From contig CANQJT010000001.1 in assembly GCA_947624325.1 (NCBI GenBank), positions 186,001 to 250,000 on the forward strand: DNA of 64,000 nucleotides, read 5' to 3'. Position numbers and translations under genes: made by a program. Shown in pieces: positions 1-64,000 of this stretch. The stretch is from Candidatus Gastranaerophilales bacterium. GTDB lineage: Bacteria; Cyanobacteriota; Vampirovibrionia; Gastranaerophilales; Gastranaerophilaceae. The notes below the pieces were generated by a model that made no database searches, had not been told where the DNA came from, and saw only the letters and a program-made list of their open reading frames with translations. Position 1 is the stretch's first letter. Every line of letters starts with the position of its first letter.

Positions 1-754
1 GAAAACTATAAGTGAAAAAGGAATTACACTCCAAAACAGATATTCAGATCCGGCTCTTTCCATGGTAGTTTTATCTAACATATAGGTAAAATAAAACGCA
101 ATCGATAAAACGGCATTAATTATAATAAATTGATTTATTGTTGAAATATCAAATCCTTGTAGTGATTTGCGACTGTTATTGGTTCTTCCCCCCCCCTTCT
201 AAAAGCATTTGAAACTCAAGTTTTCTTTTTGCACTTGTAAAAAACATGGATGCAAAAAATGTCAATATGATAATTAAAGGCGAAGGATTTACGGAAATTA
301 CTGCACAACCTGCAATTACTCTTAATATAAATCCCAAAGCAATAGATGCCATATCAACGATGGGAATATTTTTTAAATATAGTGAATAAAAAATATTTAA
401 AACAAAATAGCCTGCAATTGCAAATAAACAATACATGTTTGTAAAAAATAATGAAGTCGCTATACACAATGCCAAAAGAATAAACAATATGAACAGCGCA
501 AATGGTTTAGAAATTCTTCCGCTTGCAATCGGACGATTGCATTTTATCGGATGAAGTCTGTCTTTTTCAATATCTATAATATCATTCATAATATATACTG
601 CTGATGAGGCAAAACAAAATACCACAAAAGCAATAAGGCTCATTAAGCATGATTTTATATCCAAAAATTCCGTGCTTAGAATTAAAGGAATAATAACCAC
701 CAGATTTTTTATGTAATGATTTATTTTACACGTTTTTAATATATCATTTATCAT
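1..754 (-). CDS. UbiA-type prenyltransferase (DPPR-synthase-like), frameshifted OFF at a poly-G tract, runs off window
   Basis: Polytopic membrane prenyltransferase resembling decaprenyl-phosphate phosphoribosyltransferase. The motif NDIIDIEKDRLHP followed by RPIASG is the UbiA metal/diphosphate-binding loop, and the second loop YSLYLKNIPIVD is present. I chose the ATG at 754, which overlaps the upstream gene's stop and aligns with the family start (a hydrophobic segment follows directly). After residue ~186 a run of nine G (minus strand, 188-196) puts the frame into an early stop at 176. With eight G the frame stays open to the window edge and reads RKSLQGFDIST, a plausible family continuation. 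Known family length is about 290 residues, so the current allele is truncated and probably inactive. It is likely in an operon with the membrane protein upstream. Confidence 0.8.
188..196. repeat. C9/G9 homopolymer inside UbiA-type gene
   Basis: Nine consecutive C on the + strand lie within the coding frame of the prenyltransferase on the - strand. The present length gives a premature stop; a change to 8 or 11 restores a long open frame. This is consistent with slipped-strand mispairing. Confidence 0.9.
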
Positions 755-2498
755 TTGTGATTTCTTCATAGTTCCAATAGCCGACTCCGAGATGTTTAGG
801 TTCAGTAAAAGAATTTTTATGTTCTTCAAAGTATTCTTTGCTTACCGTTTCATAGTAAATATTTTTTTCTCTTAATTTTTCATAAATGGCAACATCAAAC
901 ATTCCGTATACCAGTAGTTTTTGGGGTGAGTTTTTTATATTATTGCATATTCTCTTTATTCTTATCTTATGTTTATGTTCAGCTTTCCAAGAATTAAAAG
1001 TTTGTATTCCGGAATTTGCAATCATAACAAATATTAAAAAATATACGCATATTAAATCCGGTTTATTTAAATGTTTTTCTTTAATTCTATATAACATCAC
1101 AAATATCGGAATAGCCCAAAGATGGGGACAATATCTTGCCCACCATGCATAAGGGTTTAAAAACAGAAGAACAAATAATATAGAGAATGTTAAAAAGGCA
1201 ATGTTTCTGTCTTCTTTGTTTTCAAAATTTATTTTTATAAATGCAGTCAAAGAAAGTTTTTCTTTGTCTGTTTTTATTCCCATAGCTAAAAATAATGCAA
1301 GTAAAATTATGCCGCTCCATAAAACTCCAAAACCGCATACTCTCGTATCAGTAGCACGTAATATCCCAAATTCGCTTTTATACATACTGAAAGGAATTTT
1401 CAGTTGATGTCTTTTGTCCGATGACATTATAAGATTATCCGCTCTTGAAAATGTGGAAGCTAAAAATTTATACATTGGACATTTATTATAAAAAGAATGA
1501 GGGGTGTTTGCTGTGATAATATCAATTTTATCTTTGCCTGCAAGCGGATAAAAAGGATTTCTTCCCTGCCAAACATTCGTAAAGTATGGATTTATGCCTG
1601 AAATTAATCCTAATAAAATTGTTATGATAAATACAACCCCGAGAGTTTTGATTTTATCTTTTGATTTTTTAAATAATAAATAAATTGCATATACCGTCAT
1701 TGATGCAACTAAATAAAGAATTCCGCCAAATTTGATATTAATAAGGCAAACAGCGCTTAAAAGAATTATAATCCAGCTTAATTTATTGGTTTCCTTGTTT
1801 GTTTCTATGCTAATTATTCCCAATAAAATAAACATAAAAAATATGTACACAAAACCATCAATATAGAATGTCATTATTTGTGCCATAATAACAGGATTAA
1901 AAACAATTAAAAAAGAAATAATTCCTGCATATATATTACGAGATGCATTTTTTAAAAAACCTGCACTCAAAACATAAAATGAATAACAAAACAGGGCAAA
2001 TGCACAAATTAAATTGAGCATTTTTGAACTTTCAATATTGTTTGTAAGTGCAAAAATATTTGCCTGAACAATTTCTGCAAATTTCTGATAATTTTCCGTC
2101 CAAATTGTTCCGAAAGTATGTGTTTTGAAAAAACTTTCCGCAAATTTACTAACATTATCATATACGGGATTGTATCCCTGTTTAAGTAAAATTATTGTTT
2201 CCTGATGATACACAGCGCCATCCCCAGAATAATCAACGGTATGATAGCCAAAAAACAATGAAATAATTATTGCAATAAAAAATATTAAATATGAAAACAT
2301 AATATCTTTTAGTGCTAAATTATAATGCTTTTCAATCGCAAATATTGAAACCAAACTAACTAAAAGACTGATTAAAGGGTAGAAAATATTAATTTTTAGA
2401 TGAAACAAAAAACCAACCGTCGACAGAATAAAAATTGTAAAAATACCAATAAGTAATGAAAAAGAAATTGCTAAACTTTTTATAGAAAAATTATGCAT
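744..2498 (-). CDS. Large polytopic membrane protein, probable GT-C-type glycosyltransferase or polymer assembly protein
   Basis: A 584-residue protein with an N-terminal hydrophobic start and about ten further hydrophobic segments. A soluble loop after the second or third segment carries DYSGDGAVYHQET, an acidic loop resembling the first extracytoplasmic loop of GT-C transferases. The C-terminal ~100 residues look soluble. Start at 2498 (ATG), preceded by AGGGTG. The 3' end overlaps the prenyltransferase start by 11 bases, so the two are co-transcribed. Position in the polysaccharide locus suggests sugar transfer from a lipid carrier or repeat-unit polymerisation. No family could be assigned with certainty. 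Confidence 0.6.
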   Translation of the reverse strand: MHNFSIKSLAISFSLLIGIFTIFILSTVGFLFHLKINIFYPLISLLVSLVSIFAIEKHYNLALKDIMFSYLIFFIAIIISLFFGYHTVDYSGDGAVYHQETIILLKQGYNPVYDNVSKFAESFFKTHTFGTIWTENYQKFAEIVQANIFALTNNIESSKMLNLICAFALFCYSFYVLSAGFLKNASRNIYAGIISFLIVFNPVIMAQIMTFYIDGFVYIFFMFILLGIISIETNKETNKLSWIIILLSAVCLINIKFGGILYLVASMTVYAIYLLFKKSKDKIKTLGVVFIITILLGLISGINPYFTNVWQGRNPFYPLAGKDKIDIITANTPHSFYNKCPMYKFLASTFSRADNLIMSSDKRHQLKIPFSMYKSEFGILRATDTRVCGFGVLWSGIILLALFLAMGIKTDKEKLSLTAFIKINFENKEDRNIAFLTFSILFVLLFLNPYAWWARYCPHLWAIPIFVMLYRIKEKHLNKPDLICVYFLIFVMIANSGIQTFNSWKAEHKHKIRIKRICNNIKNSPQKLLVYGMFDVAIYEKLREKNIYYETVSKEYFEEHKNSFTEPKHLGVGYWNYEEITNDK

Positions 2499-2818
2499 AT
2501 ATTACACCCTATTGTTAATATTATTCATATTAATATTATAACAATAATACCTTCTACACAATAGATGTAATTTCGAATAAATAAGTTTTTATTTTAAAGC
2601 AGGTAAAAGAAAATTGAAAAACGAATGATAATAGTTTAACCTTTCATAAGTATTGAAGAATTAATACGACAGTAAGCAAATGAACGTAACATTTTTAAAT
2701 AAAGTATGCATTCAATTTTATTTATGATAGTATTGGATAAACAGATGGTTAAATCGTGCTGTCACAAGCTTCTAATATTGTGACGGTTAATTATAGAAAA
2801 GTTCTAAAAAGGAGAGCT
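2499..2818. other. 320-bp intergenic region between divergent genes
   Basis: AT-rich, no coding potential seen. It holds an extended -10 promoter for the leftward gene (2535-2543), overlapped by an imperfect inverted repeat (2511-2523/2531-2545). Near the rightward gene there is a 7-bp palindrome, GTCACAA (2761-2767) and TTGTGAC (2778-2784), that could be an operator. No convincing rightward promoter was recognised. Confidence 0.6.
2535..2543 (-). promoter_or_regulatory. Extended -10 promoter for the leftward membrane-protein gene
   Basis: On the minus strand the sequence reads TGTTATAAT, a perfect TGnTATAAT extended -10, placing transcription start near 2528 and giving a ~30-nt leader to the ATG at 2498. 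The -35 region is poor (ATTGTG at 17 bp). An imperfect inverted repeat (ATTGTTA...TAACAAT) overlaps the -10 and could be an operator. Confidence 0.5.
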
Positions 2819-3868
2819 ATGAGTAACAATAGTATAATTGATAAATTAGAAATATTTATAATCACTTACAATAGGGCTGCGAAACTGGAAAATACATTAA
2901 AGCAATTATTTGATAAAGATTCTCCTGTAAAAGATTTTTCTATAACCGTTATTGATAATAACTCTACAGACAATACAGCTTCAGTTGTAGAAAAATACCA
3001 ATCAATAAAACCTAATTTATTATATGAGAAAAATAGGTATAATATCGGTGGAGATGCAAATATTGTAAAACCTTATTATAAAGCTTCAAAAGAATATGTT
3101 TGGGTACTGGCAGATAATGATGATTTTTCTTGGAATAATTGGAGTCAGGTAGAGGAAGAAATAAATAAGCAATGTGATGCAATAATTGTAGCAGATTATG
3201 AACATCCCAAATTAGATATAGCACATTTGTTTTTACAAGCTACATTTTTACCGGGAGTAATTTATAAAACTTCTAATATTGACAATACTGTAATGTTAAA
3301 TATGGAATTCAATATTTCAAATTTGTTTCCGCACTTAGCTTTGTTTGCAAAAATTATTAATGAAAATAAGAACATTGCAATTATAGATAATGCTATTGTT
3401 TTGCCCGGTTGCAATTTGGATGAGCAAGGTAATTATTCTTATATAAGAGGATATGAAGATGGCTTTGTGCACCCACTGAAAAAAGAAATGACTTGGATTT
3501 GTGCATATGCAAATTCTTTATGGTTAATAAAAGATTTAAAATTAAGAAATTATATAATTTCACATAATCCGAATTGTATCAAATTAAATTCTGTAGAAAT
3601 ATTTTCCTATAAAGACTATAGTGCTTCCGGTAAAAATAATTTATATAATTATCTATGTGTATTTGCAGTACTTTCTGTATTTGATAGAATAAAATTTTTA
3701 ATTAATTTAATTTTATATTTTACAATTTATAAAATTATTTATATAAGTCGTAGAGATATGTTTAACTATGAAGAAAATAAACTTGTTATAAGGTTTAATC
3801 TAGTACTTTTTTCTTTTATGAAAACAAAACTTTTTGTGATTACAAAAAAAATCAAAGGAGTTTATTAA
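2819..3868 (+). CDS. Family 2 glycosyltransferase
   Basis: A 349-residue transferase with a GT-A fold: N-terminal IFIITYNRAAKLENTL, VIDNNSTDNT, and the DXD-like metal site ADNDD around residue 100. The C-terminus has hydrophobic stretches (about residues 285-305) that may dock it to the membrane. I chose the ATG at 2819 because AAAAAGGAG sits just upstream; longer readings begin without a ribosome site. The stop TAA overlaps the next ATG by one base (TAATG), so it is translationally coupled to the cytidylyltransferase. It probably adds one sugar to the repeat unit; donor and acceptor cannot be read from the sequence. Confidence 0.85.
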   Translation: MSNNSIIDKLEIFIITYNRAAKLENTLKQLFDKDSPVKDFSITVIDNNSTDNTASVVEKYQSIKPNLLYEKNRYNIGGDANIVKPYYKASKEYVWVLADNDDFSWNNWSQVEEEINKQCDAIIVADYEHPKLDIAHLFLQATFLPGVIYKTSNIDNTVMLNMEFNISNLFPHLALFAKIINENKNIAIIDNAIVLPGCNLDEQGNYSYIRGYEDGFVHPLKKEMTWICAYANSLWLIKDLKLRNYIISHNPNCIKLNSVEIFSYKDYSASGKNNLYNYLCVFAVLSVFDRIKFLINLILYFTIYKIIYISRRDMFNYEENKLVIRFNLVLFSFMKTKLFVITKKIKGVY

Positions 3869-4668
3869 TGAAGGTAGTTATCCTTGCAGGCGGTTTGGGG
3901 ACAAGATTATCCGAAGAAACTAAGTTAATTCCAAAACCAATGGTTCCTATAGGCGGTAAACCCATACTGTGGCATATAATGAAATATTACTCCTGTTGGA
4001 ATTTTAATGAATTTATAATATTAACAGGGTATAAATCCCATATAATAAAAGATTACTTTGTTCACTACTATCAGCAATATTCAGATATTACCGTTGATTT
4101 GAGTACAAATACACTGGAAATTCACAGAATACAAACAGAACCCTGGAAAGTTACAATGTTATACACAGGGCAAAAAACAATGACAGGTTCAAGAATTAAA
4201 AAAGCTCAAAATTATATCGGAAACGAACCGTTTTTATTAACATACGGGGACGGATTGAGCGATGTTAATTTAGATAAACTGATTAAATGCCACAAACAAA
4301 GCGGAAAATATTTGACATTAACGGCAGTAAGACCCGAAGGAAAATTCGGCGCATTGGACATTGCTCCCGACGGCGGAATAAACAATTTCGAAGAAAAACC
4401 AAAAGGTGACGGTTCCTGGATAAACGGAGGTTTTATGGTGTGTGAACCTCAAATTTTTGATTTTATTGAAGCGGATAGAGATGATATTATATTTGAACGT
4501 ACAACTTTAAAACAGCTGGCTTTAGCTCATCAGTTAAATTCATATAAGCACGATGGTTTTTGGTACCCTATGGATACGTTGAAAGGGAAAATTGACCTGA
4601 CTCAAATGTGGGAAAGCGAAAAAGCGCCGTGGGCAATATGGCTTAAAAAGGAGCAAGAACTTGTATAA
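3868..4668 (+). CDS. rfbF: Glucose-1-phosphate cytidylyltransferase
   Basis: Makes CDP-glucose from CTP and glucose-1-phosphate, the first committed step to CDP-3,6-dideoxyhexoses. The N-terminal nucleotide-binding signature AGGLGTRLSEET plus PKPMVPIGGKPILWHI is characteristic of RfbF. Other family blocks are YGDGLSDVNL and NGGFMV. At 266 residues it is full length for the family. Start overlaps the preceding stop by one base, and its end overlaps the RfbG start by eight bases, so the block is one operon in RfbF-RfbG order, as in Salmonella and Yersinia O-antigen loci. Confidence 0.93.
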   Translation: MKVVILAGGLGTRLSEETKLIPKPMVPIGGKPILWHIMKYYSCWNFNEFIILTGYKSHIIKDYFVHYYQQYSDITVDLSTNTLEIHRIQTEPWKVTMLYTGQKTMTGSRIKKAQNYIGNEPFLLTYGDGLSDVNLDKLIKCHKQSGKYLTLTAVRPEGKFGALDIAPDGGINNFEEKPKGDGSWINGGFMVCEPQIFDFIEADRDDIIFERTTLKQLALAHQLNSYKHDGFWYPMDTLKGKIDLTQMWESEKAPWAIWLKKEQELV

Positions 4669-5744
4669 TGATGTTTACAGAGAAAAAAAGGTTTTTTTAA
4701 CAGGTCATACGGGGTTCAAAGGTAGCTGGCTTTCTTTATGGCTTACAAAACTGGGCGCTAAAGTTTGCGGATACTCTTTAGAACCGAATACTAATCCTTC
4801 TATGTTTGAAGAGTTAAATATAAAAGACAAAATATATAAATCAATATATGGTGATATAATAAATGCCAATAAACTTGAAGAAGAAATGTTAAATTTCCAA
4901 CCCGATATTGTATTTCATCTTGCAGCACAACCCTTGGTCAGATTATCATATTATGAGCCTGTTTTAACCTACGAAACAAATGTAATCGGGACTTTGAATG
5001 TGCTTGAAGCTGCAAGAAAATGCGAAAGTGTAAAAGCATTTGTTAATGTTACTACTGATAAGTGTTATGAAAATAAAGAAGTAAACAGAGGATACAAAGA
5101 AGATGAACCTATGGGAGGATACGATATGTACTCCTCATCTAAAGGGTGCGTTGAAATAATGTCCTCCTCGTACAGACGTTCGTTTTTACAAACAATAGGT
5201 GCGATGGCTATGGCAACTGCTCGTGCCGGTAATGTAATCGGGGGGGGGGGATTTCGCTTGTGACAGATTAGTCCCTGATTGTATTAGATATATTAATGCC
5301 GGTCAAAAAATTGAAATCAGAAATCCTCAAGCAATAAGACCATGGCAATTTGTATTAGAACCATTGTCGGGTTATTTACTTTTAGGACAAAAATTACTGG
5401 AGGAAGGCAATAAAATTGCTCAAGGTTTCAATTTCGGACCTGATGAAGAAAGTATTTTAACTGTTGCACAAGTTGCTCAAGCAGTAGTTGAAAAATACGG
5501 TAAGGGAAAAATTGAAGTTCACAAAAAAGACAATTTACATGAAGCTAATTTATTAATGTTAAATATAGAAAAAGCACAAAAAGTATTAGGCTGGACACCT
5601 TCTTACAGTGCAGATAGGGCAATAGAAGAAACCGTTTCGTGGTATAAGTATTTTTATTTAAAAAATACGGATATGTATGAATATACCTTAAATCAGATAA
5701 AAGAATTTGAACGGGCAATAAATCGGGAGGCAGCTTTAAAATAG
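4661..5744 (+). CDS. rfbG: CDP-glucose 4,6-dehydratase, frameshifted OFF at an 11-G tract
   Basis: Rossmann SDR that converts CDP-glucose to CDP-4-keto-6-deoxyglucose. It starts at a TTG (4661) with AAGGAG seven bases upstream. The NAD site is TGHTGFKGSW; the catalytic YxxxK is YSSSK with TTDKCYEN before it. At residue ~194 the conserved NVIGGGD loop is encoded by eleven G (5240-5250), which shifts the frame into TGA at 5261-5263. With ten G the reading is NVIGGGDFACDRLVPDC, exactly the family sequence, followed by an intact C-terminus to 5744 (360 residues). The allele here is therefore OFF, which would block the whole CDP-dideoxyhexose branch. Confidence 0.92.
5240..5250. repeat. G11 homopolymer inside rfbG
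   Basis: Eleven consecutive G encode the Gly-rich loop of RfbG. Length 10 gives the conserved full-length enzyme; length 11, seen here, truncates it after about 200 residues. Confidence 0.95.
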
Positions 5745-5760
5745 AATTTTAACCTTATTT

Positions 5761-5804
5761 ATTTGTATTTCAGACTGATACTTTAATGAGCCGGTAATAC
5801 AAAT
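5761..5804. repeat. 9-bp inverted repeat in the leader of the next gene
   Basis: ATTTGTATT (5761-5769) and AATACAAAT (5796-5804) form a perfect 9-bp inverted repeat with a 26-base loop. It lies between the rfbG stop and the AAGGAG ribosome site of the next gene. It could be an mRNA hairpin or a protein site; its function is unknown. Confidence 0.45.
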
Positions 5805-5820
5805 TTTATAAGGAGAAGAA

Positions 5821-6897
5821 ATGAATTCTGTTTTAAAACAAGATTTAGAAAAAATTTATACGGATATAAAATCCGAAGCGGGAAAATTCAGCGGTTCCAA
5901 TATATTTATAACGGGCTGCTGCGGTTTTTTAGGATATTATTTTCTGCATTTTTTTAACAAATATAAAGAAAATCTTGGTATTAAATCAATCATTGCCGTT
6001 GATAATTTTCAGGTGGGGAAACCTCATTGGCTTGATGAGATAATAAAAGAAGGCAAAATTGATTTAAAAGAGTTTGATATTATTGAAGGAGATTTGTCTT
6101 TAATTGAAAGAGATAAGACAAATTCCTTCGTAATTCACATGGCATCAATTGCTTCTCCCGTGTTTTACAGAAAATACCCCATTAAAACAATTGAAGCAAA
6201 TATATGGGGTTTGAAAAGACTTTTGGATGATTATAAAAACGAAAGTTTGAGAGGGCTGTTGTTCTTTTCAAGTTCGGAAGTATACGGTGACCCTGCTCCC
6301 GAATATATACCCACCCCTGAAACATACAGGGGAAATGTTAACACAATAGGGCCAAGAGCTTGCTACGATGAATCAAAACGTTTCGGAGAAACTATCTGCT
6401 ATGAATATGCTAAAGAATATAATCTGCCGATAATGCTTGCCCGTCCTTTTAATAATTACGGTCCCGGGATGAAACTTCAGGATAAAAGAGTTCCGGCTGA
6501 TTTTGCCAAGGCGGTTGTCAATAATCAGGATATAGTTATTCTCTCTGACGGCAAGCCTACAAGAACTTTTTGCTATATCTCTGATGCAATAACGGGATAT
6601 TTAAAGGTGCTTCTTTACGGAAAATTTGATGTATTTAATATAGGCATAGAAAAACCCGAAATTTCGGTTCTTGAGCTTGCAAACATATATGCAAAAACTG
6701 CTGAAAAATTGCTTAATTATACATGTAAAGTTCAGTATAAAAAATCCGAAGAAAATAATTATTTAACGGATAATCCGAACAGAAGATGTCCGATAATTGA
6801 TAAGGCTAAGGAAAAGTTAAATTATAACCCTAAAGTTTTTGTGGAAGAAGGAGTAGAAAGATTTCTTCAATATCTTAAAGAGGAGGGTTTAAAATAA
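5821..6897 (+). CDS. NAD-dependent SDR, UDP-glucuronate decarboxylase-like
   Basis: A 358-residue extended SDR. NAD site ITGCCGFLGYYF (about residues 30-41), SSSEVYGDP, and catalytic YDESK (YxxxK) within a block starting ETYRGNVNTIGPRACY that is typical of UDP-glucuronate decarboxylase / dTDP-glucose dehydratase-like enzymes. AAGGAGAAG precedes the ATG. The next gene is UDP-glucose dehydrogenase, whose start overlaps this stop by one base. That supports conversion of UDP-glucuronate to UDP-xylose or a related 4-keto pentose. It has a close paralogue at 9544-10569, so a different nucleotide-sugar substrate is possible. Confidence 0.75.
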   Translation: MNSVLKQDLEKIYTDIKSEAGKFSGSNIFITGCCGFLGYYFLHFFNKYKENLGIKSIIAVDNFQVGKPHWLDEIIKEGKIDLKEFDIIEGDLSLIERDKTNSFVIHMASIASPVFYRKYPIKTIEANIWGLKRLLDDYKNESLRGLLFFSSSEVYGDPAPEYIPTPETYRGNVNTIGPRACYDESKRFGETICYEYAKEYNLPIMLARPFNNYGPGMKLQDKRVPADFAKAVVNNQDIVILSDGKPTRTFCYISDAITGYLKVLLYGKFDVFNIGIEKPEISVLELANIYAKTAEKLLNYTCKVQYKKSEENNYLTDNPNRRCPIIDKAKEKLNYNPKVFVEEGVERFLQYLKEEGLK

Positions 6898-8147
6898 TGA
6901 TTACGGTAATAGGTCTTGGCTTTGTTGGTTTAACTACTGCTCTCGGATTTAGCGAAAAAGGGCTTAAAGTTTACGGTTATGATATTAATAAAGAAAAAAC
7001 AGCCCTAATTGCAAGTGGTAAAATTCCGTTTTTTGAAAAAGGCTTAGATGAAGTTCTTGCTAAAAATCTCAATAAAAATTTTTTAATTGCCTCATCTATT
7101 GAAGAAGCTGTTAAAAATTCAAAAGTTATTATAATGTGTGTGGGAACTCCATCTGATGATAAAGGAAGGGCTGATTTGACATATATTAAATCTGCGCTGG
7201 ATTCCATTTTGTCTTCGGTTGATAAACAAGATAAAAAAATTATTATAATAAAATCAACAATTCCGCCTTCAACGACAAGAAATGAAATAATTCCTTACAT
7301 TGAAAAATCGGGCTTTGAAACAGGTAAGGACATTTTTGTTGCAAACAACCCCGAATTTTTAAGAGAAGGACATGCATGGGATGATTTTATTAATCCTGAC
7401 AGAATTGTTATCGGTACAGATGATGAATATACAAAAACAATAATGAGCGAGATATATTCAAAATTCAGTGTTCCTATTCATTTTGTAACTTTAAACACGG
7501 GAGAATTTATAAAATATTTGTCAAACACTTTTTTATCCACCTTAATAAGTTATTCAAATGAAATGTCCATGATTGCCGATTCTATCGGAGGAATTGATAT
7601 GAAAGCGGCATTTAAGATATTTCATGAAGATAAAAGATGGTTTGGTAATCCTGCAAATATGCAAACATACGCATATCCGGGGTGCGGTTTTGGCGGTTAT
7701 TGTCTTCCTAAAGATACACAAGCTCTTGTACAAAAAGCTAAAGACTATAATTATAATGCAAAAATACTTGATGGGGTTTTAAGAGTTAATTCTGAAATTA
7801 AACCTCATTGGATAGAAAAAATAAAGAAATCCGTTTCATCTGATAAAAATATTGCGATTTTAGGACTTTCGTTTAAACCCGAATCTGATGATATAAGACA
7901 GACTCCGGCTTTAGAAATTATAAAACTTCTGCTTGAAAACGGATATAAAAATATTATTGCTTATGACCCCATAGCAAATGACTTGTTTGATAAAACATAT
8001 AAACTTCCGTTAAAATATGCAAAATCTTTGGATGAAGCCTTAAATAATTCTGAAGCAGTTGTTATTGCTACAGGCTGGAGGGAATTTACTGAAAATAAAA
8101 ATAAGTTCTGCAAAAAAACTATTTTTGATTTAAGATATATTCTGTAG
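6897..8147 (+). CDS. UDP-glucose/GDP-mannose dehydrogenase family protein
   Basis: NAD-dependent four-electron oxidation of a UDP-sugar, most likely UDP-glucose to UDP-glucuronate. N-terminal Rossmann motif VIGLGFVGLTTA; central NNPEFLREG; the catalytic cysteine block GCGFGGYCLPKD; C-terminal ILGLSFKPESDDIR. At 416 residues it is close to the family norm. Its start codon overlaps the preceding SDR stop (TAATG). Together the two genes form a UDP-glucuronate to UDP-pentose pair. A GDP-mannose or UDP-N-acetyl-sugar substrate cannot be excluded from sequence alone. Confidence 0.85.
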   Translation: MITVIGLGFVGLTTALGFSEKGLKVYGYDINKEKTALIASGKIPFFEKGLDEVLAKNLNKNFLIASSIEEAVKNSKVIIMCVGTPSDDKGRADLTYIKSALDSILSSVDKQDKKIIIIKSTIPPSTTRNEIIPYIEKSGFETGKDIFVANNPEFLREGHAWDDFINPDRIVIGTDDEYTKTIMSEIYSKFSVPIHFVTLNTGEFIKYLSNTFLSTLISYSNEMSMIADSIGGIDMKAAFKIFHEDKRWFGNPANMQTYAYPGCGFGGYCLPKDTQALVQKAKDYNYNAKILDGVLRVNSEIKPHWIEKIKKSVSSDKNIAILGLSFKPESDDIRQTPALEIIKLLLENGYKNIIAYDPIANDLFDKTYKLPLKYAKSLDEALNNSEAVVIATGWREFTENKNKFCKKTIFDLRYIL

Positions 8148-8163
8148 GATTATTGAGGATATT

Positions 8164-9519
8164 ATGAAAGAAAAGTTATTAAGAAATCTTGTAAAAAAGG
8201 CAGCTAAAGTTTATTACGATAATATTTATGCAAAGAAAAAAGAACTGAAATATCTGCCGCCGTCAGGCAAATTACTTGGCAGTGAGGAATTATTAAATAT
8301 GATAGATGCCTCGCTTGATATGTGGCTTACTACAGGAAGATTTAATAACGAATTTGAAGAAGAATTTGCAAAATATTTGGGTGTAAAACATTGTTTAACC
8401 GTAAATTCAGGCTCCAGCGCAAATTTAGTTGCACTTTCGGCTTTAACTTCTTATAAACTGGGAGACAGACAAGTTAAAAAAGGCGATGAAGTTATTTCCG
8501 TTGCCGCAGGTTTTCCGACAACAATTAATCCTATTATAATGCTCGGGCTTGTTCCTGTTTTTGTTGATTGTGAAATCGGAACATGTAATATTGACGTAAG
8601 CCATTTGGAAAAATATATTACCCCTAAAACAAAAGTCATAATGCTGGCTCATACTATGGGTAATGTTTATAATTTGGAAAAAATACAAGAGCTCTGTAAA
8701 AAATATAATTTGTGGCTAATAGAAGATAATTGCGACGCATTAGGCGCAAGATATAAAAGCAAATTAACGGGAACAATAGGAGATATTGGTACTTTCAGTT
8801 TTTATCCGGCTCATTTTATAACAATGGGCGAAGGCGGTGCGGTTGTTACCAATGACCCCTTACTTAATAAGATTATGAAATCATTTAGAGATTGGGGCAG
8901 AGATTGCTGGTGCGAACCCGGGCATGATAATACTTGTAATTGCAGATTTGAACAACAATTCGGTAAATTGCCTTTCGGTTATGACCATAAATATGTTTAT
9001 TCTCATTTGGGATATAATCTTAAAATTACCGATTGGCAAGCTGCTATAGGTCTTGCTCAATTGAAGAAAGCTAACTCTTTTATTCAAAAACGCAGAGAAA
9101 ATTTCAACTATTTATATCAAAAATTATCTGACTTAACAGATTATTTGATTTTACCTGAAATTGATAAAAATGCTCAACCGTCATGGTTCGGTTTCTTAAT
9201 TACTTTAAAAGAAAATTGCAGTTTTACTAAGCAAAATATGGTTGAATACCTTGAAAAAAACGGGATAGGAACAAGACAACTTTTTGCGGGTAATATTTTA
9301 AGACAACCTTCTTTTGTAGAAAATAAAATTTCTCTTAGAATTAATGATTCTGAATTGCTGCAATCAAATGAATTAACTGAAGAACATTATAAAATGCTTC
9401 CAAATACGGATTATATAATGAATCATACATTCTGGGTAGGAATATTTCCTGCACTTACTTCAAAAGATTTGGATAAAACTTCTGAGGTTATTCATGAATT
9501 TGTAAAATCAAATGTTTAA
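8164..9519 (+). CDS. rfbH: CDP-4-dehydro-6-deoxyglucose 3-dehydrase (E1)
   Basis: PMP-dependent, iron-sulfur dehydrase that removes the 3-hydroxyl of CDP-4-keto-6-deoxyglucose. It belongs to the DegT/AHBA fold, but the PLP lysine is replaced by histidine in FSFYPAHFITMGEGGA, the hallmark of RfbH. The cysteine cluster GRDCWCEPGHDNTCNC provides the [2Fe-2S] ligands. At 451 residues it is the usual size. It follows the dehydrogenase by 16 bases. The partner reductase (E3, DdhD-like) is not in this window. The enzyme depends on RfbG product, which the current poly-G allele would not supply. Confidence 0.92.
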   Translation: MKEKLLRNLVKKAAKVYYDNIYAKKKELKYLPPSGKLLGSEELLNMIDASLDMWLTTGRFNNEFEEEFAKYLGVKHCLTVNSGSSANLVALSALTSYKLGDRQVKKGDEVISVAAGFPTTINPIIMLGLVPVFVDCEIGTCNIDVSHLEKYITPKTKVIMLAHTMGNVYNLEKIQELCKKYNLWLIEDNCDALGARYKSKLTGTIGDIGTFSFYPAHFITMGEGGAVVTNDPLLNKIMKSFRDWGRDCWCEPGHDNTCNCRFEQQFGKLPFGYDHKYVYSHLGYNLKITDWQAAIGLAQLKKANSFIQKRRENFNYLYQKLSDLTDYLILPEIDKNAQPSWFGFLITLKENCSFTKQNMVEYLEKNGIGTRQLFAGNILRQPSFVENKISLRINDSELLQSNELTEEHYKMLPNTDYIMNHTFWVGIFPALTSKDLDKTSEVIHEFVKSNV

Positions 9520-9543
9520 TTTGTGTCTAATCTTTAATTTCAT

Positions 9544-10569
9544 TTATTTATAACCTTCTATCATTCTTCTAAAACCTTCCTTAATATCAACAGTTTGTCT
9601 CCAGCCCAGAGATTTAAGTTTTGAAGTGTCAAAATTTGCTCTTGATGAGGGACTTTTAATATATCCTTTTTGAAAAACATCTTTCTTAAATTTAATTTTT
9701 AATTTTTTATCAGGATAAAGAGATATTAAGCATTCTGCTAATTCTAAAATACTTGTTTCTTTCTCGGATGCTATATTATAAGCATTTTTATCCTCTCCGA
9801 AAAACAGAACATAAAACAAACCTATAATCATATCTGTAATATAACAAAAGCTTCTTTTGGCACTTCCGTCAGAATTTAGAGAAATATCTTCATTATTTAT
9901 AATATTTTTTACAAAATCGCCAAAAACTCTTCCGTCATCAAGTTGAACACCAAACCCATATGTGTGAGAAAGTCTGACCATATTAACAGGTATACCGTAT
10001 TGATGAGAATAACACACGCACATATTTTCTCCCATACGTTTACTTTCGGCATAACATGACCTGATATTTACCGGGTCAACATTTCCCGTATATGTTTCTG
10101 TTAAAACAGGTGTTTTATCGTTAACTGTTCCGTATACTTCTCCGGTAGAAATAAATAAAAATTTTTGTATTTTATTTTTAACCGCCAAATCCAACATATT
10201 TGCTGTACCGAGAGTATTAGCTTTCAAAGTTCCGACGGGGTCAATGCCATAGTATTTTGGGCTCGCTTGCGATGCAGCATGAATAATATAATCTATTTTT
10301 TCTTTAATCTCTATTTTTTCTGAAACATCCTGAACTGTTATTTTAAAATTCGGATTATTAAGACAATCTTTAAATTTAATCAAAGCCTTTTCTTTATTTC
10401 TTACTAACCCTATAACTTTTACGGTTTTTAATGCCAGTAAAACCCTTACTATATAAGAAGGAATAAAACCGTTAGCACCTGAAATTAAAATTGTTTTATT
10501 TTCAAGCTTTGAATATGGCAGATTTTGATTAATTATATAGTCTATATCTTGTAATAAAATTTTGTTCAT
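9544..10569 (-). CDS. NAD-dependent epimerase/dehydratase (SDR), left target of invertible switch A
   Basis: A 341-residue extended SDR: NAD site ISGANGFIPSYIV near residue 30, ISTGEVYG, catalytic YAESK. It is related to the SDR at 5821-6897, which shares the ETYxGNV block. The start ATG (10569-10567) lies only a few bases outside the 31-bp inverted-repeat arm, and the ribosome site (AGGA) is inside the arm. There is no room for a fixed promoter, so expression should require the segment to be inverted relative to this sequence. In the present orientation the promoter points away, so it is predicted OFF. Likely a nucleotide-sugar decarboxylase, dehydratase or epimerase. Confidence 0.8.
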   Translation of the reverse strand: MNKILLQDIDYIINQNLPYSKLENKTILISGANGFIPSYIVRVLLALKTVKVIGLVRNKEKALIKFKDCLNNPNFKITVQDVSEKIEIKEKIDYIIHAASQASPKYYGIDPVGTLKANTLGTANMLDLAVKNKIQKFLFISTGEVYGTVNDKTPVLTETYTGNVDPVNIRSCYAESKRMGENMCVCYSHQYGIPVNMVRLSHTYGFGVQLDDGRVFGDFVKNIINNEDISLNSDGSAKRSFCYITDMIIGLFYVLFFGEDKNAYNIASEKETSILELAECLISLYPDKKLKIKFKKDVFQKGYIKSPSSRANFDTSKLKSLGWRQTVDIKEGFRRMIEGYK

Positions 10570-10571
10570 TT

Positions 10572-10602
10572 TTCCTACAACAAAATACTAAATTTGTTAC
10601 AT
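10572..10602 (+). repeat. Left arm of switch A (31-bp perfect inverted repeat)
   Basis: This stretch is the exact reverse complement of 11195-11225. It contains the 22-bp core CAACAAAATACTAAATTTGT plus TA (8-bp arms around TACTAA), which looks like a tyrosine-recombinase crossover site. The outer end supplies the AGGA ribosome site for the leftward gene. Confidence 0.9.
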
Positions 10603-10623
10603 GTGAAAAGAAAGGAAAAACAG

Positions 10624-11166
10624 ATGAGCACAGTAGAACCGGTCAGAAAAATTTCTGACATAAGAAAAATTGAAAAAATTTTAAAACAAGAAAATTTTAG
10701 AAACTTACTTCTTTTTGATATGGGTATTAATTTTGGATTAAGAATATCCGATATGCTTTCTTTAAATGTTGCAGATGTTAAAAATAAAGAATTTGTTCAT
10801 ATAAAAGAACAAAAGACGGGTAAATTTAAATCAATTCCAATTAATAGTAAAATTAAGAGAATGCTTAACGAATACACAATTAATCTCAATCCAAAAGATC
10901 CTCTTTTTTCTTCTGCTTATAACAACAGAATGGATAGGATTTCAGCTTACAGAATTATTAAAAAAGCCTGTGATAAAGCAAATATAGAATCTCATATTGG
11001 TACTCACACAATGAGAAAAACATTTGGTTATCATCATTATCACAAGTATAAAGATATTGCACTTTTACAAAAAATTTTTAACCATTCAAGTCCTAATATA
11101 ACTTTAAAATATATAGGCATAGAGCAAGAAGATATATATAAAAGTTATAGGAATTTTATACTTTAA
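10624..11166 (+). CDS. Small tyrosine recombinase/integrase within the invertible segment
   Basis: A 180-residue XerC/D-like recombinase that contains essentially only the catalytic domain. Catalytic residues are visible: Arg in NFGLRISDMLSL, Lys in KTGKFKSIPI, HxxR in THTMRKTFGYH, the second His in IFNHSS, and Tyr in ITLKYIGI. I chose the ATG at 10624, preceded by AAAGGAAAAACAG; an earlier TTG reading would start inside the repeat arm. It lacks the N-terminal core-binding domain of XerC/D, as small fimbrial-switch recombinases do. It lies wholly between perfect 31-bp inverted repeats, so it probably inverts its own gene and the promoter behind it, analogous in layout to hin but with a different enzyme class. 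Confidence 0.9.
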   Translation: MSTVEPVRKISDIRKIEKILKQENFRNLLLFDMGINFGLRISDMLSLNVADVKNKEFVHIKEQKTGKFKSIPINSKIKRMLNEYTINLNPKDPLFSSAYNNRMDRISAYRIIKKACDKANIESHIGTHTMRKTFGYHHYHKYKDIALLQKIFNHSSPNITLKYIGIEQEDIYKSYRNFIL

Positions 11167-11182
11167 TTTTTAAATTTGATTA

Positions 11183-11191
11183 TGTTATAAT
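11183..11191 (+). promoter_or_regulatory. Outward promoter of switch A (extended -10)
   Basis: TGTTATAAT matches the extended -10 consensus TGnTATAAT. It lies after the recombinase stop and just inside the right repeat arm, with predicted start near 11198, inside the arm. It points at the gene at 11229. No equivalent element faces left at the other end of the segment, so inversion should hand transcription to the 9544-10569 gene. The -35 is weak (TTAATT near 11163). Confidence 0.65.
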
Positions 11192-11194
11192 TTT

Positions 11195-11225
11195 ATGTAA
11201 CAAATTTAGTATTTTGTTGTAGGAA
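11195..11225 (-). repeat. Right arm of switch A (31-bp perfect inverted repeat)
   Basis: Exact reverse complement of 10572-10602. The outer end (AGGAA) is the ribosome site for the ATG at 11229. Both flanking genes therefore keep an identical ribosome site whichever way the segment lies. Confidence 0.9.
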
Positions 11226-11228
11226 TTT

Positions 11229-12104
11229 ATGAAATCTATTCTAATTACAGGTTCCGGCGGATTTATAGGAAAAAATCTTAAAGAATATTTTAAAAATAAA
11301 TACAAGCTTTTAACTCCCAGAAGTTATGAACTTAACTTGTGCAATAAAGATGCTGTATCAAATTTTTTTGCTAATCATAATATTGATTTAATTATTCATT
11401 GCGGTTCCATAGGAGGTTATAGAGATGTAAAAGATAAAACTACAACCCTTCAAGATAATCTTGCTATGGTAAATAATTTATTGGAATATAAATCACCAAA
11501 AACAAGAGTTATATTGTTCGGCTCGGGTGCAATGTACGGGAAATTCCGTAACTTATGCAAAGTAAAAGAAACGGAAATCGGGAATTTTGTTCCTTTAGAT
11601 TTATACGGTCAATCCAAAGTTGAAATATTCAAAATTGCAAAAAAAAGAGATGATGTACTTTGCCTTAATATATTCGGTTGTTACGGATATGGCGAAAAAG
11701 AATCAAGATTTCCGAGTTATGCTATTGACTGTGTACTTAACTGTAAACCGATAGAAATAAACCAAAATGTAGTTTTTGATTATTTATTTATTGAAGACTT
11801 AGAAAAAATTATTGAATATTTTATAGAAAATAAACCCAAAGACAAAATTATTAATGTTACCCCGACTCAAAGTATATCTTTAAAAGAAATAGCTCAAATA
11901 ATAAATACTTTTACAAATTCTCCCGTAGAAATTGTTATAAAAAATCCTGTATTGAACAATGAATATACAGGAGATAATACTCTTTTAAAAGAAAATTATA
12001 AAAATATAATTTTTACTGATTATATTAACGGATTAAAAAAATTGTATGATTATAAGTACAAAAAATCCCGCAATAATAGTGCTGAAATTTTTCTAAACAA
12101 ATAA
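11229..12104 (+). CDS. NAD-dependent epimerase/reductase (SDR), right target of switch A
   Basis: A 291-residue SDR with NAD site ITGSGGFIGKNL, the GSGAMYGK strand and catalytic YGQSK. It resembles short nucleotide-sugar 4-reductases (abequose synthase / GDP-fucose synthase type). That fits a role downstream of RfbF-G-H, reducing a CDP-4-keto-dideoxyhexose or its branched product. The start is three bases outside the inverted-repeat arm, with AGGAA from the arm as ribosome site. The promoter at 11183-11191 faces it, so it is predicted ON in this sequence. It converges with the ThDP gene ending at 12108. The exact substrate is inferred from context only. Confidence 0.78.
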   Translation: MKSILITGSGGFIGKNLKEYFKNKYKLLTPRSYELNLCNKDAVSNFFANHNIDLIIHCGSIGGYRDVKDKTTTLQDNLAMVNNLLEYKSPKTRVILFGSGAMYGKFRNLCKVKETEIGNFVPLDLYGQSKVEIFKIAKKRDDVLCLNIFGCYGYGEKESRFPSYAIDCVLNCKPIEINQNVVFDYLFIEDLEKIIEYFIENKPKDKIINVTPTQSISLKEIAQIINTFTNSPVEIVIKNPVLNNEYTGDNTLLKENYKNIIFTDYINGLKKLYDYKYKKSRNNSAEIFLNK

Positions 12105-12107
12105 TTT

Positions 12108-13898
12108 CTATATTCTTAATGCTCTTTCCATATCTTTCTTTATTTCATCTTCCTTTAGAAATGGGAACATATTTTCTATCGGCTGAGATACAAAACTGCC
12201 GTCTTCCATCCTTTTTGACGAAACAGAAGGCGCAATTAATTGGTTTTTTATAGAAATTACATCAATAATTACAGGTTCATCGTATGATAAAGCTTGTTTG
12301 ATTTTGCTTTGTAAATCTGCTATTTTATTAATTTTGATATATTTTATATCATAAGCATAAGCAATTTTTTCCAAATCAGGGAATGAAACCCCGTTTGATT
12401 TATCAGTTCCAATCAAATTACCGTTAAATAATTTATTTTGTGATGCCCTGATTGATAAATAGCCGTCATTATTCCATACAAATAATTTTACGGGTAGTTT
12501 ATAATGCTTTAGTGTTTGAAGTTCCTGAATATTCATCTGTAAGCTTCCGTCACCTGTTATAGCAATACATTCCTTTTTATTTTTTGCAATTGATACACCA
12601 ATAGCCCCGGGAAGAGAAAAGCCCATTTCTGCCTGAGCTCCGCTTGTAATATACCGTTGTGTTTTATAAGTTGTCTTTAAAGCTTGGGCAGGAACGTAAA
12701 CTGCAGAACCAGCATCAGTTACTATTGCGGAATCTTTTTTTAACTGTTTTGATAATTCTTCAATAAAAACATACAAGTTTATTCCCTGAGAATCATCTTT
12801 ATAATATTCCTCCAAACAAACAGGATATTTTTCTTTTAAATTCAAACAAAAATCAGCCCATTTTTTATTAATAGGTTCATACAATTTTAATTTTTGCAAA
12901 ACTGTTTTTACATCTGCATTTATTAATTTTTCTATTTTTATTGTGTTTTTTGTATGTTCATATTTATCAATATCAATGGCTATAATTTTTGCATTAGGTG
13001 CGAATAGGTCATATTCGTGACCTGTACTGGATACAGACAATCTGCTTCCCATAGAGATTATTAAATCTGCACATTGAACCGCAAAATTTCCGGCTCTTGT
13101 TCCTTTATTTCCAATTCTTCCTATATAATGCGGATTTTCCGTCGGCATAACGTCAAACCCCATTCTTGATGTTACAAAAGGGATATTATAATTTTGAATA
13201 AACTCAAAAAAATCATCCGTGGAATCTGCCAGTCTTATTCCTTGTCCTGCAATAATTAAAGGACGACGGGCTTTTTGTATTTCTGCCTTTAAATATTCAA
13301 CATCTTCTTTTAAAACATCATATTTCAATGTTTGTTCAGGTATAAAATGTTTTAACTTATCGATATTTTCTATGTTTACCCCTTGAACATCCAAGGGTAC
13401 ATCTATCCAAACCGGGCCTTTTCGCCCTTCTTTTGCTGTATAAACAGCCTTTTCCAAATGATACAAGATATCGTCAGGGTTATCAATCATAACCGCATAT
13501 TTTGTTATTGGCTTAACAAGTTCAATAATATCCGCTTCCTGAACACCTATTTGTCTTATTGGTGTTTGCTTTATTCTTAAAGTCTCTTTTCGTTTGCATT
13601 GTCCGGATATAAAAATACAGGGTGTGTTATCTTGGAATGCGTGAAGCAAGGCAGTCATTGCATTTGTTCCTCCGCAACCTGTTGTTACATATACACATCC
13701 GAAATTTTGAGTGTATTTCGCATAAGCAACGGCACTCATTGCTGCAGCCTGCTCATGGTGGCAGCATATTTTATTAAGATTTTTATTATTATACAAACCA
13801 TCCGTTAAAAATAATAATCCTCCGCCCGATACCATAAAAATGTCTTTTACTTTTGCCTCTTTTTCAATAAAAGAAGCTATTATATCGCATACTCTCAT
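12108..13898 (-). CDS. ThDP-dependent acetolactate-synthase-like enzyme 1 (paired with PanB homologue)
   Basis: A 596-residue enzyme with the three-domain AHAS/YerE fold. The activating Glu is in CCHHEQAAAMSA (about residue 50), and the ThDP/Mg motif ITGDGSLQMN ends 26 residues later in WNNDGY. The usual AHAS quinone/herbicide-site sequence is replaced by YLSIRASQ, so it is not housekeeping acetolactate synthase. It lies 10 bases behind the PanB-like gene, so the two are co-transcribed. I infer that it transfers an acyl anion from a 2-keto acid, perhaps ketopantoate, onto a 4-keto sugar, as YerE does with pyruvate. An ordinary ThDP decarboxylase or ligase is the alternative. Confidence 0.8.
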   Translation of the reverse strand: MRVCDIIASFIEKEAKVKDIFMVSGGGLLFLTDGLYNNKNLNKICCHHEQAAAMSAVAYAKYTQNFGCVYVTTGCGGTNAMTALLHAFQDNTPCIFISGQCKRKETLRIKQTPIRQIGVQEADIIELVKPITKYAVMIDNPDDILYHLEKAVYTAKEGRKGPVWIDVPLDVQGVNIENIDKLKHFIPEQTLKYDVLKEDVEYLKAEIQKARRPLIIAGQGIRLADSTDDFFEFIQNYNIPFVTSRMGFDVMPTENPHYIGRIGNKGTRAGNFAVQCADLIISMGSRLSVSSTGHEYDLFAPNAKIIAIDIDKYEHTKNTIKIEKLINADVKTVLQKLKLYEPINKKWADFCLNLKEKYPVCLEEYYKDDSQGINLYVFIEELSKQLKKDSAIVTDAGSAVYVPAQALKTTYKTQRYITSGAQAEMGFSLPGAIGVSIAKNKKECIAITGDGSLQMNIQELQTLKHYKLPVKLFVWNNDGYLSIRASQNKLFNGNLIGTDKSNGVSFPDLEKIAYAYDIKYIKINKIADLQSKIKQALSYDEPVIIDVISIKNQLIAPSVSSKRMEDGSFVSQPIENMFPFLKEDEIKKDMERALRI

Positions 13899-13908
13899 AG
13901 ATTTTCCT

Positions 13909-14760
13909 TTATTTTGTAAAATATAACTCTTTAATTTTTTTAGCTTCTTCTTCCTTTATTTTGTATGAATATTCACTGTCAACAGGGAAAATTCCTTTTT
14001 TTACCTCCTGATTGTATTGAGTAAACGCACGTTTTATTTCTTCACCAATTTGAGCATATTTTTTGACGAATTTAGGAGTAAAATCTTCATACATACCAAG
14101 CATATCAGCATATATTAATAACTGACCGTCTACAAAAGAACCTGCACCTATTCCCAGAACAGGAATCGATATATTATCGCTTATTAATTTTCCGACTATT
14201 GCAGGTACACCTTCGACTAATATTGAAAAAGCGCCGGCTTGCTCAACAGCTTTAGCTTGTTCCAAAAGAACTTTTGCTGCTTCTAAAGATTTGCCTTGAG
14301 CCTTGCAGCCGCCAAGTTTTGCCGCAAACTGAGGAGTTAAACCGATATGTCCCATAGCAAGAATTCCTATACCTGTTATTGCCCTAATTCTATCAAGTAT
14401 GCGAGAATCTGCACCTTCCAGTTTTATACAATCACAATTTGCTTCTTTTATAAACCTTCCTGCATTTTTAATTGCAAGTTCATCAGATATTTGATAAGAC
14501 ATAAAGGGCATATCACCAACTATAAAAGTATTTGGCGCACCCCGCCTTACGGCTCTTGCGTGAATAATCATTTCATCCATTGAAACAGGTATAGTGCTTT
14601 CGTATCCCAATAAAACATTTCCCAGAGAATCACCCACTAAAATCATATCAATTTCGGATTGTTCTGCGAATTTTGCTGTCATATAATCATAACTTGTTAT
14701 GAAAGAAATTTTTTCTCCTGTTTCCTTCATTTTTCTAAAATCGTTTACTGTTTTTTTCAT
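13909..14760 (-). CDS. panB: 3-methyl-2-oxobutanoate hydroxymethyltransferase homologue
   Basis: A 283-residue TIM-barrel PanB homologue: converts 2-ketoisovalerate and methylenetetrahydrofolate to ketopantoate. Metal ligands are recognisable as the Asp in LVGDSLG, the Asp in VGDMPF and the Glu in IKLEGAD; the catalytic Glu is in LVEGVP. The ribosome site GTGAGGAAA precedes the ATG. No panC, panD or panE lies nearby, and its downstream partner is a ThDP enzyme. I infer that it supplies ketopantoate, or a related hydroxymethyl keto acid, for branched-sugar synthesis rather than for pantothenate. A displaced pantothenate gene remains possible. Confidence 0.88.
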   Translation of the reverse strand: MKKTVNDFRKMKETGEKISFITSYDYMTAKFAEQSEIDMILVGDSLGNVLLGYESTIPVSMDEMIIHARAVRRGAPNTFIVGDMPFMSYQISDELAIKNAGRFIKEANCDCIKLEGADSRILDRIRAITGIGILAMGHIGLTPQFAAKLGGCKAQGKSLEAAKVLLEQAKAVEQAGAFSILVEGVPAIVGKLISDNISIPVLGIGAGSFVDGQLLIYADMLGMYEDFTPKFVKKYAQIGEEIKRAFTQYNQEVKKGIFPVDSEYSYKIKEEEAKKIKELYFTK

Positions 14761-14781
14761 ATTTTTTCCTCACTTTTATAT

Positions 14782-14822
14782 TAAAAAAACAACTTATTAA
14801 AACTAATATTTTTAAATAAGTT
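14782..14822 (-). terminator. Weak hairpin terminator behind the ThDP enzyme 2 gene
   Basis: On the minus strand AACTTATTTAAAA pairs with TTTTAATAAGTT, followed by GTTTTTTT. The stem is all A/T with one bulge, so termination may be partial and allow read-through into the PanB operon. Confidence 0.5.
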
Positions 14823-14932
14823 AAAAATTTGAACAGTCCAAAATGCCGATATATCTTCAACAAAAGATTTAGTAAAATATATCGAAAAAATAATATTTAG
14901 TTTACGCAAAAAATATTTAAACCCGAGAAATG

Positions 14933-16657
14933 CTATATTGCAGGTGTCTTTACCCCCCCCGGGATGTTTTTTTGAGCTTTTAATTTAATATTTAATTCGG
15001 ATAAATCTATATGAGGATACGCATTCTCTATAGAAGCTCCAAACTCTAATCTGGGTTCTACTAAAGTATTTTGCTCAAATTTTAAATTAATTAAAACCGG
15101 AGTGTCAGATTTTAGTAAACTAATAATATCTTTAATATTAAATTCTTTTGAATTTATTGTTACTGCTTTAATTCCGTATGCTTGAGCAACTTTTTCAAAA
15201 TCCGGAGCCGAATAGTCAAAAACAGTAGAAGCATAACAATTTTTAAAATACAGCTCTTGAAAAGTTCTTACCATACCAAGACAGTTGTTGTTTAAAACAA
15301 TAATTTTAATAGGGATATTTCGTCTTTTTATAACTTCCAATTCTTGAATGTTCATCTGAAATCCGCCATCGCCTGAAATAGCGATTACGTTATTTGAACA
15401 AAAGGAAGCGCCGATTGCAGCCGGAAGAGAGAAGCCCATTGCTCCCAATCCGCCCGAGGCAAGCATTTTTTGTCCTTTTTTTATATCCGCACATTGAGCG
15501 CACCACATTTGATTTTGTCCGACATCCGTTGTAATTACGGTGTTTTCCTTCAATGTTTTAAAAATTTCTGTCAGTATTAAATATGGCTGTTTATATATTT
15601 TATTTTCATTTGAAAATTTTTGCTTTAATTTTATACATCTTTTTTGCCAAGAATCAATATTTAGAGTTAAATTGGCTTTATATAATACATCTAAAAATAA
15701 ACTTAAATCCGTATTAAGTTTTATTTTTTCAAATTTTGGACAATTTAACTCGGCTTTATCAATATCAACATGAATTATTTTTTTATTTTTTAAAAATTCA
15801 ACTTTTGACCCGGTTTGTCTGATATCAAGCCTCGAACCTAAAACAAGCAATAAATCACACTCATAAAGAGCGAGATTACCATAGCGATTTCCGTAAGTAC
15901 CAATAAAACCCATATTATATTTGTAAGAGTTAACGCAATCTACTCCGTGAAGTGATTCTACAACAGGTATATTGTACTTTTTAAGAACTTTATCCAAAAG
16001 CTGAAAAGATGATGAAAGTTTTATTCCGTTCCCAATAAGAAGCAAAGGTCTTTTAGCTTTTTCAATTAGTGTAAAATCAAAAGAAATCTTTTTTTTAGAT
16101 TCTTTTTTATGTTTATATTCTTTTAATGTAAGAGGATTAATATTCGCTCTTTGAATATCCATAGGAATATCCAGTAAAACAGGCCCTTTTCGACCCGAAT
16201 TTGCTATTGATACAGCTTTTTGAAGTTCATATTTTATATCTTTTGAATTCGTTATTGTTTTCGCATATTTAGTAATTGATTTTACAATATTAACTATATT
16301 TGTTTCTTGAAAAGCATTTTGTCTGATGTTGAAATTATTATATTCATAGGTATTTACCTGCCCTGTTATAAAAAGGACAGGAACTGAATCAAAATAACAA
16401 TCCGCAATCGGGGTTACCAAATTTGTAGCACCCGGACCGCTTGTAGCTATAGCAACACCAATTTTTCCGCTTGTTCTGGCATAACCGTCAGCACTGAAAC
16501 CTGCACCTTGTTCATTTATATTATTAACTAATTCTACTTCTTTATTTTTATATATGCTATCAACAATATGTGAGACCATACCGCCTATATAGCCGAAAAA
16601 TTTATCAGTCCCCGTAATATTATATATTTCTTTAACTAAATAATCCGATAGCTTCAT
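14933..16657 (-). CDS. ThDP-dependent acetolactate-synthase/YerE-like enzyme 2, expression set by switch B
   Basis: A 574-residue ThDP enzyme closer to classical AHAS than its two paralogues: Glu in NNINEQGAGFSADGYAR, FITGQV, ThDP motif ISGDGGFQMN to LNNNCLGMVRTFQELYF. A likely role is transfer of the two-carbon unit of pyruvate to a CDP-4-keto-dideoxyhexose (YerE type). A housekeeping acetolactate synthase is less likely because no small subunit or ilv gene is adjacent. The last residues are encoded by a G8 tract, so tract length changes the C-terminal tail. The gene starts 11 bases outside inverted-repeat arm B and has no fixed promoter of its own; the enclosed promoter currently faces it. 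No ribosome site lies within 15 bases of the ATG. Confidence 0.82.
   Translation of the reverse strand: MKLSDYLVKEIYNITGTDKFFGYIGGMVSHIVDSIYKNKEVELVNNINEQGAGFSADGYARTSGKIGVAIATSGPGATNLVTPIADCYFDSVPVLFITGQVNTYEYNNFNIRQNAFQETNIVNIVKSITKYAKTITNSKDIKYELQKAVSIANSGRKGPVLLDIPMDIQRANINPLTLKEYKHKKESKKKISFDFTLIEKAKRPLLLIGNGIKLSSSFQLLDKVLKKYNIPVVESLHGVDCVNSYKYNMGFIGTYGNRYGNLALYECDLLLVLGSRLDIRQTGSKVEFLKNKKIIHVDIDKAELNCPKFEKIKLNTDLSLFLDVLYKANLTLNIDSWQKRCIKLKQKFSNENKIYKQPYLILTEIFKTLKENTVITTDVGQNQMWCAQCADIKKGQKMLASGGLGAMGFSLPAAIGASFCSNNVIAISGDGGFQMNIQELEVIKRRNIPIKIIVLNNNCLGMVRTFQELYFKNCYASTVFDYSAPDFEKVAQAYGIKAVTINSKEFNIKDIISLLKSDTPVLINLKFEQNTLVEPRLEFGASIENAYPHIDLSELNIKLKAQKNIPGGVKTPAI
14953..14960. repeat. 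C8/G8 homopolymer near the 3' end of ThDP enzyme 2
   Basis: Eight C on the + strand, in codons ~566-568. G8 ends the protein ...PGGVKTPAI; G7 would stop right at the tract; G9 would extend the frame by roughly 55 codons to about 14775. The effect is on the tail only, so a functional switch is less certain than in the other tracts. Confidence 0.8.
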
Positions 16658-16667
16658 TAATTTCGTA

Positions 16668-16691
16668 CAACATTTACTAACAAATGTTGCA
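16668..16691 (+). repeat. Left arm of switch B (inverted repeat, recombinase-like site)
   Basis: Contains CAACATTT-ACTAAC-AAATGTTG (16668-16689), a perfect 8-bp palindrome around a 6-bp core. Positions 16675-16691 are the exact reverse complement of 16785-16801, and the match continues imperfectly to 16808. It resembles the switch A core (8-6-8, core TACTAA). Confidence 0.85.
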
Positions 16692-16706
16692 CACTCCTTA
16701 AATTCA

Positions 16707-16735
16707 AGTATAGCTAAATGTCATTATAATGTCAA
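16707..16735 (-). promoter_or_regulatory. Strong promoter inside invertible segment B, facing ThDP enzyme 2
   Basis: On the minus strand TTGACA (16735-16730), a 17-bp spacer and TATACT (16712-16707) form a near-consensus sigma-70-type promoter, with start predicted near 16700. It sits between the two repeat arms, so inversion would aim it right at 16877. Confidence 0.85.
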
Positions 16736-16784
16736 TTTGAGTAATTCCTTTGAAAAAAAACGGAACAGCCCCTACTTACTTAAA

Positions 16785-16808
16785 TGCAACATTTGTTAGT
16801 ATATGTTA
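16785..16808 (-). repeat. Right arm of switch B
   Basis: CAACATTT-GTTAGT-ATATGTTA (16787-16808): the core GTTAGT is the reverse complement of the left core ACTAAC, so the two sites are in inverted orientation around a 93-bp segment. The outer half-site has two mismatches to the palindrome. Confidence 0.85.
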
Positions 16809-16809
16809 T

Positions 16810-16838
16810 TTGAAATAAGAATAAATATGCTATATAAA
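16810..16838 (+). promoter_or_regulatory. Fixed promoter for the rightward aldehyde dehydrogenase operon
   Basis: TTGAAA (16810-16815), a 17-bp spacer and TATAAA (16833-16838) lie just outside the right arm. The rightward operon may therefore have basal transcription in both orientations and only be boosted when segment B is inverted. Confidence 0.5.
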
Positions 16839-16876
16839 ATAAGGAAAAAATTAATTCTCATAAAGGTTGTTAAAGG

Positions 16877-17753
16877 GTGAAAAAATTAAAAGCTGGCATA
16901 ATTGGTACAGGGAATATAGGTTGTGATTTATTAGCTAAAATTCAAAAATCAAATGAACTTGAATGCACTTTGTTTATGGGTAGAAATTTAAATTCAAAAG
17001 GAATGGAATTTGCTAACAGACTTGGAGTAAAAATTACCGATAAATCTATAGAGGCATTAATAGATAATCCTAAATTGTGCGATATTGTATTTGATGCAAC
17101 AACAGCAAGTGCACATTATAAACATGCTGAAATTTTAAAGAAACTAAATAAATTCACTATTGATTTAACTCCTTCTTTATTAGGAAAAATGTGCATTCCT
17201 ATTGTAAACGGAATGGAATGCATAAAAGAGACAAACATTAATATGGTAACCTGCGGAGGACAAGCAACAATTCCTATAATTAGTGCAGTTAACAGTATGA
17301 TTCCTGATATTGACTATATAGAAACTGTAACAAGTATATCTGCAGATTCTGCAGGACCAGGAACAAGAGCAAATATTGATGAATTTACGCAAACGACCAA
17401 AGCTTCTATATTAAATTTTTCTAAAACCAAAGAGGCAAAAGCTATAATTATATTAAATCCTGCTTCCCCCCCCCCCATTAATGCATAATACCATATATAT
17501 AAAATCTAAAAATATTGATATAGATAAAATTGAACCTGTAATAAATCAGACAGTTGAAAAAGTTCAAAAATATGTTCCGGGATATAGATTGATAAACAAA
17601 CCTTGTGTAAATAACAATATTTTAATTGTTATGGTTGAAGTTGAGGGCAGTGGTGATTATTTGCCAAAATACAGCGGTAATCTCGATATATTTACATCCT
17701 CTGCGGCAGCAATTGCACAAATGTATGCGCAAGAGGTATTTTATGCAGGATAA
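16877..17753 (+). CDS. Acetaldehyde dehydrogenase (acylating), frameshifted OFF at an 11-C tract
   Basis: MhpF/DmpF-type enzyme interconverting acetyl-CoA and acetaldehyde, normally in a channeling complex with the aldolase encoded next. NAD site IIGTGNIGCDLL; catalytic Cys in NMVTCGGQAT. It starts at GTG 16877 with AAAGG upstream. At codon ~197 the conserved LNPAxPP segment is encoded by eleven C (17466-17476), giving an early stop at 17488. With ten C the frame reads LNPASPPPLMHNTIYIK, the family sequence, and continues to 17753 (291 residues). The current allele is OFF. The stop overlaps the aldolase start by 11 bases. Confidence 0.9.
17466..17476. repeat. C11 homopolymer inside the acetaldehyde dehydrogenase gene
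   Basis: Eleven C; length 10 gives the full-length conserved protein, length 11 truncates it at 17488. Confidence 0.95.
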
Positions 17754-18792
17754 TCATATAAAAATTTTTGATTCAACGTTAAGAGACGGCTCACACGCAC
17801 TAAAACACCAATTAGAATTGTGTACTATCGAAAAATATTGCAAATTAATTGATAATTCCAATTTGGATACAGTAATTGTCGGACATGGCAACGGATTAGG
17901 CGCAAGTTCAATACAAATAGGATTATCTAAATATTCTGACAATGAGATGTTAAAAACAGCACGAAAGAATTTGAAAAATACAAAACTGGGAGTATATATG
18001 ATTCCTGGGTTTGGAACAATACAAGATAACCTTCTTCCAGCAATTGATATTGGAGTTGATGTATTTAAAATTGGAACACATTGTACTGAAGCGGATGTAA
18101 TGAAAGAACACATTAAATATTTGGTATCAAAAGGGAAAGAGGCTTACGGAGTTTTAATGTGCTGCCATATGGCTACTAAAGAAAGACTTTTAGCTGAAGC
18201 AAAAAAAGTAGAATCTTATGGAGCAAAAGGAATTATATTTATGGATTCTGCAGGTGCTTTGTTACCTGAACAAGTTAAGTCTTTTATTACTTTAATAAGA
18301 GACAATACTAATTTTGAAATAGGTTTTCATGGGCATAACAATTTAAGTTTTGCTGTTACCAATACAATGAGTGCACTTGAATGCGGTGCAAACATAATTG
18401 ACGGTACTCTTATGGGATTTGGTGCAGGTGCAGGAAATTGTCAGTTGGAAATCATTATTGCAATATTGCAAAAAAATAGCCTTCTAAAAAATGTTAACTT
18501 ATATAAGATTATGGATACAGCTGAAGAAGTAATTGAAAAAGATTTAAATTATAAAAACGGAGTGAAAGAAATAACTATTATATCCGGAATTTCAGGAGTT
18601 TTTAGTGCATTTAAAGAAAAGGTTAATGAGGCGGCAAAAATTTATAATGTTGATCCAAGAGATATATTTATGGAATTAGGCAAATTAAAAGTGGTCGGAG
18701 GACAAGAAGATATGATAATAGACGTTGCTATGAATTTAAGCCAAAAAATGAAACAAGATTCCACCAATTATATATTGGAATCATTACTGTAA
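17743..18792 (+). CDS. 4-hydroxy-2-oxovalerate aldolase
   Basis: MhpE/DmpG-type aldolase joining acetaldehyde to pyruvate, in the synthetic direction, to give 4-hydroxy-2-oxopentanoate. The DRE-TIM barrel begins IKIFDSTLRDGSHALKHQ; metal-binding His pair is in GFHGHNNLSFA; the end of the barrel is MGFGAGAGNCQLE. The ATG at 17743 overlaps the end of the dehydrogenase gene by 11 bases, the usual coupling of this two-enzyme complex; an upstream in-frame ATG runs through that gene and is rejected. Length 349 residues is normal. Followed 19 bases later by ThDP enzyme 3, suggesting its product is that enzyme's keto-acid donor. Confidence 0.9.
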   Translation: MQDNHIKIFDSTLRDGSHALKHQLELCTIEKYCKLIDNSNLDTVIVGHGNGLGASSIQIGLSKYSDNEMLKTARKNLKNTKLGVYMIPGFGTIQDNLLPAIDIGVDVFKIGTHCTEADVMKEHIKYLVSKGKEAYGVLMCCHMATKERLLAEAKKVESYGAKGIIFMDSAGALLPEQVKSFITLIRDNTNFEIGFHGHNNLSFAVTNTMSALECGANIIDGTLMGFGAGAGNCQLEIIIAILQKNSLLKNVNLYKIMDTAEEVIEKDLNYKNGVKEITIISGISGVFSAFKEKVNEAAKIYNVDPRDIFMELGKLKVVGGQEDMIIDVAMNLSQKMKQDSTNYILESLL

Positions 18793-18811
18793 AAAATAAG
18801 AGGGGAAATTT

Positions 18812-20596
18812 ATGATAGTTTCAGATTATATTTTTGATTTTTTAATAAAAAAAGGTGTAGATACAGCTTTTATAGTAACCGGCGGACAAGCTATGTTTTT
18901 AAATGATGCTCTTGCAAAAAGAAAAGAGATTAAACCAATATTTGCTCATCATGAACAAACTTGCGGTATGTCTGCGGATGCTTACTCAAGAATTACAAAT
19001 AAATTAGGAGTTGCAGTCGTAACAGCAGGTCCCGGAAGTATAAATGTACTTAATGGTTTAGTGGGAGGATATTGTGATTCTGCTCCAATGATTGTAATTT
19101 CAGGCCAATCTGCATTGAACTGCGTTAAATATCAAGAAGAAAGCGGTATAAGACAATATGGAATTCAAGGTATTTTTATAAAACCATTTGTTCAAAATGC
19201 AGTAAAATTTTTTATTACTGTTGATGATCCGGCAAAAATAAAATATTATATGGAAAAAGCATATTATGAAGCAACAACAGGCCGTCCCGGACCTGTATGG
19301 ATCGATGTTCCTTTGGATATTCAAAAAATGGAAGTTCCTCAGAAACTTTTAGAGTCTTATGTTCCGCCAAAAACAGAAAAATTAAGTATTACCGAAAGAA
19401 AAGAAAAAATAAATAAAGTTATAAAAATGCTGCAAAATTCAAAAAGACCTTTGATTATTGCAGGACAAGGAATAAGAATTGCAAAAGCTGAAAATTTATT
19501 ATTAAATTTTATTGAAAAATATAATATTCCTATAATTACAACAAGATTAGGTATAGATTTAATAAATTCGGATCATAATTTATATATAGGCAGACCCGGA
19601 ATATATGGAGAAAGAAGTGCTAATTTGGCTTGCCAGACTGCGGATTTAATAATTTCAATAGGCTGCAGACTATCAAGTGCTTCAATTGGACATAATCCAA
19701 AAAACTTCGGGATAAGAGCAAAAAAAATAGTTGTTGATATAGATGAAAAAGAATTAAATAAACCGATTTTTGATATTGATATAAAAATAAACGATGATGC
19801 ATATTTATTTTTAAAAGAACTTCTTCAAAATGAAATAAAAATAAATGACACTAAAAACTGGCTTCAAAATTGTCAAAGCTGGAAAACTAATTATCCTGTT
19901 GTATTAAAAGAATATAGTGATTGTAAAGATATTAACAGTTACTATTTTACGGATAGATTATCAAAACTTGCAGACAATAAGACAATGATTGTAGTTGACA
20001 CTGGCTCTTGTTTCCATGTGGCTTGTCAAAGCTGGAAAATAAAAAAAGGACAGCATTTTTTAACAACCGGAGGTTTATCTTCTATGGGGTGGTGGGTTGC
20101 AGGTATTGGTGCTTGTATTGCTAATAATCGCCAAAATACAGTTGTTATAACCGGCGATGGAAGCTTACAAATGAATATTCAGGAATTTGCAACAATAAAA
20201 CATAATAATCTTCCGATAAAAGTATTTATTTTTAATAATAATGGCTATCTTCTTATAAGACAAACTCAGCATAATTATATGAATGATCGTTTATATGGTG
20301 AAAGCCCGTCAAGCGGTGTTTGGTGTCCCGATAGCTTAAAAATAGCTAAAGCCTATGGAATTTTTGGTGTAAGAATAGACACAAAAGATAATATTGATGA
20401 AAAAATAAAAGAAGTACTTGATTACAAAGGTCCGGTAATATGTGATGTTAAAATGCCTGATTGGCAGCTTATTATCCCCAGAGTTTCTTCCGAAAAAAAA
20501 CCTGACGGGACTTTGGTATCCAAAAACTTTGAAGATATGTTTCCATTTCTTCCGAAAAATGAACTGCAAGCTGTAATTAATAAGGCTATAAATTAA
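18812..20596 (+). CDS. ThDP-dependent acetolactate-synthase-like enzyme 3 (paired with the aldolase)
   Basis: A 594-residue ThDP enzyme: Glu in FAHHEQTCGMSADAYSR, VISGQS, ThDP motif ITGDGSLQMNIQEF to FNNNGYLLIRQTQ. It is more like enzyme 1 (HHEQ, NNxGYLxIR) than enzyme 2. AGAGGGGAAA precedes the ATG at 18812. Last gene of the dehydrogenase-aldolase operon. I infer that it takes the acyl unit of 4-hydroxy-2-oxopentanoate, releasing CO2, and adds it to a keto sugar to build a hydroxyalkyl branch. The substrate pair is unproven. Confidence 0.8.
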   Translation: MIVSDYIFDFLIKKGVDTAFIVTGGQAMFLNDALAKRKEIKPIFAHHEQTCGMSADAYSRITNKLGVAVVTAGPGSINVLNGLVGGYCDSAPMIVISGQSALNCVKYQEESGIRQYGIQGIFIKPFVQNAVKFFITVDDPAKIKYYMEKAYYEATTGRPGPVWIDVPLDIQKMEVPQKLLESYVPPKTEKLSITERKEKINKVIKMLQNSKRPLIIAGQGIRIAKAENLLLNFIEKYNIPIITTRLGIDLINSDHNLYIGRPGIYGERSANLACQTADLIISIGCRLSSASIGHNPKNFGIRAKKIVVDIDEKELNKPIFDIDIKINDDAYLFLKELLQNEIKINDTKNWLQNCQSWKTNYPVVLKEYSDCKDINSYYFTDRLSKLADNKTMIVVDTGSCFHVACQSWKIKKGQHFLTTGGLSSMGWWVAGIGACIANNRQNTVVITGDGSLQMNIQEFATIKHNNLPIKVFIFNNNGYLLIRQTQHNYMNDRLYGESPSSGVWCPDSLKIAKAYGIFGVRIDTKDNIDEKIKEVLDYKGPVICDVKMPDWQLIIPRVSSEKKPDGTLVSKNFEDMFPFLPKNELQAVINKAIN

Positions 20597-20742
20597 TATT
20601 ATAAATAAGAAAGATTTTTTTCTTAATATTCTATGAGTTGAAAAATTAATTATTTGCAAGACACAGATAAGCAGATTAAAGATATCTTTTTTAAGCAATA
20701 GAAAATGGCTGAAAATAAAACTTTTTAAGTCATTTTAATTGA

Positions 20743-21675
20743 TTACATAAATATAAAGTTTGTTTCAACAGTATCATCCGTTACTTCGGTAATTTTATCA
20801 AAAGTTGTATCGCTTATTGCATAACAGCTATAGTTAAACTCTTTCATTATCTTAATTATATCATTTGGATGATATGAAAATTTTGCTGACCATTTTCTCA
20901 ACATTTCCGAATATATTATAGGATGAAATTTCTCTATAGTCTTAAGCCCGCCCTCATATACAAATTTTTCGGCACCTTCTACATCACATTTTATAAAATC
21001 AATATTATCTATATTATTTTCTTTTACAAAATCATCTAATGTATTAAATTGAGTTTCAACCTTATATGTTGATTTATTCTCAAGCAAATTTTCCAAAGAG
21101 GAAGATCCGCATGCTTCAGGATTGTAAAACATTTCTACGGTTTTCTTTGTATCTGATAAACCTATATTTAATGGAGTTATATTTTTACTGTTGTTTATTT
21201 CCAAATTTTTATTCAAATGCTTAAATGTATTTGGAATTGGTTCAAATGCATATATTTTTGTTTTAGGGAATTTTGATGAAAAATATAAAGAAAAATATCC
21301 TATATTTGCGCCAATATCAAAAACTGTTTCGGGGGGGGGTAATAAGGAAAACGTTTTATCCCATAATTTTTCTTCATACTTTCCGAAGTTAAGTTCTGCT
21401 AATGGGATAATTTCTCTATCTTCTTTGACGCAACATAATTTTATTCCCGTATCCTGCATTTCAACAATTACATTATCTTCTGTTATGGTAACATTTTTTG
21501 CAAGAGATTGTTTTAATAATTCTCTATATTCAAAAAGGTGTTTGTGGTAATCATACATTTTTTCCATATAATCTCTTTTTTCCAAGTTACCGGAAGTATA
21601 TTCTGCTTTCAGCTTCAACAAAACATTACCCGTTTTTTTTTCTTGAATTTCTTTAGATTTTACTGTGTTTTGCAT
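20743..21675 (-). CDS. FkbM-family SAM methyltransferase with in-frame poly-C tract (ON)
   Basis: A 310-residue protein: an N-terminal helical region of about 70 residues, then the FkbM fold with SAM motif VFDIGANIGYFSLYFSS, KIYAFEPIPNTFKHL and DFIKCDVEGAEKFVYEGG. Likely O-methylates a sugar of the glycan. C9 (21331-21339) encodes the Pro-Pro-Pro just before the SAM motif (residue ~113), and the frame is intact at this length; loss or gain of one base would remove the whole catalytic domain. It has its own strong promoter at 21709-21737. Confidence 0.87.
   Translation of the reverse strand: MQNTVKSKEIQEKKTGNVLLKLKAEYTSGNLEKRDYMEKMYDYHKHLFEYRELLKQSLAKNVTITEDNVIVEMQDTGIKLCCVKEDREIIPLAELNFGKYEEKLWDKTFSLLPPPETVFDIGANIGYFSLYFSSKFPKTKIYAFEPIPNTFKHLNKNLEINNSKNITPLNIGLSDTKKTVEMFYNPEACGSSSLENLLENKSTYKVETQFNTLDDFVKENNIDNIDFIKCDVEGAEKFVYEGGLKTIEKFHPIIYSEMLRKWSAKFSYHPNDIIKIMKEFNYSCYAISDTTFDKITEVTDDTVETNFIFM
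21331..21339. repeat. G9/C9 homopolymer inside the FkbM methyltransferase gene
   Basis: Nine G on the + strand (C on the coding strand), immediately before the SAM-binding motif codons. The frame is open at length 9. Confidence 0.95.
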
Positions 21676-21708
21676 CTAATTATCCCCTTGCTTTTATTGA
21701 ATACCTTA

Positions 21709-21737
21709 ATATTATAGTGCATATACTTACTTGTCAA
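21709..21737 (-). promoter_or_regulatory. Promoter of the FkbM methyltransferase gene
   Basis: Minus strand: TTGACA (21737-21732), 17-bp spacer, TAATAT (21714-21709); an overlapping TATAAT gives a 15-bp spacer. Predicted start is near 21702, followed by AAGGGGA before the ATG at 21675. Confidence 0.65.
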
Positions 21738-21743
21738 TTAAAT

Positions 21744-22625
21744 TTAAAATTTTTCTTCCGGAATTTCTTTGCGAACGGCTTCTTTCCATTTGATTTTTAA
21801 CCCTGCGAGTTTTAATGTTTTTCTGATATATTTGCCTTTGTATGAATGATAGAGCAAGTTGTCCGCTGTATTAAAGCATTCATCACCCTGAAAATATTGT
21901 TTTACTGCATTGATTTTCTCTCCGCCTATTGTATTACATTTAAAACCTGCATTCATAAGCTCGGAGGGAACGAATACTTCGCAGAAAGTCCATTCTGAAT
22001 TTTTATTTCCTATTTGTGATTTGAATTTTTCAGCTTGTTCAAGACGCTTTTGGTAAAGATAAGTTATTGCGCTGTTTTCCAATCTGCAAACAGGGAAAAT
22101 GCTTCCATATAATTCCCCCCCCCAGTCATAAATCCAATCCAGATTATGGGTCCAGCGCCACTCCGAATTTTTTAACTGTCCGCAAAAATTTGTAATTAAA
22201 AGATGTGTGCTTTTGTTTTTGTATTTATCAAAAAACGGTTTGTATGAATCCCCGTTACAATAAACGTCATATTCAATCCGCCAGTAATATTTGTAATTCG
22301 GAAAATACTCTTTCACGTAATAAAAGTGATAATCTGCATTATACCACTGAATTTTGCCGAAATTATCCGTTTCTTCCGAGTAACAATAATTAGGCAGATT
22401 CATTTTTTTATGAATATTTTCATCAAATAAAAAGCATTTAACTTTTGTTCCGTAAAAATTTTTTTCACAAACGGGAAAATCCGATTGAATATGTAATTCG
22501 GAATTATTTATGCACAATATAACATCATCGCCGGATTTACAAAGTTTTAAGTACTCATTGATTATATTTTTGTTTATTACATGTGTTGAGATAAATTTTA
22601 ATGTATCCGAGCAATTTTTTGTCAT
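21744..22625 (-). CDS. Putative glycosyltransferase-like protein with in-frame poly-G tract (ON)
   Basis: A 293-residue soluble protein. Features: LKFISTHVINKNIINEY at the start, YYWRIEYDVYCNG (an acidic EYD site resembling a DXD-type metal site, around residue 110) and HNLDWIYDWGGELYGS. The layout resembles uncharacterised capsule-locus transferases, but I could not place it in a named family with certainty. I chose the ATG at 22625 with AGAAGG upstream; a TTG at 22649 is the alternative. G9 (22115-22123) encodes Gly-Gly at residues ~168-170 and is in frame. Shares orientation with the methyltransferase gene. Confidence 0.6.
   Translation of the reverse strand: MTKNCSDTLKFISTHVINKNIINEYLKLCKSGDDVILCINNSELHIQSDFPVCEKNFYGTKVKCFLFDENIHKKMNLPNYCYSEETDNFGKIQWYNADYHFYYVKEYFPNYKYYWRIEYDVYCNGDSYKPFFDKYKNKSTHLLITNFCGQLKNSEWRWTHNLDWIYDWGGELYGSIFPVCRLENSAITYLYQKRLEQAEKFKSQIGNKNSEWTFCEVFVPSELMNAGFKCNTIGGEKINAVKQYFQGDECFNTADNLLYHSYKGKYIRKTLKLAGLKIKWKEAVRKEIPEEKF
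22115..22123. repeat. C9/G9 homopolymer inside the putative glycosyltransferase gene
   Basis: Nine C on the + strand, encoding the DWGGE segment on the - strand. The frame is open at length 9; other lengths not a multiple of three away would truncate the protein. Confidence 0.95.
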
Positions 22626-22846
22626 TTTAGAAAGCCTTCTTTTTACCAATATTGATTTTTAGTGATATAACTATAAATTAAGTTTATCATAATTATATAA
22701 TTTGTAAATCTTATATATTGTACGGCTTTCTAAAAATCATTTATGAAAAAATGGTGCAAAACATACGTTTTCCGAAAATTAGGACAAGGGAAAAATATAC
22801 AAAACGATAACATAAACATTAAATACTAAATTCGCTGCAATATCTA

Positions 22847-22875
22847 TTGACGACGGTTTTACAATTCATTAAAAT
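22847..22875 (+). promoter_or_regulatory. Promoter of the flavodoxin gene
   Basis: TTGACG (22847-22852), 17-bp spacer, TAAAAT (22870-22875), followed by AAAAAGGAG and the ATG at 22896. Confidence 0.65.
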
Positions 22876-22895
22876 TATAAAAAAGGAGTAAATAA

Positions 22896-23471
22896 ATGAA
22901 AAATATATTCTTCTTAATTTTAGGATTAATTATTATTGTTGCAGGGACAGTTTATGCTCTAAACTGTAAATCAATAGCAAAGGAGGATGCAAATATGGAT
23001 AAAAAAGTATTGGTAGCATATTTTAGCGCAACGGGAACAACAAAACAAGTGGCTCAAAACTTAGCAGCGGCAATAAATGCGGATATTTATGAAATAAAAC
23101 CGAAAGTCCCTTATACAAGCGCTGATTTAGATTGGACAAATAACAATTCAAGAAGCACGCTTGAGATGAAAGACCATAATTCCCGTCCTGAAATTGTTGA
23201 CGATAATTTTTCAACCGATAATTATGACACAATATATTTAGGCTTCCCAATCTGGTGGTATATAGCTCCCACTATTGTTAACACATTTTTGGAAGCACAC
23301 GATTTTACAAATAAAAAAATCATTCTTTTTGCGACATCAGGCGGAAGCGGTTTCGGAAGAACTGTTGAAAATCTTAAGAAAAGTGTTTCAAATTCAACCG
23401 AAATTAAAGAAGGAAAGTTATTTAACAATCATCCTACAAAAGAAGAGCTTAAAAAATGGGCAGAAGGCTAA
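22896..23471 (+). CDS. Membrane-anchored or exported flavodoxin
   Basis: A 191-residue protein. Residues 1-22 form a hydrophobic N-terminal segment (anchor or signal), then a flavodoxin domain: FMN phosphate loop YFSATGTTKQVAQ, DTIYLGFPIWWY (isoalloxazine-stacking aromatic residues) and LFATSGGSGFGRTV. This resembles flavodoxins associated with periplasmic or membrane redox steps. It is monocistronic, with a promoter at 22847-22875 and a hairpin terminator at 23548-23580. An internal ATG at 22995 preceded by AAAGGAGG could give a cytosolic form without the anchor. Confidence 0.85.
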   Translation: MKNIFFLILGLIIIVAGTVYALNCKSIAKEDANMDKKVLVAYFSATGTTKQVAQNLAAAINADIYEIKPKVPYTSADLDWTNNNSRSTLEMKDHNSRPEIVDDNFSTDNYDTIYLGFPIWWYIAPTIVNTFLEAHDFTNKKIILFATSGGSGFGRTVENLKKSVSNSTEIKEGKLFNNHPTKEELKKWAEG

Positions 23472-23547
23472 GCAAACAATACAGATTACTCAAAACAAGC
23501 CTATGAATTTTGAAAAAGTTTATGAAAAGGGAAATTTATATTCTGAA

Positions 23548-23580
23548 ATATAAGCTGATAAATTAATTATCAGCTTATAT
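23548..23580. terminator. Hairpin terminator between flavodoxin and calpain-like genes
   Basis: A perfect 14-bp stem, ATATAAGCTGATAA with TTATCAGCTTATAT, around a 5-base loop, followed by TTTATG and later T-rich sequence. It separates two convergent genes and may serve both. Confidence 0.7.
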
Positions 23581-23624
23581 TTTATGAAATTTTTATATAA
23601 ATGTAAGTTGGTCGCCATTTTTAT

Positions 23625-25763
23625 TTAATTAAAATTTTCTTTATAGTATTTACTGTCAATTTTATGCTCTTTTAAATATTGTAAAAATTCTTTTTCGCTC
23701 CACATACCTGATAGTCTCAAATATAATATTTCCGCAGGCAGTTTTTTTGTTTTCATTAAAACTTTTAAAGCTTTTTTGATATCACCGGTACTAAATTTGC
23801 TGTATTTTGCAAGAGTTTGAAGGTCAATTTGTTCTGAAGATAAATTTAAAAAATAATCATCTAATAAATCCCATTTTTGATCGCTAATTTCCCATATTTT
23901 CATGACGTATATGTCGTTAGAAAGTCCGCCTACAGTGTAATCCTTTGATATATTTAAAATTCCTCTTTCTAATATAATTTGAGCTTGTTCTTCAGTTATT
24001 TCCCATTTATCAATTATATTACCTTTTTTATCAATATCATAAAGATTAACAGTTACTTTCCCGTTTTCGTCATATGAGTATTTTATGCCTGCAGAACTGT
24101 TTTCAATAAAATATCTTTCAGTTTTGAGATTTCCGTTATCATCATATTCTTTTTGGACATTATATTCATATCCGTGTATTCTTTTTACGTTATCTTGGAC
24201 ATTACATGCACATACAGCATCAAATGTCTTTTTAAACTCAGATATAGGCATTTTAATTACTTTGCTTGTATCCCAAGGATTAACGATATAAACATATTTA
24301 TCATCAGCATCTATGATACTGTAGGCATGTCCACCCGGGAGTTCCGTAACGGGTTCTCCATTACAAGTTGTTTTTTTTAGTTTTTTTGTTGTTCCAATAC
24401 TTGCGGTGCAGGCATATCTGTCATCTTTTACTTTTTCTAAAAAGTTTTTATCATCCGAGTTAGAACCAATATGATTGTACCACTTTGAAAAATCGACTGT
24501 TTCCCAATAGTTTTTATCCGGTGCGCCTGTAAGTACATCAAATGCCAGATAAAAGTATGCACCATTCTCTATTGTATTAAAATTTTTATACTCATGCTCA
24601 TTCAGAAACTTTTCAAATGCTATTTCAATGGCTCTTACATCCATATCACCGGTTGAATATTCATCAGTCCCGTATAATTCTTCTTCTGTGATTATATATT
24701 CAACTTCAGGTCCTCTTAATTTTACTTTAACTGAACCGTCATCAAGCACTTCAACACTATCATTTAAAATCTCGAGTCCGCTCGGTGTATTTGCCAAAGA
24801 GTTAATTGTAGCGAGCAGCCAGCAATCGCCTACACCGCCTTGTGAAAAATCTTTATCTATTTCCCCGTTTGCTTCGTCATCTTCTGTTTTATAATTACTT
24901 AATCTTATAGATATTTTACTGAAGCACGTTAATATTTCATCTTTGTTAAGTTCCTTTTGTTTCAGTAATTCATCAAAATCATTGTTCAAATCTTCCGTAT
25001 AAATTCCATACTCAGAACCGTACTCAATAATACAAATTGAGAGATATTTAATAATTTTTTTATAATCCGAATTACTCAAAGGTAATTTATTAATATCTTG
25101 AATCAGCGATTCCCAAGCTCCGTCATTTTTTTTAGCATATAATTTAAATATGTTATTAATATTTTCGTTATTAATATCTTCTTTTATGTCACTAATAAGT
25201 TCAGAACTTTCTGTTTCGGCATCATGAATATCATTGTATAATTCATCTGATGCTTTAACAAGGAAATCTTTTCTGTTTTTATAACTATTTGAATTTTCTT
25301 TCCTTTTTGATGAAATATCGTCAAAAAGTTTTTTTCGAATTTGATCATTAATATCTGGTTCTGTAGGTTCATCGGGTTCTGGCGGAACAGGTTCATCAAT
25401 TGTCGGTGTTGTTGGTTCCTCGGGTTCTGTAGGCACGGGTTCATCAGGTAAAGGTTCATTATTAGAAGGGGGAGTAGTCTCATCTGTATCAGGTGTAGTT
25501 GGTTCATCATATTTATTTGAAGAATCATTTAAGCTTTTAGTGGACTTATGCTGTTTATTAGTTTTCTTTCCGTTAAATTCCGCTTCATCACATAAAACAG
25601 TTTTAGAATCTTCTTCATAAGAAAACAAGGAGTTATCATTATTGTTTAATTCATAATCTGAATCAAAGATAGAATTTTCAGTTTCATCTTTATTTGATTT
25701 TACTTTATCGGATGTTAAATCAAATAATATGATTCTATCAATACTACTTTTAGAAAATTCCAT
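23625..25763 (-). CDS. Calpain-family (C2) cysteine protease with Pro/Glu/Thr-rich linker
   Basis: A 712-residue protein. Residues ~85-150 are a low-complexity linker of DEP/TEP/PPEP repeats. The catalytic domain starts at GGVGDCWLLATINSLA with Cys314; the His is in GGHAYSIID (His479) and the Asn in VNPWDTS (Asn495), giving the full papain-like triad and the calpain QGxxGDCW signature. The C-terminal ~200 residues include a YSYDENGKVTVNLYDID region and helical repeats. No classical signal peptide is visible. It stands alone between unrelated genes. A secreted effector or self-processing role is possible, but substrates are unknown. Confidence 0.83.
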   Translation of the reverse strand: MEFSKSSIDRIILFDLTSDKVKSNKDETENSIFDSDYELNNNDNSLFSYEEDSKTVLCDEAEFNGKKTNKQHKSTKSLNDSSNKYDEPTTPDTDETTPPSNNEPLPDEPVPTEPEEPTTPTIDEPVPPEPDEPTEPDINDQIRKKLFDDISSKRKENSNSYKNRKDFLVKASDELYNDIHDAETESSELISDIKEDINNENINNIFKLYAKKNDGAWESLIQDINKLPLSNSDYKKIIKYLSICIIEYGSEYGIYTEDLNNDFDELLKQKELNKDEILTCFSKISIRLSNYKTEDDEANGEIDKDFSQGGVGDCWLLATINSLANTPSGLEILNDSVEVLDDGSVKVKLRGPEVEYIITEEELYGTDEYSTGDMDVRAIEIAFEKFLNEHEYKNFNTIENGAYFYLAFDVLTGAPDKNYWETVDFSKWYNHIGSNSDDKNFLEKVKDDRYACTASIGTTKKLKKTTCNGEPVTELPGGHAYSIIDADDKYVYIVNPWDTSKVIKMPISEFKKTFDAVCACNVQDNVKRIHGYEYNVQKEYDDNGNLKTERYFIENSSAGIKYSYDENGKVTVNLYDIDKKGNIIDKWEITEEQAQIILERGILNISKDYTVGGLSNDIYVMKIWEISDQKWDLLDDYFLNLSSEQIDLQTLAKYSKFSTGDIKKALKVLMKTKKLPAEILYLRLSGMWSEKEFLQYLKEHKIDSKYYKENFN

Positions 25764-25891
25764 ACAAACTCCTAACCAAGACCATTAGTAAATATCGACA
25801 AAAAAATAAAAAACTTTATTATTTTTAATTAGAAATTAACAAATTTTCACAATAATGATGTTATGAAAATAGTGTTTATAAAGTAGTTAAA

Positions 25892-26236
25892 TTACCATTT
25901 TTTAAAAATAAAAAATACGGCAAGTATTATAAAACAGAAGCCGACAAGGTAATTCCATCTGAATTCTTCTTTAAGGTAGAGAACGGAAAAAACACTGAAT
26001 ACAATAAGTGTTATAACTTCTTGAATTGTTTTAAGCTGGGCAGCAGTAAAAAATTCGTGACCTATTCTGTTTGCAGGGACTTGAAAGCAGTATTCAAGAA
26101 GTGCAATACCCCAGCTGACGAGTATAACAATCCATAGTGCGGTGCTTTTATATTTAAGGTGTCCGTACCAAGCGAAGGTCATAAATATATTTGATATTGT
26201 CAATAAAATTATTGGTAAAAATTGTCTGATAATCAT
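25892..26236 (-). CDS. DUF486/DMT-family small membrane protein
   Basis: A 114-residue protein with four hydrophobic segments. The block WGIALLEYCFQVPANRIGH followed by AAQLKTIQEVITL is diagnostic of the DUF486 family, which is distantly related to drug/metabolite transporters. The C-terminus is basic (FKKW). Function in the family is unknown. It reads away from the tmRNA region. Confidence 0.85.
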   Translation of the reverse strand: MIIRQFLPIILLTISNIFMTFAWYGHLKYKSTALWIVILVSWGIALLEYCFQVPANRIGHEFFTAAQLKTIQEVITLIVFSVFSVLYLKEEFRWNYLVGFCFIILAVFFIFKKW

Positions 26237-26278
26237 AGTTTTGTGTAGTCTAAGAATGAAGATTGAAATATTTTTTCA

Positions 26279-26308
26279 TTTACTAAAAGAATGGAGCCGG
26301 AGAGATTC
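26279..26308 (+). repeat. Duplicated tmRNA 3'-end segment (attachment-site-like copy)
   Basis: 29 of 30 bases match 26433-26462, which covers the last bases of the tmRNA gene and its flank. The copies are direct repeats 154 bp apart. This is what integration or excision of an element at ssrA leaves behind. Confidence 0.7.
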
Positions 26309-26432
26309 TCTTGAATCGTAGGCGAGCGATTGCGAGCCGTACGAGGCAGGATACTTGTATAAGCAGAACTCGGTTAAATGCGACAACGAGAGCATTTAAC
26401 AAGTTCGTAATCTCGTTCTTTATACTTTTGAG
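26309..26432. other. GC-rich non-coding segment between the two tmRNA-end copies
   Basis: 124 bases, clearly richer in G/C and CG dinucleotides (for example GGCGAGCGATTGCGAGCC) than the surrounding sequence. No convincing gene. It may be the remnant of an integrated element. Confidence 0.5.
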
Positions 26433-26445
26433 TTTACTAAAAGAA

Positions 26446-26837
26446 TGGAGACGGAGAGATTCGAACTCTCGTCCGGAATGGGATATAAACCTGCATCTAC
26501 ATGTGTAGGTCTGTTAATTTAGGTAAAATTACGGCACGAACCTTTCCTATAAAGATACCATAGCATTTTATACTGATACGCAGTTTGGAAGTAAAACTTA
26601 ATTCCGCTACTTCCGTTGCGGAACTGCAGCTTGCATAGTGGCGCTATACTAAACGGCAAGCTGGTCTAGCATAACGGCTGAACTGCGCTTACGCAGCAAG
26701 AGCAGCTGCTCTTGAAAAATCAGCTTTTACTACGTTGTTTGTAGCGTTTATTTTAGTTTGCTCGTTGATAAACGGGAACAGCGCCCGTACACGCAGCCTG
26801 ATTACATCAATCCACCCGTCAAATCCAAAACGTCCCC
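26446..26837 (-). ncRNA. ssrA: tmRNA (transfer-messenger RNA)
   Basis: Read on the minus strand, the 5' end is GGGGACGTTTTGGATTTGAC and the 3' end is GAGAGTTCGAATCTCTCCGT followed by CTCCA. The acceptor stem GGGGACG/CGTCTCC pairs with one G-U. The T-arm carries GTTCGAATC. The tag open frame, near 26760-26700, reads ATNNVVKADFSRAAALAA and ends in TAA. The Ala resume codon, the NN start and the ALAA end are as in cyanobacterial tags. The terminal CCA is not encoded. Length is 392 bases. It rescues stalled ribosomes together with SmpB. Confidence 0.95.
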
Positions 26838-26864
26838 ATATTTAATTATCAATGTACTAAATTT

Positions 26865-26873
26865 ATTATAACA
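26865..26873 (-). promoter_or_regulatory. Extended -10 promoter of tmRNA
   Basis: Minus strand TGTTATAAT, matching TGnTATAAT, about 28 bases upstream of the mature 5' end. Implies a short 5' leader removed by processing. Confidence 0.55.
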
Positions 26874-26982
26874 CACATATTTATAATTTTTGTAAACAAT
26901 ACTATAGAATTAGTTCTCAAGGGTTATATTTTTTTAAATTTTATGTTATAAATACTATGATGTAAAAAAAACGGAGGCAGTT

Positions 26983-28707
26983 ATGACAGTAGGTTCATTT
27001 GTATTTATGTTACATTCACATCTTCCGTATTATCGTAAAGCCGGAATGTGGCCCTTTGGTGAAGAAAATCTTTATGAATGTATGTCAGAAACATATGTTC
27101 CATTATTAAATGCGATTTCAGAATTATATGAAGAGGAAGGAATAAAGGCTAAATTAACGGTCGGTATTACTCCTATATTAGCTGAACAATTAAATGATGA
27201 GCATTTGCAAAACGGTTTTGTCGAATATTTAGATTCTAAGATAAAAGCTGTATCTGAGGATTTAGAAAGATATCCTGATCCTAATGTAGAGCATTCTCAA
27301 CATTTAAAATATCTTGCTAAATATTATTTTGACTGGTATAACCATATAAAAGATTCATTTGTTAACAAATACAATAAGGATTTAATAAGTGCATTTAAAA
27401 AATATCAGGACTTGGGATGCATTGAAATAACGACATCAGGTGCTACTCACGGATTTTCACCGTTACTTGCAACAGATTCAAACTTAAATGCTCAATTTAA
27501 GGTTGGTCAGGATACAACAAAAAGACTTTTCGGAAAGAAAGCAAAAGGCTGCTGGCTCCCCGAATGTGCCTACAGACAAGGATATGAATTTACCGGCAAA
27601 GACGGACAAAAGAAATGGCGTCCTGCTATAGAAGTAACTCTTCAAAATAATGATATTGAATATTTCTTTACGGAATCTCACGTAATTGAAGGCGGAAATT
27701 CTGTCGGTGAAAGAAGAGTTGTAGGTATATACGGAAATATTGAATATATTCCTCTTCCAAAAAGGGAAGCTACAGGATATGACACATATTCTGCATATTG
27801 GCTCCCAGATGCACAAGTTGCTGTAATGGGAAGAAATGACAGAGCAGGTTTCCAAGTTTGGTCTGCGGCTGACGGCTACCCCGGTGACGGATGTTACAGA
27901 GAATTTCATAAAAAAGACGATAAATCAGGTATGAATTACTGGAGAATTACTTCATCTAAGACAGATTTAGGTAATAAAATGCTTTATGACCCTGTGTTAG
28001 CAATGAATCAGGTAAATTCAAATTCAGACCACTATACTACACTTTTATATCATCTATTAAATGATTATAAAAAATCACACAACGGAAAAGAAGGTTTAAT
28101 TATGGTGTCATTTGATACCGAATTATACGGACACTGGTGGTTTGAAGGTGTTGAATTTATTAAACAGGTTATAAGAAAAATTAATAATTATATTCCTGAA
28201 ATTGAAAGATGCACAGCAGGTGAATATTTGGAAAAACATCCGCCTGTTGATACAATTCAAATACCTGAAAGCTCATGGGGACAAGGCGGTCATTTCTATG
28301 TATGGATGAACCACTTAACCGAATGGATGTGGCCTATTATTCATGCCTGCGAAAAGAGAATTATTGATGTTGTATCTAAATATGAAAAGATACCGGAAGA
28401 TAAGCTTTTACATAGGGCCTTAAACCAGCTTGCAAGAGAGAACTTATTGCTTCAAAGTTCAGATTGGCCTTTTTTAATAACAACATGGCAAGCTAAAGAT
28501 TATGCAACCGAAAGATTTCAAGAACATGTTGCAAGGTTTGAAAAAATTGCAGATATGATTGAATCAGGTAATATAAATGACTATGAATTACAGCAGATTG
28601 AATCTATTGATAATTGTTTCCCTGTAATTGATTACAGAGTATATTTACCGATAGAAGAAGGTGTAATTCCTCAGCAAGAAGCAAAACTTGCTCCGTTATA
28701 TCAATAA
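26983..28707 (+). CDS. Glycoside hydrolase family 57 protein (glucan branching enzyme-like)
   Basis: A 574-residue GH57 enzyme. N-terminal FVFMLHSHLPYYRKAG is conserved family region 1; region 3 CWLPECAYRQG contains the nucleophile Glu194; region 4 VSFDTELYGHWWFEG carries the acid Asp (about residue 385). A C-terminal helical region follows with WPFLITTW. The order and length fit 1,4-alpha-glucan branching enzymes of the cyanobacterial/thermophile GH57 type. The window also contains a glycogen synthase-like protein, supporting a glycogen role. CGGAGG precedes the ATG. Confidence 0.85.
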   Translation: MTVGSFVFMLHSHLPYYRKAGMWPFGEENLYECMSETYVPLLNAISELYEEEGIKAKLTVGITPILAEQLNDEHLQNGFVEYLDSKIKAVSEDLERYPDPNVEHSQHLKYLAKYYFDWYNHIKDSFVNKYNKDLISAFKKYQDLGCIEITTSGATHGFSPLLATDSNLNAQFKVGQDTTKRLFGKKAKGCWLPECAYRQGYEFTGKDGQKKWRPAIEVTLQNNDIEYFFTESHVIEGGNSVGERRVVGIYGNIEYIPLPKREATGYDTYSAYWLPDAQVAVMGRNDRAGFQVWSAADGYPGDGCYREFHKKDDKSGMNYWRITSSKTDLGNKMLYDPVLAMNQVNSNSDHYTTLLYHLLNDYKKSHNGKEGLIMVSFDTELYGHWWFEGVEFIKQVIRKINNYIPEIERCTAGEYLEKHPPVDTIQIPESSWGQGGHFYVWMNHLTEWMWPIIHACEKRIIDVVSKYEKIPEDKLLHRALNQLARENLLLQSSDWPFLITTWQAKDYATERFQEHVARFEKIADMIESGNINDYELQQIESIDNCFPVIDYRVYLPIEEGVIPQQEAKLAPLYQ

Positions 28708-28722
28708 AAAATGTCAATTATA

Positions 28723-28755
28723 AAAAAGGAAGCGGTTTTAAATCGCTTCCTTTTT
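28723..28755. terminator. Bidirectional hairpin terminator
   Basis: AAAAAGGAAGCG pairs with CGCTTCCTTTTT around a 9-base loop, with A-run on one side and T-run on the other. It serves the GH57 gene and the convergent VWA gene. Confidence 0.85.
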
Positions 28756-29500
28756 ATTTGTTTATAATCATACCTTGAACTTCTTTTTGAAGGTTAAGAG
28801 AATCTTGTAAGCTGTCTTTGAGTTCTGCTGCGGTATTAGCATTATAGAATTTACCTGAAGCGACAAGTGCTACACATTTAAGCTGATTATTAGCATCTTC
28901 ATCACCGACGGCAAGTGCAATAACATCAATTTGAATATCATCACGGTATTTCATTAAATCAATAACAAAATCACAAGGACTTTCATCGCAGTTTTCACCG
29001 CCGTCACTGATTAATATAATACGTTTTTTCCCTGTTCCTTCACCGAAATCAAAAAATGCGGCTTGTTTTAAAGAATATGTAATTGGGGTCCAGCCAACTG
29101 CGTTAATTGATGTGAGTTTAGCATAAATATTACTTGCACTTCCTGCGGAAATAGGAGTTATAAGTTGTGATGCCGTACAGCTTTGTTTTGGGGTAAAACC
29201 TGTTCTATGTCCGTATACCCTAAGACCGACTTCTGTTTGTTCCGGTATCTGTGCAAGTATATCTTTCATCGTTGAAAGTGCGGCATCCAATTTTGTTGTA
29301 TGCCCAAGCCGTTCATTCATACTGTTTGAAAAATCAACAATAAACAAAATTTTATCTTTATCGCTTATTATTGGTGTTTTATTTTCTTTTATATCAGACG
29401 GTTTAAAATAATTGTACTCATCTTTTGCAGTTGATTTAACAGAGCAAAATATTAGCAAGAATGTCAAAATTATAATTATATATTTATTTTTCATATTCAC
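28754..29500 (-). CDS. Secreted VWA-domain protein 1
   Basis: A 248-residue protein with an N-terminal signal peptide (residues 1-24, hydrophobic IIIILTFLLIFCSV). The von Willebrand A domain has MIDAS motif DFSNS in FIVDFSNSMNERLG, then a conserved Thr region and ISDGGENCDESPCD, which resembles bacterial VWA proteins of the YfbK/CobT-unrelated secreted type. Predicted to bind metal and a protein partner outside the cytoplasm. Its neighbour upstream is a paralogue; both read left and are probably one unit. Confidence 0.8.
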   Translation of the reverse strand: MNMKNKYIIIILTFLLIFCSVKSTAKDEYNYFKPSDIKENKTPIISDKDKILFIVDFSNSMNERLGHTTKLDAALSTMKDILAQIPEQTEVGLRVYGHRTGFTPKQSCTASQLITPISAGSASNIYAKLTSINAVGWTPITYSLKQAAFFDFGEGTGKKRIILISDGGENCDESPCDFVIDLMKYRDDIQIDVIALAVGDEDANNQLKCVALVASGKFYNANTAAELKDSLQDSLNLQKEVQGMIINK

Positions 29501-29566
29501 CTGAAACTTTCAATAAAATATTATCAAAAAACAAATTTACTGTCATTACCCTTGTAGTTTGATGTT

Positions 29567-30328
29567 TTATTCGTTAAATTCCATAAGATAATTTTTGTAT
29601 TCAATTTTATTCGTATTGTAGGTTTGTTTACTTTTATTCGTTTGAAATTTAATATTATCAGAATCCATTTTGTTAGTAATATATTCAATAGATTTTTCTA
29701 ATTCATAAGGAGTATTAATATTAATAAAATTACCATTTGTTGCTGAAGTAAGACACTTGAGTCCTATAATATCTTTTTCACTTGCACCCAGTGAGACAAC
29801 ATTAATTTTAATATCTTTTCTTGTTTGCATAAGTTTTCTTATAAAGTTACAAGGATCGCCATTACAGTTTTCATATCCGTCCGTTACCAAGATTATTTGT
29901 TTTATATCTGCATCATCACTAAAATCTTCATTTATTGATTTATTTAATACAAATTCAATAGGTGAAGTACCGCTCGGAATTATTCCGTATAAACTCATTT
30001 CTATGCTTTCTTTGTTATTCGGCATAATATTGTTTAATTTTTCTGTTGAAGTGCAGAGTGTATAATTACTGACTCTACCTCTTGCTCTCAGCCTCTCAGG
30101 ATTCATCCCTATAGTCCTTAAACCAATATATTCACTATCATTTAGTGAATTTAAGATATTTATTACTGCCTTTTTTGCGTAGTAAAATTTTAACTCGTCT
30201 TCATAAGGTTCATACATGCTTGCCGATTGATCCAATAAAATTAAAGTTTCTTTTTTTGCACACGCATTTAATGGGACAAGTATAAGTATGAAAAAAATAA
30301 TAAGATTATATATTACAAGTTTTCTCAT
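29567..30328 (-). CDS. Secreted VWA-domain protein 2
   Basis: A 253-residue paralogue of the downstream protein. Signal peptide at residues 1-24, MIDAS DQSAS in LILLDQSASMYEP, and VTDGYENCNGDPCNF, which matches ISDGGENCDESPCD of protein 1. The C-terminal ~40 residues are polar and Lys/Asn-rich. The shared ENC-x3-PC segment gives two conserved cysteines, possibly a disulfide. Tandem duplication is the simplest explanation. The partner is unknown. Confidence 0.8.
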   Translation of the reverse strand: MRKLVIYNLIIFFILILVPLNACAKKETLILLDQSASMYEPYEDELKFYYAKKAVINILNSLNDSEYIGLRTIGMNPERLRARGRVSNYTLCTSTEKLNNIMPNNKESIEMSLYGIIPSGTSPIEFVLNKSINEDFSDDADIKQIILVTDGYENCNGDPCNFIRKLMQTRKDIKINVVSLGASEKDIIGLKCLTSATNGNFININTPYELEKSIEYITNKMDSDNIKFQTNKSKQTYNTNKIEYKNYLMEFNE

Positions 30329-30366
30329 AAGCTTTAGTTTATCAAAAAATCTTTATTGAGTATATA

Positions 30367-30396
30367 AAAAAGGAGGAACTTTTGTTCCTCCTTTTT
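30367..30396 (-). terminator. Strong hairpin terminator of the 53-residue gene
   Basis: AAAAAGGAGGAAC and GTTCCTCCTTTTT form a perfect 13-bp stem around TTTT. It lies 16 bases past the small gene's stop and upstream of the VWA pair, so the small gene is a separate transcript. Confidence 0.85.
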
Positions 30397-30411
30397 GTTT
30401 AACTTTATATA

Positions 30412-30573
30412 TTAACAACCTATGCCTAACATCTTTTTATACCAACTAAAAGTTTCAATATCACAACCGTTGAAAGTTGTTTTTAAAGCTTGTTTTTTTA
30501 AATATTTTTCAAATTCTTCAGTAAATTTTGATGTAATTGTGTTAGTATTTTTTGTTTCTACAGCAGTTGACAT
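30412..30573 (-). CDS. Small 53-residue protein, unrecognised
   Basis: An ATG at 30573 preceded by a near-perfect ribosome site (AAAAGGAGG), an open frame of 53 codons and a strong terminator immediately after: all marks of a real, possibly highly expressed gene. The N-terminal 16 residues are Thr/Asn/Ser-rich; then follow FTEEFEKYLKKQAL and TTFNGCDIETFSWYKKM, ending LGIGC. There are two cysteines, one at the extreme C-terminus. No transmembrane segment or signal peptide. I do not recognise it. A ribosomally made peptide precursor or a small regulatory protein are both possible. Confidence 0.75.
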   Translation of the reverse strand: MSTAVETKNTNTITSKFTEEFEKYLKKQALKTTFNGCDIETFSWYKKMLGIGC

Positions 30574-30757
30574 AGGGAGCCTCCTTTTAAAATCTAGTAC
30601 ATTTATAAAATGCGGTAAAGCGAATTAAGAATTATATATATATTTTAACATTTTTTTATAATTATTTCACTTTAGACAATAAGGTTAATTTCAATCAGTT
30701 ATATTTTATTTGATTTTTTGGATGTAAAAAATAATTAATTAAATTGTTTTTTTAATG

Positions 30758-31903
30758 TTAAAAATTATTATAATCGGGATTAATAGATATCCATTGGTAT
30801 GATTGCCTTTCTTGTTCATATGGTATTTCAATAAGGAATGTACCTCCGAATCTGCCTCTGCCAAATGTAATAAAACCTTGCTTTGCCAAATTCATTAGTG
30901 CTTTTCTTATTGTATTAGTACTTACATCAAATTTTTCAGATAAATCCTGCATCGAAGGAAGTTTATCGCCCGGATTATATTCTGATTTTATAAGGTTTAT
31001 AAGTTTTGATTCAATTTTTTGATATATATACAATGATGCATCTTTTGCATTTGCAAAAATTGAATTTTCTTTTAATTCATTATATGAATTGTCAAACGGA
31101 TTTTTTGCCAAGATAGTTCCGTACTTGCCTCTTCTTGTAATAACAATTCCTTCTTCATTAAGTATGCTGAAACAATCATGGATTGTTTTAACACTTACAT
31201 TAAATATTTGTGCAAGTTGTTCATGAGATAATATTTTTTCGCCGATTTGACAATTTTTAGACAAATACACTTTAATATCTTTAGTCAGTTTATCAACAAG
31301 TGTATCACCTGTTAATTTTTCAAAATTTACAATTTCATTATCAGAAATATGAGGAATTTCTTTTAAAATCCAGTTTGAATCGTTGCCTCGAGACTGTCTT
31401 GAATAAATAATTCCTTCTCTCATGAGAAATTCATATGCTAATCTTGTTGTATTTTGTGATACAGATAAAGCCTCTGACATTTTTCTTGTAGACGGAATGG
31501 GTTTACCAATTTTATATCTGTTATCAATAATTTGCTTTTTAATTGCTGAAATAACTTTATCTCTTTTAGAAGTAGACTTTATAACATTTGAAACGGGATT
31601 ATTATAATCTGAAATAAGTGTGCCTGTTTTTTGTTTTGATTTCAAAAAGCCTTCATCTTCAACGAATCTTATTGCATTTTGCACCGTACCGACACTGACA
31701 CCTAAATAGTCAGAAATTTCCGATTTTTTGGGTAATATGTCATTTTCTTTTATTTTATTACTTTTTACGGCAGATAATATCCAATTAATTATCCATTTTT
31801 TTATTAAAGACTCTTTAGGTTCAAAAGATGATGTAAAATCAGGAATTTCTTTTGGAAGTTCATTAATATCAATTTTTCTTTGGTTTTGAATATCTATAGG
31901 CAT
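30758..31903 (-). CDS. Regulator made of four tandem GntR-type winged helices
   Basis: A 381-residue protein with four successive GntR-like winged-helix units at about residues 31-98, 113-175, 202-265 and 291-358. Each has the pattern of LP/IPS-x-(8)-L-x-VS-x-(2)-T(I/V)-x-(3)-L/F-x-(2)-EG-(F/I), for example KLPSMQDLSEKFDVSTNTIR in the fourth. No ligand-binding (FadR, UTRA or MocR) domain is present. Classical GntR proteins have one DNA-binding unit. Two pairs could grasp four half-sites on DNA. It neighbours a response regulator and two operon heads that carry repeated palindromes (32839-32905). Confidence 0.8.
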   Translation of the reverse strand: MPIDIQNQRKIDINELPKEIPDFTSSFEPKESLIKKWIINWILSAVKSNKIKENDILPKKSEISDYLGVSVGTVQNAIRFVEDEGFLKSKQKTGTLISDYNNPVSNVIKSTSKRDKVISAIKKQIIDNRYKIGKPIPSTRKMSEALSVSQNTTRLAYEFLMREGIIYSRQSRGNDSNWILKEIPHISDNEIVNFEKLTGDTLVDKLTKDIKVYLSKNCQIGEKILSHEQLAQIFNVSVKTIHDCFSILNEEGIVITRRGKYGTILAKNPFDNSYNELKENSIFANAKDASLYIYQKIESKLINLIKSEYNPGDKLPSMQDLSEKFDVSTNTIRKALMNLAKQGFITFGRGRFGGTFLIEIPYEQERQSYQWISINPDYNNF

Positions 31904-32000
31904 AAAACACTCCGATTTTAATAATTATAAAACATGTCAATGATTTTTTTGTTATTTTTATGAAACAAATTAATATTTCGTTACTTTAAATAAATAATTA

Positions 32001-32666
32001 CTAAACTATGCCTTCTTTAATTGCTTTTACGGCAGCTTGTGTTCTGTCGTCAACAAGCAGTTTTTGTATTATGTTACATACGTGTGCTTTAGCTGTATGT
32101 TCGCTTATACAAAGTGTTTCAGCAATATCATTATTTGATTTTCCGTCAACAACCAGCTTTAGTACCTCGTATTCTCTTTGTGTTAAATTTGAGTGAGTAT
32201 TTTTAAACATTGCTCTTGATGTTTGCTTTTGAGGTACAATTTTTTCGTTTCGGTCTCTCAATACAGGTACAATTTTAGGATCAATCCACATGCCGCCTTC
32301 ATGTACAGTTTTAACAATATATAACAGCATTTCAGTGCTTATATCTTTTATTACATATGCATATACACCAAGAGAAAACACTTTTAATATTTCGTCTTCA
32401 TTATTTCGTGAAGAAAGTATTATAATTTTAGAGTTTTGATTTTCCTCTGTGAGTTTTTTAATTACCTTTATACCATTCATATCAGGCAATCCCAGGTCAA
32501 GAAGTATAATATCCGGCTTATTTGATAAGGCTTTTGATATTGCTTCTCTGCCTGTTTCCGCTTCTGCTATTACCTCGTAACCGTCAGCTTCGTCAAAAAG
32601 TGTTCTTATGCCGACTCTTATAAGCTTATGGTCTTCAACCAGCATTAATTTTATTGGGTCTGTCAT
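32001..32666 (-). CDS. NarL/LuxR-family response regulator
   Basis: A 221-residue two-domain response regulator. Receiver: acidic pair in LVEDHKLIR, phospho-acceptor Asp57 in IILLDLGLPDMNG, Lys in VIKDIS. Linker of about 25 residues. LuxR-type HTH: LTQREYEVLKLVVDGKSNNDIAETLCISEHTAKAH. No sensor kinase is adjacent, so it is an orphan here. Confidence 0.9.
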   Translation of the reverse strand: MTDPIKLMLVEDHKLIRVGIRTLFDEADGYEVIAEAETGREAISKALSNKPDIILLDLGLPDMNGIKVIKKLTEENQNSKIIILSSRNNEDEILKVFSLGVYAYVIKDISTEMLLYIVKTVHEGGMWIDPKIVPVLRDRNEKIVPQKQTSRAMFKNTHSNLTQREYEVLKLVVDGKSNNDIAETLCISEHTAKAHVCNIIQKLLVDDRTQAAVKAIKEGIV

Positions 32667-32838
32667 ATCCGCCTCCTACACCATAATAATTACTATACTT
32701 GTCATATTTATCCCTCTATATATATTTGATTTGTATGATTTAACTTTTTAAAAAAAAATTAATATAATATAAAATTAAATTTAAAAATCTTTTAAAATTT
32801 TTTAAAAAATTTTTTTTAATTTTTTTGTTATTATTTAA

Positions 32839-32905
32839 TATCTAATAGATATATAACTATAATATGTTTGTTAAATTATATCTAAAAGATTTATAACGAT
32901 AATAT
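32839..32905. promoter_or_regulatory. Two 27-bp direct repeats with palindromic core (likely operators)
   Basis: Copies at 32839-32865 and 32879-32905 share 24 of 27 bases and are exactly 40 bp apart (about four helical turns). The first contains TATCTAATAGATA, a perfect odd palindrome; each ends in a TATAAT-like box. They lie 37 bases upstream of the ATG at 32942. A third, partial copy (TATCTAATAGA) is at 33991 in front of the next gene. Confidence 0.6.
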
Positions 32906-32941
32906 TATTGTCATAATTTTTAGAAGAACTATAATAAAAAG

Positions 32942-33985
32942 ATGAAAAAAATATTATTTAGCATGACGGATGATAATTCAGCCGGATTATATGATGAAGA
33001 AATTAATGACATATATCATTCAAAAACCGGAGCATTGAAGGAAGCCATTGATAAATTTATTATCCCGAGTCAATTATCAAATCTTGTTAAGTTGAAAGAT
33101 GAGATAAATATTTTAGATATCTGTTACGGTATCGGTTATAATTCAAAGGCTGCATTTATATCAAAAGAAAAAGCAAATTTAAATATTGATTGTCTTGATA
33201 TAAATCCTATGTTAATATTTATTTCCCCTTTTATTAAAGATAACATTGATGATTTTGATTTAAAGATATACCTCTTCTCTGAAATATTAAAAAATTGCCG
33301 TGAATCTTCGGAATTTTATGTTAAAAACTTTAGTACAGTTTATTTAAAGGATGTTCAATTTTTTGAGCCTTCTATGATTAATTTTATCAAATTTTTAATT
33401 ACTGAGGGGTATATTTATAGTGGTTCATCTCTAAATCTTTCGTTTTTACATAATATATATTATAAGTATATATCGACTGACATGAAAAATAGTAAAAAAG
33501 CCAATAAATATAGTAATTCTAAAATTAACTTTAAAATAGGCGATGCAAGAAATACCCTTAAGGAACTTGATTCATTATATGATGTTATTTTTCTTGATGC
33601 ATTTTCTCCTCAAAAGGCTCCGGAATTATGGACAATAAATTTTATTAATTTAATAAAAAATAAAATGCATAATAATTCTGTTCTTCTTTCTTATTCAAAA
33701 TCAACTCCATTTAGAAGTGCATTACTTGAGCTTGGTTTTTTTGTCGGCAAAACTCTTATTAATGAAATTGATATGGGTACAGTTGCTTCAATGAATAAAA
33801 ATTATATTTTAAACACATTATCTGATTATGACCTTGCTTTAATTAATACCCGGGCAGGAATATTTTATGAGGATTCCGATTTTACTTTATCTTCAGCAGA
33901 TATTATTAAAAATCGTCTTATTAAAATATCTCGCTCAGATAAAATTTCACATACTTCTTTCTTAAAATCTTCTAAAATATTATAG
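32942..33985 (+). CDS. MnmC/MnmD-like SAM-dependent methyltransferase
   Basis: A 347-residue protein. SAM motif I is ILDICYGIGYNSKAAF; the diagnostic DUF752 block is YDVIFLDAFSPQKAPELWT, near-identical in pattern to the methyltransferase half of MnmC, which methylates 5-aminomethyl-2-thiouridine in the tRNA wobble position. The Rossmann core is interrupted by a ~70-residue insertion (about residues 120-190). The following gene is an FAD oxidoreductase, but not the MnmC oxidase type. A tRNA-modifying role is likely from the family. Confidence 0.78.
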   Translation: MKKILFSMTDDNSAGLYDEEINDIYHSKTGALKEAIDKFIIPSQLSNLVKLKDEINILDICYGIGYNSKAAFISKEKANLNIDCLDINPMLIFISPFIKDNIDDFDLKIYLFSEILKNCRESSEFYVKNFSTVYLKDVQFFEPSMINFIKFLITEGYIYSGSSLNLSFLHNIYYKYISTDMKNSKKANKYSNSKINFKIGDARNTLKELDSLYDVIFLDAFSPQKAPELWTINFINLIKNKMHNNSVLLSYSKSTPFRSALLELGFFVGKTLINEIDMGTVASMNKNYILNTLSDYDLALINTRAGIFYEDSDFTLSSADIIKNRLIKISRSDKISHTSFLKSSKIL

Positions 33986-33990
33986 TTATA

Positions 33991-34001
33991 TATCTAATAG
34001 A
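33991..34001 (+). promoter_or_regulatory. Third copy of the TATCTAATAGA motif
   Basis: TATCTAATAGA lies about 80 bases before the FAD oxidoreductase start and matches the first eleven bases of the repeat at 32839; an AT-rich ATTATATTATAA follows. It suggests shared control of the two genes. Confidence 0.45.
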
Positions 34002-34082
34002 ATTATATTATAAACTTTAATTAAAAATTTTATGAAAAAATAAAATAATTATAAAATTAATAAAGTAAATAGAGGTTAATTT

Positions 34083-35357
34083 ATGAATTATGATTTAATT
34101 GTTTTTGGCGGCGGAACGGCAGGTGTCTCTGCTGCATATACAGCATCAAAATTAGGGATAAAAACACTGCTTGTTGAAAAAACTGACGTGCTGGGCGGTT
34201 CTATTACTCAAGGTCTGGTTGTACCTGTAATGAAGGTTAATTCAAATGGTATTAATACCGATTTTTACAAGGATTTATTAAGTTATTCGAAACTATACTC
34301 CGCAAATCATACATATATAGACGAAAATACCGGCTGGTTTAACCCGGAACTATTGAAAATAGTGTTTGATAAGATGCTTAGAACTGTTAATTGCGATATT
34401 CTCTTTTCTTCTGTACCTGCTGATATTAGTTTATCTTTTAAAGATTCCCTATTTAATGTTATTCTTAAGCATAAATTATTATCGTTATATATTGAAACGA
34501 AATATATTATCGACGCAACAGCAAACGGAGAAATTTTTAAAATTTTAAATTGTGATTTTCAAAATACTTCCGATAATTCTCAAGCTCCGTCACTTAGATT
34601 TATAATAGGCGGAATTAATGTAAATAAATTTGCGGATTGGCTTTTAGATTTAGATAAAGATAGAACGGTTACAACCGCTGAGTATACGGATAATCAAGTA
34701 TATTTATCAACTGCGTGTACATGGGATGATAATAAAAAATGGGCTCTAGCTCCTATATTAAAAGAAGCTGTCAGTAACGGAGTGCTAGAATATCAAGATA
34801 CAGCATATTTTCAGGTATTTTCTATCCCCAAAATGCCTAATTGTTTGGCAGTTAATGCCCCAAGAATTATTTTAGACGACGACGAGGATATAAGAGATCC
34901 TTTTGTTTATTCAAGAGCTTTAATTCAAGGAAGAGAAAGAATTTACAGACTTAGTGAATTTTGTAAAAAATATTTTCCCGGGTTTGAAAATTCTTATATT
35001 TCACATATTTCTGATATGCTTGGAGTCAGAGAGTCTTACAGGGTGAAAGGACTGTATACCTTTACTAAAGACGATATCCTTAATCCTAAAAACTTTAGTA
35101 ATGTTGCGTTTGCATGTGATTATCCTATTGATATCCATACAAATAAAGCAAGTGATGATAAACTTGAATATTCTAATAGTACATATAATGTTCCTATTGA
35201 ATGTCTAATATCAGATAAATATAATAACTTATACAGTGCAGGAAAAATTATTAGTGCGGACTTTGAAGCACAGGCAGCACTTAGAACTCAAATGAGTTGT
35301 TTTTCCATGGGTGAAGCTGCTGCTAAGGATATTTACAAAAAATTATCCACCATATAA
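34083..35357 (+). CDS. FAD-dependent oxidoreductase
   Basis: A 424-residue flavoprotein. FAD-binding GGGTAGVSAAYTASKLG at the N-terminus, LLVEKTDVLGGSITQG, a central IDATANGEI that is typical of the FAD_oxidored family, and the C-terminal NLYSAGKIISADFEAQAALRT that closes the FAD site. This family includes heterodisulfide-reductase-like and uncharacterised bacterial oxidases. The start follows AGAGG. Its 3' end overlaps that of the convergent membrane protein gene by 15 bases. Confidence 0.85.
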   Translation: MNYDLIVFGGGTAGVSAAYTASKLGIKTLLVEKTDVLGGSITQGLVVPVMKVNSNGINTDFYKDLLSYSKLYSANHTYIDENTGWFNPELLKIVFDKMLRTVNCDILFSSVPADISLSFKDSLFNVILKHKLLSLYIETKYIIDATANGEIFKILNCDFQNTSDNSQAPSLRFIIGGINVNKFADWLLDLDKDRTVTTAEYTDNQVYLSTACTWDDNKKWALAPILKEAVSNGVLEYQDTAYFQVFSIPKMPNCLAVNAPRIILDDDEDIRDPFVYSRALIQGRERIYRLSEFCKKYFPGFENSYISHISDMLGVRESYRVKGLYTFTKDDILNPKNFSNVAFACDYPIDIHTNKASDDKLEYSNSTYNVPIECLISDKYNNLYSAGKIISADFEAQAALRTQMSCFSMGEAAAKDIYKKLSTI

Positions 35358-36902
35358 TACAAAGTTCTTATCTGTTAGTTTTTGTATGTCCGGATTGTCA
35401 AGTTCTTGAGCTGTTATTTGTCTTCCTCCGGAATTATAGTATTCTTTTAATGCATCATCAACTGAGTCTAAAATCGTAATCTTATTATTTAAGTTATAGT
35501 CTTTATTAAGAGAAAGTAAATAATTATAAATATATGTTTCATCTTCAGTTTCAAAACCTGCAGGACCATAAAATATTTTTACAGGTTTATTTGTATATGC
35601 ATAATAACTAAGCATAAATTCATAAATATAGTTTTCTTTATTTTCTTCAGCATTATTATTTCTAAGATAATCGTATATATGCATTTTATTATTTAAATTT
35701 AATTTGATATTTTCAAAATTTTGAAATATTAAAAATGCTAATATAGTTAATATAACCGGATAAAAAATTTTTTTATTTTGTGAAATGCAGGATAATTCAA
35801 AATATATTACATATATAAATAATATAATCATTTGTACAATAATGTCATAATGTAAAACAGCGGTATGATTCATCGGTTTTCCGCCAAATAAAAGCATTGT
35901 AAAGAAAAAATAACTTCCCAGTATTAATGATAAAGTCATATAAAGCATGTTCTTTCTTTTTGCTTTTTCCGCAAATATAATTAGTAATATTAAAAGTAGT
36001 ATGATAACAATCATGTAATAAAAGTAATAGTTGAAAAAGGTTTCTTTATATCCTTTTGCATATTCCGGCAATATATATAAAGCATTCTCAATAGTTTGTT
36101 TAATACTGAAAAAAGTCCCGTATCCTTTAGCATTATTAATAAAATTAGGATTAAGAAAATATATTAAATTCCCAATTATGGTCGATATAAATGAATATTT
36201 AAAAAGTTTAGTTAATTGGTTATCTTTATTTTTATTAAACAAAAATAATATTATTAGTCCGGCGAAGGTTGAAATGGCTGTTATTTCTGCAGAAAGACCT
36301 GTTAATACACCGAATGTGAATAATTTGCCATAATTTTTTGTTGAATTTTCATTGTTCATATATATTTTAATAAATGTATTCCAAAATAAAATATAAAATA
36401 TAAAAGGAAAAGTAAAGCAGTAAAAAGCTGCATATAATTCATTTTGAGATTGCAGAGTATAATAAAATTGAAGATATACATAAGTAAAAATGAAAATAGC
36501 AGGAAAAAAAAGATTTTTTTTATTAAACAAAAAAACAGTAGATGATAATATAAAACAAAGTATCCCCCAAAATATACCTTTTATAATTGCTCCGCCGCTT
36601 TGAATCCAGGCTGTTAAATTATAGTTAAGCATTCTTGGTAGATCATAACCAGAAAAAATTATTAAAAAATTAGATATAATTTTTGCTTTATAGATATGTA
36701 CAAAATATCTTTTTATAAAAGAGTAAGAAACATTTGAATAAAATATATCATAATCATCAAACTTAATTAAGTTATATTTAGAAATTTTGTAAACAGAAAA
36801 AACAATAAAGATAAATACAAGAATTGTAAGTATATGTATAAAAGTATTAAATTTCTCTTTTCTTAATGTATTTAAACTTTTTTTAAATAATTTAACTAAC
36901 AT
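35343..36902 (-). CDS. Polytopic membrane protein, possibly a GT-C glycosyltransferase
   Basis: A 519-residue, Tyr/Phe/Ile-rich protein with an N-terminal anchor (residues 18-40), about nine further hydrophobic segments and a soluble C-terminal ~110 residues. No catalytic motif was recognised. It lies two bases after the SLOG gene stop and reads the same way, so the two are co-transcribed. Topology resembles lipid-carrier-dependent transferases, but family assignment is not secure. Confidence 0.55.
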   Translation of the reverse strand: MLVKLFKKSLNTLRKEKFNTFIHILTILVFIFIVFSVYKISKYNLIKFDDYDIFYSNVSYSFIKRYFVHIYKAKIISNFLIIFSGYDLPRMLNYNLTAWIQSGGAIIKGIFWGILCFILSSTVFLFNKKNLFFPAIFIFTYVYLQFYYTLQSQNELYAAFYCFTFPFIFYILFWNTFIKIYMNNENSTKNYGKLFTFGVLTGLSAEITAISTFAGLIILFLFNKNKDNQLTKLFKYSFISTIIGNLIYFLNPNFINNAKGYGTFFSIKQTIENALYILPEYAKGYKETFFNYYFYYMIVIILLLILLIIFAEKAKRKNMLYMTLSLILGSYFFFTMLLFGGKPMNHTAVLHYDIIVQMIILFIYVIYFELSCISQNKKIFYPVILTILAFLIFQNFENIKLNLNNKMHIYDYLRNNNAEENKENYIYEFMLSYYAYTNKPVKIFYGPAGFETEDETYIYNYLLSLNKDYNLNNKITILDSVDDALKEYYNSGGRQITAQELDNPDIQKLTDKNFVLYGG

Positions 36903-36904
36903 AG

Positions 36905-37465
36905 TTAATCAAGATAAAAAGCGGTAACAACTTTGTGAGAATCTTCAGCATGCTGTATTGCTTTATGAAGAGTATTTGATGTATGAGACAAGAAACAAAT
37001 TAACTGCTGACATTCATCTATAATTTCCCGGTTACAAATACGGCTTGCATCAGCTAAGGTCATCATTGACCTATCAGGGTGTTCTATAATATTCGGAACA
37101 CCTATTAACTGGTCTTGTACGTCAGAAGGCTGCTGACCTATTGTCTGAGGAAGTATAACCCTTAATTTATCCGGGTTTGCTTTCATAGCTCCTCTTATTG
37201 TTGCGGCATTTGTTCCTGATGAACCTCCGCTGGTTATAACCGTATTACCTTGTATTACCAGTGCATAAGATAATATTTCAATGATTTGCTGATGAGTAAT
37301 CGGCAGGTTCCTGCTTCCGATTATTGCAACCTTTTTTGCGGATTGCTGGATTGTTGCCAGCTCCATTGCCAGTGCATCAAGCTTATTAGGATCCGAATCT
37401 TCTACTTTATCTAAATCATCAAGCGGAACCATTATTTGTTGTTCATTTTTACTATCTTCTGACAT
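36905..37465 (-). CDS. SLOG-fold (DprA-like) Rossmann protein, cyanobacterial type
   Basis: A 186-residue protein: VAIIGSRNLPITHQQI and VITSGGSSGTNAATIRGA are the nucleotide-binding signatures of the SLOG/DprA/LOG superfamily. This short form with an acidic N-terminal tail resembles the small 'DNA recombination-mediator protein A' of cyanobacteria. It lacks the C-terminal winged helix of true DprA. Binding of a nucleotide or single-stranded DNA is plausible; direct function is unproven. Confidence 0.75.
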   Translation of the reverse strand: MSEDSKNEQQIMVPLDDLDKVEDSDPNKLDALAMELATIQQSAKKVAIIGSRNLPITHQQIIEILSYALVIQGNTVITSGGSSGTNAATIRGAMKANPDKLRVILPQTIGQQPSDVQDQLIGVPNIIEHPDRSMMTLADASRICNREIIDECQQLICFLSHTSNTLHKAIQHAEDSHKVVTAFYLD

Positions 37466-37543
37466 ATATTTCCTTATTTGTCTTATTTAATTTTATATTT
37501 ATAATATAATAATAATAGCACATTTTTGAAAAAATAAAAGTAC

Positions 37544-40006
37544 ATGTCAAATATTTTAGAGGGATTAAATAGGGAGCAGAAAGAAGCGGTACTTCATGAT
37601 AAAGGTACTTTGCTTATTCTTGCAGGTGCAGGTTGCGGTAAAACTAAAGTTTTAACTACAAGAATTGCTAATCTTGTTAAATCAGGTGTTTCGCCATATG
37701 AAATTATGGCTGTTACATTTACAAATAAGGCTGCAAAAGAAATGGTTCAAAGGCTCTCACTTATGATTGGCGAAGATAAAGCCAAAAAAATGTGGATTGG
37801 CACTTTTCACTCTATCTCTGGCAGAATTTTAAGGACTGATATTCAGGAATATAAAGACGAAAACGGATTAACATATGATAACAAATTTGTAATATATGAT
37901 GATGCCGATTCTAATTCTATATTAAAGACTGCAATTAAAAATTGCAGTTTGGATGAAAAAATATATCAGGCAAAATTATTAAAAACAGTCATTTCAAATT
38001 CCAAGAATAAAATGATTGATTCTTATACTTTTTCTACCCATGCAAGAGATTACAGGACGGAAAAGTATGCTCAAATATATATGGAGTATCAAAAGCTTCT
38101 TCAGTCAAACAATGCTCTTGATTTTGATGATATGCTTGTATTAGCAGTAAAACTTCTTGAAAATTCAGAGAATGTTCGTACAAAATATTTTAAAAGATTT
38201 AAGCATGTTCTTGTTGACGAGTTTCAAGACACTAATCTTTGCCAGTACAAAATGATTAAAAGTATATATACAAATAATATGCCTGAAGATGATATCCCAT
38301 CTGATAAAAGCTTATGCGTAGTAGGTGATGTTGACCAATCAATATACAGCTGGAGGGGCGCAGATTATAGAATTATTCTTAACCTGCAGTCTGAATTTAA
38401 AAAAACAAGACTTATTAAGCTCGAACAAAATTACCGCTCAACGGAAACTATACTTGATGCGGCAAATTCTGTTATTTGCAATAACAAACAAAGAATAAGC
38501 AAAAATTTGTATTCAACTTTTGGAAAGGGACAAAAAATTCACCTCTACCAAGCTAATGATGAGGCTGATGAAGCTTTAAATCTTGTAAAAGAAGTTAAAC
38601 GATTGGCGGTTTCGGACTCACTATCAAATATGGCTGTTTTATACAGAACAAACTCTCAATCAAGAGCTATAGAAGAGGCTTGTATGGCTAATAATCTTCC
38701 TTATAAAGTTGTGGGCGGACTTAAATTCTATGATAGAAAAGAAATTAAAGATATTATTTCCTATTTAAAACTTATTTATAATCCGTCTGACTCTCAAAGT
38801 TTAAGAAGAATAATTAATGTTCCAAAACGGTCTATCGGTTCAGCTACAGTAGATAAGCTTCTTCAATTATCGGACAGTGAAAATATTAAATTTATGGATA
38901 TTCTGTCAAATATTAACTTGTATGATGATTTTTCATGTGCGGTTAAAACAAAGTTAAAAGCATTTTATGATATGATTATTGAATTTCAGCAGGATTTTTA
39001 TAAGTTGGATTTACCTGAATTTATTGCACAAGTTCTTGAAAAATCCGGCTATATTCAGGATATTAAAGATAATGAAGATGAAACTACTGCCGAAACTAGA
39101 ATTGATAACTTGCAGGAATTTATAAATGTTGCCAGAGAATTCACTCCTCAGGATGAGGATATTTTAGGGGAATTTTTATCACAGGTATCTTTAGTTAGTG
39201 ACATTGATTCATATGTTGATGATACTCAGGCTCTTACTTTAATGACACTGCACAGCGCAAAAGGACTTGAATTTGATACCGTTTTTCTATCGGGGCTTGA
39301 GGACGGAATATTTCCGCATAATCGCTCGGTTGATTCACCTTCTGAAATGGAAGAAGAACGAAGACTTATGTATGTCGGTATTACAAGAGCTAAAAAAAAT
39401 CTTTATTTAAGTTATGCAAAACGCAGAAAAGTTTGGGGGCAAGATAAGTATTTACCTCCAAGCAAGTTTATAAGCGAAATTCCGCCTGAACTTATAGATT
39501 ACTCCGAGTCTGATTATCCTGTTTCTGATAATCAGTCTTATACATTTAAAAAAGCTGTTGATACTTTTAAAGCTAAAGATTTGGGTCTGAACCCTGACGG
39601 CAGTATAAAATCCGTTACCTCATTCGGAAAAGGTTTTATTGCACCCAAAAGAAATTCTGTTCACAATACTTCTTTTGTTATTAAAAGTAAAAATCATGAT
39701 ATTAATAAGGCGCAAAGACTTAAATCAGAAGAAGAAAAAATAAAAGCTTTATTAGAATCCAATCCTATAAAACAACGACTTATTGAACAGCAAAAAAATG
39801 AAGAAGAGACAAAACATACACATGACACAAATTTAAATAATAAAATTGAATTTTCAGTCGGTGACAGAGTTTTCCATTCTAAATTCGGAGTTGGTAATGT
39901 TAAAAAAATCATGGATATAGGTGCATCTTCCATGATTATTGTTGATTTCGGTAATCAAGGGGAAAAGGCATTAGATGCTGCTTTTGCATATTTGAAAAAG
40001 TTTTAA
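37544..40006 (+). CDS. pcrA: UvrD/PcrA-type superfamily 1 DNA helicase
   Basis: An 820-residue 3'-5' helicase. Q-motif region GLNREQKEAVLH; Walker A LAGAGCGKTKVLT; motif II VDEFQDTN; motif III VGDVDQSIYSWRGA; motif IV NYRSTETIL; motif V TLMTLHSAKGLEFDTVFL; motif VI YVGITRAKKNLYLSY. The C-terminal KVGD-like tail VGDRVFHSKFGVGNV is the RNA-polymerase-binding Tudor-type domain of PcrA/UvrD. No clear Shine-Dalgarno sequence precedes the ATG at 37544. Confidence 0.93.
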   Translation: MSNILEGLNREQKEAVLHDKGTLLILAGAGCGKTKVLTTRIANLVKSGVSPYEIMAVTFTNKAAKEMVQRLSLMIGEDKAKKMWIGTFHSISGRILRTDIQEYKDENGLTYDNKFVIYDDADSNSILKTAIKNCSLDEKIYQAKLLKTVISNSKNKMIDSYTFSTHARDYRTEKYAQIYMEYQKLLQSNNALDFDDMLVLAVKLLENSENVRTKYFKRFKHVLVDEFQDTNLCQYKMIKSIYTNNMPEDDIPSDKSLCVVGDVDQSIYSWRGADYRIILNLQSEFKKTRLIKLEQNYRSTETILDAANSVICNNKQRISKNLYSTFGKGQKIHLYQANDEADEALNLVKEVKRLAVSDSLSNMAVLYRTNSQSRAIEEACMANNLPYKVVGGLKFYDRKEIKDIISYLKLIYNPSDSQSLRRIINVPKRSIGSATVDKLLQLSDSENIKFMDILSNINLYDDFSCAVKTKLKAFYDMIIEFQQDFYKLDLPEFIAQVLEKSGYIQDIKDNEDETTAETRIDNLQEFINVAREFTPQDEDILGEFLSQVSLVSDIDSYVDDTQALTLMTLHSAKGLEFDTVFLSGLEDGIFPHNRSVDSPSEMEEERRLMYVGITRAKKNLYLSYAKRRKVWGQDKYLPPSKFISEIPPELIDYSESDYPVSDNQSYTFKKAVDTFKAKDLGLNPDGSIKSVTSFGKGFIAPKRNSVHNTSFVIKSKNHDINKAQRLKSEEEKIKALLESNPIKQRLIEQQKNEEETKHTHDTNLNNKIEFSVGDRVFHSKFGVGNVKKIMDIGASSMIIVDFGNQGEKALDAAFAYLKKF

Positions 40007-40009
40007 ATT

Positions 40010-40999
40010 ATGATAATGGTTTTAGATTGTACACTTCGTGACGGCGGTTACGTAAATAATTGGGATTTCGGTTTTAATAATATTTCTGCTATTATTAAAA
40101 ATCTTTCCGATTCTCATTTGAATTTCATTGAATGCGGTTATTTAAAAGATGCTGTTTATAATTCTGACAAAGCAATTTTCTCTGATATCTCTCAGCTTTT
40201 GACTTTAATCCCTAAAAATTCAACTTCAATGTATACCCTTATGATAAATTACGGTGAGTACCCGATTGAAAAATTTACCGATTCTCAAATTAATAATATA
40301 TATATACGAGTTGCATTCAAGAAAAAAGATTTATTACCTGCATTAAAATATTGTAGAGAATTATCTGACAAAGGATATAATATAATAATTAATCCAATGC
40401 ATACAAATTTGTATTCCGATGATGAAATAAATTCTCTTATAGATAAAGTAAATGAAATTAATCCGTATTCTTTGTTTATCGTTGATACGATAGGATGCAT
40501 GCAAACTAATGATGTAACACGGTTGTTTTCTGCTTATAATGATAGACTCTTAAGTAAAATAAGTATCGGATTTCACTCTCATAATAATCTTCAGTTATCA
40601 TTTTCAAATTCACTTGAACTTATAAAACTAACCGCTGAACGAAATTTAATAATTGATTCAACTGTATTCGGTATGGGCAGAGGTGCAGGTAACATTAGAA
40701 CAGAACATTTAACTAAATATATTAATGATTTATTCGGACAAAAATATAATATTATTCCCATTTTAAAAACTATTAATGATTATATTGAACCGATTTACAA
40801 AAAAAATCCTTGGGGATATTCTCTTCCATACTATTTTGCGGCAGTTAATCAGTGTCATCCTGACTATGCAAAATATTTAAGTGAAAAATCTATTAAAATT
40901 GAAGATATTAATAATATTTTACAGCAAATCCCTATTGAACAACGATCTTCTTTTAATATGTCTCTTATTGATGATATATGTAAAAATTTTGTATGTTAA
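40010..40999 (+). CDS. HMG-CoA lyase/4-hydroxy-2-oxovalerate aldolase-family protein
   Basis: A 329-residue DRE-TIM barrel: VLDCTLRDGGYVNNWDF, ISIGFHSHNNLQLSF (metal-binding His pair) and FGMGRGAGNIRTE. The 'RDGGYVNNW' variant is shared by a subgroup often found in polysaccharide or secondary pathways. It is a distant paralogue of the aldolase at 17743 but has no acetaldehyde dehydrogenase partner. It follows the helicase gene by three bases, so it is co-transcribed. Substrate unknown. Confidence 0.75.
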   Translation: MIMVLDCTLRDGGYVNNWDFGFNNISAIIKNLSDSHLNFIECGYLKDAVYNSDKAIFSDISQLLTLIPKNSTSMYTLMINYGEYPIEKFTDSQINNIYIRVAFKKKDLLPALKYCRELSDKGYNIIINPMHTNLYSDDEINSLIDKVNEINPYSLFIVDTIGCMQTNDVTRLFSAYNDRLLSKISIGFHSHNNLQLSFSNSLELIKLTAERNLIIDSTVFGMGRGAGNIRTEHLTKYINDLFGQKYNIIPILKTINDYIEPIYKKNPWGYSLPYYFAAVNQCHPDYAKYLSEKSIKIEDINNILQQIPIEQRSSFNMSLIDDICKNFVC

Positions 41000-41099
41000 C
41001 TTTTATTACAAAATAAATAATTAGTATATATTTTTTATGCAATTTTTTATTTTTAATTGTTTTTATATATATGTAAATATTATACTGAAAGAGGAAAAT

Positions 41100-41288
41100 A
41101 TGGCTAGAGTCTTAATTTCAATGCCTGAAGAATTTTTATCAAGAATTGATGAAGTAGCGGAAGGGGAAAACCGCACAAGAAGCGAATTAATTCGTGAAGC
41201 ACTCAGAACTTATATTCATAAACAAAGAGTGAAAGAAAATGCGCTTGCACTTAAAAATGCAAGTATTCTTGAATCATTGCTTGATTAA
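41100..41288 (+). CDS. Ribbon-helix-helix (CopG-type) DNA-binding protein
   Basis: A 62-residue protein starting at the ATG at 41100, preceded by AGAGGAAA; an upstream ATG gives an unlikely hydrophobic extension. RVLISMPEEFLSRIDEVA is the beta strand and first helix, NRTRSELIREALRTYIHK the second helix. No toxin gene follows, so it is more likely a small regulator than an antitoxin. Confidence 0.85.
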   Translation: MARVLISMPEEFLSRIDEVAEGENRTRSELIREALRTYIHKQRVKENALALKNASILESLLD

Positions 41289-41321
41289 CGGCAGACTACA
41301 GGCTTTATTGTGGAGGAATTA

Positions 41322-42716
41322 TTATAAAAAAGAAGTCATTGTACTTCTTTTTTTATTGCTTTTTTCAAACAAAACAATTGTTTCTATATGATATGTATTA
41401 GGAAACATGTCAGCAGGTTGTATATATACGGGAAAATAATCATAATTTTCCAGAAGTTTCATATCTCTTGCCAATGTTGATATATTACAGCTCACATAAA
41501 CTATGTATTTTTTTGTTAGTTTAACAAGATTATAAATAGATTTTTCACTGCAACCTTTTCTCGGCGGATCCACTATTGAAACATCAAAAAGCATTTTATT
41601 TTCTATAAGCTTTTGAAATATTTTTTCGGCATCCCCGTTTATAATTTCAATATTATCCGCATTATTTATTTGAATATTATCTTTTGCGTCATTAGAGGCA
41701 CTTATAACTTCTTCAATGCAGGTAATTTTTGATGAAACGGAATTTAACCAAACACCAAAGCTTGAAACTCCGGAATATGCGTCAAGTATAGAAGGATTAT
41801 GCACTTTTTCTTTAATTAATTCTTTGACTTTATTAAATATCAACCTTGCACACATCGGATTTACCTGAAAGAAGCTGTTTGCACTAACCTTATATTTAAA
41901 TTCATCCATATTTTCAAAATAATAGTCTCTTCCGCAGATTGTAATTGTTTTATTCGACATAATTACATTTGTTTTATTTGTATTAATGTTTGCGCAGACT
42001 CCTTTAATTTCGCTAAATTTTGAAATTAAATTTTTAGACAAAATATCAAGATTTTTATCAATTTTTTTACTGTTTATAACAAAAATAACAATTATTTCAC
42101 TGTTATCTGATGATTTTCTTATAACAATATGCCTTAATAGACCTTTATTTGATTTTTCATCATATCCGCTAATATTAAGCTCTTTGGCAGATATTTTAAT
42201 ATAATCAACAATTTTATTTATATATGCATCGTACATATGGCAATATTTTATATTAATAAGTTCGTGCGAATTTTCTTTATAATATCCTGCTAAAATTCTG
42301 TTTGATACTTTAGTCTGTGAAACGGGAAGCTGTATTTTACATCTGTACTCATATTGCAATGGTGAAGGAATTACTTCTTTTACTTCGTAATCATGCCCCG
42401 TAATATTTTTTATTGTTTCTTTTACTATATTTTGTTTTTGATTTAACTGTTCTTTATATTCAATATACTGCCAGTTACAGCTTCCGCATACATTATGAAG
42501 TGCGCATTTGGGTTTTATTCTGTAAATGGAAGCTTCTTTAATTTCTACTATTACAGCTTCAGCAAAATTCTTATTTACTTTTGTAATTTCAATTTCTGCG
42601 ACATCACCAGGACAGCCTGATTTAATAAATATAGGAAATCCTTCATTTCTGGCAAGAGAATTTCCGCCATATATCATTTTTTCAATTTTAACAGTATATC
42701 TATTTTTTATATTCAT
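41322..42716 (-). CDS. 23S rRNA uracil-5 methyltransferase (RlmD/TrmA family)
   Basis: A 464-residue enzyme. N-terminal TRAM domain (VKIEKMIYGGNSLAR), [4Fe-4S] cysteines in CALHNVCGSCNWQYIEY with another Cys upstream in the C-x-GDVAE region, SAM motif LDAYSGVSSFGVWL, and catalytic Cys in VYVSCNISTLARD. IVDPPRKGC is the Q/P-loop. I chose ATG 42716 with GGAA upstream; it overlaps the TPR gene's 3' end. RlmD, RlmC and TrmA specificities cannot be separated here. Confidence 0.88.
   Translation of the reverse strand: MNIKNRYTVKIEKMIYGGNSLARNEGFPIFIKSGCPGDVAEIEITKVNKNFAEAVIVEIKEASIYRIKPKCALHNVCGSCNWQYIEYKEQLNQKQNIVKETIKNITGHDYEVKEVIPSPLQYEYRCKIQLPVSQTKVSNRILAGYYKENSHELINIKYCHMYDAYINKIVDYIKISAKELNISGYDEKSNKGLLRHIVIRKSSDNSEIIVIFVINSKKIDKNLDILSKNLISKFSEIKGVCANINTNKTNVIMSNKTITICGRDYYFENMDEFKYKVSANSFFQVNPMCARLIFNKVKELIKEKVHNPSILDAYSGVSSFGVWLNSVSSKITCIEEVISASNDAKDNIQINNADNIEIINGDAEKIFQKLIENKMLFDVSIVDPPRKGCSEKSIYNLVKLTKKYIVYVSCNISTLARDMKLLENYDYFPVYIQPADMFPNTYHIETIVLFEKSNKKRSTMTSFL
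41326..41353. terminator. Bidirectional hairpin terminator
   Basis: AAAAAAGAAGT and ACTTCTTTTTT form an 11-bp stem with a six-base loop. It ends the RHH transcript and, on the other strand, overlaps the 3' end of the methyltransferase gene. Confidence 0.75.
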
Positions 42717-44733
42717 CAAGTTCCGATTTTAAATTTTCAATTTCTTTTGACCAGTCAAATGCTTTTTTCTGGCGGACAATTTCAACACTTTTATACCATG
42801 GAGTAGTCTTTTTATCATTGAACCATCGCCATTCCGCAACTTTTGGCAAAAATAATTTTGTTTTAACACCAAGAGCGCCTGCCATATGAACAATTGATGA
42901 ATCAATTGTTATAAGCATATCAATACATTTTAACAGTGCCGCCGTATCACTGTAATCATTTATGTAATCTTTCAGATTGATTATATTATCTGTCTCATTC
43001 TCATTGTTCTCTATTTGAAAAGAATATAATTGAATATTTTTTAATTTTGTTAATTCATTGATATATTTATATGGGATTGCTCTGTTTCTGAATACATTTT
43101 TACTTCCCTGATAAAAAATACCAATTTTTAATTTATTTGTTTTAAATATATTTAACTTCTTATATTGTTTAATTTTATTATTATCTGCGGTTAAATACCC
43201 TTCTGAAAAAGGAATATTATTAAAATCCATATTAAGCGCATAGTTTGAATCCATAATTTGAAGTATAGTATCATAATTATCTGATTGTACTGACTTTGTG
43301 AAAATTTTAACATTCTTATAGTTATATTTTAAAATTTCAACAAGCTCTTTATCTGTTTGTATTGCAATATTTTTACATATGGCTTTTAAGTAAGGTATAT
43401 ATCTTGAATACATTATGGTATCACCCAGTCCGCAATTAGAGTATATTAAAACATTTTTATTCTCTAACTTTGAATTTTTTGTCCAGATTTTTTCCTTTAA
43501 ATGTTCAGGCATGGTAGTTTCTAAATATCTTTGCCCGTATAACTTCATCCCTTTTTCAAACTCTTTTTTTTGAAGATATATCATAGCAAGAGTTAATTTT
43601 GACTGCAAAGGTGAATTTGGATTTTTTACGATTTTTTTGAAAAGTCTTTCAGCTTCATCAATTTTTCCCATATATTTTAATGCAGTTGCTTTACAATGCT
43701 GAAAATTTAAATTATTTGGGGATATTTGTAATGCCTTTTCGTAATTTTTTAATGCAGTTCTGTATTTTCCCTCATCCATATAATTTGTACCCAGAATCAT
43801 ATATGCATCTGCACAATTCGGGTTGTTCATAAGCAATTTTTTTATAATTGTCTTACTTTTACTGTTTTTATATAAATCTCTGTACACCTGAGCAAGAGAC
43901 AAACATAATGTTTCTTCATTTGAAGAGATTTTATATGCTTTTTCAAGTAATTTTAAGCTTTCGTTTTTATTATTCTCTTTGTATAAAGATGCAAGATTAA
44001 CAAGCGAAGATACATGATTTGGATTTAATTTTAATGCATCAAGATAATTCTTTTCCGCTTCCTCTTTTTTATCTATCTTAGAATAATATATTGCAATATT
44101 GTAAAAATATAAGTATTCTTTATTATTAACCAAAATACATTTTTTAAGAGCTTCAATTGCCTCATTATAGTTTTTTTCAGACGAATAAATTTCAGAAATT
44201 AAAGAATTGACAGATTCGTCATTTGGATTTATTGCAATGGCTTTTAAGGCATACTCTTTTGCTTCGCTGTCTTTATTTAGTTCTTTATAAGTATTTGCAA
44301 GATTATATAATGCAGAAAAATGATTAGGATTTAAATTTAAAGCCATTTTATATGCATTAATTGACTTATTATAATTTTTAATCTGCTTATATGATAAACC
44401 CAATGAATAATAAATATCATCAGAGGGCGCTTCTTTTGCAATTCTTTCAAAAAGAATAATAGCCTTGTCAAATATTCCGGCTTCAAAGTATGCTTTGGCG
44501 AGATTGCCTGAAATATAAGCATTAGGTCTGAATATTACAGCTTTTGTCAGATATTTTATTGCTTCAACATACTTTTTTTGCGATATACAAAGCAAGCCAT
44601 ATAAATTTAAAATATTTATATCGTTTGGATTAATTTGAAGAAGCAGAGTATAGATTTCCTCTGCTTCTTTCAAATTGTTGTTTTTATGAAGTTTAAATGC
44701 TCTATCTGATAATTCTTTATATCTGCTGTCCAT
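42700..44733 (-). CDS. TPR protein with C-terminal glycosyltransferase-9-like domain
   Basis: A 677-residue protein: roughly twelve tetratricopeptide repeats (for example YYSLGLSYKQIKNYNKSINAYKMALNLNPNHFSALYN-type units, 34 residues each) in residues 5-400, then a GT-B-like region of about 270 residues. That region has IGIFYQGSKN, LKCIDMLITIDSSIVHMAGALGVKT and a C-terminal block with KVAEWRWF and TPWYKSVEIVRQ. Domain pairing is known from bacterial O-GlcNAc-transferase-like and heptosyltransferase-like proteins. It may glycosylate proteins or other acceptors in the cytosol. Confidence 0.8.
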   Translation of the reverse strand: MDSRYKELSDRAFKLHKNNNLKEAEEIYTLLLQINPNDINILNLYGLLCISQKKYVEAIKYLTKAVIFRPNAYISGNLAKAYFEAGIFDKAIILFERIAKEAPSDDIYYSLGLSYKQIKNYNKSINAYKMALNLNPNHFSALYNLANTYKELNKDSEAKEYALKAIAINPNDESVNSLISEIYSSEKNYNEAIEALKKCILVNNKEYLYFYNIAIYYSKIDKKEEAEKNYLDALKLNPNHVSSLVNLASLYKENNKNESLKLLEKAYKISSNEETLCLSLAQVYRDLYKNSKSKTIIKKLLMNNPNCADAYMILGTNYMDEGKYRTALKNYEKALQISPNNLNFQHCKATALKYMGKIDEAERLFKKIVKNPNSPLQSKLTLAMIYLQKKEFEKGMKLYGQRYLETTMPEHLKEKIWTKNSKLENKNVLIYSNCGLGDTIMYSRYIPYLKAICKNIAIQTDKELVEILKYNYKNVKIFTKSVQSDNYDTILQIMDSNYALNMDFNNIPFSEGYLTADNNKIKQYKKLNIFKTNKLKIGIFYQGSKNVFRNRAIPYKYINELTKLKNIQLYSFQIENNENETDNIINLKDYINDYSDTAALLKCIDMLITIDSSIVHMAGALGVKTKLFLPKVAEWRWFNDKKTTPWYKSVEIVRQKKAFDWSKEIENLKSELDEYKK

Positions 44734-44757
44734 GATTACATGATAGCATAAAATGAA

Positions 44758-47739
44758 TTATTGATTTACATCAGGCAGTTTATTTATGTCTAAACCTGCA
44801 ATATCAAGATAATCATAGCAAGGTCCTTTTTTACCCGGTTGAATCCAGCTGAAATCTTCATCAATAGAATCTCTTACCATTTGTTTATACTTTTCGGGAT
44901 TATCATAGAATATAGTTAAAGCTTTTTTCATAGCTTCATATATTTCATTTGAATCCGGATCTTTATCAGGAGTTGTCAGTATAGCATTATTCTTACCGTT
45001 TCTGTTAAGTGTATCAACAATACCGCCAACCGCTGTTGCAATTACCGGAGTTCCGAGAGCTAAGCTTTCGCTTTGTGTTAAACCGCACGGTTCAAATTTA
45101 GAAGACATTACAAAGAAATCACTTGATGCAGTTAGTGCTGCCATAGGAGCGTATCCTTTTGCGAATATTACTCTGTCGGAATCTTCTTTTGACAAGCTTT
45201 TATTTTTTAAATTAATAATATTGTAGCTTTGAGCATCATTTGGATTATCATCACCTGCCAAATAGAATATTGGTTTAGGTTTGCCTTTAAAATCTTTATC
45301 CCAATTGTTGTAAAGTGTTCTTATAGCATCCGATAGTATATCAATACCTTTTTGAGATACTAATCTTCCGCACGATGCAATTATTGGTGTATTTTTGAGT
45401 TCTTCATCAGAAAGGTTCGGAATAGTCATACCATTTTCCGTATCAACAAAAGTTAAATCGTTTTTAGGCGATGTTTTGGTTTCTGCAAACGGTTTAATAT
45501 AATTGTTATACAAATTAATTTTGTTTTTGATTCTTCTGTCAATTATTTCATCAGTTGTATTTTCTCTTTTGTATGTTTCAAGTTTTAATCCTGTTAAATC
45601 TTCTGTTTTAGCTTCGGTTCCTTCAATGGATAATTTCTTAAAGTCATTACCGTTAATAATACCTCTCATAGAACCGCTTTTATATTTTTGCTTTAATGCC
45701 CATTGAAGTTCATATGAAAGATTTGCATGCTTATCAGATATTAATTCTTTAGCATAATTATCAGATACAGGACAGAAGTAATCACTTAAACATATACCCA
45801 TATTTAAGAGGTTAGTGTGGTTTTCTGCTTCGTTGTCTTTATTAAGTATAAGAACATTATCAAGATTTTTTAATCCCGGATCTGTTTTATCTGTATCCGA
45901 TGCTCCGCATGTTGAGTTATCAACTATAATTTGTGCATATTTGTCAAATAATGTATTAATTATATTTGAAGTAGCTTCACGGCGCTGTCTGCTGTTGTTA
46001 TTACATTGGGTTGAACCTTGATATGTTGCATTGTGACCGATTGTTATAATATTAATGTTGCTTAATTTATTTGCTACATCTTTATCAAGTTCACGAAATT
46101 CTTTTTCAACGGGAGCTTTGTATCTTACAAGTGCAGCTATAGGTGATGCCTGCCAATCGTTAAGAATTAAACCATCCATTTTCGGTATGCTGTTAAGAAG
46201 TTTACTGTCATGTAATACTAAATTTTTAACAACACTCGGGAATTTTTGTTCTTCTTTATCGTCTTTCTTTTCTTTTTTTGCAGCTTCAGCATTTTCAGCA
46301 GCTTTAGCAGTTTCATCTTCCGTTGCTGTTTTTTCTTCACCTTCTTTAACTTCTGCTTGAGCTGTTGTTTCAGCAGCTTTTACTTCGCCATCTGCAGGCT
46401 GTGTATCTGCTGCTTTTACTTCACCTTCTGCAGTCTGGTTTTCAGCGGTTTTATCTGCGTTTTCAGTTCCTGCTGCTTTTTCTTTTTTCTTATCATCTTC
46501 ATCTTTTTTAGGTAATTCAACAATAGTTTTATCAATAGTTTCTCTTAATTTTGCAAATTCATATACAGCTTTTGAGAAAAATGCAAATTTTTCAGGTTCT
46601 TCTGATTTTGCACTTGTTGAGTAAATTGAACCGTTAAAATAGGTATCATTCTTAATAAATACTAATTGTTTTCCGTTATCATCAGCAAGGAAGATGTCAA
46701 CATCTTCAGTTTTTGATTTTCCTCCTTGGAAAGTATCAACTTGGAATGAAGCAACTTTTTTTACATCGTATATTTTGTCTTTATAACTGTATACATAATT
46801 GTCACCGTTTTTAACTAAGGCAGATACACCTTTTTGTAAATACATCGGGATAAATGTCGGCAGTTTAACACCTAATTCTTCGATGTTATTTTGAAGTGCA
46901 AGAGGAACACTGCCTAAGCCTCCTTCTTTTATAGGCTGAAATTCTGATGTAACAGACCATAAACAAGGATGTTCGCTTGTAATCGGTTTCTTTTCAGGAG
47001 CATATAATAAATATTTTTTACCTACTTCCTGTAATTGTGCAGCAAGTGCAGGGCTAATCGGGGTTTCGTTTGTCAGTAATTGGATTTTTTTAGAGTCATG
47101 CAAATATTTTTTTCCGAGATTATTTCCATCTAATAAATCTGATTTTGCTACATCACTAATAGCATCATCAACAGATTTTTTATCTTTTCGGAATTTATCT
47201 ATAACCTTATCAAGCTCTTTTTGTTCTTCTTCAGGGAGTTCAGTATCAACACCGTCAATTGTTTTATATGTTACTTTAGTATTATTCTCAGTTTTATCTT
47301 TATCTTTATCTTTATCATCAGATAATTTACCTACTTTATATGCACCTCCCGTAATACCTGCTATACCGATTATTGCCGCCCACATTTTTGCATCGGCTGC
47401 TTTACCCGTGTTTATAGAGTCTCTTATTCCGGTCATTGCCTCGCCATGACTTCTAACTTCTTTAGTAAGTTTTAGAACGTCTTGTGATAAATTATCAACC
47501 GTTTCTTTCAATAATTTAGTATTTTTATTGGATATATTATATGTTATTAATGCCGTAACAGGTATAGCAACTAATGGCAATACTATCGGTGCCGCTTTTT
47601 TCGCTGTATCAATAAACTTCTGTTTCTTAGTCTTCTCAATTGCCGTATTAGCTTGATTTTGTACTGTAACATTTTGTACTGCAGGTACGGTTGTTGTTCT
47701 AGCCGGTGCTGCCATGTTGGAAAATACCCCTGACGTCAT
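44758..47739 (-). CDS. Glycogen/starch synthase-like GT5 protein with membrane segment and acidic linker
   Basis: A 993-residue protein. I start it at ATG 47739 (MTSGVFSN) with AAGGGG upstream. Residues ~49-69 form a hydrophobic segment, suggesting a membrane anchor. The GT5 N-lobe begins LWSVTSEFQPIKEGGLGSVP (variant of KxGGLGDV). Residues ~405-497 are an Ala/Glu/Lys-rich low-complexity insertion. The C-lobe carries IIASCGRLVSQKGIDIL and FEPCGLTQSESLALGTPVI. Normal glycogen synthases have about 480 residues and are soluble. ADP-glucose-dependent glucan synthesis is likely; localisation is inferred. Confidence 0.8.
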   Translation of the reverse strand: MTSGVFSNMAAPARTTTVPAVQNVTVQNQANTAIEKTKKQKFIDTAKKAAPIVLPLVAIPVTALITYNISNKNTKLLKETVDNLSQDVLKLTKEVRSHGEAMTGIRDSINTGKAADAKMWAAIIGIAGITGGAYKVGKLSDDKDKDKDKTENNTKVTYKTIDGVDTELPEEEQKELDKVIDKFRKDKKSVDDAISDVAKSDLLDGNNLGKKYLHDSKKIQLLTNETPISPALAAQLQEVGKKYLLYAPEKKPITSEHPCLWSVTSEFQPIKEGGLGSVPLALQNNIEELGVKLPTFIPMYLQKGVSALVKNGDNYVYSYKDKIYDVKKVASFQVDTFQGGKSKTEDVDIFLADDNGKQLVFIKNDTYFNGSIYSTSAKSEEPEKFAFFSKAVYEFAKLRETIDKTIVELPKKDEDDKKKEKAAGTENADKTAENQTAEGEVKAADTQPADGEVKAAETTAQAEVKEGEEKTATEDETAKAAENAEAAKKEKKDDKEEQKFPSVVKNLVLHDSKLLNSIPKMDGLILNDWQASPIAALVRYKAPVEKEFRELDKDVANKLSNINIITIGHNATYQGSTQCNNNSRQRREATSNIINTLFDKYAQIIVDNSTCGASDTDKTDPGLKNLDNVLILNKDNEAENHTNLLNMGICLSDYFCPVSDNYAKELISDKHANLSYELQWALKQKYKSGSMRGIINGNDFKKLSIEGTEAKTEDLTGLKLETYKRENTTDEIIDRRIKNKINLYNNYIKPFAETKTSPKNDLTFVDTENGMTIPNLSDEELKNTPIIASCGRLVSQKGIDILSDAIRTLYNNWDKDFKGKPKPIFYLAGDDNPNDAQSYNIINLKNKSLSKEDSDRVIFAKGYAPMAALTASSDFFVMSSKFEPCGLTQSESLALGTPVIATAVGGIVDTLNRNGKNNAILTTPDKDPDSNEIYEAMKKALTIFYDNPEKYKQMVRDSIDEDFSWIQPGKKGPCYDYLDIAGLDINKLPDVNQ

Positions 47740-48289
47740 ATTTTTACCCCTTTTTTTAACACATTCATCCAAAACACGTAAAGCCTTTTTTTTGCTGGTT
47801 TTACACCTCATTATTAAGATATTGTTACATAATTTTGGAGACCTTTTATAATATACAACATTTTATAAAATTTGTTAAATATTTAATCTGGTGTCGCACT
47901 CTGCCACCGACTGTCTTGAAATTTCTTTTCGCTCGGGATTGTCGCTCGCTCGACTTCGTCTTGCACTCGCTTCACCCTCGCTTACCGGACTTGCGTCCGT
48001 CCGAAATTTCGTTCCTCGTCGCTGTACGAGTGCTCACCTTTTCAATATGCCACTCTCAAAATTTTACTCAGCTAACGCATACAGGCTCAGTCACACTCCG
48101 CTTCGCTTCGGATACAGGCTCACAATCTTCGCATTGCTTAGATGTTCGCTTTGTAATCCTCACTTCGTTGCGGTGCTTCGCTTTGTAACACCACTTTGTG
48201 GCTTATCGTAAAATTTTGTTCAGACAATGTTTTATTTATCATTCTTTCATTATAAAATATTTATGTAGATTAGTTTTACGGAAATATTT
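47740..48289. other. 550-bp intergenic region with CTTCG-rich island
   Basis: From about 47890 to 48215 the sequence is much richer in C/G than its surroundings and full of CTTCG/TTCGCT motifs on the + strand. All long readings through it are Ser/Leu/Arg-rich and look non-coding. No rRNA or tRNA signature was seen. The remaining ends are AT-rich and should hold promoters for the two divergent genes. Confidence 0.6.
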
Positions 48290-50107
48290 ATGAAATTAAA
48301 AAATACTCAAGCACTCACTTCATTTGAATACAGCTGGTTGTTAAAAAGGATTTTTCCTTATATTAAAAGATATTTAGGTCGTGTTATTCTTGGCTTTGTT
48401 ATTGCTATTCCCGTTGGACTTCTGGACGGGGTTGTATCTTTTGCACTTAAACCTTATATGGATTATGTCGCAGGAAAACAAAATTTGGTATTATACGGAC
48501 ATGAAATAAGCTATACAATTCTGGCAATTTCTATGCCGTTTGCAATAATATTTTTTGCAGTATTTCAGGGCTTATTAAGATATTTAAATTCATACTTAAC
48601 TGATTGGACTAGTATTAAGATTACCAATGCTGTTAAAACAGATTTATTTTCTAAGTTAGTTTATATGGATACTTCATTTTTTGATGAAAATTCCTCGGGA
48701 ATTATTATAAGCAGATATTTATCCGACCCTGATATTGCTTCAAGAGGTATTGTTGATCAAATTAAAACATTTATTATAAGTTTATTCGGGGCAGTTTCGT
48801 TAATAGTGGTTATGTTGTACAGTTCATGGAAACTTGCTCTTTTCGGTGTAATTGTTTTATCAATTGCATTTATGCCTGTATTATTAATAAGAAAAAAAAT
48901 CAAATCGGTTTCAAATAAAAGTACAGTAATAAGCGGTGAAATTACAACAATTATGAATGAAACATATTCAGGAAATAAAGTTGTAACAGCTTATAATCTT
49001 CAAGACAGGCAAAAACAATTATTTAATAAAGAAATTCAAAACAGTTTTGAAGTTTCAATTTCATTGACAAAAAGAGTCGGATGGATGTCGCCGATGATGT
49101 ATTTAATTGCATCTTTCGGTATTGCTATTGTTCTGTTTTACGGAACAAAACTTATTTATGACGGAAGTATGACAGCAGGCTCCTTTGCATCATTTGTTAC
49201 TTCTCTTATTTTATTGTATAAACCGGTTAAAACACTCGGAAATACTTTGACAGGTGTTCAAACTATATTTGTTGCAATGGGCAGGGTTTTTGAACTTTTT
49301 GATTATATCCCGACAATTAAAAATAGTGAAAATGCTGTTTCTGTTCCACCTATTACAAAAAATATAAAATTTAAAAATGTTTCATTCGGATATGTAGAGG
49401 ATGTTGATGTTTTAAAAAATATTTCACTTGAAGTAAAAAAAGGTGAAACATTGGCAATTGTTGGGAATTCAGGTGGCGGTAAGTCTACATTGGTTAACCT
49501 CATTCCAAGATTTTATGATGTTAAATCAGGTGAAATTCAATTTGATGATGTTAATATTCAAAACTTTAAAATTGAAGATTTAAGAAATAATATTTCTTTT
49601 GTTTTTCAAGATAATTTTCTGTTTACAGGGACAATTCGTGAAAATATAATGCTTGCATCAAATAATGCAACAGATACGGACTTGTATGATGTTTTAAAAG
49701 CTTCACATTTAGATGAAGTTATAAATTCTTTGCCCGATGGACTTGATACTGTACTTGGCGAAAGAGGACTTACACTTTCGGGAGGTCAAAGACAAAGAGT
49801 TGCCATCGCAAGAGCAATGATTAGAAATACACCCATAATTATACTTGATGAAGCAACATCAGCTTTGGATAATGAATCAGAGGCAATTGTTCAAAAGGCT
49901 TTGGATAATCTTATGCGTAATAAAACTGTATTTGTTATTGCTCACAGGCTTTCTACAATTAAAAATGCAGATAGAATTGCTGTTATTAATGATGGATGCC
50001 TTGTAGAACTCGGTACTCATGATGAATTAATGAAAATTGATAACGGACAATATAAACATTTGTACGAAATGCAGTTTAAAGCTTCTGATAAGGAATTTGT
50101 AAAATGA
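48290..50107 (+). CDS. MsbA-like ABC exporter (fused membrane and ATPase domains)
   Basis: A 605-residue half-transporter: six transmembrane segments in residues 25-320, then the ATPase with Walker [13 protein letters not shown]-loop [11 protein letters not shown], signature [14 protein letters not shown], Walker [12 protein letters not shown] and H-loop VIAHRLSTI. This resembles lipid A/polysaccharide-lipid flippases; it would act as a homodimer. The next gene overlaps its stop by four bases (ATGA), tying it to a nucleotide-sugar gene and to envelope glycan export. Confidence 0.9.
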
Positions 50108-51039
50108 AAAGAGTTTTAGTTACAGGCGGTGCAGGATTTATCGGTTCTCATTTATGTGAGAGACTTTTAAGTGAAGGTAATGATGTTATTTGTTTAGATA
50201 ATTACTTTACCGGTTCTAAAGATAATATCAGACATTTAATAGGTAATAACAGATTTGAACTGGTAAGACACGATATAATAAAAGATTTTTATGCAGAGGT
50301 TGATCAAATATATAATTTAGCTTGCCCGGCTTCTCCCGTACATTATCAATATAATCCGATTAAAACCGTAAAAACATCTGTCATCGGTGCAATAAACATG
50401 CTCGGTCTTGCTAAAAGATGCAGGGCAAGAATTTTACAAGCAAGTACAAGTGAAGTATACGGTGATCCTAAAATTCATCCGCAAATTGAAACATACTGGG
50501 GTAATGTAAATCCTATCGGAATCAGAAGCTGCTACGATGAAGGAAAAAGATGTGCAGAAACACTTATGATGGATTATCACAGACAAAATAATGTTGATAT
50601 AAGAATAGCCAGAATTTTTAATACATATGGCCCAAGAATGGCAATAAATGACGGAAGAGTCGTTTCTAATTTTATTGTTCAGGCATTAAAAAATGAACCG
50701 ATAACTGTATACGGTGACGGCAGTCAGACAAGATCATTTTGTTATGTATCGGATTTGGTTGATGCTCTTATTAAATTTATGAATAATGATAAAAACTTTA
50801 TAGGTCCGATTAATTTAGGTAATCCGAGAGAATTTACAATTCTTCAATTCGCAGAACTTATAATTAAACTTACAAATTCTAATTCAAAAATTGTTTTTGA
50901 AAAATTACCATCGGATGATCCTACTCAAAGAGAACCTGATATTTCTATTGCTAAAAATATTTTGAACTGGACTCCTACTGTCGACTTCGAAGAAGGTTTA
51001 AAATTAACTATTGATTATTTTTCTAAAATTATTGCCTGA
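50104..51039 (+). CDS. UDP-glucuronate decarboxylase (UDP-xylose synthase)
   Basis: A 311-residue SDR: NAD site [25 protein letters not shown], catalytic [31 protein letters not shown]. The pattern is that of bacterial UXS, forming UDP-xylose from UDP-glucuronate. Translationally coupled to the ABC exporter. A second UXS-like SDR lies at 5821-6897. Confidence 0.9.
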
Positions 51040-51054
51040 AATATTGAATTTTAT

Positions 51055-51083
51055 TTGCTAGAAGCTTTAATATTTTGTATAAT
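51055..51083 (+). promoter_or_regulatory. Promoter immediately before the TPR gene
   Basis: TTGCTA (51055-51060), 17-bp spacer ending TTG, TATAAT (51078-51083). The predicted transcript start falls at or next to the ATG at 51090, so the mRNA may be leaderless. Confidence 0.6.
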
Positions 51084-51089
51084 AATGAT

Positions 51090-52160
51090 ATGAATGATGA
51101 AGAAAAAAAACAAATTACAAATGATTTAATAAAGAACATTGTTGATAATCCTAATAACTCAGAGTGTTACTTAAAGTTAGCAAATATCTATCTTAATGAT
51201 AATGAATTTGACAGAGCGATTAGTGTATATGAAAGTTTGCTCAACTTTGAGCCTTCTAATTATATTGCATTAACAAATTTGGGTAGTATTTATTTTTGTA
51301 AATTTGATTTTCAAAAGGCTGTTAATTACTATTCAAGAGCTGCTAATCTTGGAATTGATGATGTAACTGTATATTTTAATCTAGGTAATGCATATGCTGA
51401 ACTTGGTGAATTTAAGCAAGCTGTTTCTAATTACATTAAATCTTTAAACTTAGATAAAAATAATTATAAAGTATATTCTGCTATCGGTATGTTATATCAA
51501 GATCAGGAAAATTATGATGAGGCTCTCAGATATTATGAAAAGGCATTGATGTTAAATCCTGATTTAGCTGAAAATTATATTAATCTGGCTTTTGTTTTAA
51601 TGAAACTCGACAGATTTAATGATGCTGCGAACAACTTTAATATTGCATATAATTTGTCACCTGATTCATCCAAACTTTTATTATATGCTGCTAATGCATA
51701 TTCAGCCGCAATGGTTTATGATAAAGCAAATGAATATTTTGAAAAAATAATTGAAATAAACCCATCATATTATCAAACTTACCTTTGTTATGCTCTTTCT
51801 TGCTATGAGCAGAAAAATACTGATAAAGCAATTGAGTTATACAATACAGCAATAAGTCTTTGTCCTGATGTTATAAATGCTTATATTTTACTTGCTAATT
51901 TGTACTTTACTGAGAAAAAGTATGAACTTGCAGTTGAGTTATATAAGAAAGTTGTTGAAATTGAACCTTCTGATCCGGAGGCATATACTTTGCTCGGAAA
52001 TACATATGTTATGCTTAAGGATTTAAGGTCTGCAATCAATGTTTATAAACAATGTATTGATATTGATACTGATAATGATGAAATAAAATTAGTTTATGTT
52101 GAAATTGTTAATGAATTTATAAAAAATAAGAGTATGGAAGAGAATACAGATGCAGCCTGA
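51090..52160 (+). CDS. Tetratricopeptide-repeat protein
   Basis: A 356-residue protein that is almost wholly TPR: about nine to ten 34-residue repeats such as SNYIALTNLGSIYFCKFDF and ENYINLAFVLMKLDRF. No enzymatic domain. A start at TTG 51075 is possible but lies within the -10 box, so I prefer ATG 51090. The next gene overlaps its end by 11 bases. Probably a scaffold for protein complexes. Confidence 0.85.
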   Translation: MNDEEKKQITNDLIKNIVDNPNNSECYLKLANIYLNDNEFDRAISVYESLLNFEPSNYIALTNLGSIYFCKFDFQKAVNYYSRAANLGIDDVTVYFNLGNAYAELGEFKQAVSNYIKSLNLDKNNYKVYSAIGMLYQDQENYDEALRYYEKALMLNPDLAENYINLAFVLMKLDRFNDAANNFNIAYNLSPDSSKLLLYAANAYSAAMVYDKANEYFEKIIEINPSYYQTYLCYALSCYEQKNTDKAIELYNTAISLCPDVINAYILLANLYFTEKKYELAVELYKKVVEIEPSDPEAYTLLGNTYVMLKDLRSAINVYKQCIDIDTDNDEIKLVYVEIVNEFIKNKSMEENTDAA

Positions 52161-52587
52161 AACACAAAAAATTTTACCGATTGAAAAAATAATTTCCGTA
52201 CTGTCATATTTTAGTATGGGTGTTATTGGTTTTTTATGGATTATTTTTGCTTATTTATATAAAAGAAAACTGAAATTTTTTCTTATGTATAACATTTGCC
52301 AATCGATGGTTATATCTATATTTTTAGCTTTGCTGAGTATTGTTTTAAAACTTATGTTTATGGTGTTTTCACATATTAAAATATTAGATGCTTTTGCAGG
52401 AATATTAAATTATATTATTTCAATAAAAATAATAAGATTTACACAATTTTTCGGATTATCATTTAATATAATTGAATTAGTTTTATTTATATTACTTCTA
52501 TATCTTTCGATAGGGGTATGTTTCGGCAAATTGTTCTATGTGCCGGTATTAACAAAATTTATTCAGAAAGTTATGAAAAGATTTTAA
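52150..52587 (+). CDS. Small membrane protein, unrecognised
   Basis: A 145-residue protein with three to four hydrophobic segments (about 14-38, 45-75, 95-125). It starts inside the TPR gene, overlapping by 11 bases, so expression is coupled. It resembles Tic20-like or small integral proteins only in topology. No family assigned. Confidence 0.6.
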   Translation: MQPETQKILPIEKIISVLSYFSMGVIGFLWIIFAYLYKRKLKFFLMYNICQSMVISIFLALLSIVLKLMFMVFSHIKILDAFAGILNYIISIKIIRFTQFFGLSFNIIELVLFILLLYLSIGVCFGKLFYVPVLTKFIQKVMKRF

Positions 52588-54107
52588 TTGTTAATATTAA
52601 GCGATAAGTTTTTTAATCCGCCTGAAATTGCATTGTTAACGACATCACCCAGTGTTTCAATAGCATAATATTCTGAATTTTTTGCTTTATACTTTTCTTT
52701 TAAATTTTCATTTTTTTCTCTGAGTTTTATTGCTTCATCACATTTATCTTTAAACTTTTTTAAGTTATTAAAATCAAGTTCGGGCGGAATTTTACCTTCA
52801 AATCCCATTTCCTTAAGTGAGGGGAAAAGATTTTTTTTGCCTTTTAATGGATTAGTCATTTGTCTTAAGTATAGTTGATATCTGTAATCAACAAATGCTT
52901 TTTCTACATCAGGAGTTAGTTTGCTTTTGAACAGTTCTGCCATTGGCGCATACTCTTTGTTTGATAGAGGAATATTATCATTAAATTTGTATAAAAGATC
53001 TTCAATTTCTTTTAATTCTTCTACATGTGAATCCATAATTTGAATTTCGGCAGAGTATCCGTTATACTTATCTTTATCAATTGATAATAATTTATTTGAA
53101 AGTTCTACATTTATATGAATTGCACAATAACCTGATTTTGAAGGTCTTTGGTTTACTTTTTCTACATTAACTTCAATAGCATCTCTTAATAATTTAGTAA
53201 ACTTAATCGGCATATAATCATTAACATCAGTACCCTTTGGCATCTTTGAGCTTTCAGGCATAATGTACTCAATGGATGTTATTTTAATATTACCGTCTTT
53301 AACCATTTTCTTGAATGCTTCTAAAATTTTATCAATTATAACAGGATCCTTATCATTTAAGACAATTCTTCCTCTTACGATATCATGTATAAAGTTTTTT
53401 ATCCTGGAGCAAGGGTCTGCACTTCCCAAAATTACATAATTTTGGTCGGACATTTCAGGAGCTTTATTTCTTAAATTACTTGCTATCTTTTTAAAATCTT
53501 TTTTCAGCTCTTTTTCATCAATTTCGTTAAAATTAATGACTTTAGCCTTTACTAAAGCATTTTTTATTATTTTTAGCATAGCATCCGGCGATTTAAATGC
53601 ACAACTGTTTTCTATTGTATTTCTATAATCTGAATTATTAATTATCAGGTTGTATAACTGTTCATCTGTAACGTCTTTATTAAAGTTAAAGAAGTTTTTT
53701 AGCTCTTCAACAGCATATTTAGCGAATTCTTCACCTTCTTTTATAAGTTTATCAGGTAATTTATATATAATTTTTTGTTTTATACTTTTAGACGATTTAA
53801 GTCTTGTAATAAAGGTGAAAGGTTTTTTATCAGAGCCGTATTCTTTCTGTATCGGGGCAAGATAATGTTCAAGAAGTGCTTGTAAATATATTCTTGATGG
53901 TTCTGCATTTTTTCTGACAGTATTACATGCACCCTTATTTGCAGGATCTGTAAATACATTTTGTGTTTTTTCCGTCTGTTTTTTATTTGAGCCGGAAAAA
54001 CTGACGGTGTCTTGCTGTAATGGTGCTAAATTATGATATTTTTGCACCTTATTATAATTTGATTTATAAAAATTATTTGTTATATAACTGTTAAATAATA
54101 CTTTCAT
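52584..54107 (-). CDS. RelA/SpoT-like nucleotidyltransferase-domain protein
   Basis: A 507-residue protein. Residues 29-39 are PLQQDTVSFSG, an N-terminal signature I associate with Gastranaerophilales proteins. The alarmone-synthetase fold shows as ITRLKSSKSIKQKI (100-113, compare RelA RxKSxxSIxxK), HDIVRGRIVL (241-250), KSGYCAIHINVEL (324-336, compare GYxSxH) and AEIQIMD (353-359, catalytic Glu in ExQ). An insertion of about 100 residues separates the first two blocks. There is no HD hydrolase or TGS domain. It could make (p)ppGpp, another pyrophosphorylated nucleotide, or act on RNA, as toxic small alarmone synthetases do. Confidence 0.7.
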   Translation of the reverse strand: MKVLFNSYITNNFYKSNYNKVQKYHNLAPLQQDTVSFSGSNKKQTEKTQNVFTDPANKGACNTVRKNAEPSRIYLQALLEHYLAPIQKEYGSDKKPFTFITRLKSSKSIKQKIIYKLPDKLIKEGEEFAKYAVEELKNFFNFNKDVTDEQLYNLIINNSDYRNTIENSCAFKSPDAMLKIIKNALVKAKVINFNEIDEKELKKDFKKIASNLRNKAPEMSDQNYVILGSADPCSRIKNFIHDIVRGRIVLNDKDPVIIDKILEAFKKMVKDGNIKITSIEYIMPESSKMPKGTDVNDYMPIKFTKLLRDAIEVNVEKVNQRPSKSGYCAIHINVELSNKLLSIDKDKYNGYSAEIQIMDSHVEELKEIEDLLYKFNDNIPLSNKEYAPMAELFKSKLTPDVEKAFVDYRYQLYLRQMTNPLKGKKNLFPSLKEMGFEGKIPPELDFNNLKKFKDKCDEAIKLREKNENLKEKYKAKNSEYYAIETLGDVVNNAISGGLKNLSLNINN

Positions 54108-54183
54108 AATTAAGCCCGGCTAATTAAAACAGGTAAATTGTTTTTTTTTACATTCTGTGTAACATTATTTACAAAAGTAAACA

Positions 54184-55263
54184 TTATTTTACGACTTTTG
54201 TTAATCCGTATGGTTTATCAACATTGCGGTATAGACCTACCGCTGTTTCAAATGCCAAAATTTGCAGCAGAATAAGTGATGAAAACATAAATTCTATATC
54301 ATTGTATGTATCAAGGCAAATTGCAGATTTTTGATTTTTTAAATTCAACTTGAATGCTGAAATTATAAGAGAATCTGAAGTGTAATTATCCCTTATTCTT
54401 TCTAAAACTTTAACTGTAAAGTCAACATTGAAGTTATTAACTATTGAGATTACAGCACATTTTTTATTTAGAATTGCAATATGACCATGCAAAAATTCAC
54501 CTGTAGGATAAGCTGTAGTATTAATATATGATGTTTCTTTTATTTTTAAAGCACCTTCTTTTGCAAGCGGATAAAACATCCCGGATGCAAGTACCGCCGC
54601 ATTATCGTATTCTATTAACTTTTTTGAAAAAGCTTTTAAAGACGCAGTATGCTCAAAAGATTTTTTTATTATTTCGGGTATTTTATTTAATTCATCTATC
54701 AGTCCTGATGCAGGCATTTCTCTTCTTTGCATTAGTTTTGCACAAATTAAAAATAAACAGAATAACTGTGCACTCATTGCTTTTGTTGAAGCAATGGCTT
54801 TTTCGTTTCCTGCATGAATTAATAACTTATATTTTGCGTTTTCGTATAATGAAGAGTTCTTTGTATTTGTTATTGCAAGTGTTTTATCTGTTTTAATTCT
54901 GACTATATCAAGTGATTTATTTGTATCTGCTGTTTCACCTGATTGTGAAATAAAAATATATAAAGTTTGATTATCAATATCAGCATCTTCTGTCAGTGAA
55001 AATTCACTTGCATAATATGCCTGAGCTCCGCAATGCACCTTGTCTCTCAAATAGCTTGCAGCTATTGAAGCACAATGATATGATGAACCGCAGGCAATTA
55101 ATGCGACATTTTTTATATTATCAGGTATATCAATATTTATTGATTTATCTTTGTTAATATATTTTTTTATTAATTTTGCAATAATTTCCGGTTGTTCATA
55201 AATTTCCTTTTCCATATTGGTTTTAGATGCCGAAATAAAAAGTTGTTTTAAAAAATTTAACAT
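54184..55263 (-). CDS. Double-SIS sugar isomerase-like protein (GlmS isomerase half, no glutaminase)
   Basis: A 359-residue protein with two SIS domains. The first has ALIACGSSYHCASIAASYL and FISQSGETADTNKSL, the second AVLASGMFYPLAKEGALKIKE and YPTGEFLHGHIA. These are GlmS isomerase signatures including EKAIASTKA. The N-terminal glutaminase of GlmS is absent, so it is more like AgaS/FrlB-type deglycases or isomerases acting on amino-sugar phosphates with free ammonia. Confidence 0.82.
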   Translation of the reverse strand: MLNFLKQLFISASKTNMEKEIYEQPEIIAKLIKKYINKDKSINIDIPDNIKNVALIACGSSYHCASIAASYLRDKVHCGAQAYYASEFSLTEDADIDNQTLYIFISQSGETADTNKSLDIVRIKTDKTLAITNTKNSSLYENAKYKLLIHAGNEKAIASTKAMSAQLFCLFLICAKLMQRREMPASGLIDELNKIPEIIKKSFEHTASLKAFSKKLIEYDNAAVLASGMFYPLAKEGALKIKETSYINTTAYPTGEFLHGHIAILNKKCAVISIVNNFNVDFTVKVLERIRDNYTSDSLIISAFKLNLKNQKSAICLDTYNDIEFMFSSLILLQILAFETAVGLYRNVDKPYGLTKVVK

Positions 55264-55280
55264 ATAGTCCTGCCTGTAAT

Positions 55281-56762
55281 CTAATAAAATTTTGGTTTAT
55301 AGTCTCTTAGTACTGTCTTGGGGCTCATCAGCCCTACTTCAAAAAGAAGATTTGCTTGAGCTTTATTGTATTCTATCATATTTTTTATTAAATTTATATT
55401 TGCCTGAATTTTTAAATTTTGAGAGGCAATTACATCTATAAATGTTGCTTCGCCTGTCTTCATATTTGTTAATGATAAATCTAAACTTACATTTGCTGCT
55501 TCTGTTTCGACTTTTGATGCTTCTACTTTTTTTAATGCATTAAGAGAATCATAATATGAGGATAAAATATTTTCTTTTATTTCTCTTTCAAGGTTAACCA
55601 ATTCAAGCTTTTTTGCTTTAACAAGTGCACTATCGGCTTTTATTTGTGTAATTGTGCCCATTAATAAATTTTTTCCGACATGTGCTCTTAAATCTAATGT
55701 CAAACTGTTATGTGCACTCATTCCTGCTCTTTTTGTTCCGACGTATCCATTTTGATATGATAGTGTTAATTCCGGTATTATATCTGTATAATTTGAACTT
55801 CTTTGAGCTTTATATGCTTCAACCTCTGCTTTTTTTGAGCGAATATCTTCTCTTGATTCAAGTGCCTGTTTATACAACTCTTCTATACTCCTTTCTGAAT
55901 TTATCAATTCTCTTTGATCCACAGTAATTTCAAAAGGGTATACGGCATCTAATATTTCTATGCCAAGTACATTAGCAAGTGCAGCTTGCCTTAATCTTAG
56001 TGTATTTAGAGTTTCTGTATAATCCTGCTGTGCTCCTGCAAGTTCAGCTTGCGCTCTTTTGACATCATATAATGTTCCTATGCCTGCCTCAAATCTGCCT
56101 TCTGTATATTTTAACTGTTCTAATCTGTCATATAAATTTATTTTTTGAACTTCTATTTCCATTTTTGTTTCCAGTGTATCATAGTAGGCAAGCACGGTGT
56201 CTCTGATTTTTTGTTCTTTTGTAAACTCCAAATTTGCTCTATAGGCTTTAAACATATTTTTAGTTTGTGCTATCAGAAAAAAATATTTACCTTGATTAAT
56301 TGTTGACCATTCAAGAACAGCAAGGCTCTGTATTGGTACTTCATGTGTCGTTGTTGCAACAATTCCGCCGACAAGATATTGTCCTTCCAGATTTTTTATA
56401 TCAAAATTGTAGTATATGTCAGGAAGCAGTTGAAATTGTGAATTTCGATACTGCCAGTATGATTGCCTCTTATACTGATTTTGTATTTTTATATCATAAT
56501 TTTCTTCAAGTGCAATATCTATACAATTTTTTAAATCAGTGTAAATAAAAGTTGAATTTAGCTCATCTGATATTTCCCTGTCTAATATAAATTGTTTCTC
56601 TATATCTGATATTGTTGCAGTGCCTTTTATAACACCGGAAAATGCTTTATAACTCTCATTATTAAAGTAATTTGTGTATGAATCAATATAGTCTGTCACT
56701 TCTGATGCAATTGCAGTTATTTGACAAACAAATATAAAAATAATAATTATTATAATTCTCAT
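55281..56762 (-). CDS. TolC-family outer-membrane channel protein
   Basis: A 493-residue protein with a signal peptide (residues 1-19, IIIIIFIFVCQITAIA) and two OEP-type halves rich in coiled coil: KNCIDIALEENYDIKIQNQY, AGIGTLYDVKRAQAELAGAQQDYTE, and the repeat half TGEATFIDVIASQNLKIQANINL. It implies a didermic envelope. It would pair with an inner-membrane pump and adaptor, neither of which is adjacent. Confidence 0.9.
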   Translation of the reverse strand: MRIIIIIIFIFVCQITAIASEVTDYIDSYTNYFNNESYKAFSGVIKGTATISDIEKQFILDREISDELNSTFIYTDLKNCIDIALEENYDIKIQNQYKRQSYWQYRNSQFQLLPDIYYNFDIKNLEGQYLVGGIVATTTHEVPIQSLAVLEWSTINQGKYFFLIAQTKNMFKAYRANLEFTKEQKIRDTVLAYYDTLETKMEIEVQKINLYDRLEQLKYTEGRFEAGIGTLYDVKRAQAELAGAQQDYTETLNTLRLRQAALANVLGIEILDAVYPFEITVDQRELINSERSIEELYKQALESREDIRSKKAEVEAYKAQRSSNYTDIIPELTLSYQNGYVGTKRAGMSAHNSLTLDLRAHVGKNLLMGTITQIKADSALVKAKKLELVNLEREIKENILSSYYDSLNALKKVEASKVETEAANVSLDLSLTNMKTGEATFIDVIASQNLKIQANINLIKNMIEYNKAQANLLFEVGLMSPKTVLRDYKPKFY

Positions 56763-56822
56763 AAAATAATTATCTTTTAAATTACAAAAAAACTATGTCA
56801 GTCAACTATACAATACAACGGG

Positions 56823-57761
56823 CTATTTATTTTCAAGTCGTTTTGTTCTTATCTGTACATCTTCTATAAGTTTTCTGTTAATAGCAAGCAAATCTGCAAG
56901 AACACCAAAAACACATGTTTGAAATCCAGTAATTAAAAGTATTGATGATATAATTAACGATTGTATGTGTCCGTTACCAGAGCCCGTAAAATAACATAAT
57001 AAAAATCGTCCCATTAAGAACAAACCGGCAAGTAATATTATGCCTCCTATGATGGCAAAAAACCTAAACGGTCTGTAAATAATAAACATTCTTAGAATAG
57101 TAAATGAATTTTTTTGAATATATGTAAATAAGTTTTTTACAAGTCTTGATTTTCTGTAGCAGGAATTTACTTTTATAGGAACTGATTCTATATGCAAACC
57201 TTTTGTTTTTGACTGAATAACTGTTTCAATTGTATATGTATAATTATCAAATACATTAATTGCCATGGCAGCATCTCTTGAAAAAGCACGAAATCCGCTA
57301 GGAACATCATCTGTTGCCGTACCGCTCAATAATCTTACAATTTTTGAACCTAAGAATTGAAGAAATTTTTTAAATTTTGAAAATCCTTCTATTTCTTTTA
57401 TTGGTCTTGCACCTATAACTATATCGGCTTTTTGTTCAAGAATAGGTCTAATAAGTTTTTCAATATCATCTGCACAATACTGATTATCGGCATCTGTGTT
57501 AACAATTATATCCGCCCCTTCGGCAGTTGCCTTCTGAATACCTGCCATAAATGTTCTTGCCAATCCCCGATGATGTGTTGACGTTACAATGTGCTTTACA
57601 TTATATGATTTTGCTATTTCTACAGTCCTGTCAGTACTGCCGTCATCTATTATCAGTACCTCAATTTCATCAATTCCGTCTATTTTTGCCGGCAATTGCG
57701 ATAGTGTGACCGGTAATGCAACTTCTTCATTATAACAAGGTATTTGTATTATTAATTTCAT
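56823..57761 (-). CDS. Family 2 glycosyltransferase, dolichol-phosphate-mannose synthase-like
   Basis: A 312-residue enzyme: IQIPCYNEEVALPVTL, IIDDGSTDRTVEIA, VNTDADNQYCADDI (DXD), and two C-terminal transmembrane segments (about 225-300). I start it at ATG 57761, because the longer reading adds a random hydrophobic stretch. It transfers a sugar from a nucleotide donor to a polyprenyl phosphate, probably providing the donor for the GT39-like protein encoded divergently at 57824. Confidence 0.87.
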   Translation of the reverse strand: MKLIIQIPCYNEEVALPVTLSQLPAKIDGIDEIEVLIIDDGSTDRTVEIAKSYNVKHIVTSTHHRGLARTFMAGIQKATAEGADIIVNTDADNQYCADDIEKLIRPILEQKADIVIGARPIKEIEGFSKFKKFLQFLGSKIVRLLSGTATDDVPSGFRAFSRDAAMAINVFDNYTYTIETVIQSKTKGLHIESVPIKVNSCYRKSRLVKNLFTYIQKNSFTILRMFIIYRPFRFFAIIGGIILLAGLFLMGRFLLCYFTGSGNGHIQSLIISSILLITGFQTCVFGVLADLLAINRKLIEDVQIRTKRLENK

Positions 57762-57823
57762 ACTTTCAAATCTTAGATATGTTAAAATTATTATACATGT
57801 TAACATGTAATTAAAAAAAAGAT

Positions 57824-59512
57824 ATGAAAAAAGATACTTTATTTAAATTATTTATCATTATATTATTTTCTTTTTTGATTAGGGTATGGTTTCTGGATAA
57901 ACCTGAAGGTCTTTATTTTGACGAATATTTTGGCTGGATGATTGCTTCTAAACCTACAATTTCAGAATTTTTTAAAGCTGTTATGCAAAACTGCCACACA
58001 CCATTGTATTATGTTTATTTAAAATTTTGGATATTTTTATTTTCAGATTCTGATTTATCTTTAAGATTTTCTTCTGTTTTACCTTCTGTTTTATCTGTTT
58101 TTACAATGTATTTACTGGGTAAGGAATTTAAAGATAAAAATTTAGGTATCTTGTGTGCTTTATTTACGGCAATATCTTCTTTTTGTATATATTTTGCTCA
58201 GGAGGTACGTTTATATTCTCTTTTATTCCTGGTTTCTTCTTTAGCTTTTTATTATTTTATAAGGTCTGTAAAAACTAATAAAAAGTCTGATTTTATATTA
58301 TTTTTTGTTGCTAATGCAGTTTTATGTTCAATTCATACATTAGGTATTATTTTTTCAGTATTTTTAATATTATTCTTATTCGCTTATTTATTTATCTGTT
58401 TCGATAAAAATTCGGATAAATTTAAAAAGCTGATTTCCAAAATCAGGTATATTTACCTTTTTACCTTTGTAATAATTATTTTAATTCCGTTTCTGTATAA
58501 CATTGCTTTATCAAAAAATTTATCGCAATTTTGGGCAGATTTTTCTTATGTGAAAATTATTTGTGTATCTGTTGATTATTTTTCGCCTATACAAACAAAT
58601 ATAATAAATACTCTTGATAATTTTTATGAATATATATATTTAAACGGCAAATTTAATTATTCTTTTGTATTTTTTGGACTTCTGCCTTTAATTATTGGAA
58701 CAGCAGGAATTATTAGAGCCGTTATTGATAAGAATAAAGTATTAAATTATATACTTGCCGCTTGTTTTTTATTTTTCATTTCTGTCGTTTTACTTGCAAT
58801 TACGGGTAAATTAATATTAATTACTAAATACACCATAGAAATATATCCGGCTGTAATTTTAGCATTAATGTACGGATTGTCATTATTCTCAAATAAAAAA
58901 ACAAGTGTTGTATTACTTATTTCGTTTTTAATTCTGCATTTATTTTATTTATTTTTTTCGGATAATTCTGCCCCCAAAAAAACAAGACCTGAAGGACACA
59001 GAGCTGTTGTCGAATTATTAAAATATTCAAGGTTAAAACAATCTGATTTTGTCCTTCTTACATATTATGATAAGGAAAAATTTGAAAAATATCTTGATAG
59101 TAATACTAATTTTAACTTTTTTTCAGTCAGTAAGTATAATTTTAATTATTTTCTTTTTAAAGAAGATGATTATAACAAGGTTATTCGTGAAGGAAAAAAG
59201 TTATATAAAGATTATTTTAGAGAGTATCCCAATCAAATTATATGTGATTTTATAAAATATCAATTTATATATAATATGAATAAAGGCGACAGAATAGGAA
59301 TTGTTGTTTTAGACAGTGTATCATTTATTCGTTATGATTCTCTTGAGAGAATAGTAAATGATGATATTGAATATAATAAAATCCCGTTTATTTTTCTTGT
59401 ATTTTCATCTTTAAAGAATAATGCTTTATATACTTGTAAGAAAACTCTGAAACTTGACACAATTACCCATGCCGGACAATGGACGTTATATGTATATGAA
59501 AAGGTTGATTAA
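57824..59512 (+). CDS. GT39/ArnT-like membrane glycosyltransferase
   Basis: A 562-residue polytopic protein. The N-terminal LIRVWFLDKPEGLYFDEYFGW has the acidic catalytic loop (DE) of GT-C enzymes; CHTPLYYVYLKFWIFLFSDSDLSLRF is the PMT_2 signature region. About eleven transmembrane segments in residues 8-375, then a soluble C-terminal domain of ~180 residues. Divergent from the polyprenyl-phosphate glycosyltransferase, so the two probably form a donor/transferase pair. Acceptor could be protein or lipid. Confidence 0.8.
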   Translation: MKKDTLFKLFIIILFSFLIRVWFLDKPEGLYFDEYFGWMIASKPTISEFFKAVMQNCHTPLYYVYLKFWIFLFSDSDLSLRFSSVLPSVLSVFTMYLLGKEFKDKNLGILCALFTAISSFCIYFAQEVRLYSLLFLVSSLAFYYFIRSVKTNKKSDFILFFVANAVLCSIHTLGIIFSVFLILFLFAYLFICFDKNSDKFKKLISKIRYIYLFTFVIIILIPFLYNIALSKNLSQFWADFSYVKIICVSVDYFSPIQTNIINTLDNFYEYIYLNGKFNYSFVFFGLLPLIIGTAGIIRAVIDKNKVLNYILAACFLFFISVVLLAITGKLILITKYTIEIYPAVILALMYGLSLFSNKKTSVVLLISFLILHLFYLFFSDNSAPKKTRPEGHRAVVELLKYSRLKQSDFVLLTYYDKEKFEKYLDSNTNFNFFSVSKYNFNYFLFKEDDYNKVIREGKKLYKDYFREYPNQIICDFIKYQFIYNMNKGDRIGIVVLDSVSFIRYDSLERIVNDDIEYNKIPFIFLVFSSLKNNALYTCKKTLKLDTITHAGQWTLYVYEKVD

Positions 59513-61917
59513 TCAGGTGATATCAGTTTATCTGAAGCACTCAATTGGGAATTAATATAAATTTTTAGTGAAGTGGGGAAATCTTTTTTATTATGAGTAC
59601 TTAAGTATTCTTTCGCATCATTTCTTGCTGTTTCCAAAATAGGTAAATCTCTTGTTAAATCCGCCAGTTTTAGTTCAACAAGTCCGCTTTGTCTGACACC
59701 TAAAAATTCACCAGGGCCTCTTATTTCTAAATCTTTTTCCGCAATAATAAATCCGTCATTTGTTTGAACAAGAACATTTAACCTATGCAAAGTCTCTTCA
59801 TTTTTTGATGAAGATATCAATATGCAATATGATTGAGTATTACCTCTGCCTACTCTGCCTCTTAATTGGTGAAGCTGAGACAGTCCAAATCTTTCCGCAT
59901 TTTCAATGATAATAACAGAAGCATTAGGAACATCAACACCAACTTCAACAACCGTAGTAGATACAAGAACATCATAAAGTTTATTTTTAAAATCCTGCAT
60001 TACTTTATCTTTTTCTTCAGTTTTCATTTTTCCGTGCAAAAGTCCTACTTTTAGATTTTTAAAATAACCGTTTTGAAGTTCTTCTGCTTCTTTTGTTGCA
60101 GCTTTTGCACTTAATGTTTCAGACTCTTCTATAAGAGGGAAAACAATATATGCCTGATGTCCTTTTTCAACTTCATCTAATATTAAATTAAGTGCCTGTT
60201 TTCTTTGCGACTGCTTCAATAAAGCAGTTTTTACAGGCTTCCTCCCTTTTGGCAATTCATCAATAACGGTTAGATCCAAATCACCGTGAACTGTTAAAGC
60301 GAGTGTTCTGGGAATTGGAGTTGCTGTCATTGTAAGCATTTGGGGAACTTCCGCTTTGTTTTTTAATATATTTCTTTGTTTTACTCCAAATCGGTGCTGT
60401 TCATCTATAACTATTGCACCAAGATTTTTAAACTCTATATTATCCTGCAGTAATGCATGAGTGCCTATTGCAATATTTATTTGTCCGTTTCTTAAATCTT
60501 TTTCCAATTTTTCTCGCTGTTTTTTTGTATTTGATGATGTAAATAATGCGACATTAATTCCTAACGGAGCAAGCCAGCTTATAAAGTTATTAAAGTGCTG
60601 TTGTGCAAGAATTTCTGTAGGCGCCATTATTGCCGTTTGAAATCCGTTTTCAATGGCGGCAAGAAGCATAATACATGCAACCACGGTTTTTCCGCTTCCT
60701 ACGTCACCTTGCAGTAATCTTTGCATAGGTTTGTCTGAATTAATATCATTTAATATCTCATTTATTGCCCTTTGCTGCGCATTAGTCAGTTCAAAAGGAA
60801 GATTTTTTATAAATGTTTTTACAAGCCCATCTTCTTTGACAGTTAAAGAAACCGTTTTATATGTATCTTGATTTTTCTCTTTTATGGCAAATAATTTCAT
60901 TTGCAGTAAAAATAGTTCTTCATATACCAAAGAGAACCTTGCTTTTTCAAGTTCATCTTCATTATCGGGGAAGTGTATAATTTTTAAAGCTTTATTTTTA
61001 TCAGGCATTTCGTACTTTGAAATTATTTCATCAGGAAGTATATTTTCTATTTTGCCGTAGTATAGTTCCAGTGCATTATTTATTGCTCTTCTTAATGCCT
61101 TAATATTTAAATTTTCAACAAGAGGATAAACAGGAACTATTCTTCCCAAATTTAAATTCTCTGTTTCAAAATTTTCATCACTTACTATTTGATATTGAGG
61201 TTTATCTATAGTGTATCTGCCTGAATAGTTATCAATTTTTACAGTTCCTGAAACAATTATTCCTGCACCTTTCGGGAATTGTGATTTATATCTTTCCAGA
61301 GAATATCTGTTCAGACTTTTATAGAAAAAGTTTAGTTCTATTGAACCTGTTGTATCAGAAATTGTTACTTTTATTATTGTTAAATTATTTTTTGCCGTAA
61401 ATGCCTTCAATGAGGTTATTTTACCGTATATTGTTACGGTTATTCCTTCTTTAAGATTTTTAATCGGGCACTTTGACGAATAATCTATATATTTTTTCGG
61501 ATAATAACTTATTAAATCAAAAATTGAGTATATTCCGAGTTTATTTAAAAGATATCCGAATTTAGGGCCTACCCCTTTAAGTAAAACGACATCTGAATTA
61601 TAAATATCAGTATCATCAATAATATTTTCCGTTTTACCTGAAGGATGTAAATCTTTTTTTATAATATCAATAAATCTGTTAATAGTTTTTTTCCGATAAA
61701 AGATATTTTCCGTAGGGTAATACTCAAATGCTTGAATAACAGGAAGCCATATTGAATTTTTCCCCGAATACTTATAAATGAGCTTTAATTGAGACAGCAT
61801 ATAGCCTGAAAATGATTTTTCCCTGCCGACTACATCAATGTATTTGTATTTTTCTTCAAGCTCTATAGCTTTTCTTATATTCTCTATATCAATTTTTTTT
61901 GTATAATTATCTTTCAT
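59509..61917 (-). CDS. recG: ATP-dependent DNA helicase RecG
   Basis: An 802-residue replication-fork-reversing helicase. An N-terminal ~110-residue extension and wedge/OB domain (LKGVGPKFGYLLNKLGI, GITVTIYGKITS) is followed by helicase motifs: Walker A LLQGDVGSGKTVVA, DEQHRFGVKQR, MTATPIPRTLA, STTVVEVGVDVPNA, HQLRGRVGRG. Motif order and length match RecG (usually 680-820 residues). Its start overlaps the cyclase gene's stop by 11 bases. Confidence 0.95.
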   Translation of the reverse strand: MKDNYTKKIDIENIRKAIELEEKYKYIDVVGREKSFSGYMLSQLKLIYKYSGKNSIWLPVIQAFEYYPTENIFYRKKTINRFIDIIKKDLHPSGKTENIIDDTDIYNSDVVLLKGVGPKFGYLLNKLGIYSIFDLISYYPKKYIDYSSKCPIKNLKEGITVTIYGKITSLKAFTAKNNLTIIKVTISDTTGSIELNFFYKSLNRYSLERYKSQFPKGAGIIVSGTVKIDNYSGRYTIDKPQYQIVSDENFETENLNLGRIVPVYPLVENLNIKALRRAINNALELYYGKIENILPDEIISKYEMPDKNKALKIIHFPDNEDELEKARFSLVYEELFLLQMKLFAIKEKNQDTYKTVSLTVKEDGLVKTFIKNLPFELTNAQQRAINEILNDINSDKPMQRLLQGDVGSGKTVVACIMLLAAIENGFQTAIMAPTEILAQQHFNNFISWLAPLGINVALFTSSNTKKQREKLEKDLRNGQINIAIGTHALLQDNIEFKNLGAIVIDEQHRFGVKQRNILKNKAEVPQMLTMTATPIPRTLALTVHGDLDLTVIDELPKGRKPVKTALLKQSQRKQALNLILDEVEKGHQAYIVFPLIEESETLSAKAATKEAEELQNGYFKNLKVGLLHGKMKTEEKDKVMQDFKNKLYDVLVSTTVVEVGVDVPNASVIIIENAERFGLSQLHQLRGRVGRGNTQSYCILISSSKNEETLHRLNVLVQTNDGFIIAEKDLEIRGPGEFLGVRQSGLVELKLADLTRDLPILETARNDAKEYLSTHNKKDFPTSLKIYINSQLSASDKLISPD

Positions 61918-63880
61918 TTTTTATTTTTAATACTTCATATATATCAATAGGTTTTGATTTGCCCTTTATGTTAACCTGACTAAGTTTAACCGTTTCAATA
62001 AAGTCTTTTACATATTCATATGTGTATTGACTAATTAAAAAAGAGGTTTTAAGTACACTGTTATATGCTTCAATTCTTGAAGCCAGATTTACATTATCAC
62101 CGATAACTGTATATTCAAATCTTTCTTCAGTGCCGACATTGCCTGCAAAAACTTCACCCGTATTTATACCTATACCGATTTCAATTCTGGGCTTTCCTTC
62201 ATCAATAAGTTTGTCTCTTAGTATCTTTACTTTATCCGTCATTTCAAGACCGCATCTTATTGCGTTTAAAGCATGATTTTCATCTTTTATGGGTTCTCCG
62301 AAAACAGCTAAGACACCATCTCCCATATACTTATTTATTATACCGTTGTATTTTGCAATAATAGGTTCAACTACAGAAAAATATTCATTTAATATTGAAG
62401 TTACAACTTGAGGTGAAAGATTTTCTGACATTGGAGTAAAATTTCTTATATCAACAAACAAAACAGTGACAACAGTTCTGACTCCACCTAAATTTAGTTT
62501 ATCGAGATTATTCAAAACAGTTTTCATAACATCTTTCGAAACATATTTACCCATTGCTTTTTTTATCATTTCTGCCGTTTTATCGGTTGTAATTACTGAA
62601 TATAACTGTTTTAAAACAGATGCCGAACACATTGTAATAATTGGAGTAACAGGCGGTATATATGTATTTATAAAATATTCGATAATATAATATATAAAAT
62701 ATACTCCTGATAAAATTAATGCAAAAATAAAATTATATTTAAGTCTTTTAAAGCCGAATAAAACAAACATGGTAAATATTGCCGTTATAACTAATGTTGC
62801 ATCAAAATTTGCATCGGACTTATATACATTTTTAAGCATATTGCTTAACATTACAGCATGTACGTCAATATCTGCCTGCTTTTTTAATATGGGAGTTTCA
62901 CTTAACTGCTCCCAAACATTTTTATCCGCATTCAATCCTATAATGACAATTTTATCTTTAAACTCATCAGGAGGAATTTTGGGTTCACTGCCTGATTTCA
63001 ATGCATAATAAGAGTCTAATATATCAATTGCCGAATATTTTTTATGAGAATAATATGTCCCTGTCGGGCTGTACCAATCAAGTCTGGTATATATTCCAAC
63101 AAGTGCGTTATCAAGGTTGTCAAATGCTTTTTTGTATGATACTGGAATTTTCAGGGTGGTACAATTATCGTTTGTACATAAATACCTGTCATATAAGATA
63201 TATTCATTATTACCCGTGTACATAGAATATGCACTAAGAGCAAGTGAGGGATATAATTTATCGCCCATTTGAACGACAGGCATATAGTTTCTTAAAATGG
63301 TATCTTTGTCTTCAACAAGAATTGATGAGGCTAAATTATTAACATTATAAAGAAATTCTCTGGGAAGATTTATAACAGCTTTATATTTTGTATTTTGAAA
63401 TTTTGTTCTTTTATCAATAATATTTAATTTTATTTTGCTGTCAAAAATCGGAATATAATCAGATGGAAGCACATCGCCTGCTGCATTTGAATTAACGAAA
63501 ATAAAACTGTTTATTAAATTCTTTTTATTTTTTATATCCTTATAAAATAAATAGTCTTTATCAGGATTATAAGAATCAGGGAAAATAACCAGATTTTGAA
63601 AAACTATGGCTTTAGCACCTGCAAAATTCTCTAAATAATTAAAAATATCCGCAAATAAATCTCTGGACCAAGGCCATTTAATTTTATCCGTAGACACATC
63701 ATCAACAGCAATTAAAACTACATTATCAGATGAATAGTTTTTGGATATTTTAGTAAATATTTTTGTACAAAAATCGTTTACTCTGTTATCTAAAAATCTC
63801 AATGAAAAAATATATATTAAAGATAATATAAAAAATAAAAGAATTACTGCCGTTATTTTAGATTTAATATTTTTATACAT
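61907..63880 (-). CDS. CHASE2-domain adenylate/guanylate cyclase
   Basis: A 657-residue class III nucleotide cyclase. TM segment at 8-28, then an extracytoplasmic CHASE2 domain (about 30-340, starting VLIAVDDVSTDKIKWPWSRD), two to three TM segments (355-420), and the catalytic domain: VTVLFVDIRNFTPMSE and NKYMGDGVLAVFGEP (metal Asp residues), GINTGEVFAGNVG, YTVIGDNVNLASRIE. It signals environmental input through cyclic nucleotide; no matching CRP-type receptor is in the window. Translationally coupled to recG. Confidence 0.92.
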   Translation of the reverse strand: MYKNIKSKITAVILLFFILSLIYIFSLRFLDNRVNDFCTKIFTKISKNYSSDNVVLIAVDDVSTDKIKWPWSRDLFADIFNYLENFAGAKAIVFQNLVIFPDSYNPDKDYLFYKDIKNKKNLINSFIFVNSNAAGDVLPSDYIPIFDSKIKLNIIDKRTKFQNTKYKAVINLPREFLYNVNNLASSILVEDKDTILRNYMPVVQMGDKLYPSLALSAYSMYTGNNEYILYDRYLCTNDNCTTLKIPVSYKKAFDNLDNALVGIYTRLDWYSPTGTYYSHKKYSAIDILDSYYALKSGSEPKIPPDEFKDKIVIIGLNADKNVWEQLSETPILKKQADIDVHAVMLSNMLKNVYKSDANFDATLVITAIFTMFVLFGFKRLKYNFIFALILSGVYFIYYIIEYFINTYIPPVTPIITMCSASVLKQLYSVITTDKTAEMIKKAMGKYVSKDVMKTVLNNLDKLNLGGVRTVVTVLFVDIRNFTPMSENLSPQVVTSILNEYFSVVEPIIAKYNGIINKYMGDGVLAVFGEPIKDENHALNAIRCGLEMTDKVKILRDKLIDEGKPRIEIGIGINTGEVFAGNVGTEERFEYTVIGDNVNLASRIEAYNSVLKTSFLISQYTYEYVKDFIETVKLSQVNIKGKSKPIDIYEVLKIKNER

Positions 63881-63951
63881 ATTACTAATTTAATCTTTTC
63901 CGTGTCATATTGCAAAATTGTAAATATTCTCATGTGACATTAGATTGTCTT

Positions 63952-63957
63952 TATAAT
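63952..63957 (+). promoter_or_regulatory. TATAAT -10 box before the last, partial gene
   Basis: TATAAT sits 34 bases upstream of the ATG at 63991. No convincing -35 was found at the proper distance. Confidence 0.4.
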
Positions 63958-63990
63958 AGAATAAACATATATATTAAAGAGGTAATTAAG

Positions 63991-64000
63991 ATGAAAATAT
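63991..64000 (+). CDS. Start of a gene cut by the window edge
   Basis: ATGAAAATAT preceded by AAAGAGG at eight bases. Only three codons are visible, so no product can be named. Confidence 0.45.

Follow-up and report, generated by a model that had tools for sequence, protein, structure and literature searches.

A putative self-inverting tyrosine-recombinase switch between two SDR genes in a probable surface-sugar cluster of a Gastranaerophilales bacterium

The locus

The stretch of DNA analysed here, the window, comprises 64,000 nucleotides from a Candidatus Gastranaerophilales bacterium, and its coordinates are used throughout. It carries a sugar cluster that contains rfbF, rfbG and rfbH together with three acetolactate-synthase-like enzymes. 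The rfbH gene (8164-9519, forward strand), which codes for CDP-4-keto-6-deoxyglucose 3-dehydrase, scores 682 bits against the model NF011936 (cut-off 423). Because the genes of the RfbFGH pathway are present, the cluster probably makes CDP-3,6-dideoxyhexose-type surface sugars. The rfbG gene (CDP-glucose 4,6-dehydratase, 4661-5744) has its reading frame broken between 5263 and 5364 and so falls into two parts, either through an assembly error or because it is a pseudogene.

Next to rfbH lie two divergent SDR genes, the left one coding for an NAD-dependent epimerase/dehydratase (9544-10569, reverse strand) and the right one for an epimerase/dehydratase (11229-12104, forward strand). Between them stands a segment of 654 bp (10572-11225), bounded by a left arm (10572-10602, forward strand) and a right arm (11195-11225, reverse strand) that leave 592 bp between them. 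The initial annotation of this DNA had described the arms as exact reverse complements, and they are indeed identical as an inverted repeat at 31/31 positions. The longest exact inverted repeat found within 1.5 kb measures 31 in the window versus 13-18 in 20 Markov shuffles, so that this short segment is enclosed by inverted repeats beyond chance. In the 1.98-Mb genome, the arm sequence is confined to the two arms, as judged by a search allowing up to 3 mismatches. Each arm harbours a core (10578-10599 on the left, 11198-11219 on the right); the left core reads CAACAAAA-TACTAA-ATTTGTTA, and the core pattern is YAACA-N12-TGTTR, that is, two inverted half-sites around an asymmetric spacer, TACTAA, within the range of 6-8 bp.

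The arms also reach into the expression signals of the adjoining genes: the ribosome-binding sequence of each SDR gene, TAGGAA, sits in the arm next to that gene. The two SDR genes had previously been placed 3-6 bases outside the arms; that they are divergent and adjoin the arms holds, but the distances are really 2 bases on the left, where the start codon lies at 10569, and 3 bases on the right. It had likewise been stated that only a recombinase gene and an outward extended -10 promoter lie between the arms, and both were found there, the gene at 10624-11166 and the promoter element TGTTATAAT at 11183-11191.

The recombinase and the outward promoter

The gene inside the segment (forward strand) has an intact reading frame from the ATG at 10624 to the stop at 11166 and encodes a tyrosine recombinase of 180 aa that consists of the catalytic domain only. 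This assignment is based on PF00589 (E=1.4e-24; 87.2 bits, above the curated cut-off of 27.1), on phrog_216 (6.9e-56) and on the predicted fold, the AlphaFold2 model (pLDDT 91) resembling the catalytic domains of Xer and lambda-Int. The R-K-H-R-H-Y active site is complete (R40, K64, H128, R131, H154 and Y163), and its residues are kept in at least 141 of 142 relatives. A search for a clear promoter of the recombinase gene that would be usable in both orientations found none; weak -10-like sequences do occur within the sites, but DNA this rich in A+T abounds in them and they have no evidential value.

The outward element TGTTATAAT (forward strand) is a perfect extended -10 in the stretch that runs from the end of the recombinase gene to the right arm. 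The two-hexamer promoter scan does not list it because its -35, TTAATT, is poor (3/6). The predicted transcription start, at ~11198, coincides with the base at which the right core begins. In most of the related loci that hold the enzyme inside the site pair (described below), an outward-facing -10-like element likewise occupies the gap that separates the stop codon of the recombinase gene from the right site; the exact -10 match varies among these loci, and TGTTATAAT itself occurs only in this window and in the locus L167. The promoter is thus a prediction from sequence, in which a perfect extended -10 at a position that recurs in relatives is combined with a weak -35. As the ribosome-binding sequences lie inside the arms and the predicted transcript starts at the core edge, the left and the right SDR would get identical leaders.

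A family of recombinases and sites in Gastranaerophilales

For comparison, one genome per species was used. Relatives of the recombinase (E below 1e-30) occur in 252 of the 383 genomes of the family, representing 34 of 41 genera. Recombinase loci were scanned for inverted pairs of NAACA-N12-TGTTN with identical central 6 bp, with the reversed sequence serving as control: 27 such pairs were found in 144 loci, a sample biased by having been picked from the best matches, versus 0 in the control. When inverted repeats close to the gene were sought without regard to the motif, the counts were 46 versus 0. Judging from these counts, an enzyme family that extends across the lineage uses the arm core YAACA-N12-TGTTR as its recombination site.

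The sites and the enzyme gene are arranged in two layouts. The commoner one has the enzyme gene next to a short promoter inverton, whose site pair follows immediately downstream and encloses 112-380 bp. In the enzyme-inside layout, the sites are separated by 611-624 bp, and this form is found in eight independent loci, namely this window with its orthologue in the genome G028 (counted as one), L051, L055, L096, L097, L107 (decayed), L131 and L167. The neighbouring genes are divergent in 7/8 of these loci, with L131 as the exception, and those of L107 and of L055 form paralogous pairs. A quick tree of 142 recombinase sequences requires three changes to account for the enzyme-inside form, which suggests that it arose repeatedly; the forks of this tree are weak and leave room for a single origin. 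For the two enzyme-inside loci of the genome G125, no orthologue was found within its genus.

The locus L107 is a paralogue within the same genome (G000:C13:700-9400) and consists of a broken recombinase within inverted repeats, flanked by two divergent radical-SAM paralogues that are 51% identical. Of its two site pairs, at locus positions 1173/1303 and 4038/4649, one is recombinase-less and lies ~3 kb from the other. Tandem pairs of recombinase genes, with starts 1.3-1.8 kb apart, were seen in L189 (G178:C19), L191 (G092:C2) and L200 (G204:C5). The loci of G178 and G092 are nearly identical despite belonging to different genera, which suggests a recent transfer.

Inversion in related genomes

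Relatives were compared for a reversed inner segment between collinear flanks. Between L189 and L191, which come from different genera, a 319-bp segment matches at 98.7% when reversed versus 76.3% in the forward direction, next to a flank that is identical at 400/400 positions. A 77-bp stretch of L151 and L179 is identical (77/77) only when reversed, and for L154 versus L171 the reversed alignment is favoured less strongly (80.5% versus 75.7%). Both members of the pairs L054/L095 and L190/L199 have the same orientation. These genome comparisons show that the recombinase family inverts DNA in nature; since they are made between species, they tell that inversion happened and do not give its frequency.

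A further inverton, which has the same site motif and no recombinase, lies 6 kb from the main segment. It is bounded by a left site (CAACATTTACTAACAAATGTTG; 16668-16689, forward strand) and a right site (16787-16808, reverse strand), and its inner 97 bp are 100% forward in G028; in the genome G033, they align at 85.6% reversed versus 68.3% forward, with a left flank that is 96.3% collinear. This satellite is flanked by a divergent pair of operons, made up of acetolactate-synthase-like and related genes, and contains a predicted sigma-70 promoter, TTGACA-17-TATACT (11/12; 16707-16735, reverse strand), aimed at 14933-16657 on the same strand. On its right-hand side, the partner gene of this genome differs from those of G028 and G033 from the site outward. 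The acetaldehyde dehydrogenase frame at 16877-17488 covers residues 1-200 of ~303 in the family model and seems broken near 17488. Elsewhere in the window, a perfect 20-bp inverted repeat (32846-32865 and 33977-33996, ~1.1 kb apart) surrounds a gene of 347 aa; it departs from the site motif and was set aside as a candidate pair of family sites.

The main segment is intact in only one further genome, G028, where it has the same orientation; the locus is 97.4% identical over 3,131 bp. In G033, the recombinase is 94% identical and the right SDR is kept; the left SDR is replaced by another gene and the left site is broken. Sister loci and the satellite inverton are thus represented in both orientations, and the main segment in one, in two genomes. 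With the same orientation in both, we infer the inversion of 10572-11225 by analogy with its relatives, and with it the swap of expression between the two SDR genes.

A switch at the step after RfbH

In genomes that have no switch, a homologue of either SDR may take the position next to rfbH: the right-SDR homologue directly follows rfbH in 5/7 relatives examined (G022, G075, G114, G143 and G119), and the left-SDR homologue does so in 1/5 (G109). Because either type directly follows rfbH in sister genomes, the two SDRs likely represent alternatives for the reaction that follows RfbH, and the switch would probably select the last enzyme of the CDP-3,6-dideoxyhexose pathway. A second copy of the switch upstream of SDR homologues was sought in other genomes, and none was found.

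The segment 10572-11225 is best explained as an autonomous phase-variation switch that chooses, by inverting itself, the SDR used after RfbH; we assign this reading a probability of roughly 0.83. It could operate in the following manner: The recombinase would bind the two arm cores, which are imperfect dyads with half-sites of ~8 bp and the spacer TACTAA of ~6 bp. Strand exchange in the spacer would then turn over the entire segment, the recombinase gene included. In the present orientation, the outward promoter behind the recombinase gene presumably initiates transcripts at the border of the right core, and the right SDR is predicted to be on and the left SDR off. After inversion, the same promoter would drive the left SDR, the leader being equal in both states. 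Since either SDR type can follow rfbH, the switch would most likely exchange the enzyme acting after RfbH in a CDP-3,6-dideoxyhexose pathway and, with it, a sugar of the surface glycan.

The initial annotation had already proposed a self-contained promoter switch operated by a tyrosine recombinase, and the conserved active site, the site motif, the eight enzyme-inside loci and the inversions in sister systems all lend it support. Its comparison to the layout of hin, with a tyrosine enzyme instead, is borne out by the position of the gene 10624-11166 between the arms and by the match to PF00589. The present analysis goes beyond it in recognizing the SDRs as alternative partners of rfbH, in finding the second inverton 6 kb away and in revealing that the family enzyme usually stands beside its inverton.

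A broader reading is put forward tentatively, at somewhat less than even odds. Throughout their lineage, Gastranaerophilales may hold a toolkit of tyrosine recombinases that consist only of the catalytic domain and have one private site each; in this reading, they have repeatedly been rebuilt from the enzyme-beside form into self-inverting cassettes. These cassettes may also drive recombinase-less satellites in the same glycan cluster, such that a single enzyme would coordinate several binary choices: in this cluster, that of the last sugar enzyme (10572-11225) and that within the neighbouring operon pair (16668-16808).

Alternative explanations

The segment might have inverted in the past and now be locked with the right SDR on, with selection keeping that state. 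The common orientation in this genome (G000) and G028 would agree with such a relic, and decay does occur in the family, as illustrated by the broken recombinase of the C13 paralogue and by the left site lost in G033. We nevertheless regard it as unlikely, as the arms still match at 31/31 positions, all catalytic residues are intact, and the left SDR has remained an intact open frame that is 99% identical in G028. Another explanation, which appears very improbable, is that other invertons, 16668-16808 for one, are the main targets of the recombinase, which would act on them in trans, its own flanking sites being incidental. It draws on the satellite 6 kb away, which shares the motif and is reversed in G033, the genome whose recombinase has lost its own left site, and on the C13 locus with its recombinase-less pair ~3 kb away. 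However, the enzyme-inside layout, the matched arms and a promoter in a like position recur in eight independent loci, most of which are without a detectable satellite, and action on the enzyme's own arms and action in trans are not mutually exclusive.

The notion of a small mobile cassette with terminal inverted repeats that landed by chance between two genes is hardly credible. The enzyme does belong to an integrase-type family with phage relatives, and the recombinase of locus L081 adjoins a different left gene; yet the arms are unique in the genome, and a mobile element was rejected on the grounds that no copies of its ends were found elsewhere at up to 3 mismatches. Moreover, the arms serve as ribosome-binding sites of the two adjoining genes, and no relatives were found in viral contigs. 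Every independent enzyme-inside locus also has an arm sequence of its own that is shared by its two arms, a pattern expected of an inverton rather than of an element that spreads.

Relation to known systems

FimB and FimE of E. coli are small (~200 aa) catalytic-domain-only tyrosine invertases that turn a promoter segment, fimS, between short inverted repeats. The present enzyme is like them in size and in the domain it contains, but its scores against their models NF007371 and NF007370, 37.3 and 30.3 bits, are far below the cut-offs of 222 and 221. In the fim system, moreover, the segment that is inverted does not include the recombinase genes, whereas here the gene lies inside. A recombinase within the invertible segment is exemplified by Hin (PMC5903667), a serine recombinase aided by Fis and an enhancer (PMC3798978). 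With Hin, which brings about flagellar phase variation in Salmonella, the present locus has in common that the recombinase gene and an outward promoter are both inside the inverted segment; it differs in that the enzyme is a tyrosine recombinase (PF00589) and that each orientation serves a different SDR gene. In the hsdS inverton of Streptococcus pneumoniae, the gene of the tyrosine recombinase PsrA is located inside the region that PsrA rearranges (PMC12324116, PMC7096588), just as the present gene lies inside the segment that its enzyme would turn over, but PsrA (31.2 kDa) shuffles hsdS coding sequence, whereas the 180-aa enzyme would invert a promoter along with the gene that encodes it. 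Promoter invertons of gut bacteria combine short inverted repeats, an internal promoter, a nearby invertase gene and surface-glycan targets (PMC11892184); their recombinases are near the inverton, in contrast to the enzyme-inside layout.

A search of the literature accessible without subscription found no papers linking Gastranaerophilales with phase variation. If the proposed switch is real, these uncultured, non-photosynthetic gut cyanobacteria gain a phase-variation system that is apparently undescribed in the literature searched. It would be a compact self-inverting tyrosine-recombinase switch, packing the promoter, the enzyme and the two leaders into 654 bp, and it makes a testable claim on how a gut commensal could swap one surface-sugar type for another. 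The family, for its part, offers many pairs of a ~180-residue enzyme and its site, the specificity of which can be compared directly. Small recombinases with similarity to the family at the DNA level are also encoded by phages, namely Streptococcus phage 315.1 (L213, 2600-3175) and Geobacillus phage GR1 (L214, 2620-3165); in phage 315.1, the recombinase gene is located upstream of the terminase genes.
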